From a candidate division WS2 bacterium ADurb.Bin280 (GTDB lineage: Bacteria > Patescibacteriota > UBA1384 > DTJR01), in NCBI GenBank assembly GCA_002071685.1, contig MWBO01000016.1, positions 1 through 50,412 on the forward strand: DNA of 50,412 nt, in the 5' to 3' direction. Shown here in pieces: positions 1 to 50,412 of this stretch (position 1 is its first letter; each line of letters opens with the position of its first letter). The notes under the pieces were generated by a model that saw only the letters and a list, made by a program, of their open reading frames with translations, did no database searches and was not told the DNA's origin. A program made the position numbers and the translations under genes.

Positions 1-1
1 T

Positions 2-463
2 GGAGATGTAGATCTCGGTGCCGGCATCACGGCTAGGTATTTGAAAATTCAGATCAACGTGTCTTCTTTCTGTACGGTTTGTGGTACGCCCGGAGTTCAT
101 GATTTTCAAATAACAGGAAGCCACACGACAACTCATACCACAGCCGCTACTCAAATAGACGGTGGTACAAATTTCTTTGAATGGGAGGCATTTACTCCAA
201 CACAAACAACTCCGGCCAATACTTCAATTTCATACAGGTATAGAACCTCAACAAACGGAACGGATTGGACAAGCTGGGTAGGAGCGATCGGATCTGTGAC
301 ATCGCGCAATGGAAACGACAGATATCGTTATCTCCAGGTCGAGGCAACATTATCAAACACTGACGGAGCATCAACGCCTTCAATTGATCAATACGAAATC
401 GATTATCATACCAACCTTGCTCCCTCGACCCCGACGGCGATGACGGCGGTGGTGGGGGGATAG
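2..463 (+). CDS. C-terminal end of a secreted/surface protein (partial)
   Basis: The reading frame is open to the left edge of the window, so only the last roughly 150 residues are present and the true start lies outside. The visible part is rich in Thr, Ser, Asn and aromatic residues, typical of extracellular beta-sandwich repeats: a segment with alternating Trp/Tyr (FFEWEAF, SISYRYRTS, DWTSW) followed by a RYLQVEATLS strand and a Pro/Thr linker. It ends abruptly after a GC-rich run coding for Ala-Val-Val-Gly-Gly. In the next frame this run reads as an Asp/Gly-rich linker that stays open for about 30 more codons, so a frameshift near 450 is possible. No function can be assigned beyond a likely cell-surface role. 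Confidence 0.7.
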   Translation, partial: GDVDLGAGITARYLKIQINVSSFCTVCGTPGVHDFQITGSHTTTHTTAATQIDGGTNFFEWEAFTPTQTTPANTSISYRYRTSTNGTDWTSWVGAIGSVTSRNGNDRYRYLQVEATLSNTDGASTPSIDQYEIDYHTNLAPSTPTAMTAVVGG

Positions 464-561
464 GCGTCTTGTTCTCGAGCCGTCTCAATTATTCAGTTTT
501 ACAATACCTTTACACACAGTAATCACTGAAGAATAACAGATTTAAATTCCTGAATATCAAA

Positions 562-589
562 AGGGGGTCCGTACACAACCGAACCCCCA
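562..589 (-). terminator. Intrinsic terminator of the GreA-like gene
   Basis: On the minus strand, just past the GreA-like stop codon, a stem GGGGGT pairs with ACCCCC around a 14-nt loop and is followed by TTTTGAT. It is one of five GC-rich stem-loops in the window that each follow a GC-rich gene. Confidence 0.8.
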
Positions 590-603
590 AGCGCGATCGT
601 GGT

Positions 604-1068
604 CTACCGCGGAGATCGAATCTCGGCAACCCGCACCGAATACGTCTTGCCGCCCACGCGATAGTATACATCTTCTCCAGCACGGGCGCCCAGGAGCTTC
701 TCGCCAAGCGGGCTCTCGGCGGAGATGACGTCCATGTCATCATGCGGAACTAGCGCGCAACCCGTCACGAGGTATGTGTGGTCACCCTGGCCCTCCTGCA
801 GAACAACAATGCTGCCCACATCCACGAAAGTCGTCTGCACTAATTCGACAACGTCAGCTCCCGCAAGCGCTTCTTTAAGCACTTCTATCTGATGACGCAG
901 CCCTTTTTCTTGGCGTTCAAGTTGCTGGAACACCGGATCGTGAAACACATCTCCACCAGAGTGTGCTTCGCTCTTATCAATGATGAGACTCTTCATGTTT
1001 TCTTCGTGCTCCTTAATAGCCTGTCTCATCCTATCAACGTCAAGGTGGGACAACCTCAAGATGCTCAC
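604..1068 (-). CDS. greA: GreA/GreB-family transcription elongation factor
   Basis: A 154-residue protein with GreA architecture: an N-terminal helical coiled coil (about residues 10-70) and a C-terminal FKBP-like domain (about 75-154, including ESPLGEKLLGARAGEDVYY, the usual SPLGxALLGKxxGD signature). GreA binds stalled RNA polymerase and stimulates cleavage of the backtracked transcript. The coiled-coil tip normally carries a GDLSEN motif; here it reads GGDVFHDP, so the first acidic residue is kept while the second is shifted, and activity may differ. The start is uncertain: GTG at 1068 or TTG at 1059, the latter better spaced from AGAAAGG; an ATG lies 30 nt further in. The gene is visibly more GC-rich than its neighbours and has its own promoter and terminator, suggesting transfer. 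Confidence 0.88.
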   Translation of the reverse strand: MSILRLSHLDVDRMRQAIKEHEENMKSLIIDKSEAHSGGDVFHDPVFQQLERQEKGLRHQIEVLKEALAGADVVELVQTTFVDVGSIVVLQEGQGDHTYLVTGCALVPHDDMDVISAESPLGEKLLGARAGEDVYYRVGGKTYSVRVAEIRSPR

Positions 1069-1099
1069 CCTTTCTCTGGGGAAATTTTTCAGCGTGCAA

Positions 1100-1127
1100 A
1101 TAGTACCAAAACTGTCAGCTTATTCAA
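1100..1127 (-). promoter_or_regulatory. Promoter of the GreA-like gene
   Basis: On the minus strand TTGAAT (1122-1127) and TACTAT (1100-1105) are separated by 16 nt, about 30 nt upstream of the start codon. Similar to sigma-70 consensus. Confidence 0.55.
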
Positions 1128-1143
1128 CTGATCGAACAAACCA

Positions 1144-1170
1144 TTGACATTCTGTTTTGACCCATATAAA
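1144..1170 (+). promoter_or_regulatory. Likely promoter of the NDT-like/CYTH gene pair
   Basis: TTGACA (1144-1149) precedes TATAAA (1165-1170) with a short 15-nt spacer (or TAAAAA with 17 nt). The start codon at 1182 is only 11 nt past the -10 box, leaving a leader of a few nucleotides and no visible Shine-Dalgarno sequence. Confidence 0.5.
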
Positions 1171-1181
1171 AATAACTTATA

Positions 1182-1763
1182 ATGGAAAAATCTTATAAGT
1201 TAAAAGTATTTTGTACATTTTCAAGTAGTGCATACAAAAATAACAAGAAGAGCCTAGACAAATTTATAAAAATGCTCGAGACAGAACTCGATTTCTTTAT
1301 AGAATACCGATGGTTTGATAATATTGATAATGACGACTATGTGAAGATATTTGAAAACTCTCAAACATATCTCAAAAAAGCTGATCTTGTCGTTGCAGAA
1401 GCAAGTGCACAATCGATCAGTGTCGGTCAGCAATTGAGCCTATCTAAACAACTCAAGAAACCAACGCTAGTCTGTATTAAAAGATCAAATAACGAGAGTA
1501 AGCCAGCGTTGTTAGAGGGGGGGCAGGGTCCACTGTTCAAGATTTTATATTATGACAATAATAGGGATCTGATGGTTAAGATTGATAATGTTTTAAACAA
1601 AATGCTCAAAAAAAATCAAAGTGCTCTAGTTAAAATTAATTTTATTGCAACTAAACAAATAAAAGAAAAAATTTTCGAAATTAGTAAATCTTCAAATAAA
1701 TCACAATCCGAAATCCTTAGGAATATTGTGGAAAAATGGATTGAACAAAATAATCAACAATAG
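1182..1763 (+). CDS. Nucleoside 2-deoxyribosyltransferase-like protein with C-terminal ribbon-helix-helix domain
   Basis: 193 residues in two parts. Residues 1-140 resemble the nucleoside 2-deoxyribosyltransferase (NDT) fold: an opening beta strand KLKVFCTFSSSA, then KKADLVVAEASAQSISVGQQLSLSK and a KKPTLVCIKR strand, matching the family pattern of an AD(L/I)VVAE strand followed by a Gly-x-x-x-Glu helix. The usual catalytic Glu of that helix appears to be Gln here (VGQQ), so it may bind rather than process nucleosides. Residues 150-190 look like a CopG/RHH DNA-binding unit: strand VKINFIATKQ, then two helices with SKSQSEILRNIVEKWI. A ligand-sensing regulator is an inference. The next gene starts 2 nt after the stop, so the two are one operon, convergent with a ribonucleotide reductase. 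Confidence 0.6.
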   Translation: MEKSYKLKVFCTFSSSAYKNNKKSLDKFIKMLETELDFFIEYRWFDNIDNDDYVKIFENSQTYLKKADLVVAEASAQSISVGQQLSLSKQLKKPTLVCIKRSNNESKPALLEGGQGPLFKILYYDNNRDLMVKIDNVLNKMLKKNQSALVKINFIATKQIKEKIFEISKSSNKSQSEILRNIVEKWIEQNNQQ

Positions 1764-1765
1764 TT

Positions 1766-2359
1766 ATGAATAGAAAACAAAATCACGAAGTTGAAGTTAG
1801 AGCCATAATTAACGGGAAAAACAAAAAAGATCTTGAAGAAAAGATCATGATGCTCGGCTTTGAATTTATCGAAGAGGAGCAACTAGAAGATGACTATTTT
1901 TGTAAAAATGAAGTAAGTGATTTTTCAGAAGTTGAAATGAACGATATTGGGTCCTTCAGCCTAAGATTGAGAAAAAAGAATGCTAAGGGACGCATTGCAA
2001 ATGAGCTAAACATGAAAGTCATTACTAAAGAGGGTGACCACAGCGGATGGGATGAGCACGAAGTAGAAATCGGCTCACTCGATAATATGGCGAGTATCTT
2101 GAAATTAATGGGTTACAAGATTTTTTTCAGCTTTAAGAAAACAAGATATGTTTTCAAAAAACACAACTGCGAAATTTTATTAGAAGACATAAGTGATCTC
2201 GGCCTAGCAATTGAAATTGAGATAATGACTGAAGAGGAAAAAGCGGTTGAAGCAAAACGAGAAATATACAAATTAATGGAGTCGCTTAAAATCGATCTGT
2301 CTAATAAAGTTCCGAAGAGCATTACAAATATGCTGATGAAGAAGAACTCACATTTTTAG
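1766..2359 (+). CDS. CYTH-domain protein (class IV adenylate cyclase / triphosphatase family)
   Basis: 197 residues with the CYTH triphosphate-tunnel fold: N-terminal EVEVRA (the ExExR/K signature), SLRLRKK, LNMKVI, then KTRYVF, a strand ILLEDISDLG and IEIEIM near the end. Together these give the alternating acidic and basic residues that line the tunnel and bind metal and triphosphate. Members include CyaB adenylate cyclases, thiamine triphosphatase and inorganic triphosphatases; which reaction applies here cannot be read from the sequence. No Shine-Dalgarno precedes its ATG, which lies 2 nt after the upstream stop, so translation is probably coupled. Its stop overlaps by 4 nt the end of the convergent reductase gene. 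Confidence 0.82.
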   Translation: MNRKQNHEVEVRAIINGKNKKDLEEKIMMLGFEFIEEEQLEDDYFCKNEVSDFSEVEMNDIGSFSLRLRKKNAKGRIANELNMKVITKEGDHSGWDEHEVEIGSLDNMASILKLMGYKIFFSFKKTRYVFKKHNCEILLEDISDLGLAIEIEIMTEEEKAVEAKREIYKLMESLKIDLSNKVPKSITNMLMKKNSHF

Positions 2360-4095
2360 CTAGATAGTGCTCTTGGCTCATAGCTCTTGCTGCCAGATCT
2401 ATATATCGTGACGCCTTTAAGTCCAAGCTCATGTGCCAGCATAAAAATCCTCCCGATATCACCCTCCGCAATGCCTTCTGGCACGTTTATAGTTTTTGAA
2501 ATTGATTCATCAACATACTTTTGAAATGAACTAGCTATCTGCAGATGGTCTATATAATTAATTTCCAAGGCCGTCCTGTAAACGCTACATATTGCCTCGG
2601 GGATTGCTTGATCTTCGCAGATTTTACCGGATTTTTTGATATTTAAATCGACCCCTGGACTATATGCGCCACTAGACTTAAGCTCTTCCTTAAGTGAATT
2701 GATAATCTGCCCGGAATAATCAATCAGCGAAAAAAAGGGCTCTATTCCAGTTGTAGCATCAATTAATTGTGCGCTTCTCCCAGTCGGTGGAAGTGCAGTG
2801 GTGGTCAAATTGCGTAGAAATCTGTGTTTTTTGATATCCCTAGCTAATTCAAACCACATTGCTTCAGTGACCTTCTCCGTGTTTTTGCCGGCGTATTTTT
2901 TTTCTAAATAGCTAGGTTTGTCGTCATACCTACTTAACCCATAGGACGACATTGCCAAGCAAGATCCTCTTTTTCTTGCGAGATCAACAGATACTAATTT
3001 TGATCTATAATTTATAAACGACATTATATTCTCTGCCAGTATTCTGGATCTTTCTTCTCCATACGACAGAGATAATGACGCTAATAAATCAGCAAAGCCG
3101 CATATTCCCAGCCCAATCTTTCTTTTTTGCATCATAATTTTTTTGCTTTCTTTCGAATCTAGTCTCGCGATACTTAGCTCTAGCGAGTTATCTAGAGCTC
3201 TCGTTACGATCTCCACGGCCTCGTCAAGTCCAGAATAGTCGATGTTACCTTTTTTATCACATGTAACGAAACGCCCAATGTTTATATAGATAAACTGGCA
3301 AAATTCTCCCCCAAGAAGTCCAACTTCTCCGCAAGGAGCAACGGTCTTATATTGCCCAATTTTGGGAGATGGATTATCGTCATTCATTCTATCTACAAAC
3401 ACTAGACCCGGATCAGCGCACTGATGTGTCGCGTACACAATTTTCTTAAAAATTTCATCCGCATAAACATCCTTGCCATCACTTAAGGTAATTTTTTCTC
3501 CGTTGTGCAGAGAATTCATAAACGCATCATCGACCAAGACGGATATATTAAACCTCCAGTCCTCGTCCTTTTTTTTCACCTTTGAGAGAATAAATTTTTC
3601 TATATCTTTATGTCTCACGGAAAGTGTCGCCATATTTCCAACAGGGCGAAGCTCCTTTCCGTCCTTGCTACTTCGTACAGCGGAACTGTTTAAGACTTCG
3701 AGGGTACGGACCGGATCGTTGCTTTCATCAAAACAATAACCGGTTCCCATTCCCATACGATGAACATCTGCTGAATATTCTTTTATCTTCCTCAGTTCAT
3801 GCATAATTTCATATGGTGGCGAAATGCAGGCTGACAGAGGGCGATTTACGAAGCGACCAGCGTTCATTAATATTGGAGTGCTGGGAATAATCTTTTTTTC
3901 GTCGATAAGACACATGAAAGAAGAAACGAGGCCCTGTTTTTCTTTTTCGGATGTTTTGAATATATGCTCTACCGAAAAGACTTCATTGGCTACGCGTTCA
4001 ATCATAGCGCTTGCTGTCTCTTTCGCCCCTAAGATGCCACCGCATCGCAGTAGATTGTAGGCCTGTTTACTTGGTCTAAAAGTGGATTTTTGCAT
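2356..4095 (-). CDS. Divergent, short class II (adenosylcobalamin-type) ribonucleotide reductase
   Basis: 579 residues with the reductase barrel: STPILMNAGR (about 72-81), first redox Cys in PLSAC (C90), loop-1 region MGMGTGYCF (114-122), GNMATLSVRHKDIEKFI (153-169), active-site loop VAPCGE (252-257, thiyl Cys C255, Glu E257), second redox Cys C266, then LPPTGRSAQLIDATTGIEP and a C-terminal SKTIN plus LGLKGVTIYRSGS, both typical of NrdJ. Ribonucleotide reductase makes deoxyribonucleotides. Two oddities: the conserved Asn of the NPCGE motif is Ala (A253), and the usual C-terminal CxxC pair that re-reduces the active site is absent. The protein is shorter than typical NrdJ (roughly 700-800 residues). 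ATG 4095 has no Shine-Dalgarno; an 18-bp palindrome lies 7 nt upstream. Confidence 0.82.
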   Translation of the reverse strand: MQKSTFRPSKQAYNLLRCGGILGAKETASAMIERVANEVFSVEHIFKTSEKEKQGLVSSFMCLIDEKKIIPSTPILMNAGRFVNRPLSACISPPYEIMHELRKIKEYSADVHRMGMGTGYCFDESNDPVRTLEVLNSSAVRSSKDGKELRPVGNMATLSVRHKDIEKFILSKVKKKDEDWRFNISVLVDDAFMNSLHNGEKITLSDGKDVYADEIFKKIVYATHQCADPGLVFVDRMNDDNPSPKIGQYKTVAPCGEVGLLGGEFCQFIYINIGRFVTCDKKGNIDYSGLDEAVEIVTRALDNSLELSIARLDSKESKKIMMQKRKIGLGICGFADLLASLSLSYGEERSRILAENIMSFINYRSKLVSVDLARKRGSCLAMSSYGLSRYDDKPSYLEKKYAGKNTEKVTEAMWFELARDIKKHRFLRNLTTTALPPTGRSAQLIDATTGIEPFFSLIDYSGQIINSLKEELKSSGAYSPGVDLNIKKSGKICEDQAIPEAICSVYRTALEINYIDHLQIASSFQKYVDESISKTINVPEGIAEGDIGRIFMLAHELGLKGVTIYRSGSKSYEPRALSS

Positions 4096-4102
4096 ATTTT
4101 TT

Positions 4103-4120
4103 ATGGCGCAATTGCGCCAT
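4103..4120. promoter_or_regulatory. 18-bp perfect palindrome upstream of the reductase gene
   Basis: ATGGCGCAATTGCGCCAT is perfectly self-complementary and lies 7 nt before the reductase start codon, beside an AT-rich stretch (TAAAATTTTATCA) that could hold the promoter. It may be an operator or an RNA hairpin covering the translation start. Confidence 0.6.
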
Positions 4121-4302
4121 TAAAATTTTATCACAAAAATACTAATACAGTCCACTTGTTCAGTTAATCACCCCGTAATGCCAGTGACGATTTACATGAG
4201 GAAAGTTTTTAGAACAAAACATGAAATCTAACTTCATAATCATTCTCTGAATCAATCTCTCAATATCCAAATCATTTCTTGAAAAAGACCTTCATTGCTC
4301 TC

Positions 4303-4330
4303 CCGCTTTGTGACGGCCGTCACAAAGCGG
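4303..4330. repeat. 28-bp perfect palindrome in an otherwise empty intergenic region
   Basis: The right half, GCCGTCACAAAGCGG (4316-4330, centred between 4316 and 4317), is the exact reverse complement of the left half. There is no T tract on either side, so it is not a standard terminator. The surrounding 4121-4480 stretch shows no gene on either strand. Confidence 0.7.
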
Positions 4331-4486
4331 CAAGTGTCGGGTAGCAAACACAATCAAATAATACATAATAGAGTAAATGCATTGGCAGAAACGCCAGAAT
4401 AAGACGGAGGTTCAATGGAATAGTATGGTAAAATAAAGATGCTGGAAGTGTTTGAGAGTATTAAGTTTACTGATAAGGAGATAAAA

Positions 4487-5026
4487 ATGAAAACAAAATA
4501 CAAAATTGTTCTATGGCTTTGTCTTTTTTTAATTGTTGTTATCGCGGTCTGTTTGGTCTTGATAAATATTGAAAATAATAAAAAGAACGACGATTTATTA
4601 TCTGATGACATGCTTGAGGTGACTGAAGTTGTCGAGGATTCACTTGCAAGTGCAACTACCACAAGCGCTGTCCGCAACATCACCGAAGAAGAAGGGGCGC
4701 AAAAGCAATCGCAAATGGTTTTCGAGATATACTTTCCCGCGTCGTGGGGAAACATAGAAGTGGTGGAAGGGGATTTTGCAAATCAAGTTAAAACGGTTGG
4801 GTACAATATCAAAACCAAGGATAATTCTTATCAGGGAGGGAATGCTACGATTATTACAATTAGGCAATATGAAAAGAGCGCTCCTGACAAAACAGGAACG
4901 TTGATTGCCTCAAACGACAATTATGATTTTTATTATACAATTTGGGAGAGCGCTCCGAGCGATCTTGGGCAAATCACCGAAAAAGAATTAGCAAGCGTTC
5001 TTGAAACTTTCAAACTCCTTGATTAA
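4487..5026 (+). CDS. Single-anchor exported protein of unknown function
   Basis: 179 residues. The ATG at 4487 is chosen because AAGGAGAT sits 5 nt upstream; a longer frame to 4439 has no ribosome binding site. Residues 6-27 form a hydrophobic anchor (KIVLWLCLFLIVVIAVCLVL), followed by a polar, acidic linker and a compact C-terminal domain (about 85-179: MVFEIYFPASWGN, VGYNIKTKDN, TIITIRQYEKS, YDFYYTIWES, ELASVLETFKLL). The alternating strands and closing helix recall small PsbP-like or lipoprotein-type domains seen behind single anchors, but I cannot assign a family. Probably exported or periplasm-like facing. Confidence 0.75.
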   Translation: MKTKYKIVLWLCLFLIVVIAVCLVLINIENNKKNDDLLSDDMLEVTEVVEDSLASATTTSAVRNITEEEGAQKQSQMVFEIYFPASWGNIEVVEGDFANQVKTVGYNIKTKDNSYQGGNATIITIRQYEKSAPDKTGTLIASNDNYDFYYTIWESAPSDLGQITEKELASVLETFKLLD

Positions 5027-5134
5027 TAGAGGAGAATTTTATACTCTTATATCAAATAAAAAATAATGCAATCCCACTGCCCTGCGGGCTATGAGGGACT
5101 TGTTGCGCCTCTTGGTGCAGAAAGAGAGGGTGAT

Positions 5135-5299
5135 GTGATCAAGGCAACGCTTAGAATAATTTCGTTTTTAATGGTACTTATGGGAATTGCGACAATGGTT
5201 CCGCGCTGGATTTTTGCAAATGGTGCCGAATGGTATGGAATAGCTCAAGTTGTCATCGGTGTGATTGCTTTTGGTATATCTTATTCGAAGAAGAACTAG
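5135..5299 (+). CDS. Small two-helix membrane protein
   Basis: 54 residues if started at GTG 5135, which has AGAGAGGG just upstream; a longer frame from ATG 5066 gives 77 residues but its extra part has no ribosome binding site and looks non-protein-like. Two hydrophobic segments (IISFLMVLMGIATMV and GIAQVVIGVIAFGIS) are separated by a short loop with WIFANGAEWY, and the protein ends in basic residues. Function unknown. Confidence 0.5.
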   Translation: MIKATLRIISFLMVLMGIATMVPRWIFANGAEWYGIAQVVIGVIAFGISYSKKN

Positions 5300-5337
5300 T
5301 CAGAGCGTATCTACTTTAAATTAAAAAGTTTACAGAA

Positions 5338-5395
5338 ATTGTTTTCTTGTAGCTAAAGCTGCTGATTTATGTCAAAACCAGAGGGGCCTATTTGC
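5338..5395. repeat. Partial inverted copy of the right arm of the neighbouring non-coding element
   Basis: This stretch (TTGTTTTCTTGTAGC ... CCAGAGGGGCCTATTTGC) is similar to the reverse complement of 5693-5757, so the element that follows is bracketed by imperfect inverted arms. Confidence 0.5.
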
Positions 5396-5430
5396 CTGCC
5401 CGCAATGCTTTCAGCATAGCTGTGGCAGGC
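5394..5430 (+). repeat. GC-rich hairpin
   Basis: GCCTGCC (5394-5400) pairs with GGCAGGC (5424-5430), and inside it ATGCT-TTC-AGCAT forms a second stem. It may terminate transcription from 5135-5299, although there is no T tract after it. Confidence 0.5.
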
Positions 5431-5460
5431 GGGTTAAAATAATAAAGAAAAAATAAAAAA

Positions 5461-5895
5461 GTTTATAGATACCAGATCTCAGATGACAGAGATCAGAAAA
5501 CGTATAACTTATAACGTATAACGTATAACCACAACGAATAATTACTAAATATATAAACTTCCATTAACAAAAGATGATTTTTCTTATCTACTTGAGTACC
5601 GCGCAAACTTGTCGTCGGGAGCCTCAAGAGAAAGAAAAATCATGCTTTTGAGCGTGCAGGGTAAGGAGTCGATAGAACCATAGGGGCTGCTTCGCAAATA
5701 GGCCCCTTTGGTTCTATCATTATCTGTAGTTTTAACTACTAATAAAGAAAATTGTTTTTATTTGATTTGAATTTCGAACTCTTAATTCTGCATTCTTAAT
5801 TTAAAGTTTACAGATATCAGAGGCCAGACTTCAGAATAATTCTGAAATCTAAATTTGTTAATTGTTTAATTGATCAATTGTCTAATTGCTGAGCC
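5461..5895 (+). repeat. Dispersed non-coding element, copy 1
   Basis: This 435-bp stretch is closely repeated, as its reverse complement, at about 42176-42545. Shared blocks include a CGTATAACGTATAACC run, AATAATTACTAAATATATAA, the structured core at 5571-5720 and an AT-rich tail with ATTCTGCATTCTTAAT and TCAATTGTCTAATTGCT. No credible reading frame spans it. It fills most of the 597-bp gap between 5299 and 5897. Confidence 0.85.
5571..5720 (+). ncRNA. Candidate structured RNA in element copy 1
   Basis: The best conserved part of the repeat can fold: ATGATTTTTCTT (5574-5585) pairs with AAGAAAAATCAT (5632-5643), CTTGAG (5591-5596) with CTCAAG (5623-5628), with a CCG/CGG hairpin inside. A conserved single-stranded GTAAGGAGTC follows, then a long hairpin GATAGAACCA...TGGTTCTATC (5671-5718) that could end the transcript. 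The second copy keeps every stem. No known RNA family is recognised; expression is inferred, not shown. Confidence 0.5.
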
Positions 5896-5896
5896 T

Positions 5897-6454
5897 TTAC
5901 CAATTTATCCCTCTCGGCTCATACCAACCTTGTGGTTTTTTGCAAACAGGGCATTTTTTGGGCGCTTCTTTGCCGTGGTGAACATATCCACAGTTGAGGC
6001 ATTTCCATTCAATAGCTTCCTCTCTCTTGTGCAATGTTCCGTCCTTCGCATTCTTTAGGATTTTGCGATATCTTTCCTCGTGTTTTTCTTCAACTTCTGA
6101 AATCTCCTGAAAAAGAGAGGCGATTTCCTTGAGTCCTTCTTCCTGTGCTATTTTTTTAAACTCAGGATACATACTCGTGTGTTCGTAGTTTTCTCCACCT
6201 GCCGCGTGTTCAAGATTGACCGCTTCATCAGAAGAGAGTGGGGAGATTTCCATCTCTACCTGCGTTTTTATGTTCTCTGGCAGGGCTTCCAAGAGTTCCT
6301 CGGCGTGAGCTCTTTCGTTGTCGGCTGTCTCCTCAAATATTCTAGCGATACATTCCAAATTCTTCTTTCGCGCCTCTTTGGCGTAAAATGTATACTTGTT
6401 TCTTGCTACCGATTCTCCGGTAATCGCCTTGAGCAGATTCTCGTACGTCTTCAT
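5897..6454 (-). CDS. rbr: Rubrerythrin
   Basis: 185 residues. An N-terminal ferritin-like four-helix bundle carries the di-iron Glu/His set (GESVARNKY, EETADNERAHAEEL, HTSMYPEFKKIAQEEGL, EISEVEEKHEERY), followed at about 150-180 by a rubredoxin-like domain with two Cys pairs (CLNCGYVHHG and CPVCKKPQGWYEP). Rubrerythrin is a cytosolic peroxidase that reduces hydrogen peroxide with electrons passed through its rubredoxin centre, typical of anaerobes and microaerophiles. The length matches the family. The ATG at 6454 is preceded by AAAGG at good spacing. It is divergent from the transporter that follows. Confidence 0.95.
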   Translation of the reverse strand: MKTYENLLKAITGESVARNKYTFYAKEARKKNLECIARIFEETADNERAHAEELLEALPENIKTQVEMEISPLSSDEAVNLEHAAGGENYEHTSMYPEFKKIAQEEGLKEIASLFQEISEVEEKHEERYRKILKNAKDGTLHKREEAIEWKCLNCGYVHHGKEAPKKCPVCKKPQGWYEPRGINW

Positions 6455-6535
6455 TTTTAACCTTTCATTATTTTTCTGTGCGATAATTATTATATCGCAC
6501 TTTCAATTTTATTGTTATCATAAAATAGAGGGAAA

Positions 6536-7510
6536 ATGAAGGAACAAAATACACTAGAAAAAGTTATTGGAGCTCCAGCTCAAGCGTTAGATCAAACCAT
6601 CGAGACCACCCAAAAAGTCAAAGAGGAGATTGTAGATAAAGGGCCAGTCAAAAAAGCCAGAGAATACTGGGAACTTCTAGGACCCGGACTGACCACTGGT
6701 GCATCAGATGACGATCCGTCGGGCATAGCGACATATTCCCAGGCGGGAGCGAAGTATGGTTTCTCTTTTTTGTGGACGGCAGTTCTAACTTTTCCGATGA
6801 TGGCGCTGGTGCAAGAGATGTGTGCCAGAATCGGTATGGTCACCGGTCGAGGGCTGGCTGGCAATATCAGAGTCTTTTTCCCACGTTACGTTCTTTATTT
6901 TTGCACTGCCTTGCTTTTTGGTGCAAACGTCCTAAATATCGGGGCCAATCTGGGAGCGATGGCAAAAGGAGTGCAACTGATTTTACCAACACTGCCATTT
7001 GCTTATTTGGTAGTATTCTTTGCCCTATCTAGCATCTTGTCGCAAATTTATGTTTCATATCAAAACTATGCTAAATATCTCAAATGGCTAGCATTGGTTT
7101 TGCTCTCGTATGTTTTTTCGACCCTGTTAGCTGATGGTATCAACTGGCGTGAAGTTAGTGCAAGCCTTCTTGATATAAAAATCTCTTTTGACAAAGATCA
7201 AATTTTGATGCTATGTGCTATTTTGGGAACAACAATTTCTCCATATTTATTTTTTTGGCAAACCTCGCAGGAAGTCGAGGAGGCGATTGAACAGGGAGGA
7301 TCCTCTATTCAAAAAAGGCGTCAGTCAATAGATGCCCAAGCGATCAAAAATATGAGGATTGATGTTTGGTCTGGAATGTTTTTGTCGAACTTGGTTATGT
7401 TTTTTATAATTGTCGCTTGCGCCGCAACATTAAACAAGGCGGGAATACCGCTAGAGCTCTTCGTCCGCTGGCAGGTGATTGGTCGTATTTTTTATTTGCA
7501 ATTGGAATAA
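6536..7510 (+). pseudogene. NRAMP-family divalent metal transporter, N-terminal part (frameshifted)
   Basis: This frame holds the cytosolic N-terminus and about the first seven transmembrane helices of an SLC11/NRAMP-family carrier. The first unwound helix reads ASDDDPSGIATYSQAGA rather than the DPGN of classical Mn/Fe transporters, and the helix-6 site reads TISPYLFFWQTSQ instead of MPHNxxLHS; such changes are known in NRAMP-related carriers including Mg2+ types, so the substrate is open. Family similarity stops near AATLNKAGI (about 7440); the frame then runs through about 20 unrelated residues to a stop. The missing helices continue in another frame at about 7450, which implies the loss of one nucleotide (or gain of two) between 7435 and 7455. 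AGAGGG lies just before the ATG. Confidence 0.85.
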
Positions 7511-7890
7511 TCGGGACAGGGCTTCTTTCGATTCCAGTTCTTTCGGGCTCGCTTTCTTATGCCATATCGGAAAGTTTTATGTGGAAGGGCGGACTTCATT
7601 ACAAGGTCAAACAGGCCTCTGCTTTTTACGGAATTATTGTAATAGCGATGATTTTGGGACTTGTTCTAAACTTCGTAGGACTTGATCCGATAAGAGCTCT
7701 GATTTACAGCGCTATCGCAAATGGCTTAATTGCTCCGATAATCTTATTTCTGATTGTGATTATTGGAAGCAACAAAAAAGTAATGAAAGAGTATGTCAAC
7801 TCAAAAACTTCAATGATCTCAGGTTATGCCATATCTTCCCTGATGGCCGTGGCGAGTATTTTAACGATCATATATTTACTTAATCCTTGA
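7366..7890 (+). pseudogene. NRAMP-family divalent metal transporter, C-terminal part (frameshifted)
   Basis: The family match begins at about 7450 with ARALRPLAGDWSYFLFAIG, the segment that in intact NRAMP proteins follows the ATL..GI stretch ending the upstream frame. It continues with GTGLLSIPVLSGSLSYAISE and the remaining hydrophobic helices to a natural stop at 7890. The ATG at 7366 lies inside the overlap and is probably not used. Together the two frames make one carrier of about 450 residues. A true mutation, an assembly error or recoding are all possible; no classic slippery heptamer is visible at the junction. Confidence 0.8.
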
Positions 7891-9129
7891 GGCCTTGGAG
7901 ATTCTCTTTAGTGCCAGCATGTAAGCGGCAACTCTTGGATTTACTTTAGCGCTTTTGCTTAGCGCAAGCACTTCGCGGCACGATTTTTTCATTTTTGAAA
8001 TTAGTGCTTGCTTGGCTTGCTCGTATTCCATTTTCTCGCCGTCAACATTTTCTTTCCATTCAAAATAACTCCCTAAAACGCCTCCGGCGTTCGCCAAGAT
8101 GTCAGGTATTATAACAGTGCCTTTTTTTGCAAGAATCTCCTCGGCTTCATCGCTGACGGGGTGGTTTGCCAGTTCGACAATAATTTTTGCCTTTATTTTG
8201 TTTGCATTACTTTTGGTAATTTGATCGCCTATAGCTGAAGGAGCCAGAATATCTACTTCTGTTTCCAGAACTTCGGACGCTCCCACTTTAAAGCAGTCGT
8301 CCGATTTGCCGTGAACGCTACAAAAACAGGTTTCAGACAATTTGCATCCCCGTTTTTTTTCTTTGAAAGTAGCGTGATAATCGAGCCCGTCTTCGTGCAT
8401 TATTCCGCCGTCAACATCGGCAATAGCAACAACCTTAAAACCCATGTGATAAAGGTGGTGCGCCAAGTGCGATCCGACATTACCAAACCCTTGAATTGCC
8501 ACGGTTGTCTGGGAGGGTTTTTTATCAAGAATAGTTTTAGTGACTTCCTCGACAATAGCCGCTCCTCCAAGGCCGGTCGCCTCGTCCCTGACTTTTATAC
8601 CACCATCTTTAAACGCCTTGCCGGTTATTACTCCGGGACTTACTTGTCCGGTTGTTTTTTCGTACTCCGCTTTAAACCATTTCATTATTGTTGGGTTGGT
8701 GTTGACGTCGGGGGCGGGTACATCTTTTCTTTCCCCGATAAAATCTGCTAAATTTCTGGCAAAAACTTCTGTTAGTTTCTTAAGCTCTTTTTTTGAAAGT
8801 TTATTGGGGTTAACGCTAATTCCGCCCTTTCCTCCGCCGAAAGGAATATCGATAACAGCGGTTTTCAGACTCATCAAAGCCGCCAAAATCTCGACTTCCT
8901 CAAGGTTTACCTCTTCGTGATACCTGATGCCTCCCTTGTAAGGCCCGCGAGCATTATTGTGCTGGACTCGAAATCCTTTAAAAATTTTTATCTCTCCGGA
9001 ATCTGTTTTTATGGGAAGGTTTAGTTCGACTATTCTTTGGGGTTGTTTTATTTCTTCAATTTGCGACTTTTTTAAGCCGGCTTTTTTTCCTGCAATTTCT
9101 ATCAGGTTTGTTATTTCTTGATATGACAC
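7876..9129 (-). CDS. gdhA: Glutamate dehydrogenase (Glu/Leu/Phe/Val family)
   Basis: 417 residues from GTG 9129, chosen because GGGAGG lies 5 nt upstream and the family similarity starts there; the longer frame to 9276 overlaps the divergent gene. It catalyses reversible oxidative deamination of glutamate to 2-oxoglutarate with NAD(P). Visible: substrate domain with RGPYKGGIRYH and the Lys residues of LMSLKTAVIDIPFGGGKGG (K89, K101), catalytic Asp in VPAPDVNT (D141), and a Rossmann GFGNVG (214-219). The nucleotide domain has a loop with four Cys (C262, C268, C270, C279) and a His (H273), absent from classical enzymes, which could bind metal or form disulfides. It overlaps by 15 nt the end of the convergent transporter. 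Confidence 0.93.
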   Translation of the reverse strand: MSYQEITNLIEIAGKKAGLKKSQIEEIKQPQRIVELNLPIKTDSGEIKIFKGFRVQHNNARGPYKGGIRYHEEVNLEEVEILAALMSLKTAVIDIPFGGGKGGISVNPNKLSKKELKKLTEVFARNLADFIGERKDVPAPDVNTNPTIMKWFKAEYEKTTGQVSPGVITGKAFKDGGIKVRDEATGLGGAAIVEEVTKTILDKKPSQTTVAIQGFGNVGSHLAHHLYHMGFKVVAIADVDGGIMHEDGLDYHATFKEKKRGCKLSETCFCSVHGKSDDCFKVGASEVLETEVDILAPSAIGDQITKSNANKIKAKIIVELANHPVSDEAEEILAKKGTVIIPDILANAGGVLGSYFEWKENVDGEKMEYEQAKQALISKMKKSCREVLALSKSAKVNPRVAAYMLALKRISKASRIK

Positions 9130-9202
9130 ATCGCCTCCCGAAAAAATTATTGACTTTCTTATATTAGACCCAATTAGCATGTCTTTGCAACTTTTATGAT
9201 TG

Positions 9203-9221
9203 TGATATGATTTATGTAATG
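9203..9221 (+). promoter_or_regulatory. Extended -10 promoter, leaderless start
   Basis: TGA-TATGAT (box 9206-9211) is followed after 7 nt by ATG 9219. A TTGCAA at 9185-9190 could serve as -35. Part of a repeated pattern in this window. Confidence 0.6.
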
Positions 9222-11630
9222 AGAAAAAGGAGGGCGAGAAAATTTTTATTTGCACGCTTTTTGCTGTGTACGGCAATCACTCTATTTGCATTTGTCTTTT
9301 TTTCACAGCAAGCTCATGCTCTTGGTGACGTCACTTTATCTGCTACATTTCACGATGATGACGCCGAGGATACTCACAGAGCGAGTCAATGGGTGGTTCG
9401 AGACAGCGAGAAAACCGTCTTTGATAGCGGAACCGACACTGTTAATAAAGAATCTATAGTGGTGAGCGCTTCTTATTTTGAAGTTGGTACGACTTATTAT
9501 TGGAAGGTAAGGTTTCAGGACAATCACGAGAGCTGGGGAGCTTATAGTGAAGAGCAGACTTTTGCCTATGGATCTTTGCCAACGCCGACACCGGAGCCTA
9601 CTGCAACGGTCACTGCTACCCCCGCCGCATCACCAACTCCCGCTTCGACGCCGACCTCGACGGCAACCGTAGTCCCGACAGCCACCCCAACTGAAGCACC
9701 GGCTGAAACAATGACTGTTTCACCGGCGGTCGGTGGAATGCTTGAAGCCAAGATTATTAGTCCAAACGGCGGCGAAAATTATAAGCTGGGGGATACCATT
9801 TCATTGAAGTACACACTTAGCTTAGAGGGTTATTCGCCGAACCAAAATCCCTGTCTTTTTAAGGATGAAACTTATATTCAGGATCTTTATTTGACGACAA
9901 ACTCATATAATTACACCAGAATAGCAAGTGACATTGATTATACAAAAAATTGCACCAACCTTGGTTTTCGAAATTCCCTGAATCTTATCGAGGTTATTTA
10001 TAGCTGGAGAATTCCTCAAGATCCAAGGTTTATAACAGATGATGCCAGAGCCGCCATATCTTTGTACCGCGCCGATCCGTCTTTCACTTACGGTTTGGGC
10101 AATAGCTTTTCTTCAAGAGGTAATTGGGTTGGTAAGAACAATTATTTCGCAGCCTCCGATCCCTCTGATAATCCCTTTTCAATCGCAGACTCTTCTGGAT
10201 CTGATGATGAAGGCGATGAAGACGATGAAGATCAAGTCGAAGATGACGCAATCGAGGTTATCAAGCCCGATGGATCAAGGGCGTATTTTGTCGGGGAGGG
10301 AGTAGGTGTTTCGTGGAAAGATATTGAGGGCAGCGCTGGAAATATCAAATTTGTAAATATATACCTATCCCTTGATGGCGGGAAAACTTACAACATATTG
10401 CTTGGTTCAAATGAACCAAACGACGGCGATTATCAATTCGAAGCATTAGAAGAATATGCCACTACAACTGCAAGAATAAGGGTCGATGGTTTTTCGGAGG
10501 CGGGGGAGTTTATAGATAGCGATCAATCTGAAAAATTTAAAATCTATCTAGTAAAGTCAAGCGGCGGATGCAATGGCCCCTGTGTTTGCGTCGGGCCTAA
10601 TTGTTATGGCGGCAATGAAATAAACGAAGACTTGATACTTGGGTCGGTGGCTACTCTGGCACTACCATTCATTCTGGCGATTATCGCTTCGTTGCCGCTT
10701 GCCGGCAGGGCTCTTAGCTTTATCGGAGCGATTCTCCAGAGAGTGCTGGGTGGCCTACTTTCCGGGAGTCCTTTTTTCTCAAGGCTTGGCTTGGTTACCG
10801 GTCTACCGATCTTTTTCCCTCCTTCCAAGAAGGGGGAGAGCGCTTGGGGGCTTGTTTACGACTCTTTGACAAAAAAACCGATTGCTCAAGCAGTTATAAA
10901 AATTTTTTCAAAGAGCAGTGGCAAGCTTAGAGATGTCAAATATTCTAATTCATCAGGGGAGTTTGCGATGGTGGTGCCTTCGGGAGAGTACAGGATCGTT
11001 GCGGGTAAAGCAGGATATGTTTTCCCTTCGGCTATAATCACTTCCAAGAAAGACGGCAAGTACGAAAATGTATATTTAGGCGATGCGTTTGAAATTGAAA
11101 AAGTTAAAGAAGATGGTCAAGCGCCGATTGATATAACTGTTCCGCTTGATCCGACAGGATACACTTGGTACGAATTGGCTTTTTCGTCCTCTCGATCTTT
11201 TATCGGCAGATTCTTAACTTTCGTCAGATATCCATTGATGATATTCGGGCTTGCTTTGACCTTGTACTCGGTTGTTTATCAAGGAAGTTTCCTGCAATAC
11301 GCGATTCTTGCACTTTACATAATCTTCATCGCCTACGACATCGTTTTGTTGTTTAGGCCGCGCAAATGGGGGGTGGTCATAGACAGCAGGGGTAAGCCGC
11401 TTTCCAGAGCGATTATCAGGGCACTTGATTCGTTTGGCAAAGTGAAGGCGACAGTCGTCACCGGTGATGATGGCAAGTTCACTCTCAATCTCAATCCCGG
11501 ATACTATATTTTTAGCGCTTCTAGAAATGGCTATATTACCTCAAAAACTAGTGAGCAGAGGATAAAAAGTTTAAGCGATCTTGGGCGGGTAATTATCAAA
11601 TTGACTAAATCAAACTCGAAAACCAATTGA
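9219..11630 (+). CDS. Large anchored surface protein with Ig-like and carboxypeptidase-regulatory-like domains
   Basis: 803 residues from ATG 9219, placed 7 nt after a -10 box (an ATG at 9207 lies inside that box). Order: signal peptide (about 7-35), a fibronectin-like domain with YYWKVRFQDNHESWG, a Pro/Thr linker (about 120-175), a Ser-Thr-rich domain opening ISPNGGENYKLG, an acidic Asp/Glu run (about 330-345), a second sandwich domain with YLSLDGGKTYNILL, a Cys-rich knot CNGPCVCVGPNC, then a hydrophobic segment, a carboxypeptidase-regulatory-like domain (WGLVYDSLTKKPIAQAVIKIF), two membrane helices (about 665-710) and a second such domain (WGVVIDSRGKPLSRAIIRA). It probably displays the N-terminal part outside and keeps one or both small domains at the membrane. 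Function unknown; the two ISPNGGE-type and regulatory-like domains suggest adhesion or scaffolding. Confidence 0.8.
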   Translation: MRKRRARKFLFARFLLCTAITLFAFVFFSQQAHALGDVTLSATFHDDDAEDTHRASQWVVRDSEKTVFDSGTDTVNKESIVVSASYFEVGTTYYWKVRFQDNHESWGAYSEEQTFAYGSLPTPTPEPTATVTATPAASPTPASTPTSTATVVPTATPTEAPAETMTVSPAVGGMLEAKIISPNGGENYKLGDTISLKYTLSLEGYSPNQNPCLFKDETYIQDLYLTTNSYNYTRIASDIDYTKNCTNLGFRNSLNLIEVIYSWRIPQDPRFITDDARAAISLYRADPSFTYGLGNSFSSRGNWVGKNNYFAASDPSDNPFSIADSSGSDDEGDEDDEDQVEDDAIEVIKPDGSRAYFVGEGVGVSWKDIEGSAGNIKFVNIYLSLDGGKTYNILLGSNEPNDGDYQFEALEEYATTTARIRVDGFSEAGEFIDSDQSEKFKIYLVKSSGGCNGPCVCVGPNCYGGNEINEDLILGSVATLALPFILAIIASLPLAGRALSFIGAILQRVLGGLLSGSPFFSRLGLVTGLPIFFPPSKKGESAWGLVYDSLTKKPIAQAVIKIFSKSSGKLRDVKYSNSSGEFAMVVPSGEYRIVAGKAGYVFPSAIITSKKDGKYENVYLGDAFEIEKVKEDGQAPIDITVPLDPTGYTWYELAFSSSRSFIGRFLTFVRYPLMIFGLALTLYSVVYQGSFLQYAILALYIIFIAYDIVLLFRPRKWGVVIDSRGKPLSRAIIRALDSFGKVKATVVTGDDGKFTLNLNPGYYIFSASRNGYITSKTSEQRIKSLSDLGRVIIKLTKSNSKTN

Positions 11631-11675
11631 TATATTGATCTTGTGATGATCTAAAGTTGTTGTGGATGTGGCCTC

Positions 11676-11704
11676 TTGACAAAATGTAAAGTATACTTTA
11701 CAAT
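11676..11704 (+). promoter_or_regulatory. Promoter with palindromic operator of the XRE-Hsp20 gene
   Basis: TTGACA (11676-11681) and TACAAT (11699-11704) with a 17-nt spacer. The perfect 18-bp palindrome TGTAAAGTATACTTTACA (11685-11702) fills the spacer and overlaps the -10 box, where a bound repressor would block RNA polymerase. The XRE domain encoded directly downstream is the obvious candidate. Confidence 0.85.
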
Positions 11705-11718
11705 TTTGTTGAGGTAAT

Positions 11719-12456
11719 ATGAGATCATTTCTTAAAAAATTTAGAGAAAAAGCAGACCTTACTCAAGGCGAGCTGGCAGATGACCTTGGAGTTTCCAGGC
11801 AGTCTATCATTGCACTTGAGTCTGGGAGGTGCGTTCCTTCTGTAAGTCTGGCTATGAAGATTGCGGGAATCTTTGATGTTCCGATTGAGTTTATTTTCAG
11901 ATTTGAAGACGATGCCGATATCGACAGCGAAAATTGTGAAAGCGAAAAAAATAATAAAAAGGGAGGTAGCATGGTCAGAGAATTGATGCCTTGGTCTCCG
12001 TGGAGGGAGATGATGTCGCTTCGGGAGACCATGGACAGGTTTTTTGATGAGCCGGCAATGTCGCGCGGTTCAAGCGTTTTCTATCCCAGTATCGGGATCA
12101 GGGAGACTGCCAAAGACTTAGTTGTCGAGGCAGATTTGCCTGGGGTTAAGGAAGAGGACGTGAGTATCGAAGTAGAGGATAATCAACTCATCATCAAGGG
12201 CGAGAGGAAGCACCGCGAAGAAAAAAAGAGAGAGGATTATTATCATCTCGAAAGTTCTTACGGGGCATTCTCGAGGGTTATCACCCTGCCTTCAAATGTT
12301 GATTCCTCAAAAACCCAAGCAGAATTTGAAGGAGGAATTCTGGAGATAAGAATTCCCAAAATGGAAGAGAGGAAAGCCAAAAAGATCTCCATAAAGTCCA
12401 AGGGAGAAAAGAAGATTGAGTCTCCCGTCAAAGGAGCTAAGGAAGACAAGAAATAA
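11719..12456 (+). CDS. XRE-type repressor fused to Hsp20 small heat-shock protein
   Basis: 245 residues. Residues 4-60 are an XRE helix-turn-helix (LTQGELADDLGVSRQSIIALE), then an acidic/Lys linker (65-84) and an Hsp20 alpha-crystallin domain (about 104-205) with LVVEADLPGVKEEDVSIEVEDN, the GAFSR strand and GGILEIRIPK, the usual C-terminal IxI-type tail, and a Lys-rich end. Hsp20 proteins hold unfolding proteins in a refoldable state. GAGGT precedes the ATG. Inside the gene GGGAGGT lies 3 nt before an in-frame ATG at 11971, exactly where Hsp20 begins, so a stand-alone Hsp20 of 161 residues may also be made. A single polypeptide would let chaperone engagement change repression (inference). Confidence 0.88.
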   Translation: MRSFLKKFREKADLTQGELADDLGVSRQSIIALESGRCVPSVSLAMKIAGIFDVPIEFIFRFEDDADIDSENCESEKNNKKGGSMVRELMPWSPWREMMSLRETMDRFFDEPAMSRGSSVFYPSIGIRETAKDLVVEADLPGVKEEDVSIEVEDNQLIIKGERKHREEKKREDYYHLESSYGAFSRVITLPSNVDSSKTQAEFEGGILEIRIPKMEERKAKKISIKSKGEKKIESPVKGAKEDKK

Positions 12457-12478
12457 AAATATTTTTGGCTGACTTAGA

Positions 12479-12517
12479 AAAAGAAAAAGACTCGAAACCC
12501 GAGCCTTTTTCTTTTTT
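12479..12517. terminator. Bidirectional terminator between hsp20 and the L,D-transpeptidase
   Basis: CTCG (12491-12494) pairs with CGAG (12500-12503), flanked by an A-rich run on the left and T-rich run (CTTTTTCTTTTTT) on the right, which serves both converging genes. Confidence 0.75.
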
Positions 12518-12522
12518 GATAT

Positions 12523-14025
12523 CTATTTATGAATAAAAACGGGAGTTCCTATTTCGGCCCAGTTGTAAACTTGTTCGGCGGCTCCGACACCCAAACGAAC
12601 ACAGCCGTGGGAAACCGGAACGCCAAGGCTACTTTCACCTTCTTTGCGTCCGCTCGGCGTCTCCGGCAGTTCATGTATTCCGTATTCGTGACCGATGAAC
12701 GCCATCCAGTATGGCATGTATAAATTGTATGCTCTTGAAAACGCCTTTGGGTCTTTTGAATTAATCGCGAATTGTCCTACGGGCGTGGGCATTGACCATT
12801 TACCGGTTGAAACACGATAACTATTGATCAATGTGCCACCCTCCAGTATGTACATTCTTTGTTCGGTCAGATTGACGTCGATGTATTTGCCTTCGACTCT
12901 GGAAGGAGTGAAGCCGGGGTTGACATACTCTATTTCTACCGGTGTGACCCCTATTGAGAGGATTGCTTCATTTGAATTTGATTCGATAGCCTTTTTTATT
13001 TTTTCACGACTTGGCTCTAATTGCAGTCCATATCCTTGAACACCTTCGGATATCACAGCGTTGTCATAGGTAGATATTTTTCTGGTTTTTCCGGAAACGT
13101 TTATTGATTTTGAAATGTTATTTTTTAGATATTGATCAATACTGGAATCGTTCAATACAATGTCTTTTGTTTGAATTGTTTTTTCAATATCAACAAATGA
13201 AACCAGATCGCTTTTTTGCACTTTGTATTTTTTGTATTTTTCCTTGGCCCAAAGGGTCAGACCGTTGCCTGCTATCTCACTTACCTTGGTCAAAAAAGGA
13301 GATAAATCAGTTGAGTTTATTTGAGGGGCGATAGTTTTTGTCTTGGTTTTAACAGGTTCTTCGCAAAGACTGGACAAACACGCTTGGATGTCTGAAATCA
13401 ATAACTCTCTGTCTATTTCCCATCCGGACATTTCGCTTTTAATGTTGACATTTTCGCCATCCACACTAAATTTTGCATTTTCGGCCGGCTTAGAATTATT
13501 TTCTATTTGTTCTGTTATCTTATTTAAAGAGTCACCCTCCCACAAAAAAACAGGTTCAAGGGTAGTATTACGGCTCGAGATAGCTTTGAAGTAAGACCAG
13601 TTGGGGAAAGTTTCTTTAAGCTTTCCGTATCTTAAGGCAGACCTCATTGTATTTATGATATCGATGCTTATGCCAAGCTCCTGTGCAGTTTTTTCTATTT
13701 GTTTATCTTGATGAGATATTTTAATCACTCTATTTTGATTCGCCTGTGAAACATATTTCAGATAATCACCAAGCTCCTCGGTGTCCTTGAGGCCTATTTC
13801 ATTCTCCATCACTTTCACAAAGGGAAGAGTCCTATCGTATGACGCGGCTACGAGAGAGAAGTAAGACAAAACAAGTACGGTCAAAATAAAAATAGAAGCA
13901 AAGACAAAAAATCGTCGAAATTTCGATTGCTGTGAAATTGTTTTTTGCTCTTTGGTATCAGTGAATTTCTTTTTCAAAACAAATGTAATATAAAAAACCC
14001 TTCTCCCTTTCTTATTATTTACCAA
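12523..14025 (-). CDS. L,D-transpeptidase (YkuD domain) with peptidoglycan-binding-4 type region
   Basis: Up to 500 residues. A membrane anchor at about 38-62 (FFVFASIFILTVLVLSYF) is followed by a long extracytoplasmic region with repeated substrate-positioning-type domains (as in VanW/YkuD proteins that carry PG_binding_4), and a C-terminal YkuD domain starting near KYIDVNLTEQRMYILEGG. The catalytic motif is VSHGCVRLG, with His and Cys present, and the preceding HEYGIHELP supplies the second His. Such enzymes form 3-3 cross-links in peptidoglycan or attach proteins. The start is uncertain: TTG 14025 has no ribosome binding site upstream, and AGAAAGGGAGAAGGG lies just inside the frame, so a start further in (for instance TTG 13977) is possible. 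Confidence 0.88.
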   Translation of the reverse strand: MVNNKKGRRVFYITFVLKKKFTDTKEQKTISQQSKFRRFFVFASIFILTVLVLSYFSLVAASYDRTLPFVKVMENEIGLKDTEELGDYLKYVSQANQNRVIKISHQDKQIEKTAQELGISIDIINTMRSALRYGKLKETFPNWSYFKAISSRNTTLEPVFLWEGDSLNKITEQIENNSKPAENAKFSVDGENVNIKSEMSGWEIDRELLISDIQACLSSLCEEPVKTKTKTIAPQINSTDLSPFLTKVSEIAGNGLTLWAKEKYKKYKVQKSDLVSFVDIEKTIQTKDIVLNDSSIDQYLKNNISKSINVSGKTRKISTYDNAVISEGVQGYGLQLEPSREKIKKAIESNSNEAILSIGVTPVEIEYVNPGFTPSRVEGKYIDVNLTEQRMYILEGGTLINSYRVSTGKWSMPTPVGQFAINSKDPKAFSRAYNLYMPYWMAFIGHEYGIHELPETPSGRKEGESSLGVPVSHGCVRLGVGAAEQVYNWAEIGTPVFIHK

Positions 14026-14083
14026 AAATAAGAATTTTTCAATCGTTTGAAGCTCTTGTCGCTAAACATTGTGGCGCAGGTTC

Positions 14084-14111
14084 TTGAAATTTATTCTGTT
14101 TATCCTATAAT
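14084..14111 (+). promoter_or_regulatory. Promoter upstream of the tRNA-Ile locus
   Basis: TTGAAA (14084-14089) and TATAAT (14106-14111) with a 16-nt spacer, about 85 nt before the first tRNA-like copy. Confidence 0.6.
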
Positions 14112-14196
14112 AAATCTGTTATCTAGAATGTGAGGTTACTATTTTTTTATATTGCATCCTGTCAGGATCGAACCTTTAACATATACAAATAAATTT

Positions 14197-14248
14197 CGGC
14201 CCGTAGCTCAGCGGCAGAGCGGCGTTCTTATAAGGCGTTGGTCGCAGG
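14197..14248 (+). pseudogene. tRNA-Ile pseudo-copy interrupted in the T loop
   Basis: These 52 nt equal the first 52 nt of the intact tRNA-Ile at 14381, up to the 5' side of the T stem (GCAGG). A 90-nt GC-rich insert follows, then GAATCCTGTCAGGATCGA, a diverged version of the tRNA 3' half (the intact gene has GAATCCTGCCGGGCCGA). It cannot make a normal tRNA unless the insert is removed. Confidence 0.75.
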
Positions 14249-14300
14249 CTTGAGCGAGTGGAGCGCGAAAGAGGCGGACCCGCCTTGGGCGGGGAGCCGG

Positions 14301-14337
14301 GGTCGACCGCATCGCCAGCAGGCGATGACGGGTGACC
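14301..14337 (+). repeat. Covarying hairpin, copy A (tRNA-Ile locus)
   Basis: Nested stems GGTC/GACC, CCG/CGG and ATCGCC/GGCGAT close an AGCA loop. The same hairpin with compensating base changes is found at 20871-20907 beside another tRNA. Confidence 0.75.
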
Positions 14338-14380
14338 GAATCCTGTCAGGATCGAACCTTTAACATATACAAATAAATTT

Positions 14381-14455
14381 CGGCCCGTAGCTCAGCGGCA
14401 GAGCGGCGTTCTTATAAGGCGTTGGTCGCAGGTTCGAATCCTGCCGGGCCGACCA
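14381..14455 (+). tRNA. tRNA-Ile (anticodon UAU)
   Basis: 75 nt including encoded CCA. Acceptor CGGCCCG/CGGGCCG, D stem GCTC/GAGC, anticodon loop CTTATAA with anticodon TAT (14413-14415), variable TGGTC, T arm GCAGG-TTCGAAT-CCTGC, discriminator A. The anticodon stem has three G-U pairs (GCGTT/GGCGT). UAU reads the rare AUA codon; many bacteria use lysidine-modified CAU instead. Confidence 0.8.
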
Positions 14456-14500
14456 GCATCGACAAATTCTGCATTTGATGAATCCAAGTAACAAAATGCT

Positions 14501-14539
14501 CTGTAGGCAAAAGAATGCATAAGTAGTCCGCGCCTACAG
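14501..14539 (+). repeat. Inverted repeat downstream of tRNA-Ile
   Basis: CTGTAGGC (14501-14508) pairs with GCCTACAG (14532-14539) around a 23-nt loop. It could form a stable stem in the tRNA 3' trailer or separate RNA. Confidence 0.5.
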
Positions 14540-14560
14540 ATGAATATTTTTTTGAAAATT

Positions 14561-14590
14561 ACTCAACTCCCAGTGCGGAGTTTTTTGTTT
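14561..14590 (+). terminator. Terminator of the tRNA-Ile transcript
   Basis: AACTCC (14565-14570) and GGAGTT (14577-14582) close a 6-nt loop and are followed by a T run. Confidence 0.85.
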
Positions 14591-14614
14591 TTATATATCT
14601 ATTACGAACGTATA

Positions 14615-14643
14615 TTGACAAATGTTATATAATATGTTATATT
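14615..14643 (+). promoter_or_regulatory. Promoter of the CAP-domain gene
   Basis: TTGACA (14615-14620), 17-nt spacer, TATATT (14638-14643). ATG 14654 follows after 10 nt, leaving only a few nucleotides of leader. The sequence ACGAACGTA occurs just upstream of the -35 box and again after the start codon. Confidence 0.7.
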
Positions 14644-14653
14644 ATTAAGTAAT

Positions 14654-15217
14654 ATGACGAACGTAAGAGGGGAAAAAACAAGTCAAATACTAAAAGGAGC
14701 TTTACTCTCCGTTGCCCTACTTGGGTTTGCCGTCTCGTCGGTATTGGCAATTAATATTGTCAGAGCCGATAAAAGCGAACCCTATAATGATTATGCCCTC
14801 AGATTGGTTAACCAAACCAGATCTGAACATAATTTACCGCTTTTAAAGCACGACGAACTTCTCTCCAGGGCAGCTTCAATGAAAGCGCAGGACATGATAG
14901 ATAACGATTATTTTGATCATGTTTCAAAAGATGGAGAGATGGTCTGGAGTCAAATAAGTGCTACCGGCTATGATTACTCGAAAGCAGGTGAAAATTTAGC
15001 CATTGATTATTCCACACTTGACGGTGCATATAGAGGTTGGTTAAATAGCCCCTCGCATTTAGAAAATATTTTGTCAGAAAATTACAGTGATTTCGGTTTT
15101 GCCCAAATAGAAGGTGATTTCGAGGGCAACAAGACAACGGTTTATGTCCAGCTCTTCGGATCAAAAAACAACATATACGAACGAATATTAAGTAAATCAG
15201 GAGGGGAAAATGATTAA
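14654..15217 (+). CDS. Exported CAP/SCP-domain protein
   Basis: 187 residues: a hydrophobic N-terminal signal or anchor (about 14-35, ALLSVALLGFAVSSVLAINI) and a CAP domain from about 45. Family marks are ALRLVNQTRSEHNLPLLKHDE, MKAQDMIDNDYFDHVSKDG, GENLA, WLNSPSHLENILSENYSDFGFA, with the conserved His residues of FDH and SPSH and Glu of GEN. Bacterial CAP proteins are extracytoplasmic and of mostly unknown activity; some bind lipids or act on the envelope. The length is ordinary for a single-domain member. Well separated from neighbours by terminators. Confidence 0.92.
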   Translation: MTNVRGEKTSQILKGALLSVALLGFAVSSVLAINIVRADKSEPYNDYALRLVNQTRSEHNLPLLKHDELLSRAASMKAQDMIDNDYFDHVSKDGEMVWSQISATGYDYSKAGENLAIDYSTLDGAYRGWLNSPSHLENILSENYSDFGFAQIEGDFEGNKTTVYVQLFGSKNNIYERILSKSGGEND

Positions 15218-15283
15218 TATAATTGCCAAGCTGTCTTCGCAATCCGGTTTTACCTGAGAATTTTTCTAGCATTATTTTTTGCT

Positions 15284-15312
15284 AACGGTCTTTTTAAGGA
15301 CCGTTTTTTTTG
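15284..15312 (+). terminator. Terminator of the CAP-domain gene
   Basis: AACGGTC pairs with GACCGTT around an 8-nt loop and runs into eight Ts. Confidence 0.88.
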
Positions 15313-15325
15313 TTTAGTTTGATGC

Positions 15326-15403
15326 TTGACAAGAGGCGCTAGTGTGTTACTGTGATGTGGCTATGGCAATAGCTATGGCCTCGTTTCTTAACGGGGCTTT
15401 TTA
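15326..15403 (+). ncRNA. Short promoter-terminator unit: small RNA or attenuated leader
   Basis: TTGACA (15326-15331), 16 nt, TACTGT (15348-15353) should start transcription near 15360. The product would be only about 45 nt: a hairpin GCTAT-GGCA-ATAGC, then GCC-T-CGTT-TCTT-AACG-G-GGC followed by TTTTTAT. The next gene has its own -10 box after this terminator, so this may be a separate small RNA. Confidence 0.45.
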
Positions 15404-15413
15404 TATAACATTA

Positions 15414-15432
15414 TATATAATATACAGATATG
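15414..15432 (+). promoter_or_regulatory. -10 box with leaderless start
   Basis: TATAAT (15416-15421) is followed after 8 nt by ATG 15430, with no ribosome binding site. Confidence 0.6.
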
Positions 15433-17214
15433 ACAATATGCAATTTATTTAACAAAAAAATATCTTTCAATTCTTTTTTTATTATCTTTGCGGTGCTTTC
15501 TGTTTTCTTTTGGCCGTTTCATGTCAGCGCCCAGCAATCATCTGAGTTGTCCCCCGAGTTTTCTTCCAGAATAGAAATATTGCCTGAAAGTCAGTTTGCA
15601 GATCAAAACGAATTCTTAAATACGTACTCAACTGGATTTAGAGTTTATGCAAAACACTTGAATGAGGTTGTCTTTGAAAACATTGCTATCTTCGTGGACG
15701 ATCAAATAAAACCGATAGACATTAGGGGATTTGATAATTCTGAAAAGGAATATTACTTATCTTCAAATACTGTTTCTGGAGATGAGTTGGCGAATCTTTT
15801 AGACGAGGGCGACCATCAAATACATTTTGCATATCTGCCTGTTGGTGAAAACGATTATATTGTATATCGGACCTTTGATATCAGTTGCGACTTCACTAGT
15901 CCTGAGGGTCAGCTGAAGTTTGATACGAACGCGTCAGTTTTGCCCTATGTTAAAAAAGGTGAAACTATCGATTTTTTGTTTGAACCAAGTGTGTCTTCGC
16001 AAGACATCTCTCGGGTATTATTTGAGATTGGCAACCAAGATCTCGAGGGAGGTAAGAATGAGGACGGCAATTTTGAATATAAATATACGGTCGTAGATGG
16101 TCTTAATTTAACCTACCCGACAATAAAATGTGTAGTCAGCGATTATTTTGGCAATCGGTTTGAAACTGATCTTGAAACCAATCTACTTATCGACGGTCAA
16201 CCTTCGGGGATCGAAATTCTCAGCCCGCTTGATGGTAGATCTTATTCTTCGGGTGCGATTGAATTAATTTATCGTATTGATCCTGAATTTGCCGAAGGAT
16301 CGTTGCGAATTTATTTAGATGGAGAACTCTTTGATGCGGGAGTTGTTGACGACATAGCTGAGGGGTCTCACATCTTGGAAATATACTGCGAAGATGAGGC
16401 GGGAAATCTATCTTACCGTAAGAGTAGTTTCTTTATTGATGCGACCGCTCCGGAAATTTTCAGCCAAACACCCTTCGAGGAAAGCTATTTTCTAGGCGAC
16501 CTGATCGTTTTTTCTGGCAAAAGTGAAGCAAATGCAGATGCTGTTTTAAAGATTGAGGGCAACGCTGTTTCGCTCGCCCTTGCTTCAAAAGCGAACCCTC
16601 AAGGACTATTTGAATTTTCGATTGCAAGCGAGAAGCTTGGGATCGGAAATTTTCATCTGAGCTTGATTTTGAAAGATAGTTTTGGAAATAGTAAAATCTA
16701 TTCTCTTGGAACTTTTAAGATCGAAGAAAATGTAGCTTCCAAATCGCAAGAAAATTGTGTAACTCTCACTCAGGCCAAAAACGATCAAGGCAAACAAGAT
16801 GTCACAGCAAAAATTGCTGACAAGAGAGTAGTCACCCAAAAAAGCGAGGAATCTTTGTCGGAAACTGAACACGCAAGCGGAGCCGGTAAGATTATTTCCG
16901 CCACAGATGACAGGTCGGGCAATGCACGATCTGTCGGTTTTATATTCTTTGCTCTTTTGCTGATAATTGCTATTGCTTTCTTTTCTGCCGGATATTACGG
17001 TTACGCTCTTGTTTCATCAGGAAGAGATTTGGTTGAAAATGATGCTAAAAAAAACGTCACAAAAATCACCGATGATGAAAGAGGAGCTGGCTTGACAACT
17101 GAAAAATACAAATCAGTGCCCCGAGCCGATCTGCCGAAGGATGCAGGTGGCGTGCAATCTTCAAAGGTTCAAAAAGACAACGATGAGGACAAAGGTACTC
17201 AAGTGCGCTGGTAG
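15430..17214 (+). CDS. Exported surface protein with Ig-like repeats and C-terminal anchor
   Basis: 594 residues. Signal peptide at about 14-35 (FFIIFAVLSVFFWPFHVSA), then several beta-sandwich units in the extracellular part, of which two carry a recognisable Ig-like pattern (GIEILSPLDGRSYSSGAIELIYRI; SLRIYLDGELFDAG; ILEIYCEDEAGNLSYRKSSFFIDATAPE). A Ser/Lys-rich stalk (about 430-490) leads to a transmembrane helix (SVGFIFFALLLIIAIAFFSAGYYGYAL, about 500-525) and a charged cytoplasmic tail. Probably a cell-surface adhesin or structural protein; no enzyme motif is seen. The following FtsB-like gene has its own -10 box inside the spacer, so the two are not necessarily one unit. Confidence 0.82.
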   Translation: MTICNLFNKKISFNSFFIIFAVLSVFFWPFHVSAQQSSELSPEFSSRIEILPESQFADQNEFLNTYSTGFRVYAKHLNEVVFENIAIFVDDQIKPIDIRGFDNSEKEYYLSSNTVSGDELANLLDEGDHQIHFAYLPVGENDYIVYRTFDISCDFTSPEGQLKFDTNASVLPYVKKGETIDFLFEPSVSSQDISRVLFEIGNQDLEGGKNEDGNFEYKYTVVDGLNLTYPTIKCVVSDYFGNRFETDLETNLLIDGQPSGIEILSPLDGRSYSSGAIELIYRIDPEFAEGSLRIYLDGELFDAGVVDDIAEGSHILEIYCEDEAGNLSYRKSSFFIDATAPEIFSQTPFEESYFLGDLIVFSGKSEANADAVLKIEGNAVSLALASKANPQGLFEFSIASEKLGIGNFHLSLILKDSFGNSKIYSLGTFKIEENVASKSQENCVTLTQAKNDQGKQDVTAKIADKRVVTQKSEESLSETEHASGAGKIISATDDRSGNARSVGFIFFALLLIIAIAFFSAGYYGYALVSSGRDLVENDAKKNVTKITDDERGAGLTTEKYKSVPRADLPKDAGGVQSSKVQKDNDEDKGTQVRW

Positions 17215-17218
17215 CTTG

Positions 17219-17237
17219 TGATATAATTTTGAATATG
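17219..17237 (+). promoter_or_regulatory. Extended -10 promoter, leaderless start
   Basis: TTGTGA-TATAAT (box 17222-17227) is followed after 7 nt by ATG 17235. Confidence 0.65.
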
Positions 17238-17663
17238 GCGAGGGGTTTTTTCAATCGAAGTAGAATTGATGAGGTGGCTTCAAAAGTGCCACTTAATTTT
17301 CTGATTATTTTACTTGCGATAATTTACACCGGATTCTTACTTTATCAGTCAATATATTTCAATCATAAGTTAAATAAAAAAGTCACTGCTTTGAAAAAGG
17401 AAATTGTGCAGTTACAGGAAAAACAAGAGCAGACAAGGTCTCTAATCGCTTATTACAAAACTAGCTCGTTTCAAGAGCTTGAAGCAAGAAAAAAGCTGGG
17501 CCTGAAGATGCCTGGAGAGAGAGTGGTCAAAGTTGACGTTTTGGATTTGGCAAGCGGTACAGGGGGTGGAGAAGAAAGCCGAGAAAAGAAAAATGACGGA
17601 CTTGATCGATCTAACTTAGATTTGTGGGTTGATTTTGTAAAAGGAAACTTGGACGAAAATTAA
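17235..17663 (+). CDS. FtsB/DivIC-like septum protein
   Basis: 142 residues from ATG 17235 (TTG two codons earlier is possible). The layout is that of FtsB/DivIC: a short cytoplasmic N-terminus, one membrane helix (about 20-42, FLIILLAIIYTGFLLYQSIYF) and a coiled coil (about 48-75, KKVTALKKEIVQLQEKQEQTRSL), then a segment with ELEARKKLGLKMPGERVV, the usual LGMxxPGE-type motif after the coiled coil. FtsB/DivIC joins FtsL and FtsQ/DivIB in the divisome. A charged C-terminal tail of about 45 residues is extra. Confidence 0.8.
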   Translation: MARGFFNRSRIDEVASKVPLNFLIILLAIIYTGFLLYQSIYFNHKLNKKVTALKKEIVQLQEKQEQTRSLIAYYKTSSFQELEARKKLGLKMPGERVVKVDVLDLASGTGGGEESREKKNDGLDRSNLDLWVDFVKGNLDEN

Positions 17664-17670
17664 AAAAACT

Positions 17671-17699
17671 TGACAAAAATAAAATACCATTCTACTATC
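17671..17699 (+). promoter_or_regulatory. Promoter of the 966-residue surface protein
   Basis: TTGACA (17671-17676), 17-nt spacer, TACTAT (17694-17699). AAAGGAG (17727-17733) then gives a normal ribosome binding site 3 nt before ATG 17737. Confidence 0.8.
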
Positions 17700-17736
17700 T
17701 GGTCACTGGTAAAATTAAGGAGAGGAAAGGAGTGGA

Positions 17737-20637
17737 ATGAAAGTCAAGTTAAAAAAATTACTTGCATATCTGGTCTCGTTTGCTATTTGTTTGCCGATCG
17801 TATTTAGTGGCGTTTCGCCGGCTTTGGCGGCGCCGCCTCCACCAACTGCTGACAGAATGTCTGTAAGTGGTGCCACTGGTACTGGCGGAGCTTTTAAAAT
17901 TGGAGACAGCGTAGTTGCTACTTATAAGACACCGAAGGTTGTAAGTGGCATAGATGAGGTGATATTCAAGGTTGTGGTTGACTTTGCTGAATTCGGAGGC
18001 GGACAAATTGATGCTGCTAGAAAATTAGACAGTCCGGATTCATGGGAATACTGGGAATGTTCTTACACTATAGCCTCCGGATCTATAGATTCCACCAACG
18101 CTGATATCTCGGTGCAAGTTTATGATTTCCTCACTCACACTCCAAGTTCATGGGTGAGCGACAATGAAGATCACACAGTTGACAACCAAGCACCTGTTGC
18201 AAGCGGAGCGGGAGTTATTTCTATTGAGGCCAAGAGCAATTCTAATTCTAATTCTACAAAACCCGCTGTTGGCGACACCATCAAGTTTGAGGTAGGGACT
18301 CTCACGGATACCACTGGCGACACGATAACCTACGAGGCTGATTTAAGCACGCCAACCGGTGGCAAAGTCGTTGCCGGAAGCGTTTCGAATCCGATTATCG
18401 AAGGTTCATTAAATGGCTCGAACAAGTTTTCTGTTTCGGCTGTCGATGATGCCGGTAATGTTTTCGCCGGTGCTCTTTGGACTAATTCGAAGATATTTGA
18501 CACCACAAGACCGACATTGACCGGCGCCAGAACAATCTCTACAAATGAAATAGAAGCAAGCTTTAGCGAGGAGATCTACGAGAACTCGGTTGACACAGCG
18601 GACTTTGAGATTTCAAATCCCGATAAGGCGATCTCAAAAGTCGAAAAAACTGCAAGTAGCAAAGTCGAGATCACGACTACTTCCGCATTCTCAAGCGGCG
18701 CCACTCCGACGGTTGAAGTTGTCGATGATGGTGCGGATAGACTTTTTGATACTGCCGGCAATCTGGTCAATCTTCCAGCTCAAACGACTGCTACAGACGA
18801 AATTTTGCCTCAAGTCGGTCCCGATGTCACCGGACTTGTATTCAGCGAAGGAAAGAACGATTTAGGTGATTCATTGAGAGTTGGATTTTCCGAAAACATT
18901 CCTGTCTTTGGTTCAAGTGATGATTTTGGCATCATTTATGACGGCGATGGCGACTTTTCAACTTCTGCCGACCAAAGAGTTGTGCAAGCCATTTCGCTGT
19001 CAAATCCGGAAAGCGATAACACCGTCGATATTTCTATAGCCGATCAGTCTGGTGAAATTGATGCAGGTGGTAAGTTTAAAGTTGAAGTAAACGCTACGGG
19101 CAACGTCAAAGATGCTAGCGGTAATTTCGTTGATGCAAGTGCAAATACTGCCACATCGGATTTTGTTTCGACTTTTGATAGTTTTGCCCCGATAATTACT
19201 GCGGTTGGTTTAAACAAACAAAACGAAACAGTTGGAATTGGCGGCGAGATAATCGTTTTTGCCGAGCTTGACGATATTGCAAATGACAAATATCTTGATG
19301 AGATCGGCGGTACGTTTAACGGTACGATCCTAGATTTTGCTTTTAATCCGGCAACTTCGCGCTATGAGGTGAAGTATCAAGTTGTGGAAGGGGCAGGGGA
19401 GCTAAGCGGTGTTGAAGCGCTCGACATACAATTTAAAGACAGAGCCCAAAACATCTCAAATGTTAAAGCAACACAAAACAGTCAAGTTAATATAGACGGC
19501 GAGAGGCCGGATGCCCCAGTTGTCAGCGATCCAGCCCAAGCAATTATATTAAACAGTGATACTTACAAAATCTTGGGTAGCGCGCAATCTGGAACTAAAG
19601 TAGAGATTTACAGCGATCCAAATGCAGATGGGGACATTAGCGACGGAGCATTATCTGGAAGTGCCGATGTGACAGTTGCTTCTTTCTCAATAGAGGTTGA
19701 TCTTTTGCAGGACGCTCAAAATAATTTTGTGGCAGTTGCAATAGACCAAGCGGGAAATAGAAGCGCTTTGGTTGTGTTGCCGACGATCGCAGAGGATTCA
19801 AGTCCGCCGGAGGCACCGTCAGGTTTCACGATTCGTCTCGAGGGAGATTATGTCGATCTTTCGTGGGAAAAGACGGAGGGAGCAATCTTTTATGAAGTTT
19901 GGAGAAGCGCCAGTCCCTACAAGTTGCTTGCAACTTTGGATGCGCAAAAACTTACTTATCGCGATAGCACTATTGAGAAAGGAAAAACATACTATTATTA
20001 TGTCGCGGCGATTGATGGATCATTTAATCGATCTCAAACAGTCGAATTGTCGGTTAGTGTGCCACTTGCGACAACTGCATCTGCGACATCAACAGCGACG
20101 ACGCAACAAACGCAAGAAACTCAAGAAGGAGTTGTGGTTCTTGCTCAATCCAACGACTACGTTTCTCCGATTGCTGTAGAAAAAAGCGAGCCGACGCCAA
20201 CAGCTCAAGAGTCAGCGACACCTGAAGTAAAGGGTGTTCAAACCGAAGAAAGCGATGAGGGTGAGACATGGTGGCCTCTTCTCATTCCGGCGCTTGCAGT
20301 CTTGCTTTTTGGCGCAATAATTCCTCTAAGTGCTACAAGCGCGATAGCTGTTCCGATAGTCGGTGCGCTTGGTGCCATGGCGGTTGCGGCATATACGTCA
20401 GGATCTATGAAGTCATCGACGATGTATCTGCTTCTTGGCGCAGAAACAATTATTCTGCTTCTTCTCAATTACTACCTTCTCGGCAGACAATCGCAGGATA
20501 GCAACGGAAACGGCGTAGTAGAAACTGTCATAAGAGATACAAAAGAGGATTCCAAGGAGAAAGAATCATCCGATAAAAATCAATCAAAATCAAAAAATTC
20601 CAAGAACTCAAAGAATAAGAAAAAGAGAAGAAAATAG
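17737..20637 (+). CDS. Large surface protein with Ig-like and fibronectin III domains, C-terminal membrane segment
   Basis: 966 residues. Signal peptide 1-32 ending near SPALAAPPPP. The body is a chain of beta-sandwich repeats: segments like ATGTGGAFKIGDSVVATY, SwmB-type units (DTTRPTLTGARTISTNEIEASFSEEIYENS and a second with RVGFSENIPVFG), then a fibronectin III-like domain (about 690-770, APSGFTIRLEGDYVDLSWEK ... YYYYVAAIDGSFNRS). A Thr/Gln-rich stalk follows, then two or three hydrophobic helices (about 850-925) and a highly charged Ser/Lys tail. With the strong promoter and ribosome binding site, this could be an abundant surface-layer-type protein (inference). No LPXTG motif is present, so it is held by its own helices. 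Confidence 0.82.
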   Translation: MKVKLKKLLAYLVSFAICLPIVFSGVSPALAAPPPPTADRMSVSGATGTGGAFKIGDSVVATYKTPKVVSGIDEVIFKVVVDFAEFGGGQIDAARKLDSPDSWEYWECSYTIASGSIDSTNADISVQVYDFLTHTPSSWVSDNEDHTVDNQAPVASGAGVISIEAKSNSNSNSTKPAVGDTIKFEVGTLTDTTGDTITYEADLSTPTGGKVVAGSVSNPIIEGSLNGSNKFSVSAVDDAGNVFAGALWTNSKIFDTTRPTLTGARTISTNEIEASFSEEIYENSVDTADFEISNPDKAISKVEKTASSKVEITTTSAFSSGATPTVEVVDDGADRLFDTAGNLVNLPAQTTATDEILPQVGPDVTGLVFSEGKNDLGDSLRVGFSENIPVFGSSDDFGIIYDGDGDFSTSADQRVVQAISLSNPESDNTVDISIADQSGEIDAGGKFKVEVNATGNVKDASGNFVDASANTATSDFVSTFDSFAPIITAVGLNKQNETVGIGGEIIVFAELDDIANDKYLDEIGGTFNGTILDFAFNPATSRYEVKYQVVEGAGELSGVEALDIQFKDRAQNISNVKATQNSQVNIDGERPDAPVVSDPAQAIILNSDTYKILGSAQSGTKVEIYSDPNADGDISDGALSGSADVTVASFSIEVDLLQDAQNNFVAVAIDQAGNRSALVVLPTIAEDSSPPEAPSGFTIRLEGDYVDLSWEKTEGAIFYEVWRSASPYKLLATLDAQKLTYRDSTIEKGKTYYYYVAAIDGSFNRSQTVELSVSVPLATTASATSTATTQQTQETQEGVVVLAQSNDYVSPIAVEKSEPTPTAQESATPEVKGVQTEESDEGETWWPLLIPALAVLLFGAIIPLSATSAIAVPIVGALGAMAVAAYTSGSMKSSTMYLLLGAETIILLLLNYYLLGRQSQDSNGNGVVETVIRDTKEDSKEKESSDKNQSKSKNSKNSKNKKKRRK

Positions 20638-20661
20638 GTTCATCTTGACTTGCGAAGCCAC

Positions 20662-20697
20662 ATCTGCTACCCTAACAAGGTAGCAGATTGGTTTTTT
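20662..20697 (+). terminator. Terminator after the 966-residue surface protein
   Basis: A perfect 10-bp stem, ATCTGCTACC with GGTAGCAGAT, around a 7-nt loop and followed by TGGTTTTTT. Confidence 0.92.
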
Positions 20698-20711
20698 ATA
20701 AGAGTTTTGAT

Positions 20712-20780
20712 CGCGCGGTGGAGCAGTGGTTAGCTCGCAAGGCTCATAACCTTGAGGTCGGAATCCTCCCCGCGCTACCA
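20712..20780 (+). tRNA. Initiator-like tRNA-fMet (CAU) with shortened T arm
   Basis: Acceptor CGCGCGG pairs with CCGCGCT except C1-U72, the mismatch that marks bacterial initiators; D arm GAGC/GCTC; anticodon stem CAAGG/CCTTG with loop CTCATAA; encoded ACCA. The T arm is only GGAATCCTCC (20760-20769), 10 nt instead of 17: the 5' strand and most of the loop are missing. The gene may be inactive, an unusual tRNA or an assembly error. Confidence 0.65.
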
Positions 20781-20870
20781 GATTTTTCTGTTGCCGGTTG
20801 GCGACAACAGAAAAATGTTTGGGAGTCGGGAGAACTGATTCGAAAGCCGGAGGCCGACGAGCCGAGGCGG

Positions 20871-20907
20871 GGTCGACGGCTTCGCCAGCAGGCGAAGACC
20901 GGTGACC
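20871..20907 (+). repeat. Covarying hairpin, copy B (tRNA-fMet locus)
   Basis: GGTC/GACC, CGG/CCG and TTCGCC/GGCGAA stems around AGCA. Relative to copy A at 14301 the second and third stems differ by paired changes that keep pairing. It is followed, as there, by CGAATCC. Confidence 0.75.
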
Positions 20908-21060
20908 GAATCCCTGTCGGTAGGATGGTTTGCGCCTTAGCATAAAGCTATCGTGGACAATTCATTTGACAGGCCAAGCCTCGCTCCTTTTGCAACCAGT
21001 TTCGCTTGGCAGGCCAAACTTTGCAAACCGATGATGATCTATTGAAGAGTATTTGCATAA

Positions 21061-21088
21061 AAAACAACCCGAAAGGGCTTTTTTGTTG
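21061..21088 (+). terminator. Terminator between the two CAU tRNA genes
   Basis: An A-rich run, CCC-GAAA-GGG stem-loop and a run of six Ts. Confidence 0.7.
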
Positions 21089-21098
21089 TAAAGGGGGC

Positions 21099-21126
21099 TT
21101 TACATTTTATCTCTGAAAGGTAGAAT
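21099..21126 (+). promoter_or_regulatory. Promoter of tRNA-Met
   Basis: TTTACA (21099-21104), 16-nt spacer, TAGAAT (21121-21126), about 18 nt before the mature tRNA. Confidence 0.6.
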
Positions 21127-21143
21127 ATAGCTTGCAAGCAAAA

Positions 21144-21219
21144 GACAGCGTAGCTCAGTGGTTAGAGCGAGGGAATCATAACCCCTAGGTCGGAGGTTCA
21201 AATCCTCCCGCTGTCACCA
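21144..21219 (+). tRNA. tRNA-Met (anticodon CAU)
   Basis: 76 nt with encoded CCA. Acceptor GACAGCG/CGCTGTC fully paired, so an elongator rather than an initiator; D stem GCTC/GAGC; anticodon CAT at 21177-21179; T arm GGAGG-TTCAAAT-CCTCC. The pair closing the anticodon loop is A-C. A lysidine-modified tRNA-Ile2 is the alternative, less likely because a tRNA-Ile(UAU) is present. Confidence 0.85.
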
Positions 21220-21345
21220 AACTCCGCCAGCTCAGGGCTGGCTTCGCTTGGCAGGCCAAACATTCTCTACCCAAGATTGGCTTCCATCTTCGCACAAAGC
21301 TACGGCGGACAAGTCGCTTGACCGACCAAATCTAAGTAAATAATT

Positions 21346-21426
21346 ATTTGACAAACAAAGAAACGAGGAGTTTGCCCAGCGAAGCGTAGCGAATTTGGGC
21401 GAGTCAATGCCCCGTAAAGCTTTTTT
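21346..21426 (+). promoter_or_regulatory. Promoter and structured leader upstream of ftsH
   Basis: TTGACA at 21348-21353 is followed by GCCCA (21374-21378) pairing with TGGGC (21396-21400), and an outer ACGAGG/CCCCGT pairing, then AAAGCTTTTTT. It looks like a terminator-type hairpin in the ftsH leader. Its outer strands resemble those of the short unit at 15378-15403. No ribosome binding site is visible near the ftsH ATG. Confidence 0.4.
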
Positions 21427-21453
21427 AGATAATAAACTAATGTATCAATCAGC

Positions 21454-23247
21454 ATGAAAAAAATTACTCCGCAACAGATTAGGATGGTCGCAACTATCAT
21501 TGTCATTTTTTTGATAGCCAGCGTTCTTTTTAACATGAATGGATCGCTATTTGGCGAAAAAACCGAGGAAAGCAATTTGACGGAAATCAGCAAACAATAC
21601 AGTGCCGGAAATATCACCAAGGTAATTATTGATGGCAGTGAGGTGACGGCGCAACTCAAAGACGGTCGAAATCTCAAGACCTACAAAGAGCTTGATACTT
21701 CATTGAGCGATTATGGGATATCGCCGGAAGATGTAGAATATGAGGTAAAAAATCCCGACAGTGGCAGTTTTTGGCCGACTTTCCTTTCGGTCATTTTGCC
21801 GTTTCTGCTTCTTGGAGGATTCGTCTATTTCTTGATGCGACAAGCTCAAGGTGCCAATGTTAAGGCAATGAGTTTTGGAAAATCTTCAGCGCGACTGGCA
21901 AATTTAAAAAACAAAATTACTTTCGCTGATGTTGCTGGACTTCAAGAGGCAAAAGAAGAACTTGTCGAAGTCGTTGATTTTTTGCGCCATCCGGCCAAAT
22001 ATAAGGCAATTGGCGCCGAAACTCCCAAGGGTGTTTTGTTAATCGGTTCGCCGGGGGTAGGAAAAACGATGCTTGCCAAAGCGGTAGCAGGCGAGGCGGG
22101 AGTGCCTTTTTTCTCAATTTCTGCCAGTGAATTTGTGGAAATGTTTGTAGGGGTTGGCGCTTCGAGAGTTAGGGATTTATTCAATAAAGCCAAGCGAAAC
22201 GCCCCATGCGTGATTTTTATTGACGAGCTTGATGCGATTGGTCGCCAGAGAGGCGCAGGACTTGGTGGAAGTCATGACGAGAGGGAACAGACCCTCAATC
22301 AAATATTGGTTGAAATGGATGGTTTTGATACCGATACGAGAGTGATTGTTTTGGCGGCAACCAATAGGCCTGATGTTCTTGATCCCGCTTTGCTTCGACC
22401 GGGAAGATTTGACCGAAGAGTGACTTTGAGTCTGCCTGATAAGAAAGAGCGCGAAGCGATTTTGGCGATTCACGGCAAAAATAAGCCACTTGAAAAATCA
22501 GTCGATCTCTCAAGAGTAGCTGGCAATACGGTCGGAATGAGCGGAGCGGATCTAAAAAATGTAATGAATGAAGGGGCAATTCTGGCGGCACGTGCCAATC
22601 AGAAAACAATCACCGAGAGCGATCTGATGAAGGCGATCGAAAAGGTGACGCTGGGGCCGGAGAGAAAAAGCAAAATAATGAGCCAGAAGGAAAAAGAAGT
22701 ATCCGCCTATCACGAAGCTGGTCACGCGATTGTCGGCAAAATGCTCAAAGATGACGAGGAATTACAAAAAATTTCGATTGTCTCACGGGGGATGGCGCTT
22801 GGCTACACTTGGGCGATGCCGAAGGAAGATAAGTATATGCGCTCCAAAACCGAGTTTATAAATGACATTGCCGTTTTGCTTTCGGGTAGAGTAGCCGAAA
22901 AAATGATCTTCAACGAATTGACTACCGGTGCTTCAAACGATCTGGAGCGGGCGACCAAGATTGCCAGAAACATGGTTCAGGTTTATGGAATGAGCGAAGT
23001 GATCGGCCCCGTCGTAGTCGGTCAACGAGAAGAGCTGGTTTTTCTGGGACGCGAACTCGGTGAACACAAAAACTACAGCGAGCAAATTGCTTCACAGATT
23101 GACAGCGAAGTCGAGAAAATCGTACTCGAAGGCGAGAAGAGAGCAAGAGATATTCTTGGCAAAAACAAGGCGAAGCTTCAAAAGCTTACTAAGCTATTGA
23201 TCGAAAAAGAAACCCTCGAGAGGGAAGAGATTGAGAAGGTGATTTAG
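21454..23247 (+). CDS. ftsH: ATP-dependent zinc metalloprotease FtsH
   Basis: 597 residues. Two membrane helices (about 10-28 and 108-128) flank a small extracytoplasmic domain; then the AAA+ module with Walker A GSPGVGKT (198-205), Walker B IFIDELDA (254-261) and the second region of homology with RPGRFDR (315-321), and the M41 protease with zinc motif HEAGH (420-424) and the third ligand in the [14 protein letters not shown] segment. FtsH is a hexameric membrane protease that removes unfolded or short-lived proteins, including membrane proteins. Length is slightly shorter than in E. coli, with no long C-terminal tail. It follows the tRNA-Met locus and its leader is structured. Confidence 0.97.
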
Positions 23248-23311
23248 AAATCTGGGGCAAGATTATTTGCACTATAGTGGCTGATGGTTGGTGCTACGCT
23301 GTCAATTGTCT

Positions 23312-25414
23312 TCATCTTTCGTAACACTTCTTACTACTCACCGTATCTCTCATAAATTGTTTTGATGTCTCAACTACCATGTTTTTTTCAGCGACTTGAT
23401 ATAAAGGTTTGTCCATAAAAGCCCTCCTAGACATTTTGATAATTCCGTTTATTGGTCCAAAATGAGGATCTCCCTTCAGGATGAAAGGAAGTTCTTTTTT
23501 TCTTTTTATACTGTAATATATTCTCTTGCCATCTCCGGAATATGCCCGAGGATCATGGTCGACCGTGACTGATTCGTAGATGTTTCTTACCGCTCCCCAA
23601 GTGCTATTGTATTCGGCGTAGAGTTTGAAGACCTTGGCTTGTGATCTTATCTCGGCATATCTTTCTGGCGTAACTTCAAATATGACTTCAAAGAATCCAT
23701 CGGTTTTTCTTGCGATTGTCTTCTTGCACCCGTATCTATGATCGTATCCTTCCTTTGGAGTGAACAAATAAACACAAACGTGAATCGGGGCGCTGCCATT
23801 TTTTATCTCTCCATTGCTTTTTATGCTCTCTTGAGAAGTCGCGATATATCCAGAAAATTTTATTGTTACATTTTTGTTCTCGTTTTTGACAAAGGGTCTT
23901 TTATCGACAAATTCATTAAGCTCTTCTAGAATTTCATCGGCCTGCTTGTTAAATTTTTTGACGTTGTTAATTCCGTAAAAACCCCTTAATAAAATTTTAT
24001 CTTCGAGTATATACGAAGATTTAAACTGATCTTTCAAATAATTCAAAAGTGCAATGTTATTGTATTGGGTTTCTGGATTTTCAAATCCCAAAAAACCATT
24101 AGCTGATTCTATCTTGAAATAACCGGTATTTGCTTCCTTGATTTTTTTCAAAAGTTCGACGATCTGATTGTGTTTTTTTTGCAAGGATTCCACATCTTCT
24201 CTGCCGGTGTTTGCTTTTTCTATCCTTTCCCTCACCTCTTCGCATCTCTTGAGCATTTGCTTCTCTTTTTCGGGATCCTTCACGTTTTTTGGATTTTTGG
24301 CATAATCTCGATACTCCCCGTAATATTCACCGATTTTTTTTGCCAAATCCTTGCCTCCATTACCGTGCAATCCAGTAAGCTCTGAATAAAGAGTATTTTG
24401 ATTTTTTTCATCCTTAGGAAGATTTTCGCTTGCGGGAATTGTTCTTATCTGGCCTTTTGCGTCTTTATAAACCCACCCTCCACCCAATTCTGTCTTGATA
24501 TCTCTGATTATCCTTTCTTTTCTCATCTTCGTATCGCCATGAAGATCGTACTTACCAAGATGTTTCCTCATATGCGCGACCGCCGCTTCATTAAATTCCA
24601 GCCAGCAGGGTCCGACCACGGAAACCTTGTCCTTGTCTCCGCTTAGAATGTCTTCCTCATCATTACTTGAATCCTCAATGTTCCCGCTTCCATTGCTTGC
24701 CGGCGCGACAAGCGCCTGTTCATCGGGACTACCAGCTGCTGTGTTACTACTTGGATTCGAACTGCTTGATGAACTTGTTTTTTTTGCTTGCGCTTGTCGC
24801 TCCTTGGCCTGCTTGGCCAGTTGTGCCTTCCTCTCTTCCTCTGCTTTTTTCTGGTCGGCGGCGGTAGTATTTTCTTTGGTCAGCGTCGCTCCGGTGAGAG
24901 TTTTGTAGTCTTCGCTTGGACCAAAACACCCCTTGCCCTTTCGCGCCAAAGACGATTGCAAAATGACGGTCCGCTCGAGAATTTCATCTTTTGAATTTAT
25001 TCTGGCGACCAGAGCGTCAAATTCGTTTTTATTAGCGACAATATTTAATTTCTCGTTTTGCGACTTAAGAGAGGGTAGAAAATCTTTTGCAAATTTCTCC
25101 GGATCGCTTGGACCGCAAATTGCCGAGCATTTCCAGGTTCCACTTGGCATCTTGTCCGTGTATTTGCTGTGCGATCCCTTTTCGGTTGGGGTAGTTGAGT
25201 GTGGATAATTGTTTATTCCGTATAGCACTTCGCCTTCTTTACAGGATGCGCTCTTGCTGCTGGCTTCAATTTTCAGTCCGAGGGAGGTCAACGCGGTGTC
25301 TTTGGCCTCAATAGTTCCGTAAATTATTGAAATAACAAAAACAACAAAAGCGATGCCCACTAAAAGATAGACAGCTAGGTTCAAGCCCTTAGGTGCAACA
25401 CCTCCTTTTCTCAT
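23312..25414 (-). CDS. Large single-anchor exported protein of unknown function
   Basis: 700 residues from ATG 25414, chosen because TAAAAT ends 7 nt upstream; a TTG codon precedes it. One membrane helix (about 12-35, LNLAVYLLVGIAFVVFVISIIYG) anchors a long outer part. That part has two N-terminal cysteine-containing segments (CKEGEVLYG, WKCSAICGPSD), a charged coiled-coil stretch (about 185-210, KKAEEERKAQLAKQAKERQAQ), a Ser/Asn linker, an acidic Ser/Asp region, a domain starting GPCWLEFNEAAVAHMRKHLGKYDLHGDTK, a helical Lys/Glu-rich region and a C-terminal beta-rich domain (VTIKFSGYIATS, APIHVCVYLFTPKEGYDHRYGCKKTIARK). I recognise no family. The C-terminal part resembles a carbohydrate-binding or Ig-like sandwich only in general. 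Confidence 0.7.
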   Translation of the reverse strand: MRKGGVAPKGLNLAVYLLVGIAFVVFVISIIYGTIEAKDTALTSLGLKIEASSKSASCKEGEVLYGINNYPHSTTPTEKGSHSKYTDKMPSGTWKCSAICGPSDPEKFAKDFLPSLKSQNEKLNIVANKNEFDALVARINSKDEILERTVILQSSLARKGKGCFGPSEDYKTLTGATLTKENTTAADQKKAEEERKAQLAKQAKERQAQAKKTSSSSSSNPSSNTAAGSPDEQALVAPASNGSGNIEDSSNDEEDILSGDKDKVSVVGPCWLEFNEAAVAHMRKHLGKYDLHGDTKMRKERIIRDIKTELGGGWVYKDAKGQIRTIPASENLPKDEKNQNTLYSELTGLHGNGGKDLAKKIGEYYGEYRDYAKNPKNVKDPEKEKQMLKRCEEVRERIEKANTGREDVESLQKKHNQIVELLKKIKEANTGYFKIESANGFLGFENPETQYNNIALLNYLKDQFKSSYILEDKILLRGFYGINNVKKFNKQADEILEELNEFVDKRPFVKNENKNVTIKFSGYIATSQESIKSNGEIKNGSAPIHVCVYLFTPKEGYDHRYGCKKTIARKTDGFFEVIFEVTPERYAEIRSQAKVFKLYAEYNSTWGAVRNIYESVTVDHDPRAYSGDGKRIYYSIKRKKELPFILKGDPHFGPINGIIKMSRRAFMDKPLYQVAEKNMVVETSKQFMRDTVSSKKCYER

Positions 25415-25430
25415 CAATCTTATTTTACCA
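25412..25430 (-). promoter_or_regulatory. Extended -10 promoter, leaderless start
   Basis: On the minus strand TGG-TAAAAT (box 25422-25427) lies 7 nt before ATG 25414, identical in form to the RAYT gene promoter at 33371. Confidence 0.55.
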
Positions 25431-25465
25431 TTTTTTTCATATTAATTTAAATAAACTACTTTTTG

Positions 25466-25484
25466 TGATAACTTGAAGCTCATG
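25466..25484 (+). promoter_or_regulatory. Extended -10 promoter, leaderless start
   Basis: TTTGTGA-TAACTT (box 25469-25474) is followed after 7 nt by ATG 25482. Confidence 0.5.
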
Positions 25485-25592
25485 GAGATTGAGAAAATAT
25501 CAAACGAACATCTAACGATCAAATCACTTACAGATAGTGCAGTGGCGTCGGTTCCCGGGCTTTTCAAGAGATCAACCGAGGAGCGATCGTGA
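25482..25592 (+). CDS. 36-codon ORF coupled to the helicase gene
   Basis: Encodes 36 residues, starting MEIEKISNEHLTIKSL and ending FKRSTEERS. The ATG sits 7 nt after a -10 box, fitting a leaderless start, and its stop overlaps the helicase start in GTGA. GAGGAGCGATC inside this ORF serves as the helicase ribosome binding site. A short coupled leader peptide or small protein is likely; function unknown. Confidence 0.55.
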   Translation: MEIEKISNEHLTIKSLTDSAVASVPGLFKRSTEERS

Positions 25593-27466
25593 GTGATTTG
25601 CTTTCAGGATTAAACGACAGACAAAAAGAGGCGGTGCTTGCCGGTGATGGTCCGGTTCTCATACTTGCCGGAGCGGGATCGGGTAAGACGCGAGCGCTTA
25701 CCCATCGCATTGCCTATTTGATCAGGGAAAGAGGCGTCTCAAGTAACAATATTTTGGCGGTCACCTTTACAAACAAAGCGGCCAAGGAGATGGCGCAAAG
25801 AGTAGAGATACTGCTTCGAAGCAGCGAAAAAAACTCTACCAAGGGGCGTTTTTTCATGCCCTATCTTGGAACTTTTCATGCCATTTGCGTTAAAATATTG
25901 CGTCGCGAGATTGACAAATATTCTTCACGTGGTTCAAACTTTACTATTTATGATCAAAGCGATTCTCTAAATGCCGTCAAACAGGCCATGAGAAAGCTAA
26001 ATATATCGGAAAAAAGTTACAATCCGCGCGCGATCAGATCATTTATTTCTTCGGCAAAAAGTGAACTCATCGATGATAAGGATTACAAGAAATATGCGTT
26101 CGAGCATTTTCAGGAAATTGTCTCGCAGGTTTACAGCGAATATCAAAAAATCTTAAGAAGTGGTAATGCTCTTGATTTTGACGATCTGCTGATGGTGACG
26201 GTTGAGATACTAGAAGCAAATCCGCCGCTTCTGCAAGAGTATCAGGAAATTTTCAAATACATTTTGATCGATGAATATCAGGATACAAATCACGCACAAT
26301 ATCGTCTTGTCAAAAATTTAGCTCAAAAGTATCGTAATATTTTTGCAATAGGGGATGATTGGCAGTCCATTTATTCGTTTCGCGGAGCCAAATTTCAGAA
26401 CATACTCGATTTTCAAAAGGATTACGCCGATGCCAAAATCATCTATCTTGAAGAAAACTACCGTTCGACTGAGCCAATTTTGCAGGCGGCGCAGTCGGTG
26501 ATAAAAAATAATGAGGTGCGATCAGACAAAAACTTATTTACCAAAAATTCTAGTGGGGCGCCGGTGACGGTTATATCCTCTGAAGAAAAATTAAGGGAAG
26601 TAGATTTTATTTTGGATGAGATAAACTCCTTGTGCCTAGGGGAGGGGAGGCGCTACAGCGATTTTGCAATCTTGTATCGCACCAATGCCCAGTCCCGTCC
26701 GTTTGAGGAGGCACTGGTCAGGCGGGCGATACCATACAGGATATACGGTTCGATCAAGTTTTATGAAAGAAAAGAAGTAAAAGACATTATTGCTTATCTC
26801 AACTATCTGCAAAACCCAAATGATCTGGTTTCTCTCTCGAGGATAGTCAACGTTCCCGCCCGGGGAATCGGCGAAAAAACACTTTCCAAAATAATCGCCT
26901 CTCCTCAAGACGCAAAAAACATTGAGAAATATGCAAGTTTTTTGAAATTAATAGATCAAATAAAAGAAGAAATTGTTAATCTCGTGCCCCAAGAGGCGAT
27001 TGAACGAGTGATCGAAAAAACGCGCTATAGAGAATTCATAAATGACGGGACAATAGAGAGTCAGTCGCGTCTTGAAAACCTTGAGGAGCTCAAAGCTGCC
27101 GCCTCATCGTATGAAAAATTAAATGATTTTTTACAAAATGCTGCTTTGGTTAGTGACGTTGATAAACACGGAGAAGAGGGGGACGTCTTGACGTTGATGA
27201 CCGTTCATCTCTCCAAAGGCCTAGAGTTCCCGGTTGTTTTCATCTCTGGTCTTGAGGAGGGACTTTTACCGCACTCACAGTCGCTTGACGATCAAATTGC
27301 TCTTGAAGAGGAGAGGCGACTTTTTTATGTGGCGATGACACGGGCAATGGAGCGTCTCTACATCCTTCATTCTAGATGTAGATTTGTTTATGGGTCATTT
27401 CAGTATTCCATGCCCTCGAGATTCATCGATGAATTACCGGAAAGTATTGATTCGTTAGAGATTTAG
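25589..27466 (+). CDS. pcrA: UvrD/PcrA-type ATP-dependent DNA helicase
   Basis: 625 residues with superfamily 1A helicase motifs in order: Q motif LNDRQKEAV (8-16), motif I GAGSGKTRAL (28-37), Ia VTFTNKAAKEM, motif II DEYQDTNHAQ, III GDDWQSIYSFRGA, IV RTNAQSRPFE, V TVHLSKGLEFPVV, and VI FYVAMTRAMERLYI. It unwinds DNA 3' to 5' in nucleotide excision repair, mismatch repair and removal of RecA filaments. It is shorter than Bacillus PcrA (about 740 residues), because the C-terminal RNA-polymerase-binding tail is absent. Starts at GTG 25589 with GAGGAG upstream. Whether it is better called UvrD or PcrA cannot be decided from the sequence. Confidence 0.95.
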   Translation: MSDLLSGLNDRQKEAVLAGDGPVLILAGAGSGKTRALTHRIAYLIRERGVSSNNILAVTFTNKAAKEMAQRVEILLRSSEKNSTKGRFFMPYLGTFHAICVKILRREIDKYSSRGSNFTIYDQSDSLNAVKQAMRKLNISEKSYNPRAIRSFISSAKSELIDDKDYKKYAFEHFQEIVSQVYSEYQKILRSGNALDFDDLLMVTVEILEANPPLLQEYQEIFKYILIDEYQDTNHAQYRLVKNLAQKYRNIFAIGDDWQSIYSFRGAKFQNILDFQKDYADAKIIYLEENYRSTEPILQAAQSVIKNNEVRSDKNLFTKNSSGAPVTVISSEEKLREVDFILDEINSLCLGEGRRYSDFAILYRTNAQSRPFEEALVRRAIPYRIYGSIKFYERKEVKDIIAYLNYLQNPNDLVSLSRIVNVPARGIGEKTLSKIIASPQDAKNIEKYASFLKLIDQIKEEIVNLVPQEAIERVIEKTRYREFINDGTIESQSRLENLEELKAAASSYEKLNDFLQNAALVSDVDKHGEEGDVLTLMTVHLSKGLEFPVVFISGLEEGLLPHSQSLDDQIALEEERRLFYVAMTRAMERLYILHSRCRFVYGSFQYSMPSRFIDELPESIDSLEI

Positions 27467-27489
27467 TGGAATTTTAATATTTATTTTGC

Positions 27490-27515
27490 TTGTGATATTG
27501 TAAAAGATACAAATG
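27490..27515 (+). promoter_or_regulatory. Promoter of the G5-DPBB gene
   Basis: TTGTGA-TATTGT (box 27496-27501) lies 11 nt before ATG 27513, giving a leader of about four nucleotides and no ribosome binding site. Confidence 0.5.
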
Positions 27516-28481
27516 AAAAAACTCTTTATATTCTTATTTTCACTGGTGGCGGTTTTCTTTGTGTGCCTTGGTTTAAAGGGGGGAGGGGCAAAAGCGCAAG
27601 CCAATTTTGATAAGAATTTTTTTCTCGGACGCGCTTATCAATTAGTTAATTTTTCCGCTGATGAGCGCATTGTCGAACCTCAAATTAATTTTTTAGTAGC
27701 TGGTAACAAGGGCGGATTGGGGCAGTTTGATGTCGATGATAAAGATAGGGTGGTCAAGATTGTTGACCCCGATATTTTTCTGGGTGGAGTAGTGGCGATT
27801 TTCCGTGCTCCAAACTATACCATAAACGATGCTGGCAAAAAGACCCAGATAAAAACTTTTAAAGGGGGGGTGGAGGGGATTTTAAGCGAAGCCGGAGTTG
27901 AATTAGCGAAAGAGGATAGGGTAGAGCCGCCACTTGGCGACTCGATCGAGGGAATTTCACAAATAAAAATAACCAGAGTGGAGGAGACCGAGCTTGAAAA
28001 ATTTGAGACACTCCCCTATCGGACTGTTGAAATTGACGACCCAAATTTAGAGCGTGGTATCAGAAAAGTTTCTCAAGATGGAAAAATCGGTCAAAAACGA
28101 CTCCTCTACCTCGTGCGTCGCGAAAATGGTGTCGAAGTTTCAAGGGAAAAAATATCAGAAAATATTGTCGAAAAACCCGTCGATAAAATTATCAAAAATG
28201 GCACCAAAGTAGTGGTTTTGAGCTCTGTCAGGGGCTATGCGACGATCTACAACCCCTCTTATTGCTCGGTAGTCAGTGTAAACTACAAAAAAGGGACATT
28301 GGTGAGGATAACAAATCAAGCGAATGGAGTTTCGATTTTAAAAACTGTTGATTGCACTTGGGGAACCGCCTCTCACCCATCTGGAGTGGTTCTTGATCTA
28401 TCAAGACCGGTGCTCGCGGAACTTAAGTATAACGGCTCAGGCAAAGGCCCGATGGTTCTGGTGGAGGAAATAAAAAAATGA
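27513..28481 (+). CDS. YabE/RpfB-like cell-wall protein with G5 and double-psi barrel domains
   Basis: 322 residues. Signal peptide (1-30), then a ubiquitin-like DUF348-type region (about 60-150), a G5 domain (about 165-240, beginning FETLPYRTVEIDDPNLERG and containing GQKRLLYLVRRENGVEV) and a C-terminal double-psi beta-barrel (about 245-315, with RGYATIYNP, YKKGTLVRITNQANG and HPSGVVLDLSRPVLAEL). The barrel matches the RlpA/3D/EG45 class, some of which cleave peptidoglycan. The Asp of VVLDLS, used in catalytic members, is present. The next gene is ksgA, overlapping by 4 nt (ATGA); the pairing of a YabE- or RpfB-type gene with ksgA is also seen in Firmicutes and Actinobacteria. Confidence 0.88.
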   Translation: MKKLFIFLFSLVAVFFVCLGLKGGGAKAQANFDKNFFLGRAYQLVNFSADERIVEPQINFLVAGNKGGLGQFDVDDKDRVVKIVDPDIFLGGVVAIFRAPNYTINDAGKKTQIKTFKGGVEGILSEAGVELAKEDRVEPPLGDSIEGISQIKITRVEETELEKFETLPYRTVEIDDPNLERGIRKVSQDGKIGQKRLLYLVRRENGVEVSREKISENIVEKPVDKIIKNGTKVVVLSSVRGYATIYNPSYCSVVSVNYKKGTLVRITNQANGVSILKTVDCTWGTASHPSGVVLDLSRPVLAELKYNGSGKGPMVLVEEIKK

Positions 28482-29308
28482 GTACTGCGGCTAAGGGTAG
28501 TTTGGAGGGCGGTTTTGTCGCCAAAAAGTCATTTGGGCAAAATTTTTTGCACAATGAGAAGATTATAGACAAAATTATCCAAACGGGTGAAATTTCAGAA
28601 AATGATGCAATTTTAGAAATAGGGCCCGGTCATGGAGCGTTGACAAAAAAACTTGTCCTCTCGCCTGCTCGAGAAATTATTCTTTGCGAAAAAGACGATT
28701 TTTTATTTGAAGAAATTAAAAAAAAGTATGATTTGAAAAAAACCAAAGTGATTCATCAAGACGCTTTGACTCTAATCCCCTCTTTGATTGTGCGCAAGCC
28801 ATTTAAGGTAATCTCGAACCTTCCATACAATATCTCCTCCCCTGTCATCATCTCTCTGTTGTCGGTTTGTCCAACCACTCCCGATAAAATGGTTTTGATG
28901 TTGCAAAAAGAAGTTGCGCAGCGCCTGATTGCTCCCGTCGGCGATTCAAATCGCGGTTGGTTGACTGCTCTGGTAGAAATGGTTTGTGAGGCGAGAATAG
29001 CCATTGATGTATCTAGATATAATTTTACGCCTGTTCCCAAGGTGGAATCCAGTGTTCTCGAGATGAAAAACATTGTTATGCCACGGGATTTTTCCGTCAA
29101 GCAGGCGATCAGGGTTTTGAAAGCGGGGTTTGTCTCAAAGAGGAAGAAAATAAAAAACTCACTCTTTGGTTTTTTCAAAGTTCCCCAAGAAAAAGTTACA
29201 AGCTTGAGCGATAAATACAAAATAGATATCAACCTTCGTGCTGAAGATCTAACAAAAGAAAATTGGATCGATTTGATCCGAGAGTTTAAGGATTTGGGTT
29301 TAATTTAG
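28478..29308 (+). CDS. ksgA: 16S rRNA (adenine1518/1519-N6) dimethyltransferase KsgA
   Basis: 276 residues. Family marks: the N-terminal KKSFGQNFLHNEKIIDKI, the S-adenosylmethionine loop ILEIGPGHGALTKKL, the adenine-binding motif ISNLPYNISSPVI, LMLQKEVAQRL, and the C-terminal VPKVESSVLEM and FVSKRKKIKNSL segment. KsgA dimethylates two adjacent adenines in helix 45 of 16S rRNA at a late step of small-subunit assembly. The ATG overlaps the stop of the preceding cell-wall gene. Its 3' end overlaps by 9 bp the end of a convergent gene. Confidence 0.96.
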   Translation: MSTAAKGSLEGGFVAKKSFGQNFLHNEKIIDKIIQTGEISENDAILEIGPGHGALTKKLVLSPAREIILCEKDDFLFEEIKKKYDLKKTKVIHQDALTLIPSLIVRKPFKVISNLPYNISSPVIISLLSVCPTTPDKMVLMLQKEVAQRLIAPVGDSNRGWLTALVEMVCEARIAIDVSRYNFTPVPKVESSVLEMKNIVMPRDFSVKQAIRVLKAGFVSKRKKIKNSLFGFFKVPQEKVTSLSDKYKIDINLRAEDLTKENWIDLIREFKDLGLI

Positions 29309-29941
29309 GATTTGATTGAGGCCGTATCCGAGCAGAGCCCCCAGGATCAAGTCGCCCAAATCGCCGCTTGCGGAAATGTAGGTTGAGGAATTGTCGCCGT
29401 AAGACGAATATGAGGCGTACAAGGAATCGTCTCCCGAATAACTACCCCATGGTTGGTTGATCGGCCAAAAATAACCTGAACGCGGATATATTTGGCATTC
29501 CGGCCGAGCCACCAAACTTTGCATCAGGACGCAATTTTTGAACCAGTCGTTATAATCGCTGTAGTTTCCCGGATAATTTGTTCCCCAAGGATAATAGCCA
29601 CTTTGATTCAGATATCCACCGGTTAAAGTATTGGTCTGATTACCAAGCCCTTGTCTGTACCATGGGTCAAGCAAGGAGTTCGAGGTAAGACCGCCTAATC
29701 CGCCAGTTTGACAAGTATTCAGCGAGTCTCCTGGAGGTGCCCAAGTGCCGTCAGCCAATTGTTGCCAATCGGCTCCGCTGTTTTCCTTGCAGGAACCCAC
29801 TTCGTAGTTTGTGGCTTGAGTCATCTTTCCCCAGTAAAGGATTTGCGGAGGAATCTCGTATCGATTTGAAGCCAAGACGCTTGAGTTTGGCGCTAAAACG
29901 AGAACAAGTGCGAAAATAGTCAATAAAAAATACTTTTTCAT
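29300..29941 (-). CDS. Exported low-complexity protein rich in Gly, Asn, Ser and Tyr
   Basis: 213 residues. A clear signal peptide (1-25, YFLLTIFALVLVLAPNSSVLAS) is followed by a region rich in aromatic, Gly, Asn and Ser residues (GGYLNQSGYYPWGTNYPGNYS; WPINQPWGSYSG) with five Cys, and a short hydrophobic C-terminus (GDLGDLILGALLGYGLNQ). No enzyme motif or repeat family is seen. The composition recalls adhesive or amyloid-type surface proteins, which is only a guess. It starts leaderless, 7 nt after a TATAAT box, and is convergent with ksgA. Confidence 0.75.
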   Translation of the reverse strand: MKKYFLLTIFALVLVLAPNSSVLASNRYEIPPQILYWGKMTQATNYEVGSCKENSGADWQQLADGTWAPPGDSLNTCQTGGLGGLTSNSLLDPWYRQGLGNQTNTLTGGYLNQSGYYPWGTNYPGNYSDYNDWFKNCVLMQSLVARPECQIYPRSGYFWPINQPWGSYSGDDSLYASYSSYGDNSSTYISASGDLGDLILGALLGYGLNQILN

Positions 29942-29957
29942 TAATACAATTATAGCA
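29939..29957 (-). promoter_or_regulatory. Extended -10 promoter, leaderless start
   Basis: On the minus strand TGC-TATAAT (box 29949-29954) is followed after 7 nt by ATG 29941. It is one of the cleanest examples in the window. Confidence 0.7.
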
Positions 29958-29960
29958 TAT

Positions 29961-31745
29961 TTATTTGACTGTCACTGATTTTGCAAGATTTCTGGGCTTG
30001 TCAGGGTCGAATTTTTTCTCAAGAGCAATGTAGTAAGCCATCAGCTGTGGATAAACGATCGAAGCGATTGGGCTGTAAAAGCCGTTTTTTTCAATCGGCA
30101 AGTATTGTTCAAACACCTCGTTGTTGCGATAGTTTATTCCGATGACATCTGCTCCCCTCGCCTTCACCTCCATTGCATTTGAGATAATTTCCGCCTCGCT
30201 TTCATCATCACTAGCAAAAATTATTACTGGAACACCTTTTTCTATCAGGGCAATCGGCCCGTGTTTTAGGTCACCTCCCGCAAAGCCTTCGGCGTGAATG
30301 TAGGATACCTCTTTAATTTTCAAGCAGGCCTCAAGTGCATTGGGATAGTTGATCCCCCTCCCAAGAGCATAGATATTTTGCGCTTTTGCCAATGATTTTG
30401 ACATTTTCTTTATTTTTTCAAGAGATTTTTTGCTCAATATTTTTTCGATGTCTTTTTTGGCAATCCCGAGCACTTTTTTGGCATTTGAAATTTTGCCTGA
30501 AAGCGCTCCTGAAATCATCACGAACATAGCCATTTGTGATACATAGGCCTTTGTCGAGAGTACGCAAATTTCAGGGCCGGCTTTGGTAAGAAGAGAGAAG
30601 TCGGCGGCACGCATTAGACTTGAGCCCATGACATTGACCAGAGCCAAAACTTTGGCACCGGCGCTATGAGCTGATTTTACCGCTTCTAGAACATCGGCGG
30701 TTTCACCAGACTGGGAAACGCAAATGACCAGATCACCTTTCTTGAAAAGCGGAGCGAAATGGTGCAGTTCTCCGGCTGAAATCGGCTGAACCATTATCTT
30801 ATTGATTTTGGCAAGTAGATAAGAGCCGTACATTCCGGCGTGCAGAGCGGTTCCGCAAGCAACAACATATACCCTCTTGGCTTTTTCGATCATCTTGGCC
30901 GCTTTGTCGAGCTCCCCTTTTCCCATACCGATAGTTTTTTCAATCACTTGTGGTTGTTCAAGCATCTCCTTGATCATGAAATGTGGATGACCGCCTTTTT
31001 CGGCTTCAGTGGCATCCCATTTAATCGTTGTGATTTTTGGCTTGACAGTCTTGCCGGAATTGACGTTTTTGATTTCGTATCCACCCTTAATTTGATCACT
31101 GATAGCGACCATCTCAAATTCTTCCAAGAATACAACTTTGTTCGTGTACTTGAGAAATGCCGGCACATCGCTTCCGAGAATTGTTTGATCCTTGCCGACA
31201 CCCAAAACAAGTGGCGAACCTTTGCGCGCCCCGATCATCAACTTTTCATCTTCAAAAATTATTCCCAAAGCGTAGCTTCCTTGAAGTTTTTTGAGCGACT
31301 GACGGACTGCTTCGGTTTTGTCCTTTGTTATTTTGAGTGTTTGCTCGATAAGGTGGGCGATTACTTCTGTGTCGGTTTGCGAGACAAATTTATGACCTTT
31401 TTTTTCTAGATCACTGCGAAGCTCCTGATAGTTTTCGACGATACCATTGTGAACAACGGCGATTTTTTTATCGCAGGAAAAATGTGGATGTGAATTTGTT
31501 TCTGTGACACCGCCGTGAGTAGCCCATCTGGTGTGACCGATACAGATTTCTCCACCAAATTTGGGCAAATCTCTTTTGAGATCAAATCCGCCGATCTTTC
31601 CCACCTGTTTGTGCTTGATTAATTTGCCTTCGCCGACCGCTGCTAAGCCCCACGAATCATACCCCCTGTATTCCAATCTCTTGAGTCCGTCAACAACTAC
31701 TTCCGCCCCGTTTTTATTTCCAAAATATCCGACAATTCCGCACAT
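29961..31745 (-). CDS. glmS: Glutamine-fructose-6-phosphate aminotransferase (isomerizing)
   Basis: 594 residues from ATG 31745, so that the catalytic Cys is residue 2 (MCGIVGYFG); GGAGTGGAGG lies upstream. A frame extending 16 codons further has no ribosome binding site. The N-terminal glutaminase domain shows RLEYRGYDSWGLA, CIGHTRWATHGG and VVHNGIVENY; two SIS domains follow (VACGTALHAG, SQSGETADVLEA, AEGFAGGDLKHGPIALI) and the C-terminus is PRNLAKSVTVK. It makes glucosamine-6-phosphate, the first step toward peptidoglycan precursors. The 5' leader is about 100 nt and shows no glmS ribozyme core. Confidence 0.97.
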   Translation of the reverse strand: MCGIVGYFGNKNGAEVVVDGLKRLEYRGYDSWGLAAVGEGKLIKHKQVGKIGGFDLKRDLPKFGGEICIGHTRWATHGGVTETNSHPHFSCDKKIAVVHNGIVENYQELRSDLEKKGHKFVSQTDTEVIAHLIEQTLKITKDKTEAVRQSLKKLQGSYALGIIFEDEKLMIGARKGSPLVLGVGKDQTILGSDVPAFLKYTNKVVFLEEFEMVAISDQIKGGYEIKNVNSGKTVKPKITTIKWDATEAEKGGHPHFMIKEMLEQPQVIEKTIGMGKGELDKAAKMIEKAKRVYVVACGTALHAGMYGSYLLAKINKIMVQPISAGELHHFAPLFKKGDLVICVSQSGETADVLEAVKSAHSAGAKVLALVNVMGSSLMRAADFSLLTKAGPEICVLSTKAYVSQMAMFVMISGALSGKISNAKKVLGIAKKDIEKILSKKSLEKIKKMSKSLAKAQNIYALGRGINYPNALEACLKIKEVSYIHAEGFAGGDLKHGPIALIEKGVPVIIFASDDESEAEIISNAMEVKARGADVIGINYRNNEVFEQYLPIEKNGFYSPIASIVYPQLMAYYIALEKKFDPDKPRNLAKSVTVK

Positions 31746-32002
31746 AATTTGCCTCCACTCCTGTGTGGCACTCCCGCGAAAGCGAGAAGCCAACTCAGGA
31801 AGCCCGTCCGTTGCGCAATCTGTTTTTTAAAAAAGGAACGATAACCTGTTTCTAAAAAAGATTAAGCGAAGGAGGGCGTCTATTATTTTATAAATATTTG
31901 CCAATCTGTAACCTTGATTTTTAACTCATCGCTACAATTTTTTTCTTCCAATTTATAATTTACATTCTCACTTTTCTATTTTTTTGATTTTTTGTCAATA
32001 AA

Positions 32003-32046
32003 AAAACGGAGGGGCCGAGCATTATGTGTGATCAACGCTCGGCCCC
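32003..32046 (-). terminator. Intrinsic terminator of the dihydroorotase gene
   Basis: On the minus strand GGGGCCGAGC pairs perfectly with GCTCGGCCCC around a 16-nt loop and runs into TTTTTTT. Confidence 0.92.
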
Positions 32047-32061
32047 GTAGTTCCTGCTGTG

Positions 32062-33156
32062 TCATCCGATCGTCTGGAGGGAAAAGCGTCTCCAGGCGAA
32101 GTCGAACGCCTCTCCTTTGAGCCAGGGTTCGACGTCATCATCTTCCACCGCTCCCGACGCTCTTGATCCCATCACAGTCAGTGTTTCTCTGTCGGAAAGG
32201 ATGAGGGTTTCTTGCTGATTTGAAGAGATGCCGAAGAAGTCCATTGCTCGCCTCGAAGTGAAGTTGGCGAGCCACTGTGCCCCGAGATCTCGCTCGATTG
32301 CAAGCCGAGCAAGCACATATGGCCCCGCCGGATAGCTGGCGCAACCAGCCGGAGGCGGAGTTCGTCGTTTGTCTTGTGCACTGTGGGGAGCGTAGTCGCT
32401 CCCGAAGAAAATGCGCGGATTGTTGCTACAAGCGGTCTCGATCAGCGCCTGGCGGTCCTCCTCACTCTTGGCGATGGGTCTGCACCAGTTGTGAGGATTT
32501 GCAATCCACTTATAGGTGAGGTCAAGTACATCATCCGTGGTCATAGTCAGATGATGAGGCGTGATCGTGGCGGCGACATTGGCAAACGGCTCGATGGCTT
32601 TGAGCGCTTCTCTCGTTGAGATGTGCTCGAAGACCATCTTGAGTCTGGGGTAGCTCGCCGCCAGATTGCAGAACGTCTCGATGAACTCTTGTTCCGCGCC
32701 AAGCGCCCAATCAATCGTCGAGCCATCCGGCCCCGGGGGCATCTCGCAGTGGACCTGCAAGACCAAGCCCAGGTCACTCATCTTTTCCAGCACCCCGCTT
32801 TCCGCTAGGGACTCGGGATTGGTTACTCCGTGGTGCGAGTTCGTCGTCGCGCCACTAGGCATGTACTTGGCCGACACGGCGCCGCAGGTCGCCCATGCAG
32901 CGATTTGCTCGGGAGTTGTCTCATCACCAAGCATAGGCACTGGCATGACCGTCATCTTTCGCTCCAGAGAGGCGAGATGACGTCCGGTCTCCCACAGGTA
33001 ACCCCTGATCCCTGCTTCGTCGAGGGGCTTCTCGAGGTTGAGCATCGCGCAGACTCTGCCGCAGAACAGCGAGGTCTGTGCGATTGCACCAAACATCTTG
33101 ATCCCTTCCCGCAAGTGGACGTGTGGGTCGAAAAAGACGGGTGTCTCTATGCGCAT
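32062..33156 (-). CDS. pyrC: Dihydroorotase, PyrC type
   Basis: 364 residues. All zinc-site residues of the PyrC (type II) enzyme are in place: HVH in DPHVHLREG (H12, H14), the carboxylated Lys in SAKYMP (K97) followed by GATTNSHHGV, H136 in VHCEM, H178 in FEHIS and catalytic Asp in GSDYAPH (D254). It closes carbamoyl aspartate to dihydroorotate in pyrimidine synthesis. No other pyrimidine gene is nearby, and the gene is visibly GC-rich compared with its surroundings, with its own terminator, so transfer is likely. AAGGAAG lies before the ATG at 33156. Confidence 0.93.
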   Translation of the reverse strand: MRIETPVFFDPHVHLREGIKMFGAIAQTSLFCGRVCAMLNLEKPLDEAGIRGYLWETGRHLASLERKMTVMPVPMLGDETTPEQIAAWATCGAVSAKYMPSGATTNSHHGVTNPESLAESGVLEKMSDLGLVLQVHCEMPPGPDGSTIDWALGAEQEFIETFCNLAASYPRLKMVFEHISTREALKAIEPFANVAATITPHHLTMTTDDVLDLTYKWIANPHNWCRPIAKSEEDRQALIETACSNNPRIFFGSDYAPHSAQDKRRTPPPAGCASYPAGPYVLARLAIERDLGAQWLANFTSRRAMDFFGISSNQQETLILSDRETLTVMGSRASGAVEDDDVEPWLKGEAFDFAWRRFSLQTIG

Positions 33157-33228
33157 CGCAATCTTCCTTTTTCATTTTCAAATGTACGACAGCCGCGTGG
33201 AGCGTATCAGAAAACGAATAAAAAATCC

Positions 33229-33330
33229 ATAGATCGCGGAGAAAATTTTAAATAACTACTATTTAAATAACCACTAATTAAATAACTACTAATTGATAAA
33301 TCCCTCATTCGCGACGCTCACGCGATCTAT
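33229..33330. repeat. Inverted repeat enclosing short tandem repeats
   Basis: ATAGATCGCG (33229-33238) and its complement CGCGATCTAT (33321-33330) bracket three AT-rich units of about 15-17 bp (TTTAAATAACTACTA and variants, 33247-33294). It lies between the dihydroorotase and RAYT genes and contains no gene. Confidence 0.7.
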
Positions 33331-33346
33331 ACATCAAAGAACCTCT

Positions 33347-33369
33347 ATTTACACCTCGTAGGTGTAAAT
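33347..33369. repeat. REP-like palindrome, left of the RAYT gene
   Basis: ATTTACACCT and AGGTGTAAAT around loop CGT, ending 5 nt before the promoter -10 box of the transposase gene. Mirror image of the one on the right. Confidence 0.85.
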
Positions 33370-33370
33370 G

Positions 33371-33388
33371 TGGTAAAATGTTTATATG
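33371..33388 (+). promoter_or_regulatory. -10 box with leaderless start of the RAYT gene
   Basis: TGG-TAAAAT (box 33374-33379) is followed after 6 nt by ATG 33386. Confidence 0.5.
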
Positions 33389-34057
33389 CAAGTTAGGAAG
33401 GATGAGCTTGTAAATGGTCAAATTTATCACGTATTTAGCAGGAGTATTGCTGGATTCGTAGTATTTAATACAAGCGACGAGTATGCAAGGATGATCGATT
33501 TATTAGATCTTTTTCGTTATCGAAATTTTACGCATAAATATGCAATTTATAAAAAACTGACCGTTAATAGTCAGATTGCAATAAGGGAAAATTTAATAAA
33601 TTCTGAAAGAAGTGTAGAAATTATTGCCTATTGCATTATGCCAACTCACATTCATCTTGTTCTTAAACAGATTGAATCCGAGGGGATTTCAAAGTTTCTT
33701 GCGAAGGTTCTTAATAGCTATAGCAGATATTTTAATACAAGACATAAAAGAACGGGTCCTTTGTGGGAGGGGCGCTTCAAGAGTGTATTGGTGGATAGGG
33801 ATGAGCAATTGCTTCACTTGACTCGCTACCTGCACCTGAATCCGACATCGGCAGGCTTAGTCGATAATCCAGAAGATTGGGACTATTCTTCATACAATGA
33901 ATATATTGATCCAAGTAGCGGCCAAAATCTTTGCGATGTCGGCGATCTGTTTGATTTATCTCCTGACCAATATCAATTATTTGTTAATGAAAGAAAAGAC
34001 GACCAAAAAACACTATCTTTGATTAAGGCGGTTTTGATAGATAATTACAGCGGATGA
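33386..34057 (+). CDS. REP-associated tyrosine transposase (RAYT, Y1/HUH family)
   Basis: 223 residues. The HUH-nuclease core is visible: IYHVFSRSIAG at the N-terminus, then AYCIMPTHIHLVLK with the two metal-binding His residues (HIH) and a following FLAKVLNSYSRYFNTRHKRTGPLWEGRFKSVLV segment with the usual RAYT helix, and LTRYLHLNPTSAGLV. The catalytic Tyr of the family is expected in the TRYLHLNP segment. RAYTs are single-copy relatives of IS200/IS605 transposases that cut and spread short palindromes, and the matching palindromes are on both sides of this gene (33347-33369, 34058-34084). No further transposon gene is present. Confidence 0.92.
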   Translation: MQVRKDELVNGQIYHVFSRSIAGFVVFNTSDEYARMIDLLDLFRYRNFTHKYAIYKKLTVNSQIAIRENLINSERSVEIIAYCIMPTHIHLVLKQIESEGISKFLAKVLNSYSRYFNTRHKRTGPLWEGRFKSVLVDRDEQLLHLTRYLHLNPTSAGLVDNPEDWDYSSYNEYIDPSSGQNLCDVGDLFDLSPDQYQLFVNERKDDQKTLSLIKAVLIDNYSG

Positions 34058-34084
34058 CCATTTACACCTACGAGGTGTAAATGG
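34058..34084. repeat. REP-like palindrome, right of the RAYT gene
   Basis: CCATTTACACCT and AGGTGTAAATGG around loop ACG, starting right at the end of the gene. It is the inverted orientation of the left copy. Confidence 0.85.
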
Positions 34085-34087
34085 TGG

Positions 34088-35020
34088 TTATTGCAAATAC
34101 GAGTGATGATATTTGAGAAATTTTTCGATCAATTGCTTTGCTTCTTCGCGGTTTTTGACCCACTTGATATCACCAAATCTTCTAAACCACGTCAGCTGGC
34201 GGCGGGCTAAAGCGTGGGTTTTGTATTTTATGTTCTGTTTTAATTTTTCAAGATCATTTTCTGACCACTCTGCATTAGTGATAAACTCGCTCACTAGGCG
34301 GTAATTTAGGCCTATTGATTTTAGCCAATTTAAATCAACGCCTGACTCGACTAGTCCTCTCACCTCTTCCAAAAATCCATTCTCAAACCATTTTTCGACA
34401 TTTTTATCAATTTTTTCATAAAGATAGAGGCGGGGGAGGTCGATCGCTATCTGAAGAACTTCAAAATTTGGAGTCTCTCTTGTGGCTAAACTCCCCTCTT
34501 GAGCTCTTTCAATCGCTCGAATCACTCGCCGAGGATTATTTAAATCAATTTTTGTTTCACTGATTTTTATTTTATTGTAAATTTCCTGTAACTCCTTTAG
34601 TATCTTTCGATCCAAATCCGATCTTTTATATTTTTTTATTTTTAGATTATCATTTTGATTTTTAATTTTTGATTTTTGCTGACAAAATCCTTCTATCAAC
34701 GATTGAACATACAGCCCTGTTCCGCCGGCAATAATTGGCAATTTGCCTCTTTTTGTTATCTCTCGTATAGCTTTTTCCGCCCGATCCTTCCAGTCAAAAA
34801 GAGTAAATTTCTCCCCTGGCGGGGCGATGTCAATGAGATGATATTTTATCTGACCGTAGTCCGATAAATCCTTGTTAGTACCGATATCCAAACGGCGATA
34901 AATCTGTCTTGAATCAGCCGAAATTATTTCACCATTAAATTTCTTCGCCATTTCAATGGCAAGAGCGGTTTTTCCGCTTGCGGTTGCCCCGACTACGCAA
35001 ATAATTTTAGTTTTTTCCAT
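34088..35020 (-). CDS. miaA: tRNA dimethylallyltransferase MiaA
   Basis: 310 residues. P-loop GATASGKT (11-18), the DSRQIYRRLDIGTNK substrate region, YHLIDIAPPGEKFTLFDW, GGTGLYVQSLIEG and NNPRRVIRAIE, as in all MiaA. It adds a dimethylallyl group to A37 of tRNAs that read codons beginning with U. Starts leaderless at ATG 35020, 8 nt after a TATAAA box. The C-terminal half contains the typical RRQLTWFRRF motif. It sits between the RAYT element and a GC-rich unknown gene. Confidence 0.96.
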   Translation of the reverse strand: MEKTKIICVVGATASGKTALAIEMAKKFNGEIISADSRQIYRRLDIGTNKDLSDYGQIKYHLIDIAPPGEKFTLFDWKDRAEKAIREITKRGKLPIIAGGTGLYVQSLIEGFCQQKSKIKNQNDNLKIKKYKRSDLDRKILKELQEIYNKIKISETKIDLNNPRRVIRAIERAQEGSLATRETPNFEVLQIAIDLPRLYLYEKIDKNVEKWFENGFLEEVRGLVESGVDLNWLKSIGLNYRLVSEFITNAEWSENDLEKLKQNIKYKTHALARRQLTWFRRFGDIKWVKNREEAKQLIEKFLKYHHSYLQ

Positions 35021-35037
35021 AATGGATATTTATAGCA
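35018..35037 (-). promoter_or_regulatory. Extended -10 promoter, leaderless start of miaA
   Basis: On the minus strand TTGTGC-TATAAA (box 35029-35034) precedes ATG 35020 by 8 nt. Confidence 0.65.
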
Positions 35038-35056
35038 CAAGCTTGGGTCATTATCA

Positions 35057-35087
35057 ATCAAGAAGGGCGCGGCGTTATGCCGCGCCC
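35057..35087 (-). terminator. Intrinsic terminator of the GC-rich gene at 35149
   Basis: On the minus strand GGGCGCGGC pairs perfectly with GCCGCGCCC around ATAAC, then TTCTTGATT. Confidence 0.8.
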
Positions 35088-35148
35088 GGAACGCCCTCCG
35101 AGATCCAGCCTTAACCCTGACTCATACCACGTCCTTGCCGAGATGAGG

Positions 35149-35472
35149 TCATGAGCTCATCCACCTCCTATGTGTTTCGATGAGCAGGGTTGCGACAACC
35201 TCATCTGCAGTGTAGGCTTTATCTCGGTAGAATTCGGTGCATAGCAACATGTTGCCCCACCTGCGATTTGCTGCCACCCACTCAACGACAAACACCGCCT
35301 GCCTCTCATCGCACAGGACCACCTTGCTGATCGGCCCCTCTTCGATCAAGAACCTACTTGGTGCATACGCAGCATGGTGCGCTTGGGCCAGTTGGCGGGC
35401 AATTTCCTCTGCCTGCGCCAGAATTGCCTCGAACTGTTCGCGGGTTTGTTTTACAACCACAGGCATGCCCAT
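35149..35472 (-). CDS. GC-rich unknown protein
   Basis: 107 residues from ATG 35472, which has AGGGAG nearby upstream; a longer frame (TTG 35544) has weaker support. The N-terminal half is helical (TREQFEAILAQAEEIARQLAQAHHAAY), followed by strands with ISKVVLCDERQAVFVVEWVAANRRWGNM and a C-terminal helix with ADEVVATLLIETHRRW. No family is recognised. Codon use is visibly GC-rich, unlike its neighbours, and it has its own terminator. It is divergent from comM, with about 90 bp between the start codons. Confidence 0.6.
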   Translation of the reverse strand: MGMPVVVKQTREQFEAILAQAEEIARQLAQAHHAAYAPSRFLIEEGPISKVVLCDERQAVFVVEWVAANRRWGNMLLCTEFYRDKAYTADEVVATLLIETHRRWMSS

Positions 35473-35548
35473 TTGCCAGCACTCCCTGTTCTCAGGATTA
35501 TCCGACTTTGTGGCAATGTTCGCATTTTTTCCTTTTTTTATCAAGATG

Positions 35549-35567
35549 TGCTTAAATTATCTTAATG
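35549..35567 (+). promoter_or_regulatory. -10 box with leaderless start of comM
   Basis: TGTGC-TTAAAT (box 35552-35557) is followed after 7 nt by ATG 35565. Confidence 0.45.
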
Positions 35568-37106
35568 TCTGAACTCTCCAAAATAAATTCGGTTGTAGCA
35601 GTCGGACTAGAGCCCGAGCTAGTTGAGGTTGAAGTCGATTCTGGCGCGGGCATTCCATCCTTGGTTGTGGTTGGTTTGCCGGACAAGGCGGTTGAGGAAT
35701 CGAAGGAAAGAGTCCGTCTTGCAATAAAAAATTCCGGATTCTCTTTTCCTCAAAAGAAAATTGTGGTCAATCTTGCACCGGCTGATGTGAAAAAAGAAGG
35801 TCCTCTTTATGATCTGCCAATCGCGATGGGTGTTTTGTCCTCGGGAGGTTTCATTGATTTTGAAAAGATCAAAAATATTATTTTTCTTGGAGAATTATCT
35901 CTTTCCGGCGAAGTCAAGCCGGTTAAAAGCGTTGTTCAAGCGGCAATTTTGGCAAAGAGAAAAGACATGCCTCTCGTGGTTCCCAAGGACAATTTCCTTG
36001 AGGCTTCGCTGATTCCCGGAATTAGAGTTTTGAGCATTTCTCATATCAAAGAGCTTTTAGAGAAAATACTCTCTGACGATCAGCCGTTTGAAAAAACACA
36101 AAAAATTAAACTTGATGAGGCGGATTATGATGAGGAGTTTGATTTTGCAAATATTGTCGGACAACATCAGGCGAAAAGAGTTTTGGAAATTTCTTCCGCA
36201 GGTGGACACAATATTTTGTTTTCAGGCTCTCCCGGCGCGGGCAAAACGCTTCTAGCCAGATCGATGATTTCGATACTGCCTCCTTTGACCGAAGAAGAGG
36301 CGCTTGAACTAACCAAAATTTACTCTGTCGCCGGAATGCTTTCCAAGCTAAATCCAATTGTCAAAACGAGACCTTTTCGCTCGCCTCATCACACCACTTC
36401 TCCAGTTGCAATAATAGGAGGAGGAAGCAATCCGAGACCGGGAGAAGTTTCGCTGTCGCACCGTGGAGTCTTGTTTCTCGACGAGCTTCCTGAATTTCCC
36501 AGATCTGTACTTGAGGCGTTACGCCAACCTCTCGAGGATGGTTTTGTGACGATTTCGAGAGCGCAGGGGACGCTCAAATTACCCGCCGATTTTATCTTGG
36601 TAGCTGCCCAAAATCCCTGTCCCTGCGGGTATCTTGGCGATCCCAAGCATGAATGCACCTGTCCGATGAACAAGGTGCTCTCATACAAAAGAAAAATTTC
36701 CGGCCCACTTTTGGATAGGATTGATTTGCATCTGAATGTTGGGCCTATCGACAAAGGCTCGCTTAAACAAAAAACAACAGCAGAGTCATCACGGGAAGTA
36801 TCAAAAAGAATTATTAAGACGCGCATCATTCAGCTTGAGAGGGCTAAAAAGCTTTCAAAATCGGGAAAGCTCAACTCTGTTTTGTCAAAAAAGGACTTGG
36901 AAGAAGTTGCACCGCTTGATTCATCGTGTGAGTTATTTTTGGAGAGTGCTGGCGAAAAGCTTGCATTATCTATGCGTTCTTTGATAAAGGTTTGGAGGGT
37001 GGCGCTAACAATCAGTGATCTTTCCGGAGAGCAAAAAATTAAAAAGGAACATCTTGCGGAGGCTTTGGGGTATAGGCATAAACAGGATGCGATTTATGGA
37101 TCATAA
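35565..37106 (+). CDS. comM: ComM/YifB Mg-chelatase-like AAA ATPase
   Basis: 513 residues: an N-terminal Lon-substrate-like domain (about 1-170, including VVGLPDKAVEESKERVRLAIKNSG), then AAA+ with Walker A GSPGAGKT (221-228), RSPHHTTSPVAIIGGG, SLSHRGVLFLDELPEF and a zinc-type loop CPCGYLGDPKHECTC, and a C-terminal helical domain. ComM is a hexameric branch-migration helicase that widens recombination patches during natural transformation. The gene starts leaderless and its 3' end overlaps the pgeF start region. Confidence 0.95.
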   Translation: MSELSKINSVVAVGLEPELVEVEVDSGAGIPSLVVVGLPDKAVEESKERVRLAIKNSGFSFPQKKIVVNLAPADVKKEGPLYDLPIAMGVLSSGGFIDFEKIKNIIFLGELSLSGEVKPVKSVVQAAILAKRKDMPLVVPKDNFLEASLIPGIRVLSISHIKELLEKILSDDQPFEKTQKIKLDEADYDEEFDFANIVGQHQAKRVLEISSAGGHNILFSGSPGAGKTLLARSMISILPPLTEEEALELTKIYSVAGMLSKLNPIVKTRPFRSPHHTTSPVAIIGGGSNPRPGEVSLSHRGVLFLDELPEFPRSVLEALRQPLEDGFVTISRAQGTLKLPADFILVAAQNPCPCGYLGDPKHECTCPMNKVLSYKRKISGPLLDRIDLHLNVGPIDKGSLKQKTTAESSREVSKRIIKTRIIQLERAKKLSKSGKLNSVLSKKDLEEVAPLDSSCELFLESAGEKLALSMRSLIKVWRVALTISDLSGEQKIKKEHLAEALGYRHKQDAIYGS

Positions 37107-37794
37107 ACTATCTGAAAACTTTAGGGGCGTCAGAATATTTTCCAGCGAAAAAGCTGATGGACCGATGAATTTCCGGCTAGGCGGAAAAGAGCGCGTCGAG
37201 CAATTTATCAAATCGCATAATTTTTTTGTTCCCAGTGTCAGCTGTGAGCAGGTTCATGGCAATGAGATTGTCTTTGCCAAAGAGCCGGGCCACTTTGCTA
37301 AGACGGATGCCGCTCTTTGTCGCGATAATTTTGCTGTCATTACCAGATCGGCTGATTGTTTGCCCTTGATGATTTTTGACAAAAAAAGCGGAATAATCGG
37401 TGCTGCGCACGTCAGCCGGAAAAATCTTAGTGATTCGATCATAAAGAATTTTTCTAAAATGCACCAAGAAAACGGAGGGGACGTTGGTTCTACGGCAGTT
37501 TTTTTGGGCCCTCACATAAGAAAACAAAACTACAAAATCAACAAAGAGGGCGTCAGTATTTTGCAAAAAGGTCTCTTTGGGAAATTTTTGGATAAAGAAG
37601 GTTTTTTTGATCTGACCGAAGCGGTTATTTTCGCTCTTGAGAATGAAGGCTTTTTGCGAGAAAATATTGAAGATTGCAAAATAGATACTTTTACAACCGA
37701 TAGCTTATACAGCTATCGCCGTGATGCTTTGCATTCGCAGGTAAATGTTTTTGCTACTGTTATTATAAAAGATAGTAAAAATGACAAAGTCTGA
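37096..37794 (+). CDS. pgeF: PgeF/YfiH family purine nucleoside phosphorylase (laccase-domain protein)
   Basis: 232 residues from ATG 37096 (ATG 37087 is equally possible; AGGA precedes both). The three zinc ligands of the family are present: H54 in QVHGNEI, C88 in SADCLP and H105 in GAAHVSR. In most members the last motif continues as HAGWRG; here it is HVSRKN, losing the Gly-Trp and the conserved Arg position. Members cleave adenosine or inosine or correct peptidoglycan precursors. It overlaps the end of comM by 11 nt and is followed with a 14-nt overlap by the flippase-like gene. Confidence 0.88.
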   Translation: MDHKLSENFRGVRIFSSEKADGPMNFRLGGKERVEQFIKSHNFFVPSVSCEQVHGNEIVFAKEPGHFAKTDAALCRDNFAVITRSADCLPLMIFDKKSGIIGAAHVSRKNLSDSIIKNFSKMHQENGGDVGSTAVFLGPHIRKQNYKINKEGVSILQKGLFGKFLDKEGFFDLTEAVIFALENEGFLRENIEDCKIDTFTTDSLYSYRRDALHSQVNVFATVIIKDSKNDKV

Positions 37795-38839
37795 AATAGA
37801 AAAAAAGAAAAAGCGCGGTCAACTGCTTTTCTTGTTGATATCGATAGTCTTCATCATCGTTTTTGTTTTTAAATTCAGCGAGCTTTCAAACACAGTAGAA
37901 CTTTTGATGAGCGGCTCCGTTTTTTTTCTACTGTGTGTTATTGCTCTGCAAGTGCTTTCGATTATAAATAGAGGAGCGCTATATCACAGTGTGTATGACT
38001 ATTTTGGGGCAAGAGATACTTTGAGACGGCTGACTTACCTCTCTCTTTCTTCAAATTTTATAAATCTCGTTGCCCCGGCTGGCGGTTTGTCCGGTATGAC
38101 TATTTTTATTTCTGAAGCAGAAGATCAAGGGATGAGCAAAAGCAGGGCAATTTTTGTAAATATATTTATTTACTTTCTTATATACTCGGTATTTATTGCT
38201 GCGCTTCTTTTTGGGCTTTTCTATTTATTTTTCAATCATCAGCTTCAAAAATACATCATTATAACGGCGGCGATTCTTTTTGGAATGATTGTGGTAATTT
38301 TATTTGCAGCGATTATTGCTTTTGAAGGAGCGTCGAGGGTCAAAAATGTGATAGGATTTATTGCAAAGCTTGTGAACTCCGTAGCCGGTTTTTTGCAAAG
38401 AAGGAAAATTATCATTAGCAACACCGATGTTCATGTGGTAAGTGAAGAAGTCCATGAATGTATCAAGATTCTCAAAAGAAAATCAAAAGGATTGTTCTTG
38501 CCGGTTCTTCATGTTTTTCTGCTGGAGGCGATAGACGTTATCACTCTTTATTACTTGTTTCTCTCTTTTGGGTATCCCGTTTATCCGGGGGTTTTGATCA
38601 CCCTGTATTCTGTCGGAGTGCTCTTTTCACTTGTTTCTATCACACCAAGTGGCTTAGGGATTGTTGAAGCGACAATGATTTTGGTGGCCGCCGGATTGGG
38701 TATCCCGGTTGAGCTGGCGAGCGTTGTGGTAATTGGATATCGACTGGTGACATTCTGGCTTCCGTTTTTGCTTGGATATTATTCATTTAGGAAGATGCAG
38801 AAAGAAAAGATAATTCATCTTGAAAATGGTTCTGCTTGA
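37781..38839 (+). CDS. Lysylphosphatidylglycerol synthase-type membrane protein (UPF0104)
   Basis: 352 residues with about eight hydrophobic helices. Family marks: an early SELSNTVELLMSGSVFF segment, NLVAPAGGLSGMTIFI (the common GG-x-SG region) and GVLFSLVSITPSGLGIVEATMILVAAGLG near the C-terminus (P-x-G-LG-x-xE). This domain moves lipids across the membrane in MprF-type proteins; stand-alone copies without the synthase domain, as here, have unknown cargo. It overlaps pgeF by 14 nt and the sortase start by 14 nt, so they form one operon. Confidence 0.88.
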   Translation: MTKSEIEKKKKRGQLLFLLISIVFIIVFVFKFSELSNTVELLMSGSVFFLLCVIALQVLSIINRGALYHSVYDYFGARDTLRRLTYLSLSSNFINLVAPAGGLSGMTIFISEAEDQGMSKSRAIFVNIFIYFLIYSVFIAALLFGLFYLFFNHQLQKYIIITAAILFGMIVVILFAAIIAFEGASRVKNVIGFIAKLVNSVAGFLQRRKIIISNTDVHVVSEEVHECIKILKRKSKGLFLPVLHVFLLEAIDVITLYYLFLSFGYPVYPGVLITLYSVGVLFSLVSITPSGLGIVEATMILVAAGLGIPVELASVVVIGYRLVTFWLPFLLGYYSFRKMQKEKIIHLENGSA

Positions 38840-39485
38840 TCAGGTCGGCGACGATTCTTCTAAACTCAAATCTTCACCCGTTCCGCGCAAAAAAACTTTT
38901 TTTGCATCCCTCGTATCAAATATTTTTTCCATTTTAGTTTTTTCTGCAATAGTTTTTGTTTTTATAAATTTTCCGGCATTTTTGCTTATATCTAAATTTA
39001 AAATTTCGCCCCAGTCTGTCGCGATACAGGGGGCCGAATCGAGCAACACTAATGAACCGACTGAGGTAAAGCAGTTTGAAGACAACACAATCTTTATTCC
39101 AAGGATTGGCGTCAAGGCGCCGATTATTTGGGATGTCGGGAGCGGTGAGGTGATGGATAAACTTCAAAACGGGGTTGTCCACATTGAGGGGACGGGGCAC
39201 ATTGACGAGCAAAAAAATACATTTTTGACCGGACACAGTTCAAACTATTGGTGGCGTGGAGGAGACTACAATAGCGTCTTTGCGCTTTTGCCACAACTGG
39301 AGAAAGGCGACGAGATATTCGTCACTTACCATGGTAAGTTGGAGAAATTTACCGTTAGCGACAAGAAAGAAGTCAAAAAACAGGACGTAAGCGATTATCT
39401 ATTGTCAGATAAAAAGCAATTAACGCTTATGACTTGTGTGCCGGTGGGGACAAACTTGAGGAGGATGCTTATTTTTGCCAATTAA
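38826..39485 (+). CDS. Sortase (class D/E-like)
   Basis: 219 residues. One membrane helix (about 28-55) and an extracytoplasmic beta-barrel. Catalytic residues: H137 in FLTGHSSNYWW, C204 in TLMTCVPVGTN and Arg in NLRR (212-213). A sortase cleaves a sorting signal and links the protein to the wall or to another subunit. The closing CVPVGTNLRR fits the class D/E pattern. Its ATG at 38826 lies inside the preceding gene; TTG 38820 is an alternative. The next genes encode small exported proteins, one of them with a possible sorting motif. Confidence 0.92.
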   Translation: MVLLDQVGDDSSKLKSSPVPRKKTFFASLVSNIFSILVFSAIVFVFINFPAFLLISKFKISPQSVAIQGAESSNTNEPTEVKQFEDNTIFIPRIGVKAPIIWDVGSGEVMDKLQNGVVHIEGTGHIDEQKNTFLTGHSSNYWWRGGDYNSVFALLPQLEKGDEIFVTYHGKLEKFTVSDKKEVKKQDVSDYLLSDKKQLTLMTCVPVGTNLRRMLIFAN

Positions 39486-39492
39486 ATATTAT

Positions 39493-39521
39493 TTGTTAAG
39501 TATAATAAAAACGCATATAAT
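39493..39521 (+). promoter_or_regulatory. Promoter of the dockerin-repeat gene
   Basis: TTGTTA (39493-39498), 17-nt spacer, TATAAT (39516-39521). AAAGGAGGG then precedes GTG 39538. Confidence 0.75.
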
Positions 39522-39537
39522 GAAATAAAGGAGGGAT

Positions 39538-40245
39538 GTGTCAAAAACGTGGCTTTATGTTTTTGTGTCAATCGTTGTATCTGCAATTTTGACAGCCCTT
39601 ATTACTTATTATTTGGTAATTAATTTAGTTTCTGCCGATGTCGCCACTACTTCTTCCAATCTGGCGCAAGCCGATTTAAATAAAGACGGTCGAGCTGACG
39701 AAAAAGACTTTGCCGCTTTTATGACTTGCTGGAACAAGTACAATAAGGAGGCCAGTATCGAAGGTTGTGCTTCTTGCGACATCACCTCTGACTCTGTTAT
39801 TAATGCAGTTGACTTTGCTTATTTCGCTTCTGCTTGGAGGAAGTCGGGTAAGCTGATGAGTATAGATCTTGATCTTGACGGAAAACTTAATGATCTCGAT
39901 TATGCGATTTTGAAGGATTGCTGGAACAAGTATAATCAGACAAAGGCAATTTCCTCTGCATGCTCAAGAGCAGACATTGATTCAAGTGGAGCGATTAACG
40001 CGGTCGATGTAGCCGTTTTTGCGCAATTGTGGCGCTATGGGGGAATGAGCAGAATCGGTGATCTTGACGGAAATAAAAAAGTAGAAAAGAATGATAATGA
40101 CAAGTTCAAAAGTTGCTGGGATCAATTCAATACGAGCAAGACAATGAGTTCCGGCTGTAAGGTGTGCGATCTAAATTCGGATAAAAAAATTGACGCGATA
40201 GATTATAATAAGTTTGTAGCATCTTGGAGGGTTTATAATAACTAA
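39538..40245 (+). CDS. Dockerin-type calcium-binding repeat protein
   Basis: 235 residues from GTG 39538, with AAAGGAGGG upstream. One membrane helix (about 6-32) is followed by six EF-hand-like loops in three pairs: DLNKDGRADEKD, DITSDSVINAVD, DLDLDGKLNDLD, DIDSSGAINAVD, DLDGNKKVEKND and DLNSDKKIDAID. The loops alternate with a conserved CWNKYN-type helix that has Cys, so pairs may be joined by disulfides. Dockerin modules normally bind cohesins; no cohesin is visible nearby. Placed after the sortase, it may take part in surface assembly (inference). Confidence 0.9.
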   Translation: MSKTWLYVFVSIVVSAILTALITYYLVINLVSADVATTSSNLAQADLNKDGRADEKDFAAFMTCWNKYNKEASIEGCASCDITSDSVINAVDFAYFASAWRKSGKLMSIDLDLDGKLNDLDYAILKDCWNKYNQTKAISSACSRADIDSSGAINAVDVAVFAQLWRYGGMSRIGDLDGNKKVEKNDNDKFKSCWDQFNTSKTMSSGCKVCDLNSDKKIDAIDYNKFVASWRVYNN

Positions 40246-40261
40246 CAATAATCAAAACTGT

Positions 40262-40606
40262 GTGCTAAAAATGTTGAGTATTGTGCTTTTGCTTACTCTA
40301 TTTTGCGTTACTGCGTTTCCAATGCTTTCTACAGCTCAAGAAACGGAGCCGCCCTATGACCTGCCTCTTGTAGATTCTACTGCGACAGTGACGCCTACAG
40401 CCACGTCAACAACTCGCTCCTACGCGACTTCGACTCCAACCGTCAGCTATTACACAACAACCACCGCCACGGTAAATGAAATAACTGCCGAAGATGAGGC
40501 GGAAACCGGCGCAGAAGTTTATATTTTGGCCGCCCTTTCACTTGTAGCCGGAATGGGAATATTTTTCATCAAAAAGTATTACGATATAAAAAGATACTCC
40601 ATCTAA
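40262..40606 (+). CDS. Small exported Thr-rich protein, candidate sortase substrate
   Basis: 114 residues from GTG 40262. Signal peptide (1-26), a Thr/Ser-rich region (about 35-75, TATVTPTATSTTRS), then the segment ETGAE (about 82-86), a hydrophobic stretch (VYILAALSLVAGMGIFFI) and a basic end KKYYDIKRYS. The order TG-x-E, helix, basic tail is that of a cell-wall sorting signal, with ETG in place of LPxTG. No ribosome binding site is clear. Two genes upstream is a sortase. Confidence 0.6.
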   Translation: MLKMLSIVLLLTLFCVTAFPMLSTAQETEPPYDLPLVDSTATVTPTATSTTRSYATSTPTVSYYTTTTATVNEITAEDEAETGAEVYILAALSLVAGMGIFFIKKYYDIKRYSI

Positions 40607-40689
40607 TCAACAAACAGCCTGTGAGAGTCCAAGGTACTTGTTGTGTTACTCCGGAAATAGAAAAATAATTTTAAGTTTTCTATTGATGT

Positions 40690-42135
40690 TTATCTATTCC
40701 AGGGGCGGTCGGGATTTTTGCTCAAAATGTAATCGTATCTATTTTGGGCGTTACCGCTTTTGTCGAGCGGAACTCCACCCGAGTAAATAGTTCCGGAGGT
40801 GTCTCCGTATTCATTTAGGCCATTTTTTACAATCCAGCTAGATATCTTTGATTTTTCTTCGTCTGTAAGCAGGTCACCGGGAGCAATAATATTTTTTCCC
40901 GGAAACGTCATCTGATATTTCTTTTCCGATTTGATCAAGACACCGACGAATGGATCGAGTGTCGATTCAAGGGCGAGAGCCTGCCACTTGAAGAGCTTTG
41001 TCAGATCGCTCTGATTTCCCGAAGAATCGGTGAAGTTCTGCGTTTTTAGAGTGTAGGGCTGAGATAGATCGCCATTATCTATGGCCGTTTTTAGCGAATA
41101 AATTGTTCCGGAGCTTGTATTGTCTTCAAGCAGTTCGGTCAGTAATATCTTGTCTGCGGACAAAGTAATTCTTTTGGTGAAAGGATTGCCGATGTGATTC
41201 CAGCCAATTGAGAGATTGACGCTATAGCTATCATTTGAATTTGTTTCGCTTTTATTTTCTGGAAGTTCAATTTCTTGAGGATTGTCGCTATAAAGCCAAA
41301 AACCCGCTCCCGGCTTGATGTAGTCAACGTTGTTTGACTGGTAAAGATCTAGGTATTCCGCACTTTCCGGCTTGAAGTATCTGGCATATTTATTTTTTAG
41401 TAAATTTAATAAGTTTTTTGTATCAACCGGTGAAAGCAAATAGGGCAGGCTGACAAAATTGTATCCGGCTTGAAGATTTATTTTGGAATTTTCTTTTACG
41501 GAAAGATCGGTTGCTTCATAACCGATCTGCGTTTGCTGTCCGGTTGTTCGACAGGTAGATAAATTCAGAAAACCGCAGGAATATTCAATATTATTATCGA
41601 CAATCATTTTGCCCTCTAGGCGAACTTTGAGGCCGCTGGCGGTGCCAATGATTTGCTGGGATTTGGTTTGTCCTGAATTTAGAGTTCCGATATACCAATA
41701 AAAACCGTCTGCAGCTCCGCTTTCAAAAAGCTTTTTTTCACTTTCGTTTAAATTTCTAAGGTATCCCTCTTGGCCCTCGTTTAAATCTGTAAGTTTGATA
41801 GTTTTTTGTATTTGTGCGCCAGCTACTTTCACAAGCAGATAGCTATTTTCGATATTTTTAGTTCCTTTGTTGCTAGCCGAAACTGTCAGAGAGAAATCCT
41901 CGCCACTTTTAAGATTTGAAGGCAAGTTGTAAAAATCTACCTTTGCCAGAGCGGTCAAAGAACTCTCGTCGGCGGAGATTTGCGCTCTAGAAAGAGAAAA
42001 AATAATTACTGATCCAAATAAAATAACGCCAAAGACGATACCGGCAACAATCCCCCAGTTTTTGGGTTTCTTTTGCCCGTTTTCTTGGCTTTTTCTGAAA
42101 ATACTCGGCGCTGATAAATCAAACGGATCTTCCAT
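40690..42135 (-). CDS. Single-anchor exported protein of unknown function
   Basis: 481 residues from ATG 42135, 7 nt after a TATAAT box; the frame extending to 42192 is not supported. A cytoplasmic stretch of about 28 residues precedes a membrane helix (about 28-48, GIVAGIVFGVILFGSVIIF). The outer part begins with an Ig-like unit (FSLTVSASNKGTKNIENSYLLVKVAG), then a region with two Cys (YSCGFLNLSTCRTTGQQ), then two related segments with LQAGYNFVSLPYLLSP and LSIGWNHIGNPF, a pattern common in bacterial secretion- or matrix-associated sandwich domains. It closes with a dockerin-free helical segment. I cannot assign a function. Confidence 0.75.
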   Translation of the reverse strand: MEDPFDLSAPSIFRKSQENGQKKPKNWGIVAGIVFGVILFGSVIIFSLSRAQISADESSLTALAKVDFYNLPSNLKSGEDFSLTVSASNKGTKNIENSYLLVKVAGAQIQKTIKLTDLNEGQEGYLRNLNESEKKLFESGAADGFYWYIGTLNSGQTKSQQIIGTASGLKVRLEGKMIVDNNIEYSCGFLNLSTCRTTGQQTQIGYEATDLSVKENSKINLQAGYNFVSLPYLLSPVDTKNLLNLLKNKYARYFKPESAEYLDLYQSNNVDYIKPGAGFWLYSDNPQEIELPENKSETNSNDSYSVNLSIGWNHIGNPFTKRITLSADKILLTELLEDNTSSGTIYSLKTAIDNGDLSQPYTLKTQNFTDSSGNQSDLTKLFKWQALALESTLDPFVGVLIKSEKKYQMTFPGKNIIAPGDLLTDEEKSKISSWIVKNGLNEYGDTSGTIYSGGVPLDKSGNAQNRYDYILSKNPDRPWNR

Positions 42136-42151
42136 TAAGCAAATTATAGCA
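42133..42151 (-). promoter_or_regulatory. Extended -10 promoter, leaderless start
   Basis: On the minus strand TTGTGC-TATAAT (box 42143-42148) precedes ATG 42135 by 7 nt. It is the clearest case of the pattern. Confidence 0.75.
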
Positions 42152-42175
42152 CAAAGAGGATTAATCAATGAGGCA

Positions 42176-42560
42176 ATTAAGCAATTAGACAATTTATCAA
42201 TTAAGAATGCAGAATGAAGAATGTAGAATTAAGAATGAAAACAAGAAACTTCAAATAAGTTTTATTGGCAGCTAAAGCTGCCTCTAATGATAGAACCAGA
42301 GGGGCTTAATTGCGAAGCAGCCCCTATGGTTCTATCGACTCCTTACGGCGCACGCTCAAAAGCATGATTTTTCTTTCTCTTGAGGCTCCCGTGACAAGTT
42401 TGCTCGGTACTCAAGTAGATAAGAAAAATCATCTTTTATTAATGGATGTTTATATATTTAGTAATTATTCGTTGTGGTTATACGTTATACGTTATACGTT
42501 TTGCGTTATCTGAAGTCTGGCTTCTGGTATCTGAAAACTTTTTAATTTAAAATTCCTTGT
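42176..42560 (-). repeat. Dispersed non-coding element, copy 2
   Basis: Reverse complement of the element at 5461-5895. Between 42210 and 42545 the two can be aligned almost throughout, with long identical runs; the left end here carries ATTAAGAATGCAGAATGAAG-type AT-rich sequence. It fills the gap between the divergent genes starting at 42135 and 42595. Confidence 0.85.
42287..42434 (-). ncRNA. Candidate structured RNA in element copy 2
   Basis: Keeps all stems of copy 1: AAGAAAAATCAT (42421-42432) pairs with ATGATTTTTCTT, CTTGAG pairs with CTCAAG, and the final long hairpin GATAGAACCA...TGGTTCTATC is at 42289-42336. Sequence differences from copy 1 fall mostly in loops. Confidence 0.5.
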
Positions 42561-42579
42561 TTCAAAACTGAAGTATATT

Positions 42580-42597
42580 TGCTAACATTAATGTATG
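42580..42597 (+). promoter_or_regulatory. -10 box with leaderless start of ftsK
   Basis: TTTGC-TAACAT (box 42583-42588) is followed after 6 nt by ATG 42595. Confidence 0.5.
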
Positions 42598-44694
42598 GCA
42601 AAAAGAGGGCGAAAGCCCAAAAATCCTACTATTTTTGAATCCGTAGATCCCAAAGTTGCGAGAGAAGTGACGGGGGTCATATTGGCGACTGTTGCAGTGA
42701 TTCTGCTTTTGTCGATGTTTGGAGGTGCCGGACAATTCGGCAAAAGTTTTTTCGCTCTGATACAAAGTGTTCTTGGCATTGTCGCTTATATTTTTACATT
42801 ATTTCTAATATTTTTGTCGGTTTACTTGATCAATCAAGAACTTCTAAGCAGAGGAAAGTTCATTCTTTGGGGAACCCTTGTCTTTATGTTGTTTTTTGCC
42901 GGTTTTGTTTCGCCCTTTGGGCAAAGCGGCGGGTTGATAGGTGGTGCCATATTCAATGCTTTTGCCAATATTTTGGGTGAGATCGCAACGGAAATAATTC
43001 TGTTTGCTTTTTCGGTCATCACTTTGGCTTTGACCTTTAATTTCTCGATTATGGATGTTGTTAAAAAGGTTGATCTTGGTTCATACAACCCCGTCGATTT
43101 CAAACGCGAAGGCAAGGTTCCACTCTTTCGAACAGTGAGAAGAAGAATTGGAATGAATGGGCGAGATAAGCAGGGCGAATTAACGACTGCACCTGTTTTG
43201 ACTACTCCGGATGGAGCGTGGAAGTTTCCCGAAGTTGAACTTTTGGAAGAATCAACCGGTAAGGCCCAGCCCGGCAATGTTAATAAAAACTTGGATATTT
43301 TGACGAAAACACTTTCGGATTTTGGTGTTGATGTGTCGGGTGGACAGGTCAATATTGGGCCGACCGTCACACAATACGAGCTCAAACCGGCAGAGGGGGT
43401 CAAGCTAAACAATATCAAAGCGCGTGCCGATGATTTGGCGCTTGCCTTGGCAGCTCATCCGGTCAGGGTTGAAGCACCGATCCCGGGAAAGTCGGCAGTG
43501 GGTGTCGAGGTTCCAAATAAACAGGTAGAAAAAGTCACTTTACGACAAGTGCTCTCGAGTGAAACTTTCACAAAAAGACAGAGCAATTTGTCTCTGGCTC
43601 TCGGGCTTGATGTAGCGGGTAAGGCGATTGTCACAGATCTTAGATCGATGCCTCACATGCTGGTTGCCGGTTCAACCGGTTCTGGTAAGTCGGTCGGGCT
43701 CAACTCTATTATTTTGAGCTTGCTTTATCAGAATTCTCCGAGGGATTTGAGAATTTTGCTGGTTGACCCCAAGCGAGTGGAATTTACGATGTACAACGGA
43801 ATACCGCATCTTCTTACCCCAGTAGTTTGCGAAGTTGACAAAACAGTCAATTTATTGCGATGGGCGATCGGGGAAATGGAGAGGAGGTTCAAGCTTTTTG
43901 AGAAAGTTGGTTCGCGAGACATCGTTTCTTACAATGAAAAAGTTGGCAAGGGCTTCAATGATGACGAGGGAAATTCGCACATGAAACTTCCCTTCATCGT
44001 GATCGTTATAGACGAGCTTGCTGATTTGATGGCACAAGCTTCAAACGAGGTGGAGGCGGCCATAGTCCGTTTAGCGCAATTAGCCAGAGCGACGGGAATG
44101 CACTTGGTTGTTGCCACCCAAAGGCCCAGCGTTGATGTCATCACTGGGCTGATCAAGGCCAATATCACCTCCAGAATTGCCTTTGCCGTTGCCAGCCAGA
44201 TCGATTCGCGAACGATCATTGACCAATCGGGGGCGGAAAAACTTTTGGGAAATGGCGACATGCTTTTCTTGGGCGGTGAATTTAGCAAGCCAAAGAGAAT
44301 CCAAGGAGCTTTTGTCTCGGAAAAAGATGTAAAAAGTGTCACTGATTTTCTAAAATCCGAAGGAACAGCGATTTACGATAATTCAATTACTGAATACAGG
44401 GATGTTGCCGGAATGAAAAGTGCTCGTCGCGGGGGCGGAAGTTTCGACAGCTCCGATTCCGATGATTTACTTGAAGAAGCCAAGCAACTTGTCATAGAAT
44501 CTGGTGTTGCCTCGGCCTCATTTTTGCAAAGAAGGATGAAGGTGGGGTATGCCAGAGCGGCCAGACTACTTGATCTGATGCAGGAGGAGGGCGTAATCGG
44601 ACCGGCCAAGGGAGCTAAGCCGAGAGATATTCTGGTTGATTCGGTTGATAGTTTGAGTGACAGCAACGATCAAGAAGGGTATCGCAATTTTTAA
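42595..44694 (+). CDS. ftsK: DNA translocase FtsK/SpoIIIE
   Basis: 699 residues. N-terminal region with four membrane helices (about 24-150), a short linker, the alpha and beta motor domains with Walker A GSTGSGKS (359-366) and Walker B IVIDELADLM, and a C-terminal winged-helix gamma domain (about 625-690, EEAKQLVIESGVASASFLQRR) that reads KOPS-type sequences. FtsK pumps chromosomal DNA through the closing septum and activates dimer resolution. The Pro/Gln-rich linker of E. coli FtsK is absent. It starts leaderless and heads the block ftsK, rodZ-like, recA, recX, pyk. Confidence 0.96.
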   Translation: MAKRGRKPKNPTIFESVDPKVAREVTGVILATVAVILLLSMFGGAGQFGKSFFALIQSVLGIVAYIFTLFLIFLSVYLINQELLSRGKFILWGTLVFMLFFAGFVSPFGQSGGLIGGAIFNAFANILGEIATEIILFAFSVITLALTFNFSIMDVVKKVDLGSYNPVDFKREGKVPLFRTVRRRIGMNGRDKQGELTTAPVLTTPDGAWKFPEVELLEESTGKAQPGNVNKNLDILTKTLSDFGVDVSGGQVNIGPTVTQYELKPAEGVKLNNIKARADDLALALAAHPVRVEAPIPGKSAVGVEVPNKQVEKVTLRQVLSSETFTKRQSNLSLALGLDVAGKAIVTDLRSMPHMLVAGSTGSGKSVGLNSIILSLLYQNSPRDLRILLVDPKRVEFTMYNGIPHLLTPVVCEVDKTVNLLRWAIGEMERRFKLFEKVGSRDIVSYNEKVGKGFNDDEGNSHMKLPFIVIVIDELADLMAQASNEVEAAIVRLAQLARATGMHLVVATQRPSVDVITGLIKANITSRIAFAVASQIDSRTIIDQSGAEKLLGNGDMLFLGGEFSKPKRIQGAFVSEKDVKSVTDFLKSEGTAIYDNSITEYRDVAGMKSARRGGGSFDSSDSDDLLEEAKQLVIESGVASASFLQRRMKVGYARAARLLDLMQEEGVIGPAKGAKPRDILVDSVDSLSDSNDQEGYRNF

Positions 44695-44759
44695 AAACTT
44701 TCTATTGCAAATAGCTTGAAACGAATGTAATTTATAGCTCAAAGCAATAATTTTTTACT

Positions 44760-45428
44760 ATGGCTTTCACAAGAAGAAAAATAAAAACAGCGGAAACTTT
44801 GGGGGAGCTGCTTAGGCGTAACAGGAGGAAAAACAAAATTACTCTTGAGCAGGCCGAAGAAAGCACCAAGATCCGTCAAAAATATCTGAAGGCTATCGAG
44901 GGTGACGACTGGGGTGCTTTTTCAAGTAGGGTTTATGCGCTTGGTTTTGTCAGGCGATACAGCGATTTTTTGGGTCTAAATGGCAAACAGCTGATCGATG
45001 AGCATCAAGATGAATTTATCAGAATCAAATCAAAACAGGTCAGGCTGAATGCTTTTGGTGAAAAAATAAGTACATTTGCCATCACGCCCAAGCTATTGAT
45101 TAGCTCACTGTCGATCATTTTGGTTTTGTCGGCGGCTATTTACATTGGCTACTCGGTGAAAAATCTCTCCAACCCTCCCTTTATAAATATTATTTCTCCA
45201 CTTGATGAAAATGCTCAAAGTCGGGAAGTGGTGATAGAGGGAAAAACGAACGATACAGCCGTGGTGGACATCAACGGTCTGGGTGTTTCCATAGATGAAA
45301 ACGGCTATTTCAACCAGAAGGTAGTTCTGGAGGAGGGGTTGAACCTTTTTGAAATAAAATCGACAAATCGCCTTGGAAAACAATCAAGCAAGATGTTAAG
45401 ATTGTATTTCAAAAGCGAAGCAAATTAA
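44760..45428 (+). CDS. RodZ-like helix-turn-helix membrane protein
   Basis: 222 residues: an N-terminal RodZ-type helix-turn-helix (about 12-80, [38 protein letters not shown] and [16 protein letters not shown]), a membrane helix (about 108-130, [22 protein letters not shown]) and an outer Ig-like domain ([39 protein letters not shown]). In rods RodZ ties MreB to the wall machinery; here the outer domain differs from E. coli. The start is ATG 44760, 6 nt after TAATTT, with no ribosome binding site. It lies between ftsK and recA. Confidence 0.88.
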
Positions 45429-45454
45429 TTTTTTTGACTAATTTAAGGAGGAAG

Positions 45455-46549
45455 ATGAAAAAAAGCAAAAAAGAAAAAGAGCAAGTGCAGGAAGTGCCGC
45501 AGGGCGAAAGCTTGAGCCAAAGCAAACGGCGCGCTCTTGATGCGGCAATTTCAGTCATCGAAAAACAATTCGGGAGTGGTTCGATTATGAAGATGGGTGA
45601 GAGCAAGCATCTTGATGTTTCGTCGATTCCGACCGGATCGATCTCGCTTGATATAGCTCTTGGAATTGGTGGTGTTCCTAGAGGCAGAATAATAGAAATT
45701 TTCGGTCCGGAGGCATCGGGCAAAACGTCATTGGCCCTTTCGGTAATAGCTCAAGCTCAAAAAAACGGAGGTCTTTGTGCTTTTGTTGACGCTGAACATG
45801 CTTTCGATCCAGATTATGCCAAAAAGATCGGTGTTGATGTTGATAACTTATTGATCTCCCAACCGGACAACGGCGAACAGGCGCTTGAGATAACCGAAAC
45901 ACTGATCAGATCAAACGCTCTTGATGTGGTCGTGGTGGACTCGGTGGCGGCACTTGTCCCTAGAGCTGAGATAGAGGGCGAAATGGGCGATTCAATGATG
46001 GGCGTTCATGCAAGACTGATGAGTCAGGCCTTGAGGAAGATTACCGGTGCGGTCTCCAAATCAAAAGCGGCCGTCATCTTCATCAACCAAATCAGGATGA
46101 AGATCGGGGTAATGTTTGGCAATCCCGAGACAACCACCGGTGGCATGGCTCTGAAATTTTATTCTTCCGTTCGGCTTGATGTCAGAAGAATAGAGCAATT
46201 GAAGAGAGCTGATGAAATAATTGGAAACAGAGTTCGAGTCAAAGTTGTCAAAAACAAAGTTGCTCCGCCTTTTAGAGTAGCGGAATTTGAAATGATGTAT
46301 GGCGAAGGGGTGAATAGAGCAGGCGAGGCAATCGATCTCGGCATTAAGTACGGTATTATCAATAAATCGGGAGCTTGGTTGACGCTTAGCGACCCCGCTT
46401 CCTTGAAAGAGGAGAGTGACAAGCTTGGTCAAGGGAGGGAGAGCGCCAGAGCCAGATTAAACCAAGATCCCAAACTTCTTGAGAAGATTGTCGATGAAAT
46501 ACAAAAGAGAATTGCCGAGCCAACAGCAGAGCCGGCGCAACAAGATTGA
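45455..46549 (+). CDS. recA: Recombinase RecA
   Basis: 364 residues from ATG 45455, which has AAGGAGG upstream. Walker A GPEASGKT (84-91), the strand ending [21 protein letters not shown], and loop-2 region [22 protein letters not shown] are typical. The N-terminus has a Lys/Glu-rich extension of about 15 residues. RecA drives homologous recombination and induces the SOS response. recX follows, starting 16 nt after the recA stop. Confidence 0.97.
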
Positions 46550-46565
46550 CGAGGACGAGCAAGGG

Positions 46566-47027
46566 ATGGTTGAAAAGTGCTTTCAGGGAGCGCTTTACTA
46601 CTTAAATCGCCGCGACAGAACTCAAAAAGAGCTCGAGGATAAACTTCGTGGACGTGGTTTTGACGATCAAGCAATTGCAAAAGCAGTTGTAAGATTGAAG
46701 GGGCTCTCGTTTATTGACGATGAAAGATTTGCACGTAACTTTGTCAGAAACTCTTTTAACTTGAAGCCAAAAGGGCGCAGACGCCTGAAATTTGAGTTAA
46801 AGCGCAAGGGTCTGAGCGAGCAAGTTATCGAAAATGCTTTGCAAAGCGAATGGACTTGCGACGAATATTCTTTGGTTATGGCACAGGCCAAAAAAATAGT
46901 CGATAAAAACTCTAGTTTGAAAAGAGAGAAAATCTTCCAGAGAGCTCTTGGAGCGCTTATTCGAAGAGGATTTGACTATTCCATGGCCAAAAAGGCGGTT
47001 CTTGAGTGTCTGGACGAACTAAATTAA
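46566..47027 (+). CDS. recX: RecX regulatory protein
   Basis: 153 residues from ATG 46566; the longer frame to 46479 lies inside recA. The three-helix repeats of RecX are visible: ALYYLNRRDRTQKELEDKLRGRGF, VVRLKGLSFIDDERFARNFVRNSF, KGRRRLKFELKRKGLSEQVIENAL. It limits RecA filament extension and is often co-transcribed with recA, as here. Confidence 0.9.
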   Translation: MVEKCFQGALYYLNRRDRTQKELEDKLRGRGFDDQAIAKAVVRLKGLSFIDDERFARNFVRNSFNLKPKGRRRLKFELKRKGLSEQVIENALQSEWTCDEYSLVMAQAKKIVDKNSSLKREKIFQRALGALIRRGFDYSMAKKAVLECLDELN

Positions 47028-47045
47028 ATCTGTTAATCTCTTTTT

Positions 47046-48101
47046 ATGATAAAAAATATTTTTGGACCCAAAGTGAGAGATAGAAGAACCAAGATCGTTT
47101 GCACGATCGGCCCATCTTCATCATCGGAAAAAATTATAAAAAGGATGATTGAAGAAGGGATGAATTTTGCCAGATTTAATTTTTCGCACGGCAGTATTGA
47201 GGAATTTACGAATTGGACGAAAATTATTCGAAGCCAATCAAAAAAGCTCAAGAAAAAAGTTGAAATAATTCAGGACTTACAGGGTCCGAGAATTAGAGTA
47301 GGTAAGCTCAAAAGCGAAGGGAGGCACATCTTCCCTGGTGATAAGGTTGTTCTGGTTTGTGATGGGGAACTGAAAACGCATAAGGATATTCCCATAAAAA
47401 GTGATATTGAGATCAATTTCAAAAAGGGTGGAATGATTTTGATGGACAAGGGGCTGATCGAGCTTGAGATAAAGAAAGTAGAAGGACCCTATGTCACTTG
47501 TAAAGCGCTAACCGGGGGAATGGTTTTTTCCGGTAAGGGTTTGAATTTGCCCAGCATCGACATTCCGGTTTCCATAACCTCAAAAGACATAAAGGATCTT
47601 GAGGCCGGTCTTGAGATGGGCGTTGACTATGTTGCTCTTTCATTTGTCGAGAAGAAAGAAGATGTTTTGTTTATAAGAGAGAAAATTGGCGACAAGGCCA
47701 AAATAATTTCAAAAATCGAAAGACCGCAAGCCATTCATAATTATGGCGACATAATGGATGTTTCCGATGCGGTGATGATCGCGCGTGGCGACCTCGGTAT
47801 TGAAGTGCCGTTTTGGAAACTGCCGGCTATTCAAAAAAGGGCGATCAGGCGAGCCAAAAACCACGGTCTGCCAACAATTGTCGCTACCGATATGATGGCA
47901 TCAATGATCAATTCGCAAAGACCGACTCGAGCCGAGATTATGGACGTAGCCAACGCTGTCTTGGATGGTGCTAGCGCTACGATGCTTTCGGACGAAACGG
48001 CAGTCGGCAAGTATCCCGTAGAAACGGTGACGGCGATGCGCAAAATTATCGAAGAAATAGAAGATTTCAAAAAAACTCACGAACTCAATACGATTCTCTA
48101 G
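47046..48101 (+). CDS. pyk: Pyruvate kinase lacking the C-terminal domain
   Basis: 351 residues against about 470 in typical enzymes. Present: RTKIVCTIGPSS, NFARFNFSHG, the B domain, SFVEKKEDV, the catalytic segment KIERPQAIHNY, MIARGDLGIEVP, and PTRAEIMDVANAVLDGASATMLSDETAVGKYPVE. In the segment usually ATQMLESM, the sequence is ATDMMASM. The C-terminal domain with the allosteric site is missing. It converts phosphoenolpyruvate and ADP to pyruvate and ATP. The start is ATG 47046; a weak -10-like TAATCT precedes it. Confidence 0.93.
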   Translation: MIKNIFGPKVRDRRTKIVCTIGPSSSSEKIIKRMIEEGMNFARFNFSHGSIEEFTNWTKIIRSQSKKLKKKVEIIQDLQGPRIRVGKLKSEGRHIFPGDKVVLVCDGELKTHKDIPIKSDIEINFKKGGMILMDKGLIELEIKKVEGPYVTCKALTGGMVFSGKGLNLPSIDIPVSITSKDIKDLEAGLEMGVDYVALSFVEKKEDVLFIREKIGDKAKIISKIERPQAIHNYGDIMDVSDAVMIARGDLGIEVPFWKLPAIQKRAIRRAKNHGLPTIVATDMMASMINSQRPTRAEIMDVANAVLDGASATMLSDETAVGKYPVETVTAMRKIIEEIEDFKKTHELNTIL

Positions 48102-48166
48102 GTCTTGAATTTTTTATCTGTTTTTTGTAAGCTGACAGATAGTCGTTGCTGTATTGGCCGCAATCC

Positions 48167-48200
48167 TTGACGAAACGGCTCGTTTGTGCTATGATAGCAC
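48167..48200 (+). promoter_or_regulatory. Promoter with operator-like palindrome of the 48 kb gene pair
   Basis: TTGACG (48167-48172), 17-nt spacer, TATGAT (48190-48195). The palindrome GTGCTA-TGA-TAGCAC (48186-48200) lies over the -10 box. Confidence 0.8.
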
Positions 48201-48202
48201 GT

Positions 48203-48216
48203 CCTCCTTGAGGAGG
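48203..48216 (+). promoter_or_regulatory. Hairpin with Shine-Dalgarno and anti-Shine-Dalgarno arms
   Basis: CCTCC-TTGA-GGAGG in the 5' leader. The GGAGG is 30 nt from the start, too far to serve it directly; AAAGAGGGA (48232-48240) is the actual binding site. Confidence 0.5.
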
Positions 48217-48245
48217 ATTAGATCTTTGACGAAAGAGGGATCAAC

Positions 48246-48584
48246 ATGAAGACCGACAACGTAGCTCTGGTCCTGTCATTGGCAATTTTGCTGGTCGGGC
48301 TCGCTCTTGTGATCCTCGACCAGCCCAGCTCGCCGCAGCAGTGGTCGCAGTACGCTCTCTCTTTCGGGTTCACCCCCGAAGGAGCGCGGGCGTACGGCTA
48401 CGCCTGTCAGTCAGCTAGCGAGAGGGGCGAGGAGATTCCCACGGTCGAAAGTTGGGCGTCTCACAACCCCTTTGACATCGATATGGCCTCCCACGCGGGC
48501 GTTGGCACCTGCCAATGCATCGCTCGGGGAGCCATGCAGGACAATCCCGCGTCCGCGGGGTATCTCAACGAAGGGAAGTGGTAA
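48246..48584 (+). CDS. GC-rich small anchored protein
   Basis: 112 residues with AAAGAGGGA before ATG 48246. An N-terminal membrane helix (6-25, VALVLSLAILLVGLALVIL) is followed by a soluble part with WSQYALSFGFTPEGARAYGYACQSASERG and a CQCIARGAM segment; three Cys in all. No family is recognised. Strongly GC-rich relative to neighbours, with its own promoter, and followed directly by another GC-rich gene. Confidence 0.7.
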   Translation: MKTDNVALVLSLAILLVGLALVILDQPSSPQQWSQYALSFGFTPEGARAYGYACQSASERGEEIPTVESWASHNPFDIDMASHAGVGTCQCIARGAMQDNPASAGYLNEGKW

Positions 48585-48585
48585 C

Positions 48586-48834
48586 ATGTCCGAGTACGTT
48601 GCCGCCTGTGAGGCCGATCGGTACAACACACCGACGGCTCGTCAGGAAGAAGCCGAGCGTCGCAAGGCGCGTTTTCGGCGACCCACCGAACCTGAGGGCG
48701 GTGGTGTTATCGAGGACAACGGCGATGGCAACGTGAGGCGCAATCATCCTGTAAGGAGGAGTGGCCGGCGCCCGCCGGCGCAGGTGGTGAGGCGGCATGT
48801 GCCGTCCTCGTCGGAGCCGGTGCTCCGGCGGTAG
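48586..48834 (+). CDS. GC-rich small basic protein
   Basis: 82 residues from ATG 48586, one nucleotide after the stop of the previous gene, with GAAGGGAAG upstream. A longer frame back to 48472 overlaps the previous gene and has no support. It begins MSEYVAACEADRYNTPT and becomes Arg/Pro-rich (RRNHPVRRSGRRPPAQVVRRH). No family is recognised; a nucleic-acid-binding role would fit the composition but is a guess. Confidence 0.6.
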   Translation: MSEYVAACEADRYNTPTARQEEAERRKARFRRPTEPEGGGVIEDNGDGNVRRNHPVRRSGRRPPAQVVRRHVPSSSEPVLRR

Positions 48835-48847
48835 GCGAAGTTTGAAC

Positions 48848-48890
48848 GGGGGCGTGTGGCGAATTTCGTCACACGCCCCCTCTCATTTTT
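48848..48890 (+). terminator. Intrinsic terminator of the 48 kb gene pair
   Basis: GGGGGCGTGTG (48848-48858) pairs with CACACGCCCCC (48870-48880), with further pairing inside, then TCTCATTTTT. Confidence 0.92.
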
Positions 48891-48950
48891 AAACGCTATT
48901 TACTTTTTTATTTTTAAAGACTAAATTGTTGATAACCCGCTCGAAAGGAG

Positions 48951-49334
48951 ATGGTTGCAGAGAATTCCTGGCTACGCTGCAAACGCGATCGTGCCATGGA
49001 GGTTGGTTGGAGGTGCGAGGTTTGCGGAGCGTCGCAGGAGGAAGGCGCGATCATTGTCGGACACCACCTTATTCCAAAGTCGCGAAACGGTAGGGACATT
49101 GTCGAAAACTGTCGCCTGCGTTGCGATCTTTGTGAAAAGGCGGCGCACATCTTTTCGCAGGACGGAAATCCACCCGAGTGGAAAATGGAGGAATATATCG
49201 CCACTCGGACAAGGGCAGAGCAAGAAGGCGAACGAATGAAGAGCGGGGAAAACTCGCAACTGTGTAAGGACTTGGCTAGGGCGTGGAGACGAAAGCCCCA
49301 AAAGGTCCCGAGCGCGGTTGCGCTCTACGCGTGA
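48951..49334 (+). CDS. HNH-nuclease-like protein
   Basis: 127 residues. The centre has the HNH/zinc-ribbon pattern: CEVCG, then VGHHLIPKSRNGRDIVENCRLRCDLCEKAAH, with CxxC pairs and the His-Asn-His order around HHLIPKSRNG and the ENCRLRC segment. HNH enzymes cut DNA and occur in homing endonucleases, restriction and phage packaging. The gene is GC-rich, with a terminator right after it. AAAGGAG abuts ATG 48951, unusually close. Confidence 0.8.
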   Translation: MVAENSWLRCKRDRAMEVGWRCEVCGASQEEGAIIVGHHLIPKSRNGRDIVENCRLRCDLCEKAAHIFSQDGNPPEWKMEEYIATRTRAEQEGERMKSGENSQLCKDLARAWRRKPQKVPSAVALYA

Positions 49335-49347
49335 GAGCGCGTAAAAT

Positions 49348-49376
49348 GGGGGCGTCGTCCGCCCCCTTCTCTTTTA
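49348..49376 (+). terminator. Intrinsic terminator of the HNH-like gene
   Basis: GGGGGCG (49348-49354) pairs with CGCCCCC (49360-49366), followed by TTCTCTTTTAT. Confidence 0.85.
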
Positions 49377-49496
49377 TAATTTAATATTTTCTGGTAAATT
49401 ATCAGGTGTAGAGTGGTCCCACCCCGAAGGGGCTTGGTTTCCGAGGGGGGTCTTTGGTTGAGGGTAGTCACTCTAGTGTGCGCCGCGTGTTGCATA

Positions 49497-49707
49497 CGCC
49501 GAAGGCGAAACTATATGTGAAGCCACCACAACCCGAAGACCTTCAGAGCTGTAATGTTGAAAATTAGTAATACTGATAAACCATTTACACCTCGTAGGTG
49601 TAAATGGTGGTTGATATCAAGTCGTTGAGTATTGATGATATTGTTGAAAATTAGTGAAAGTATGGAGAGGTCGCACCCCGAAGGCGAAACTATATGCGAA
49701 GCCACCA
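49497..49707 (+). repeat. Direct repeats in the 49.4-49.8 kb gap
   Basis: GAAGGCGAAACTATATG followed by (T/C)GAAGCCACCA occurs at 49501-49528 and again at about 49680-49707, one base apart, and GTTGAAAATTAGT occurs twice between. The 480 bp between 49380 and 49860 otherwise show no gene. Confidence 0.8.
49581..49607. repeat. REP-like palindrome, third copy
   Basis: CCATTTACACCT and AGGTGTAAATGG around CGT, the same as those beside the RAYT gene about 15 kb away, and followed like the right one by TGGTT. Confidence 0.88.
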
Positions 49708-49846
49708 AAGCGCGTATCGCCGAAGGCGATTGAAAACATGGAGTAAGCAGTAGGATTGGAGAGGTCGGCTAAGTATTCGTAGGTCGGGTTGTGTTCTTTT
49801 CTTCATAGTTTATCGTTATGGTTTTGCGTACGAGCACATATTACGC

Positions 49847-49863
49847 TACAATGGCGTAGTATG
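49847..49863 (+). promoter_or_regulatory. -10 box with leaderless start
   Basis: TACAAT (49847-49852) is followed after 8 nt by ATG 49861. CTAC and GTAG flank it as a short inverted repeat. Confidence 0.5.
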
Positions 49864-50280
49864 ACAAAGGAAACTCTAAAAATTATTGGTGCAATTCTCT
49901 ATGCATGCGAAGGGACGAAAGCGAGAAAGGATAAGAGATATAATCGATTAATTTACTCAGTCGAACTAACTAATTCAGATCCTAAAATAATAAAAATGTT
50001 TTCTTTGTTTTTAGATGAAGTTCTGATAATTGACAGAAAAAGAATCCGAGGACAATTGTTTACTTATCCTGATTTAGACGAGAAACAATTAATCAATTTT
50101 TGGTCCAGTGTTTCTAATATACCAAAAAAACAATTTCAAAAAAGCATTTTATTGAAAGCAAACAATAGGTTTAAATGTAGCCCATATGGAACTTTTAAAA
50201 TAAGATATAGTTGCAAAGATGATTTTTTAAGACTTCAGAAAATTATTAATGATGTTTGGAGAGATGCAGGAGTGGTTTAA
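49861..50280 (+). CDS. LAGLIDADG-homing-endonuclease-like small protein
   Basis: 139 residues from ATG 49861; a longer frame to 49789 has no support. Begins KIIGAILYACEGTKARKDKRYN, followed by VELTNSDPKIIKMFSLFLDE, INFWSSVSNIPKKQFQKSILLKAN and YGTFKIRYSCKDDFLRLQKII, an order seen in small LAGLIDADG-like proteins of unknown activity (family recalled, not searched). The acidic residue of the first helix motif is kept as CEG. Its last seven codons and stop lie inside tRNA-Ser, which starts at 50258, so gene and tRNA overlap by 23 nt. Confidence 0.6.
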   Translation: MTKETLKIIGAILYACEGTKARKDKRYNRLIYSVELTNSDPKIIKMFSLFLDEVLIIDRKRIRGQLFTYPDLDEKQLINFWSSVSNIPKKQFQKSILLKANNRFKCSPYGTFKIRYSCKDDFLRLQKIINDVWRDAGVV

Positions 50281-50347
50281 CTGGCAGACCTGGAAAGTCT
50301 GTGAGCTCGCAAGGGTTCCGTGGGTTCGAATCCCACTCTCTCCGCCA
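50258..50347 (+). tRNA. tRNA-Ser (anticodon GGA)
   Basis: 90 nt with encoded CCA. Acceptor GGAGAGA/TCTCTCC, anticodon stem CAGAC/GTCTG with loop CTGGAAA (anticodon GGA), the long variable arm expected for serine, T arm with GTTCGAATC, discriminator G. It reads UCC and UCU codons. Confidence 0.93.
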
Positions 50348-50412
50348 ATTTTCACTTTTTGTGAAATCGTAAGAAGTAGCCTCGGCGCAAAGCGCCTCGG
50401 CATGGTATTTTT

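Follow-up and report, generated by a model that had tools for sequence, protein, structure and literature searches.

The two hairpins at positions 14301-14337 and 20871-20907 of a contig from the candidate division WS2 bacterium ADurb.Bin280 are arms of a larger structured unit, found in many Patescibacteria, that carries a 9-nt antisense guide to the end of its upstream gene in front of a conserved core and often a repeat of that gene end behind it. We propose, as about an even call, that these units are non-autonomous, gene-less, hairpin-forming mobile DNA elements, directed by base pairing to the 3' ends of conserved genes and leaving those genes intact.

The two hairpins and their loci

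The window, meaning the whole 50,412-nt stretch analysed, is one entire contig of G000, a 0.79-Mb genome that is 88% complete and whose nearest relatives are G001 and G002. As read in the sequence, the first hairpin is GGTCGACCGCATCGCCAGCAGGCGATGACGGGTGACC (14301-14337) and the second is GGTCGACGGCTTCGCCAGCAGGCGAAGACCGGTGACC (20871-20907). The four base differences between them amount to exactly two compensated pairs, at positions 8-30 (C-G to G-C) and 11-26 (A-T to T-A), and direct comparison of the two sequences revealed no uncompensated change. A first-pass annotation of this DNA had reported paired changes in the stems, which are real, although it counted three of them where there are only two. 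It had also placed both hairpins at tRNA loci and noted that both end in GACCGAATCC; this was seen at both sites, the first hairpin lying inside a tRNA-Ile copy and the second 3' of an initiator-tRNA-like gene. The resemblance of the pair is far from chance, given eight copies in the same genome, occurrence in 41 of 289 related genomes and very strong covariation. The features of the two loci, all on the + strand, are as follows:

14156-14251, +: upstream region and tRNA-Ile positions 1 to about 53 of a first, interrupted copy (98-nt direct repeat, 98% with 14340-14437; weak Rfam tRNA match at 14197-14252)
14249-14271, +: first hairpin borne by the element itself, H (CTT-GA-GCG ... CGC-GA-AAG; sequence and predicted fold)
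14273-14298, +: arm P2 of the first element (GGC-GGA-CCCGCC..GGCGGG-GA-GCC; alignment and predicted fold)
14301-14337, +: arm P3 of the first element, the reported hairpin, loop AGCA (sequence and alignment)
14337-14361, +: tag CGAATCCTGTCAGGATCGAACC.., a degenerate tRNA-Ile 3' half (compare CGAATCCTGCCGGGCCGACCA; sequence, direct repeat D2)
14381-14455, +: intact tRNA-Ile(UAU) (tRNA detection)
20712-20780, +: initiator-type tRNA-Met-like gene, T arm short by about 7 nt (GGTCG|GAATCC; Rfam tRNA, 39.6 bits; missed by ARAGORN)
20782-20816, +: terminator-like hairpin (P1) behind the tRNA (inverted repeat)
20835-20844, +: guide strand CTGATTCGAA of the second element, complementary to the T loop TTCGAATC (sequence)
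20846-20868, +: arm P2 of the second element (alignment and predicted fold)
20871-20907, +: arm P3 of the second element, the second reported hairpin (sequence and alignment)
20907-20929, +: tag CGAATCCCTGTCGGTAGGATGG, with a T-loop-like start and no match to the neighbouring tRNA (sequence)

At the first locus (14156-14455) the hairpin interrupts a tRNA-Ile copy at its T loop: the copy is split between T54T55 and C56, and is followed by the element, the degenerate 3' half and the intact tRNA-Ile. Hairpin H replaces the guide/target helix in this interrupted copy; it was found again (CTTTCGCG..CGCGAAAG) at locus L054, and a similar one at L055. The same arrangement, in which the element has its own first hairpin (class 2), also occurs at L055, L054, L203, L196 and others. 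At the second locus the element lies 3' of both the initiator-tRNA-like gene and the terminator hairpin of that gene. Since the tag does not match the adjoining tRNA with its short T arm, this second element is probably older or rearranged. The tRNA may be genuinely unusual, its short T arm may be a scar left by an element event, or the assembly may be at fault; a search of the 88%-complete assembly found no second initiator-type tRNA-Met-like gene.

Core architecture and covariation

The reported hairpin represents only arm P3 of a larger unit with a core of about 75 nt. Similarity searching brought up a third copy, more diverged, next to tRNA-Gly, and predicted folding of these first three copies gave a common fold made of an outer helix, arm P2 (GGC-GGA-stem-GA-GCC) and arm P3 (GGTC-GA-stem-AGCA-stem-GACC). 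The full unit consists of the guide helix, P2, P3 and then a copy of the 3' end of the gene, which we call the tag. Covariance models were built from the three copies (R1) and from 105 copies (R2). Searches with covariance models recovered eight copies of the core in its own genome, and the core was found in 41 of 289 related Patescibacteria genomes, with a maximum of 16 copies per genome (G001); Actinobacterial matches to the core pattern were taken as chance and excluded.

Among the 105 aligned copies, 90.2% of the cells at paired positions could pair, against 68.5% after shuffling and 30-46% when the partners were slid, and double changes were found at 27 of 27 pairs. The first-pass annotation had argued that the fold is under selection and had proposed covariation as the check; selection or maintenance is borne out by this covariation on more than 100 copies. 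Rfam, group I and II introns included, gave no match at the gathering threshold in the window or in L005, and around both window loci an Rfam search at E up to 5 returned only tRNA and clear chance matches.

Genomic placement and gene-end repeats

Placement was analysed on 177 copies that are non-redundant and fully flanked. A tRNA or tmRNA gene lies on the same strand no more than 130 nt upstream in 120 of them and on the opposite strand in one, and 16 further copies are located just upstream of a tRNA. In 78 of the 177, the 20 nt after the core repeat an upstream stretch, normally tRNA positions 57-76, at 17 or more positions. Many genera share a single core type, which occurs behind 19 tRNA isotypes, tmRNA and rplL. 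In the main class, the gene-end repeat begins between tRNA positions 55 and 56. The direct repeat has one fixed junction and a length that varies between 7 and about 51 nt, and in many copies the tag is missing or decayed. A hairpin separates the gene from the core and is, in several cases, probably the terminator of the gene itself. The repeat can extend beyond the discriminator in tRNA genes that do not encode CCA, which indicates that it was copied from DNA or from a precursor and not from mature tRNA.

Targets were not restricted to tRNAs. Five copies lie 0-15 nt behind rplL (L7/L12) and a sixth 51 nt behind it, and the Pfam L7/L12 domain supports the identity of the target in two examples. 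At L205, L211, L206, L177 and L204 (and L169) the element comes directly after the rplL stop codon, and the last codons of the gene are copied after the core. Elements were also observed behind tmRNA 3' ends (L097:1916, L059, L033 and L067), and L223 (Parcubacteria LiPW_30) holds dense multi-unit arrays behind tRNA-Lys and tRNA-Leu at 4368-5020 and 7068-7377. A few copies occupy sites without a tRNA, where the left flank repeats only the last 6-10 nt of the tag (..CCA). The first-pass annotation had suggested an insertion element that targets tRNA T arms. For the T arm this largely held, since the repeat begins at 55|56 and a 9-nt complement of positions 54-62 is present, but T arms are not the exclusive target: acceptor ends, tmRNA, rplL and the few non-tRNA sites are occupied as well.

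An antisense guide and a fixed junction

Directly 5' of the core lie 9 nt that read as the reverse complement of a stretch of equal length, X, in the 3' region of the upstream gene. In the T-loop class X is TTCGAATCC and the guide GGATTCGAA, which complements tRNA positions 54-62; the corresponding pairs are GTAAGGTTG and CAACCTTAC in the rplL class, and CGCACAAAC and GTTTGTGCG in the tRNA acceptor-end class. The repeat after the core always begins at the third base of X (x1x2|x3..x9), and the junction therefore lies at a fixed point of the match between guide and target, with 2 nt before it and 7 after.

Of 181 copies, 104 have a complementary run of at least 8 nt between guide and gene; with guides swapped, about 11 do. 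For targets other than the T loop, such runs were present in 39 of 60, compared with 4% for swapped and 0.9% for shuffled guides. Such a complement accompanies 75% of the element-bearing tRNAs and 11% of the tRNAs without this core, and most of these latter exceptions carry other, unrelated cores in the same architecture. The guide also tracks the gene at x1x2, outside the repeat, where TT in the gene goes with AA in the guide 88 times and TG with CA in three of three cases. Where gene and tag differ, 18 T-loop guides pair with the gene and one with the tag, as counted by us from the table for guides pairing at 6 or more of 7 positions with one or the other. It is to the gene, not to the tag, that the guide is matched.

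At L177 and L206 the C-terminus encoded by the rplL end in front of the core is almost identical to that encoded by the tag behind it; most of the differences between the two are synonymous, and the tag is in frame only if it is joined at x2|x3. This pattern fits an origin of one of the two ends from another allele. The idea that the guide arose by snap-back copying of the entire gene end was dropped, since the middle of the antisense stretch is non-complementary even in recent copies.

A census of all tRNAs was made on the complete genome G191. It has this core at six tRNAs and other cores, at nearly the same spacing, at tRNA-Ala (GGC, CGC), tRNA-Glu and tRNA-Cys. Unrelated cores in the same guide-core-tag architecture were seen at its tRNA-Ala, tRNA-Cys, tRNA-Glu and tRNA-Ser loci. 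Unrelated structured cores in this architecture also occur at L034, L037, L043, L164, L178, L182, L196, L202, L212, L215 and L234, and each of them could be a separate family.

Gain, loss and exchange of cores

The presence of the core is patchy between species of one genus. G198 has an element at its tRNA-Leu(GAG) site, which is empty in G191; tRNA-Gly(CCC) is followed by a truncated relic in G191 and by two units in G198, and tRNA-Ala(GGC) has different cores in the two genomes. Within one genome, cores at different tRNAs are 94-99% identical, and this identity stops sharply at the core borders, guide and tag being different. Units are also arranged in tandem arrays with differing linkers. 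Comparison of these loci shows gain, loss and exchange of cores, from which we infer movement. No island-sized version of the element was found in the complete genome G191, and an island-borne origin was discarded on this basis. A virus-borne origin was likewise rejected: two later core patterns matched no viral contig, and the one match of an earlier pattern, at L012, was a chance match at a place with no tRNA.

Pairing statistics resemble those of DNA

A fold selected as RNA should tolerate G-U pairs and not C-A pairs. In tRNA stems of the same loci, G-U accounts for 4.0% (acceptor) and 7.4% (T stem) of the pairs and C-A for 0.1%, while in element helices P2 and P3, one position apart, G-T and C-A each reach 0.9%, with similar values in a second set. 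This near symmetry points to DNA pairing. It is moderate and not conclusive evidence that P2 and P3 pair as DNA, in either strand or as a cruciform, or else undergo templated correction. One P3 pair position, unlike all other helix positions, shows strand-specific G-T in 27 of 103 copies and 39 of 88 copies (alignments A4, columns 105-176, and A5, columns 163-232) and practically never C-A; this RNA-like position counts against the DNA reading. The processing signal offered by the first-pass annotation was not supported, the core being patchy within a genus and strand-specific G-U wobble near absent. A processing signal or tRNA intron confined to the window loci was ruled out by the core lying behind other genes and in other genomes.

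Candidate mobilising enzymes

Reverse transcriptase (RVT_1, PF00078) is no commoner in genomes with the element (17 of 41) than overall (109 of 289), and two complete genomes (G191 and G277) lack it, as do the copy-rich G001, G198 and G000; retrotransposition was accordingly rejected. Y1_Tnp (PF01797) does not track the element either (20 of 41 against 136 of 289 overall) and is absent from the copy-rich G001, G198, G191 and G052, so that a Y1 transposase/RAYT was discarded as the mobiliser. Tyrosine recombinase (PF00589) was found in 275 of 289 genomes, with a single copy in G001, as a family-level match that does not distinguish the IntI subtype; being near universal, it is uninformative as a discriminating factor.

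Comparison with known systems

Integrative elements of tRNA genes produce a direct repeat from the T loop to the tRNA 3' end and keep the gene intact, and the 3' ends of protein genes serve them as well. The elements described here share the T-loop-to-3'-end repeat, the intact gene and the use of protein-gene ends, and differ in being about 75-150 bp long, in having no integrase and in carrying an antisense guide to the target. The guide sequence of group I introns (P1/P10) can span the 5' junction in its pairing and can also pair with the beginning of the 3' segment. A single guide likewise fits both here, but there is no group I core and no Rfam match, and the pairing statistics are DNA-like. 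Integration of the Casposon/Cas1 type gives a target-site duplication of fixed length, unlike the repeat of 7 to about 51 nt.

In IS608 (IS200/IS605), a guide at the foot of the hairpin pairs with the target, and changing the guide changes the target (PMC5934647); small non-autonomous palindromic relatives exist as well (PMC8266576). The likeness to IS200/IS605 and REP/TnpA_REP lies in a single-stranded DNA hairpin with a target-pairing guide at its 5' foot, which here is the guide 5' of P2. However, the IS200/IS605 guide has 4 nt and that of the element 9 nt, the element repeats the gene 3' end on its far side, its targets are the 3' ends of tRNA, tmRNA and rplL genes, and Y1_Tnp is not associated with it. 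An attC site has paired outer ends, an unpaired spacer, inner paired boxes and a terminal structure, and is recognised as a folded strand (PMC2727003). The elements resemble it in an outer TGG../..CCA pairing in many copies (read by eye), an internal mismatch, the guide/tag pairing and the arrays. Unlike attC, they end in ..CCA/TGG.. or in gene-specific sequence, without R' GTTRRRY or R'' RYYYAAC, their core sequence is conserved, they carry no cargo and the tag is the local gene end.

Searches of the open-access literature in PMC turned up no description of such hairpin cassettes, and the family in these tiny Patescibacteria is apparently undescribed. In the way it would work it resembles IS608 and attC, yet it belongs to neither, having no Y1 association and no R boxes.

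Proposed mechanism and alternatives

According to the mobile-element reading, to which we give as much credence as doubt, a single DNA strand of the element would fold as predicted, and a recombinase or nuclease supplied in trans would recognise the fold. By its complementarity the guide would pick a 9-nt target where a conserved gene ends and set the right junction at x2|x3; the core would be linked through its 3' end (..GTGAC) to x3, and what remains of the gene end would be duplicated or brought along, by which the host gene may survive the insertion. The distributions of RVT_1, Y1_Tnp and tyrosine recombinases, and the strand-specific G-T position in P3, count against this reading. A possible form of it, which we hold only tentatively, is a class of minimal DNA elements, targeted by a DNA guide and diverse in their unrelated cores, that on insertion would "write" a fresh 9-nt guide matching each new target. 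With no more than a near-universal host enzyme such as Xer, they could then settle behind nearly every conserved gene.

A structured RNA would account for the guide in another way. The gene transcript would read into the element, guide-gene and guide-tag pairings would alternate as in group I P1/P10, and the stretch from tRNA position 56 to the core end would be intron-like or switch-like, removed or tolerated, with the same product from both versions. The guide does span x2|x3 in its pairing with the gene, and its pairing with the tag starts at x3; the strand-specific G-U position would fit, and the L177 and L206 tags still encode the same rplL C-terminus, in frame only when joined at x2|x3. 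We nevertheless regard this explanation as unlikely, because P2 and P3 show almost no strand-biased G-U wobble, Rfam gave no match even at permissive thresholds, group I and II introns included, the core is patchy among close relatives and the tag is lost or decayed in many copies. More doubtful still are integron-like cassettes, in which folded attC-like hairpins (outer TGG../..CCA, unpaired spacer, inner guide/tag stem and the core as terminal structure) would be moved by a tyrosine recombinase with tRNA 3' ends as attI. Paired ends, an unpaired central spacer and a variable terminal structure do follow each other in attC order (PMC2727003), tandem arrays exist, and ectopic copies share with the left flank only the last 6-10 nt ending in CCA; against this, the ends have no GTTRRRY/RYYYAAC boxes, the core sequence is strongly conserved, unlike that of attC, no cargo gene is present and the tags are the local gene end instead of a cassette-borne site.

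Retro-integration, in which a reverse transcriptase would insert tRNA-tagged RNA by target priming with a variable target-site duplication, would be in keeping with direct repeats that vary in length (7 to about 51 nt) and share a fixed junction, and with a location at the 3' ends of genes that are highly transcribed. As an explanation it is very improbable: the RVT_1 distribution given above does not fit (missing from G191, G277, G001, G198 and G000), repeats running past the discriminator in hosts without encoded CCA do not derive from mature tRNA, and the DNA-like wobble statistics weaken it further. Least of all do we expect that nothing has moved, the units being tandem tRNA duplications whose second copy decayed to hairpins, or relics of tRNA-integrated islands. 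Pieces of tRNA do adjoin intact tRNAs, and the tRNA-Ile locus of the window is a tandem duplication, but the same core behind 19 tRNA isotypes, tmRNA and rplL in many genera refutes the simple form of this explanation, and the complete genome G191 has no island-sized version.

Patescibacteria are among the most abundant and least understood bacteria. If the mobile-element reading is true, a superfamily of mobile elements resides within their tRNA genes, choosing targets by 9-nt DNA-DNA pairing and protecting the host gene, and the constant placing of the junction in the guide match (2 nt | 7 nt) opens it to direct test. If the guide directs insertion, nature would here provide a programmable way to insert DNA at 3' ends while sparing the gene. 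The element family also accounts for stray pieces of tRNA and for tRNA copies that are interrupted, which annotation tools will encounter in these genomes.
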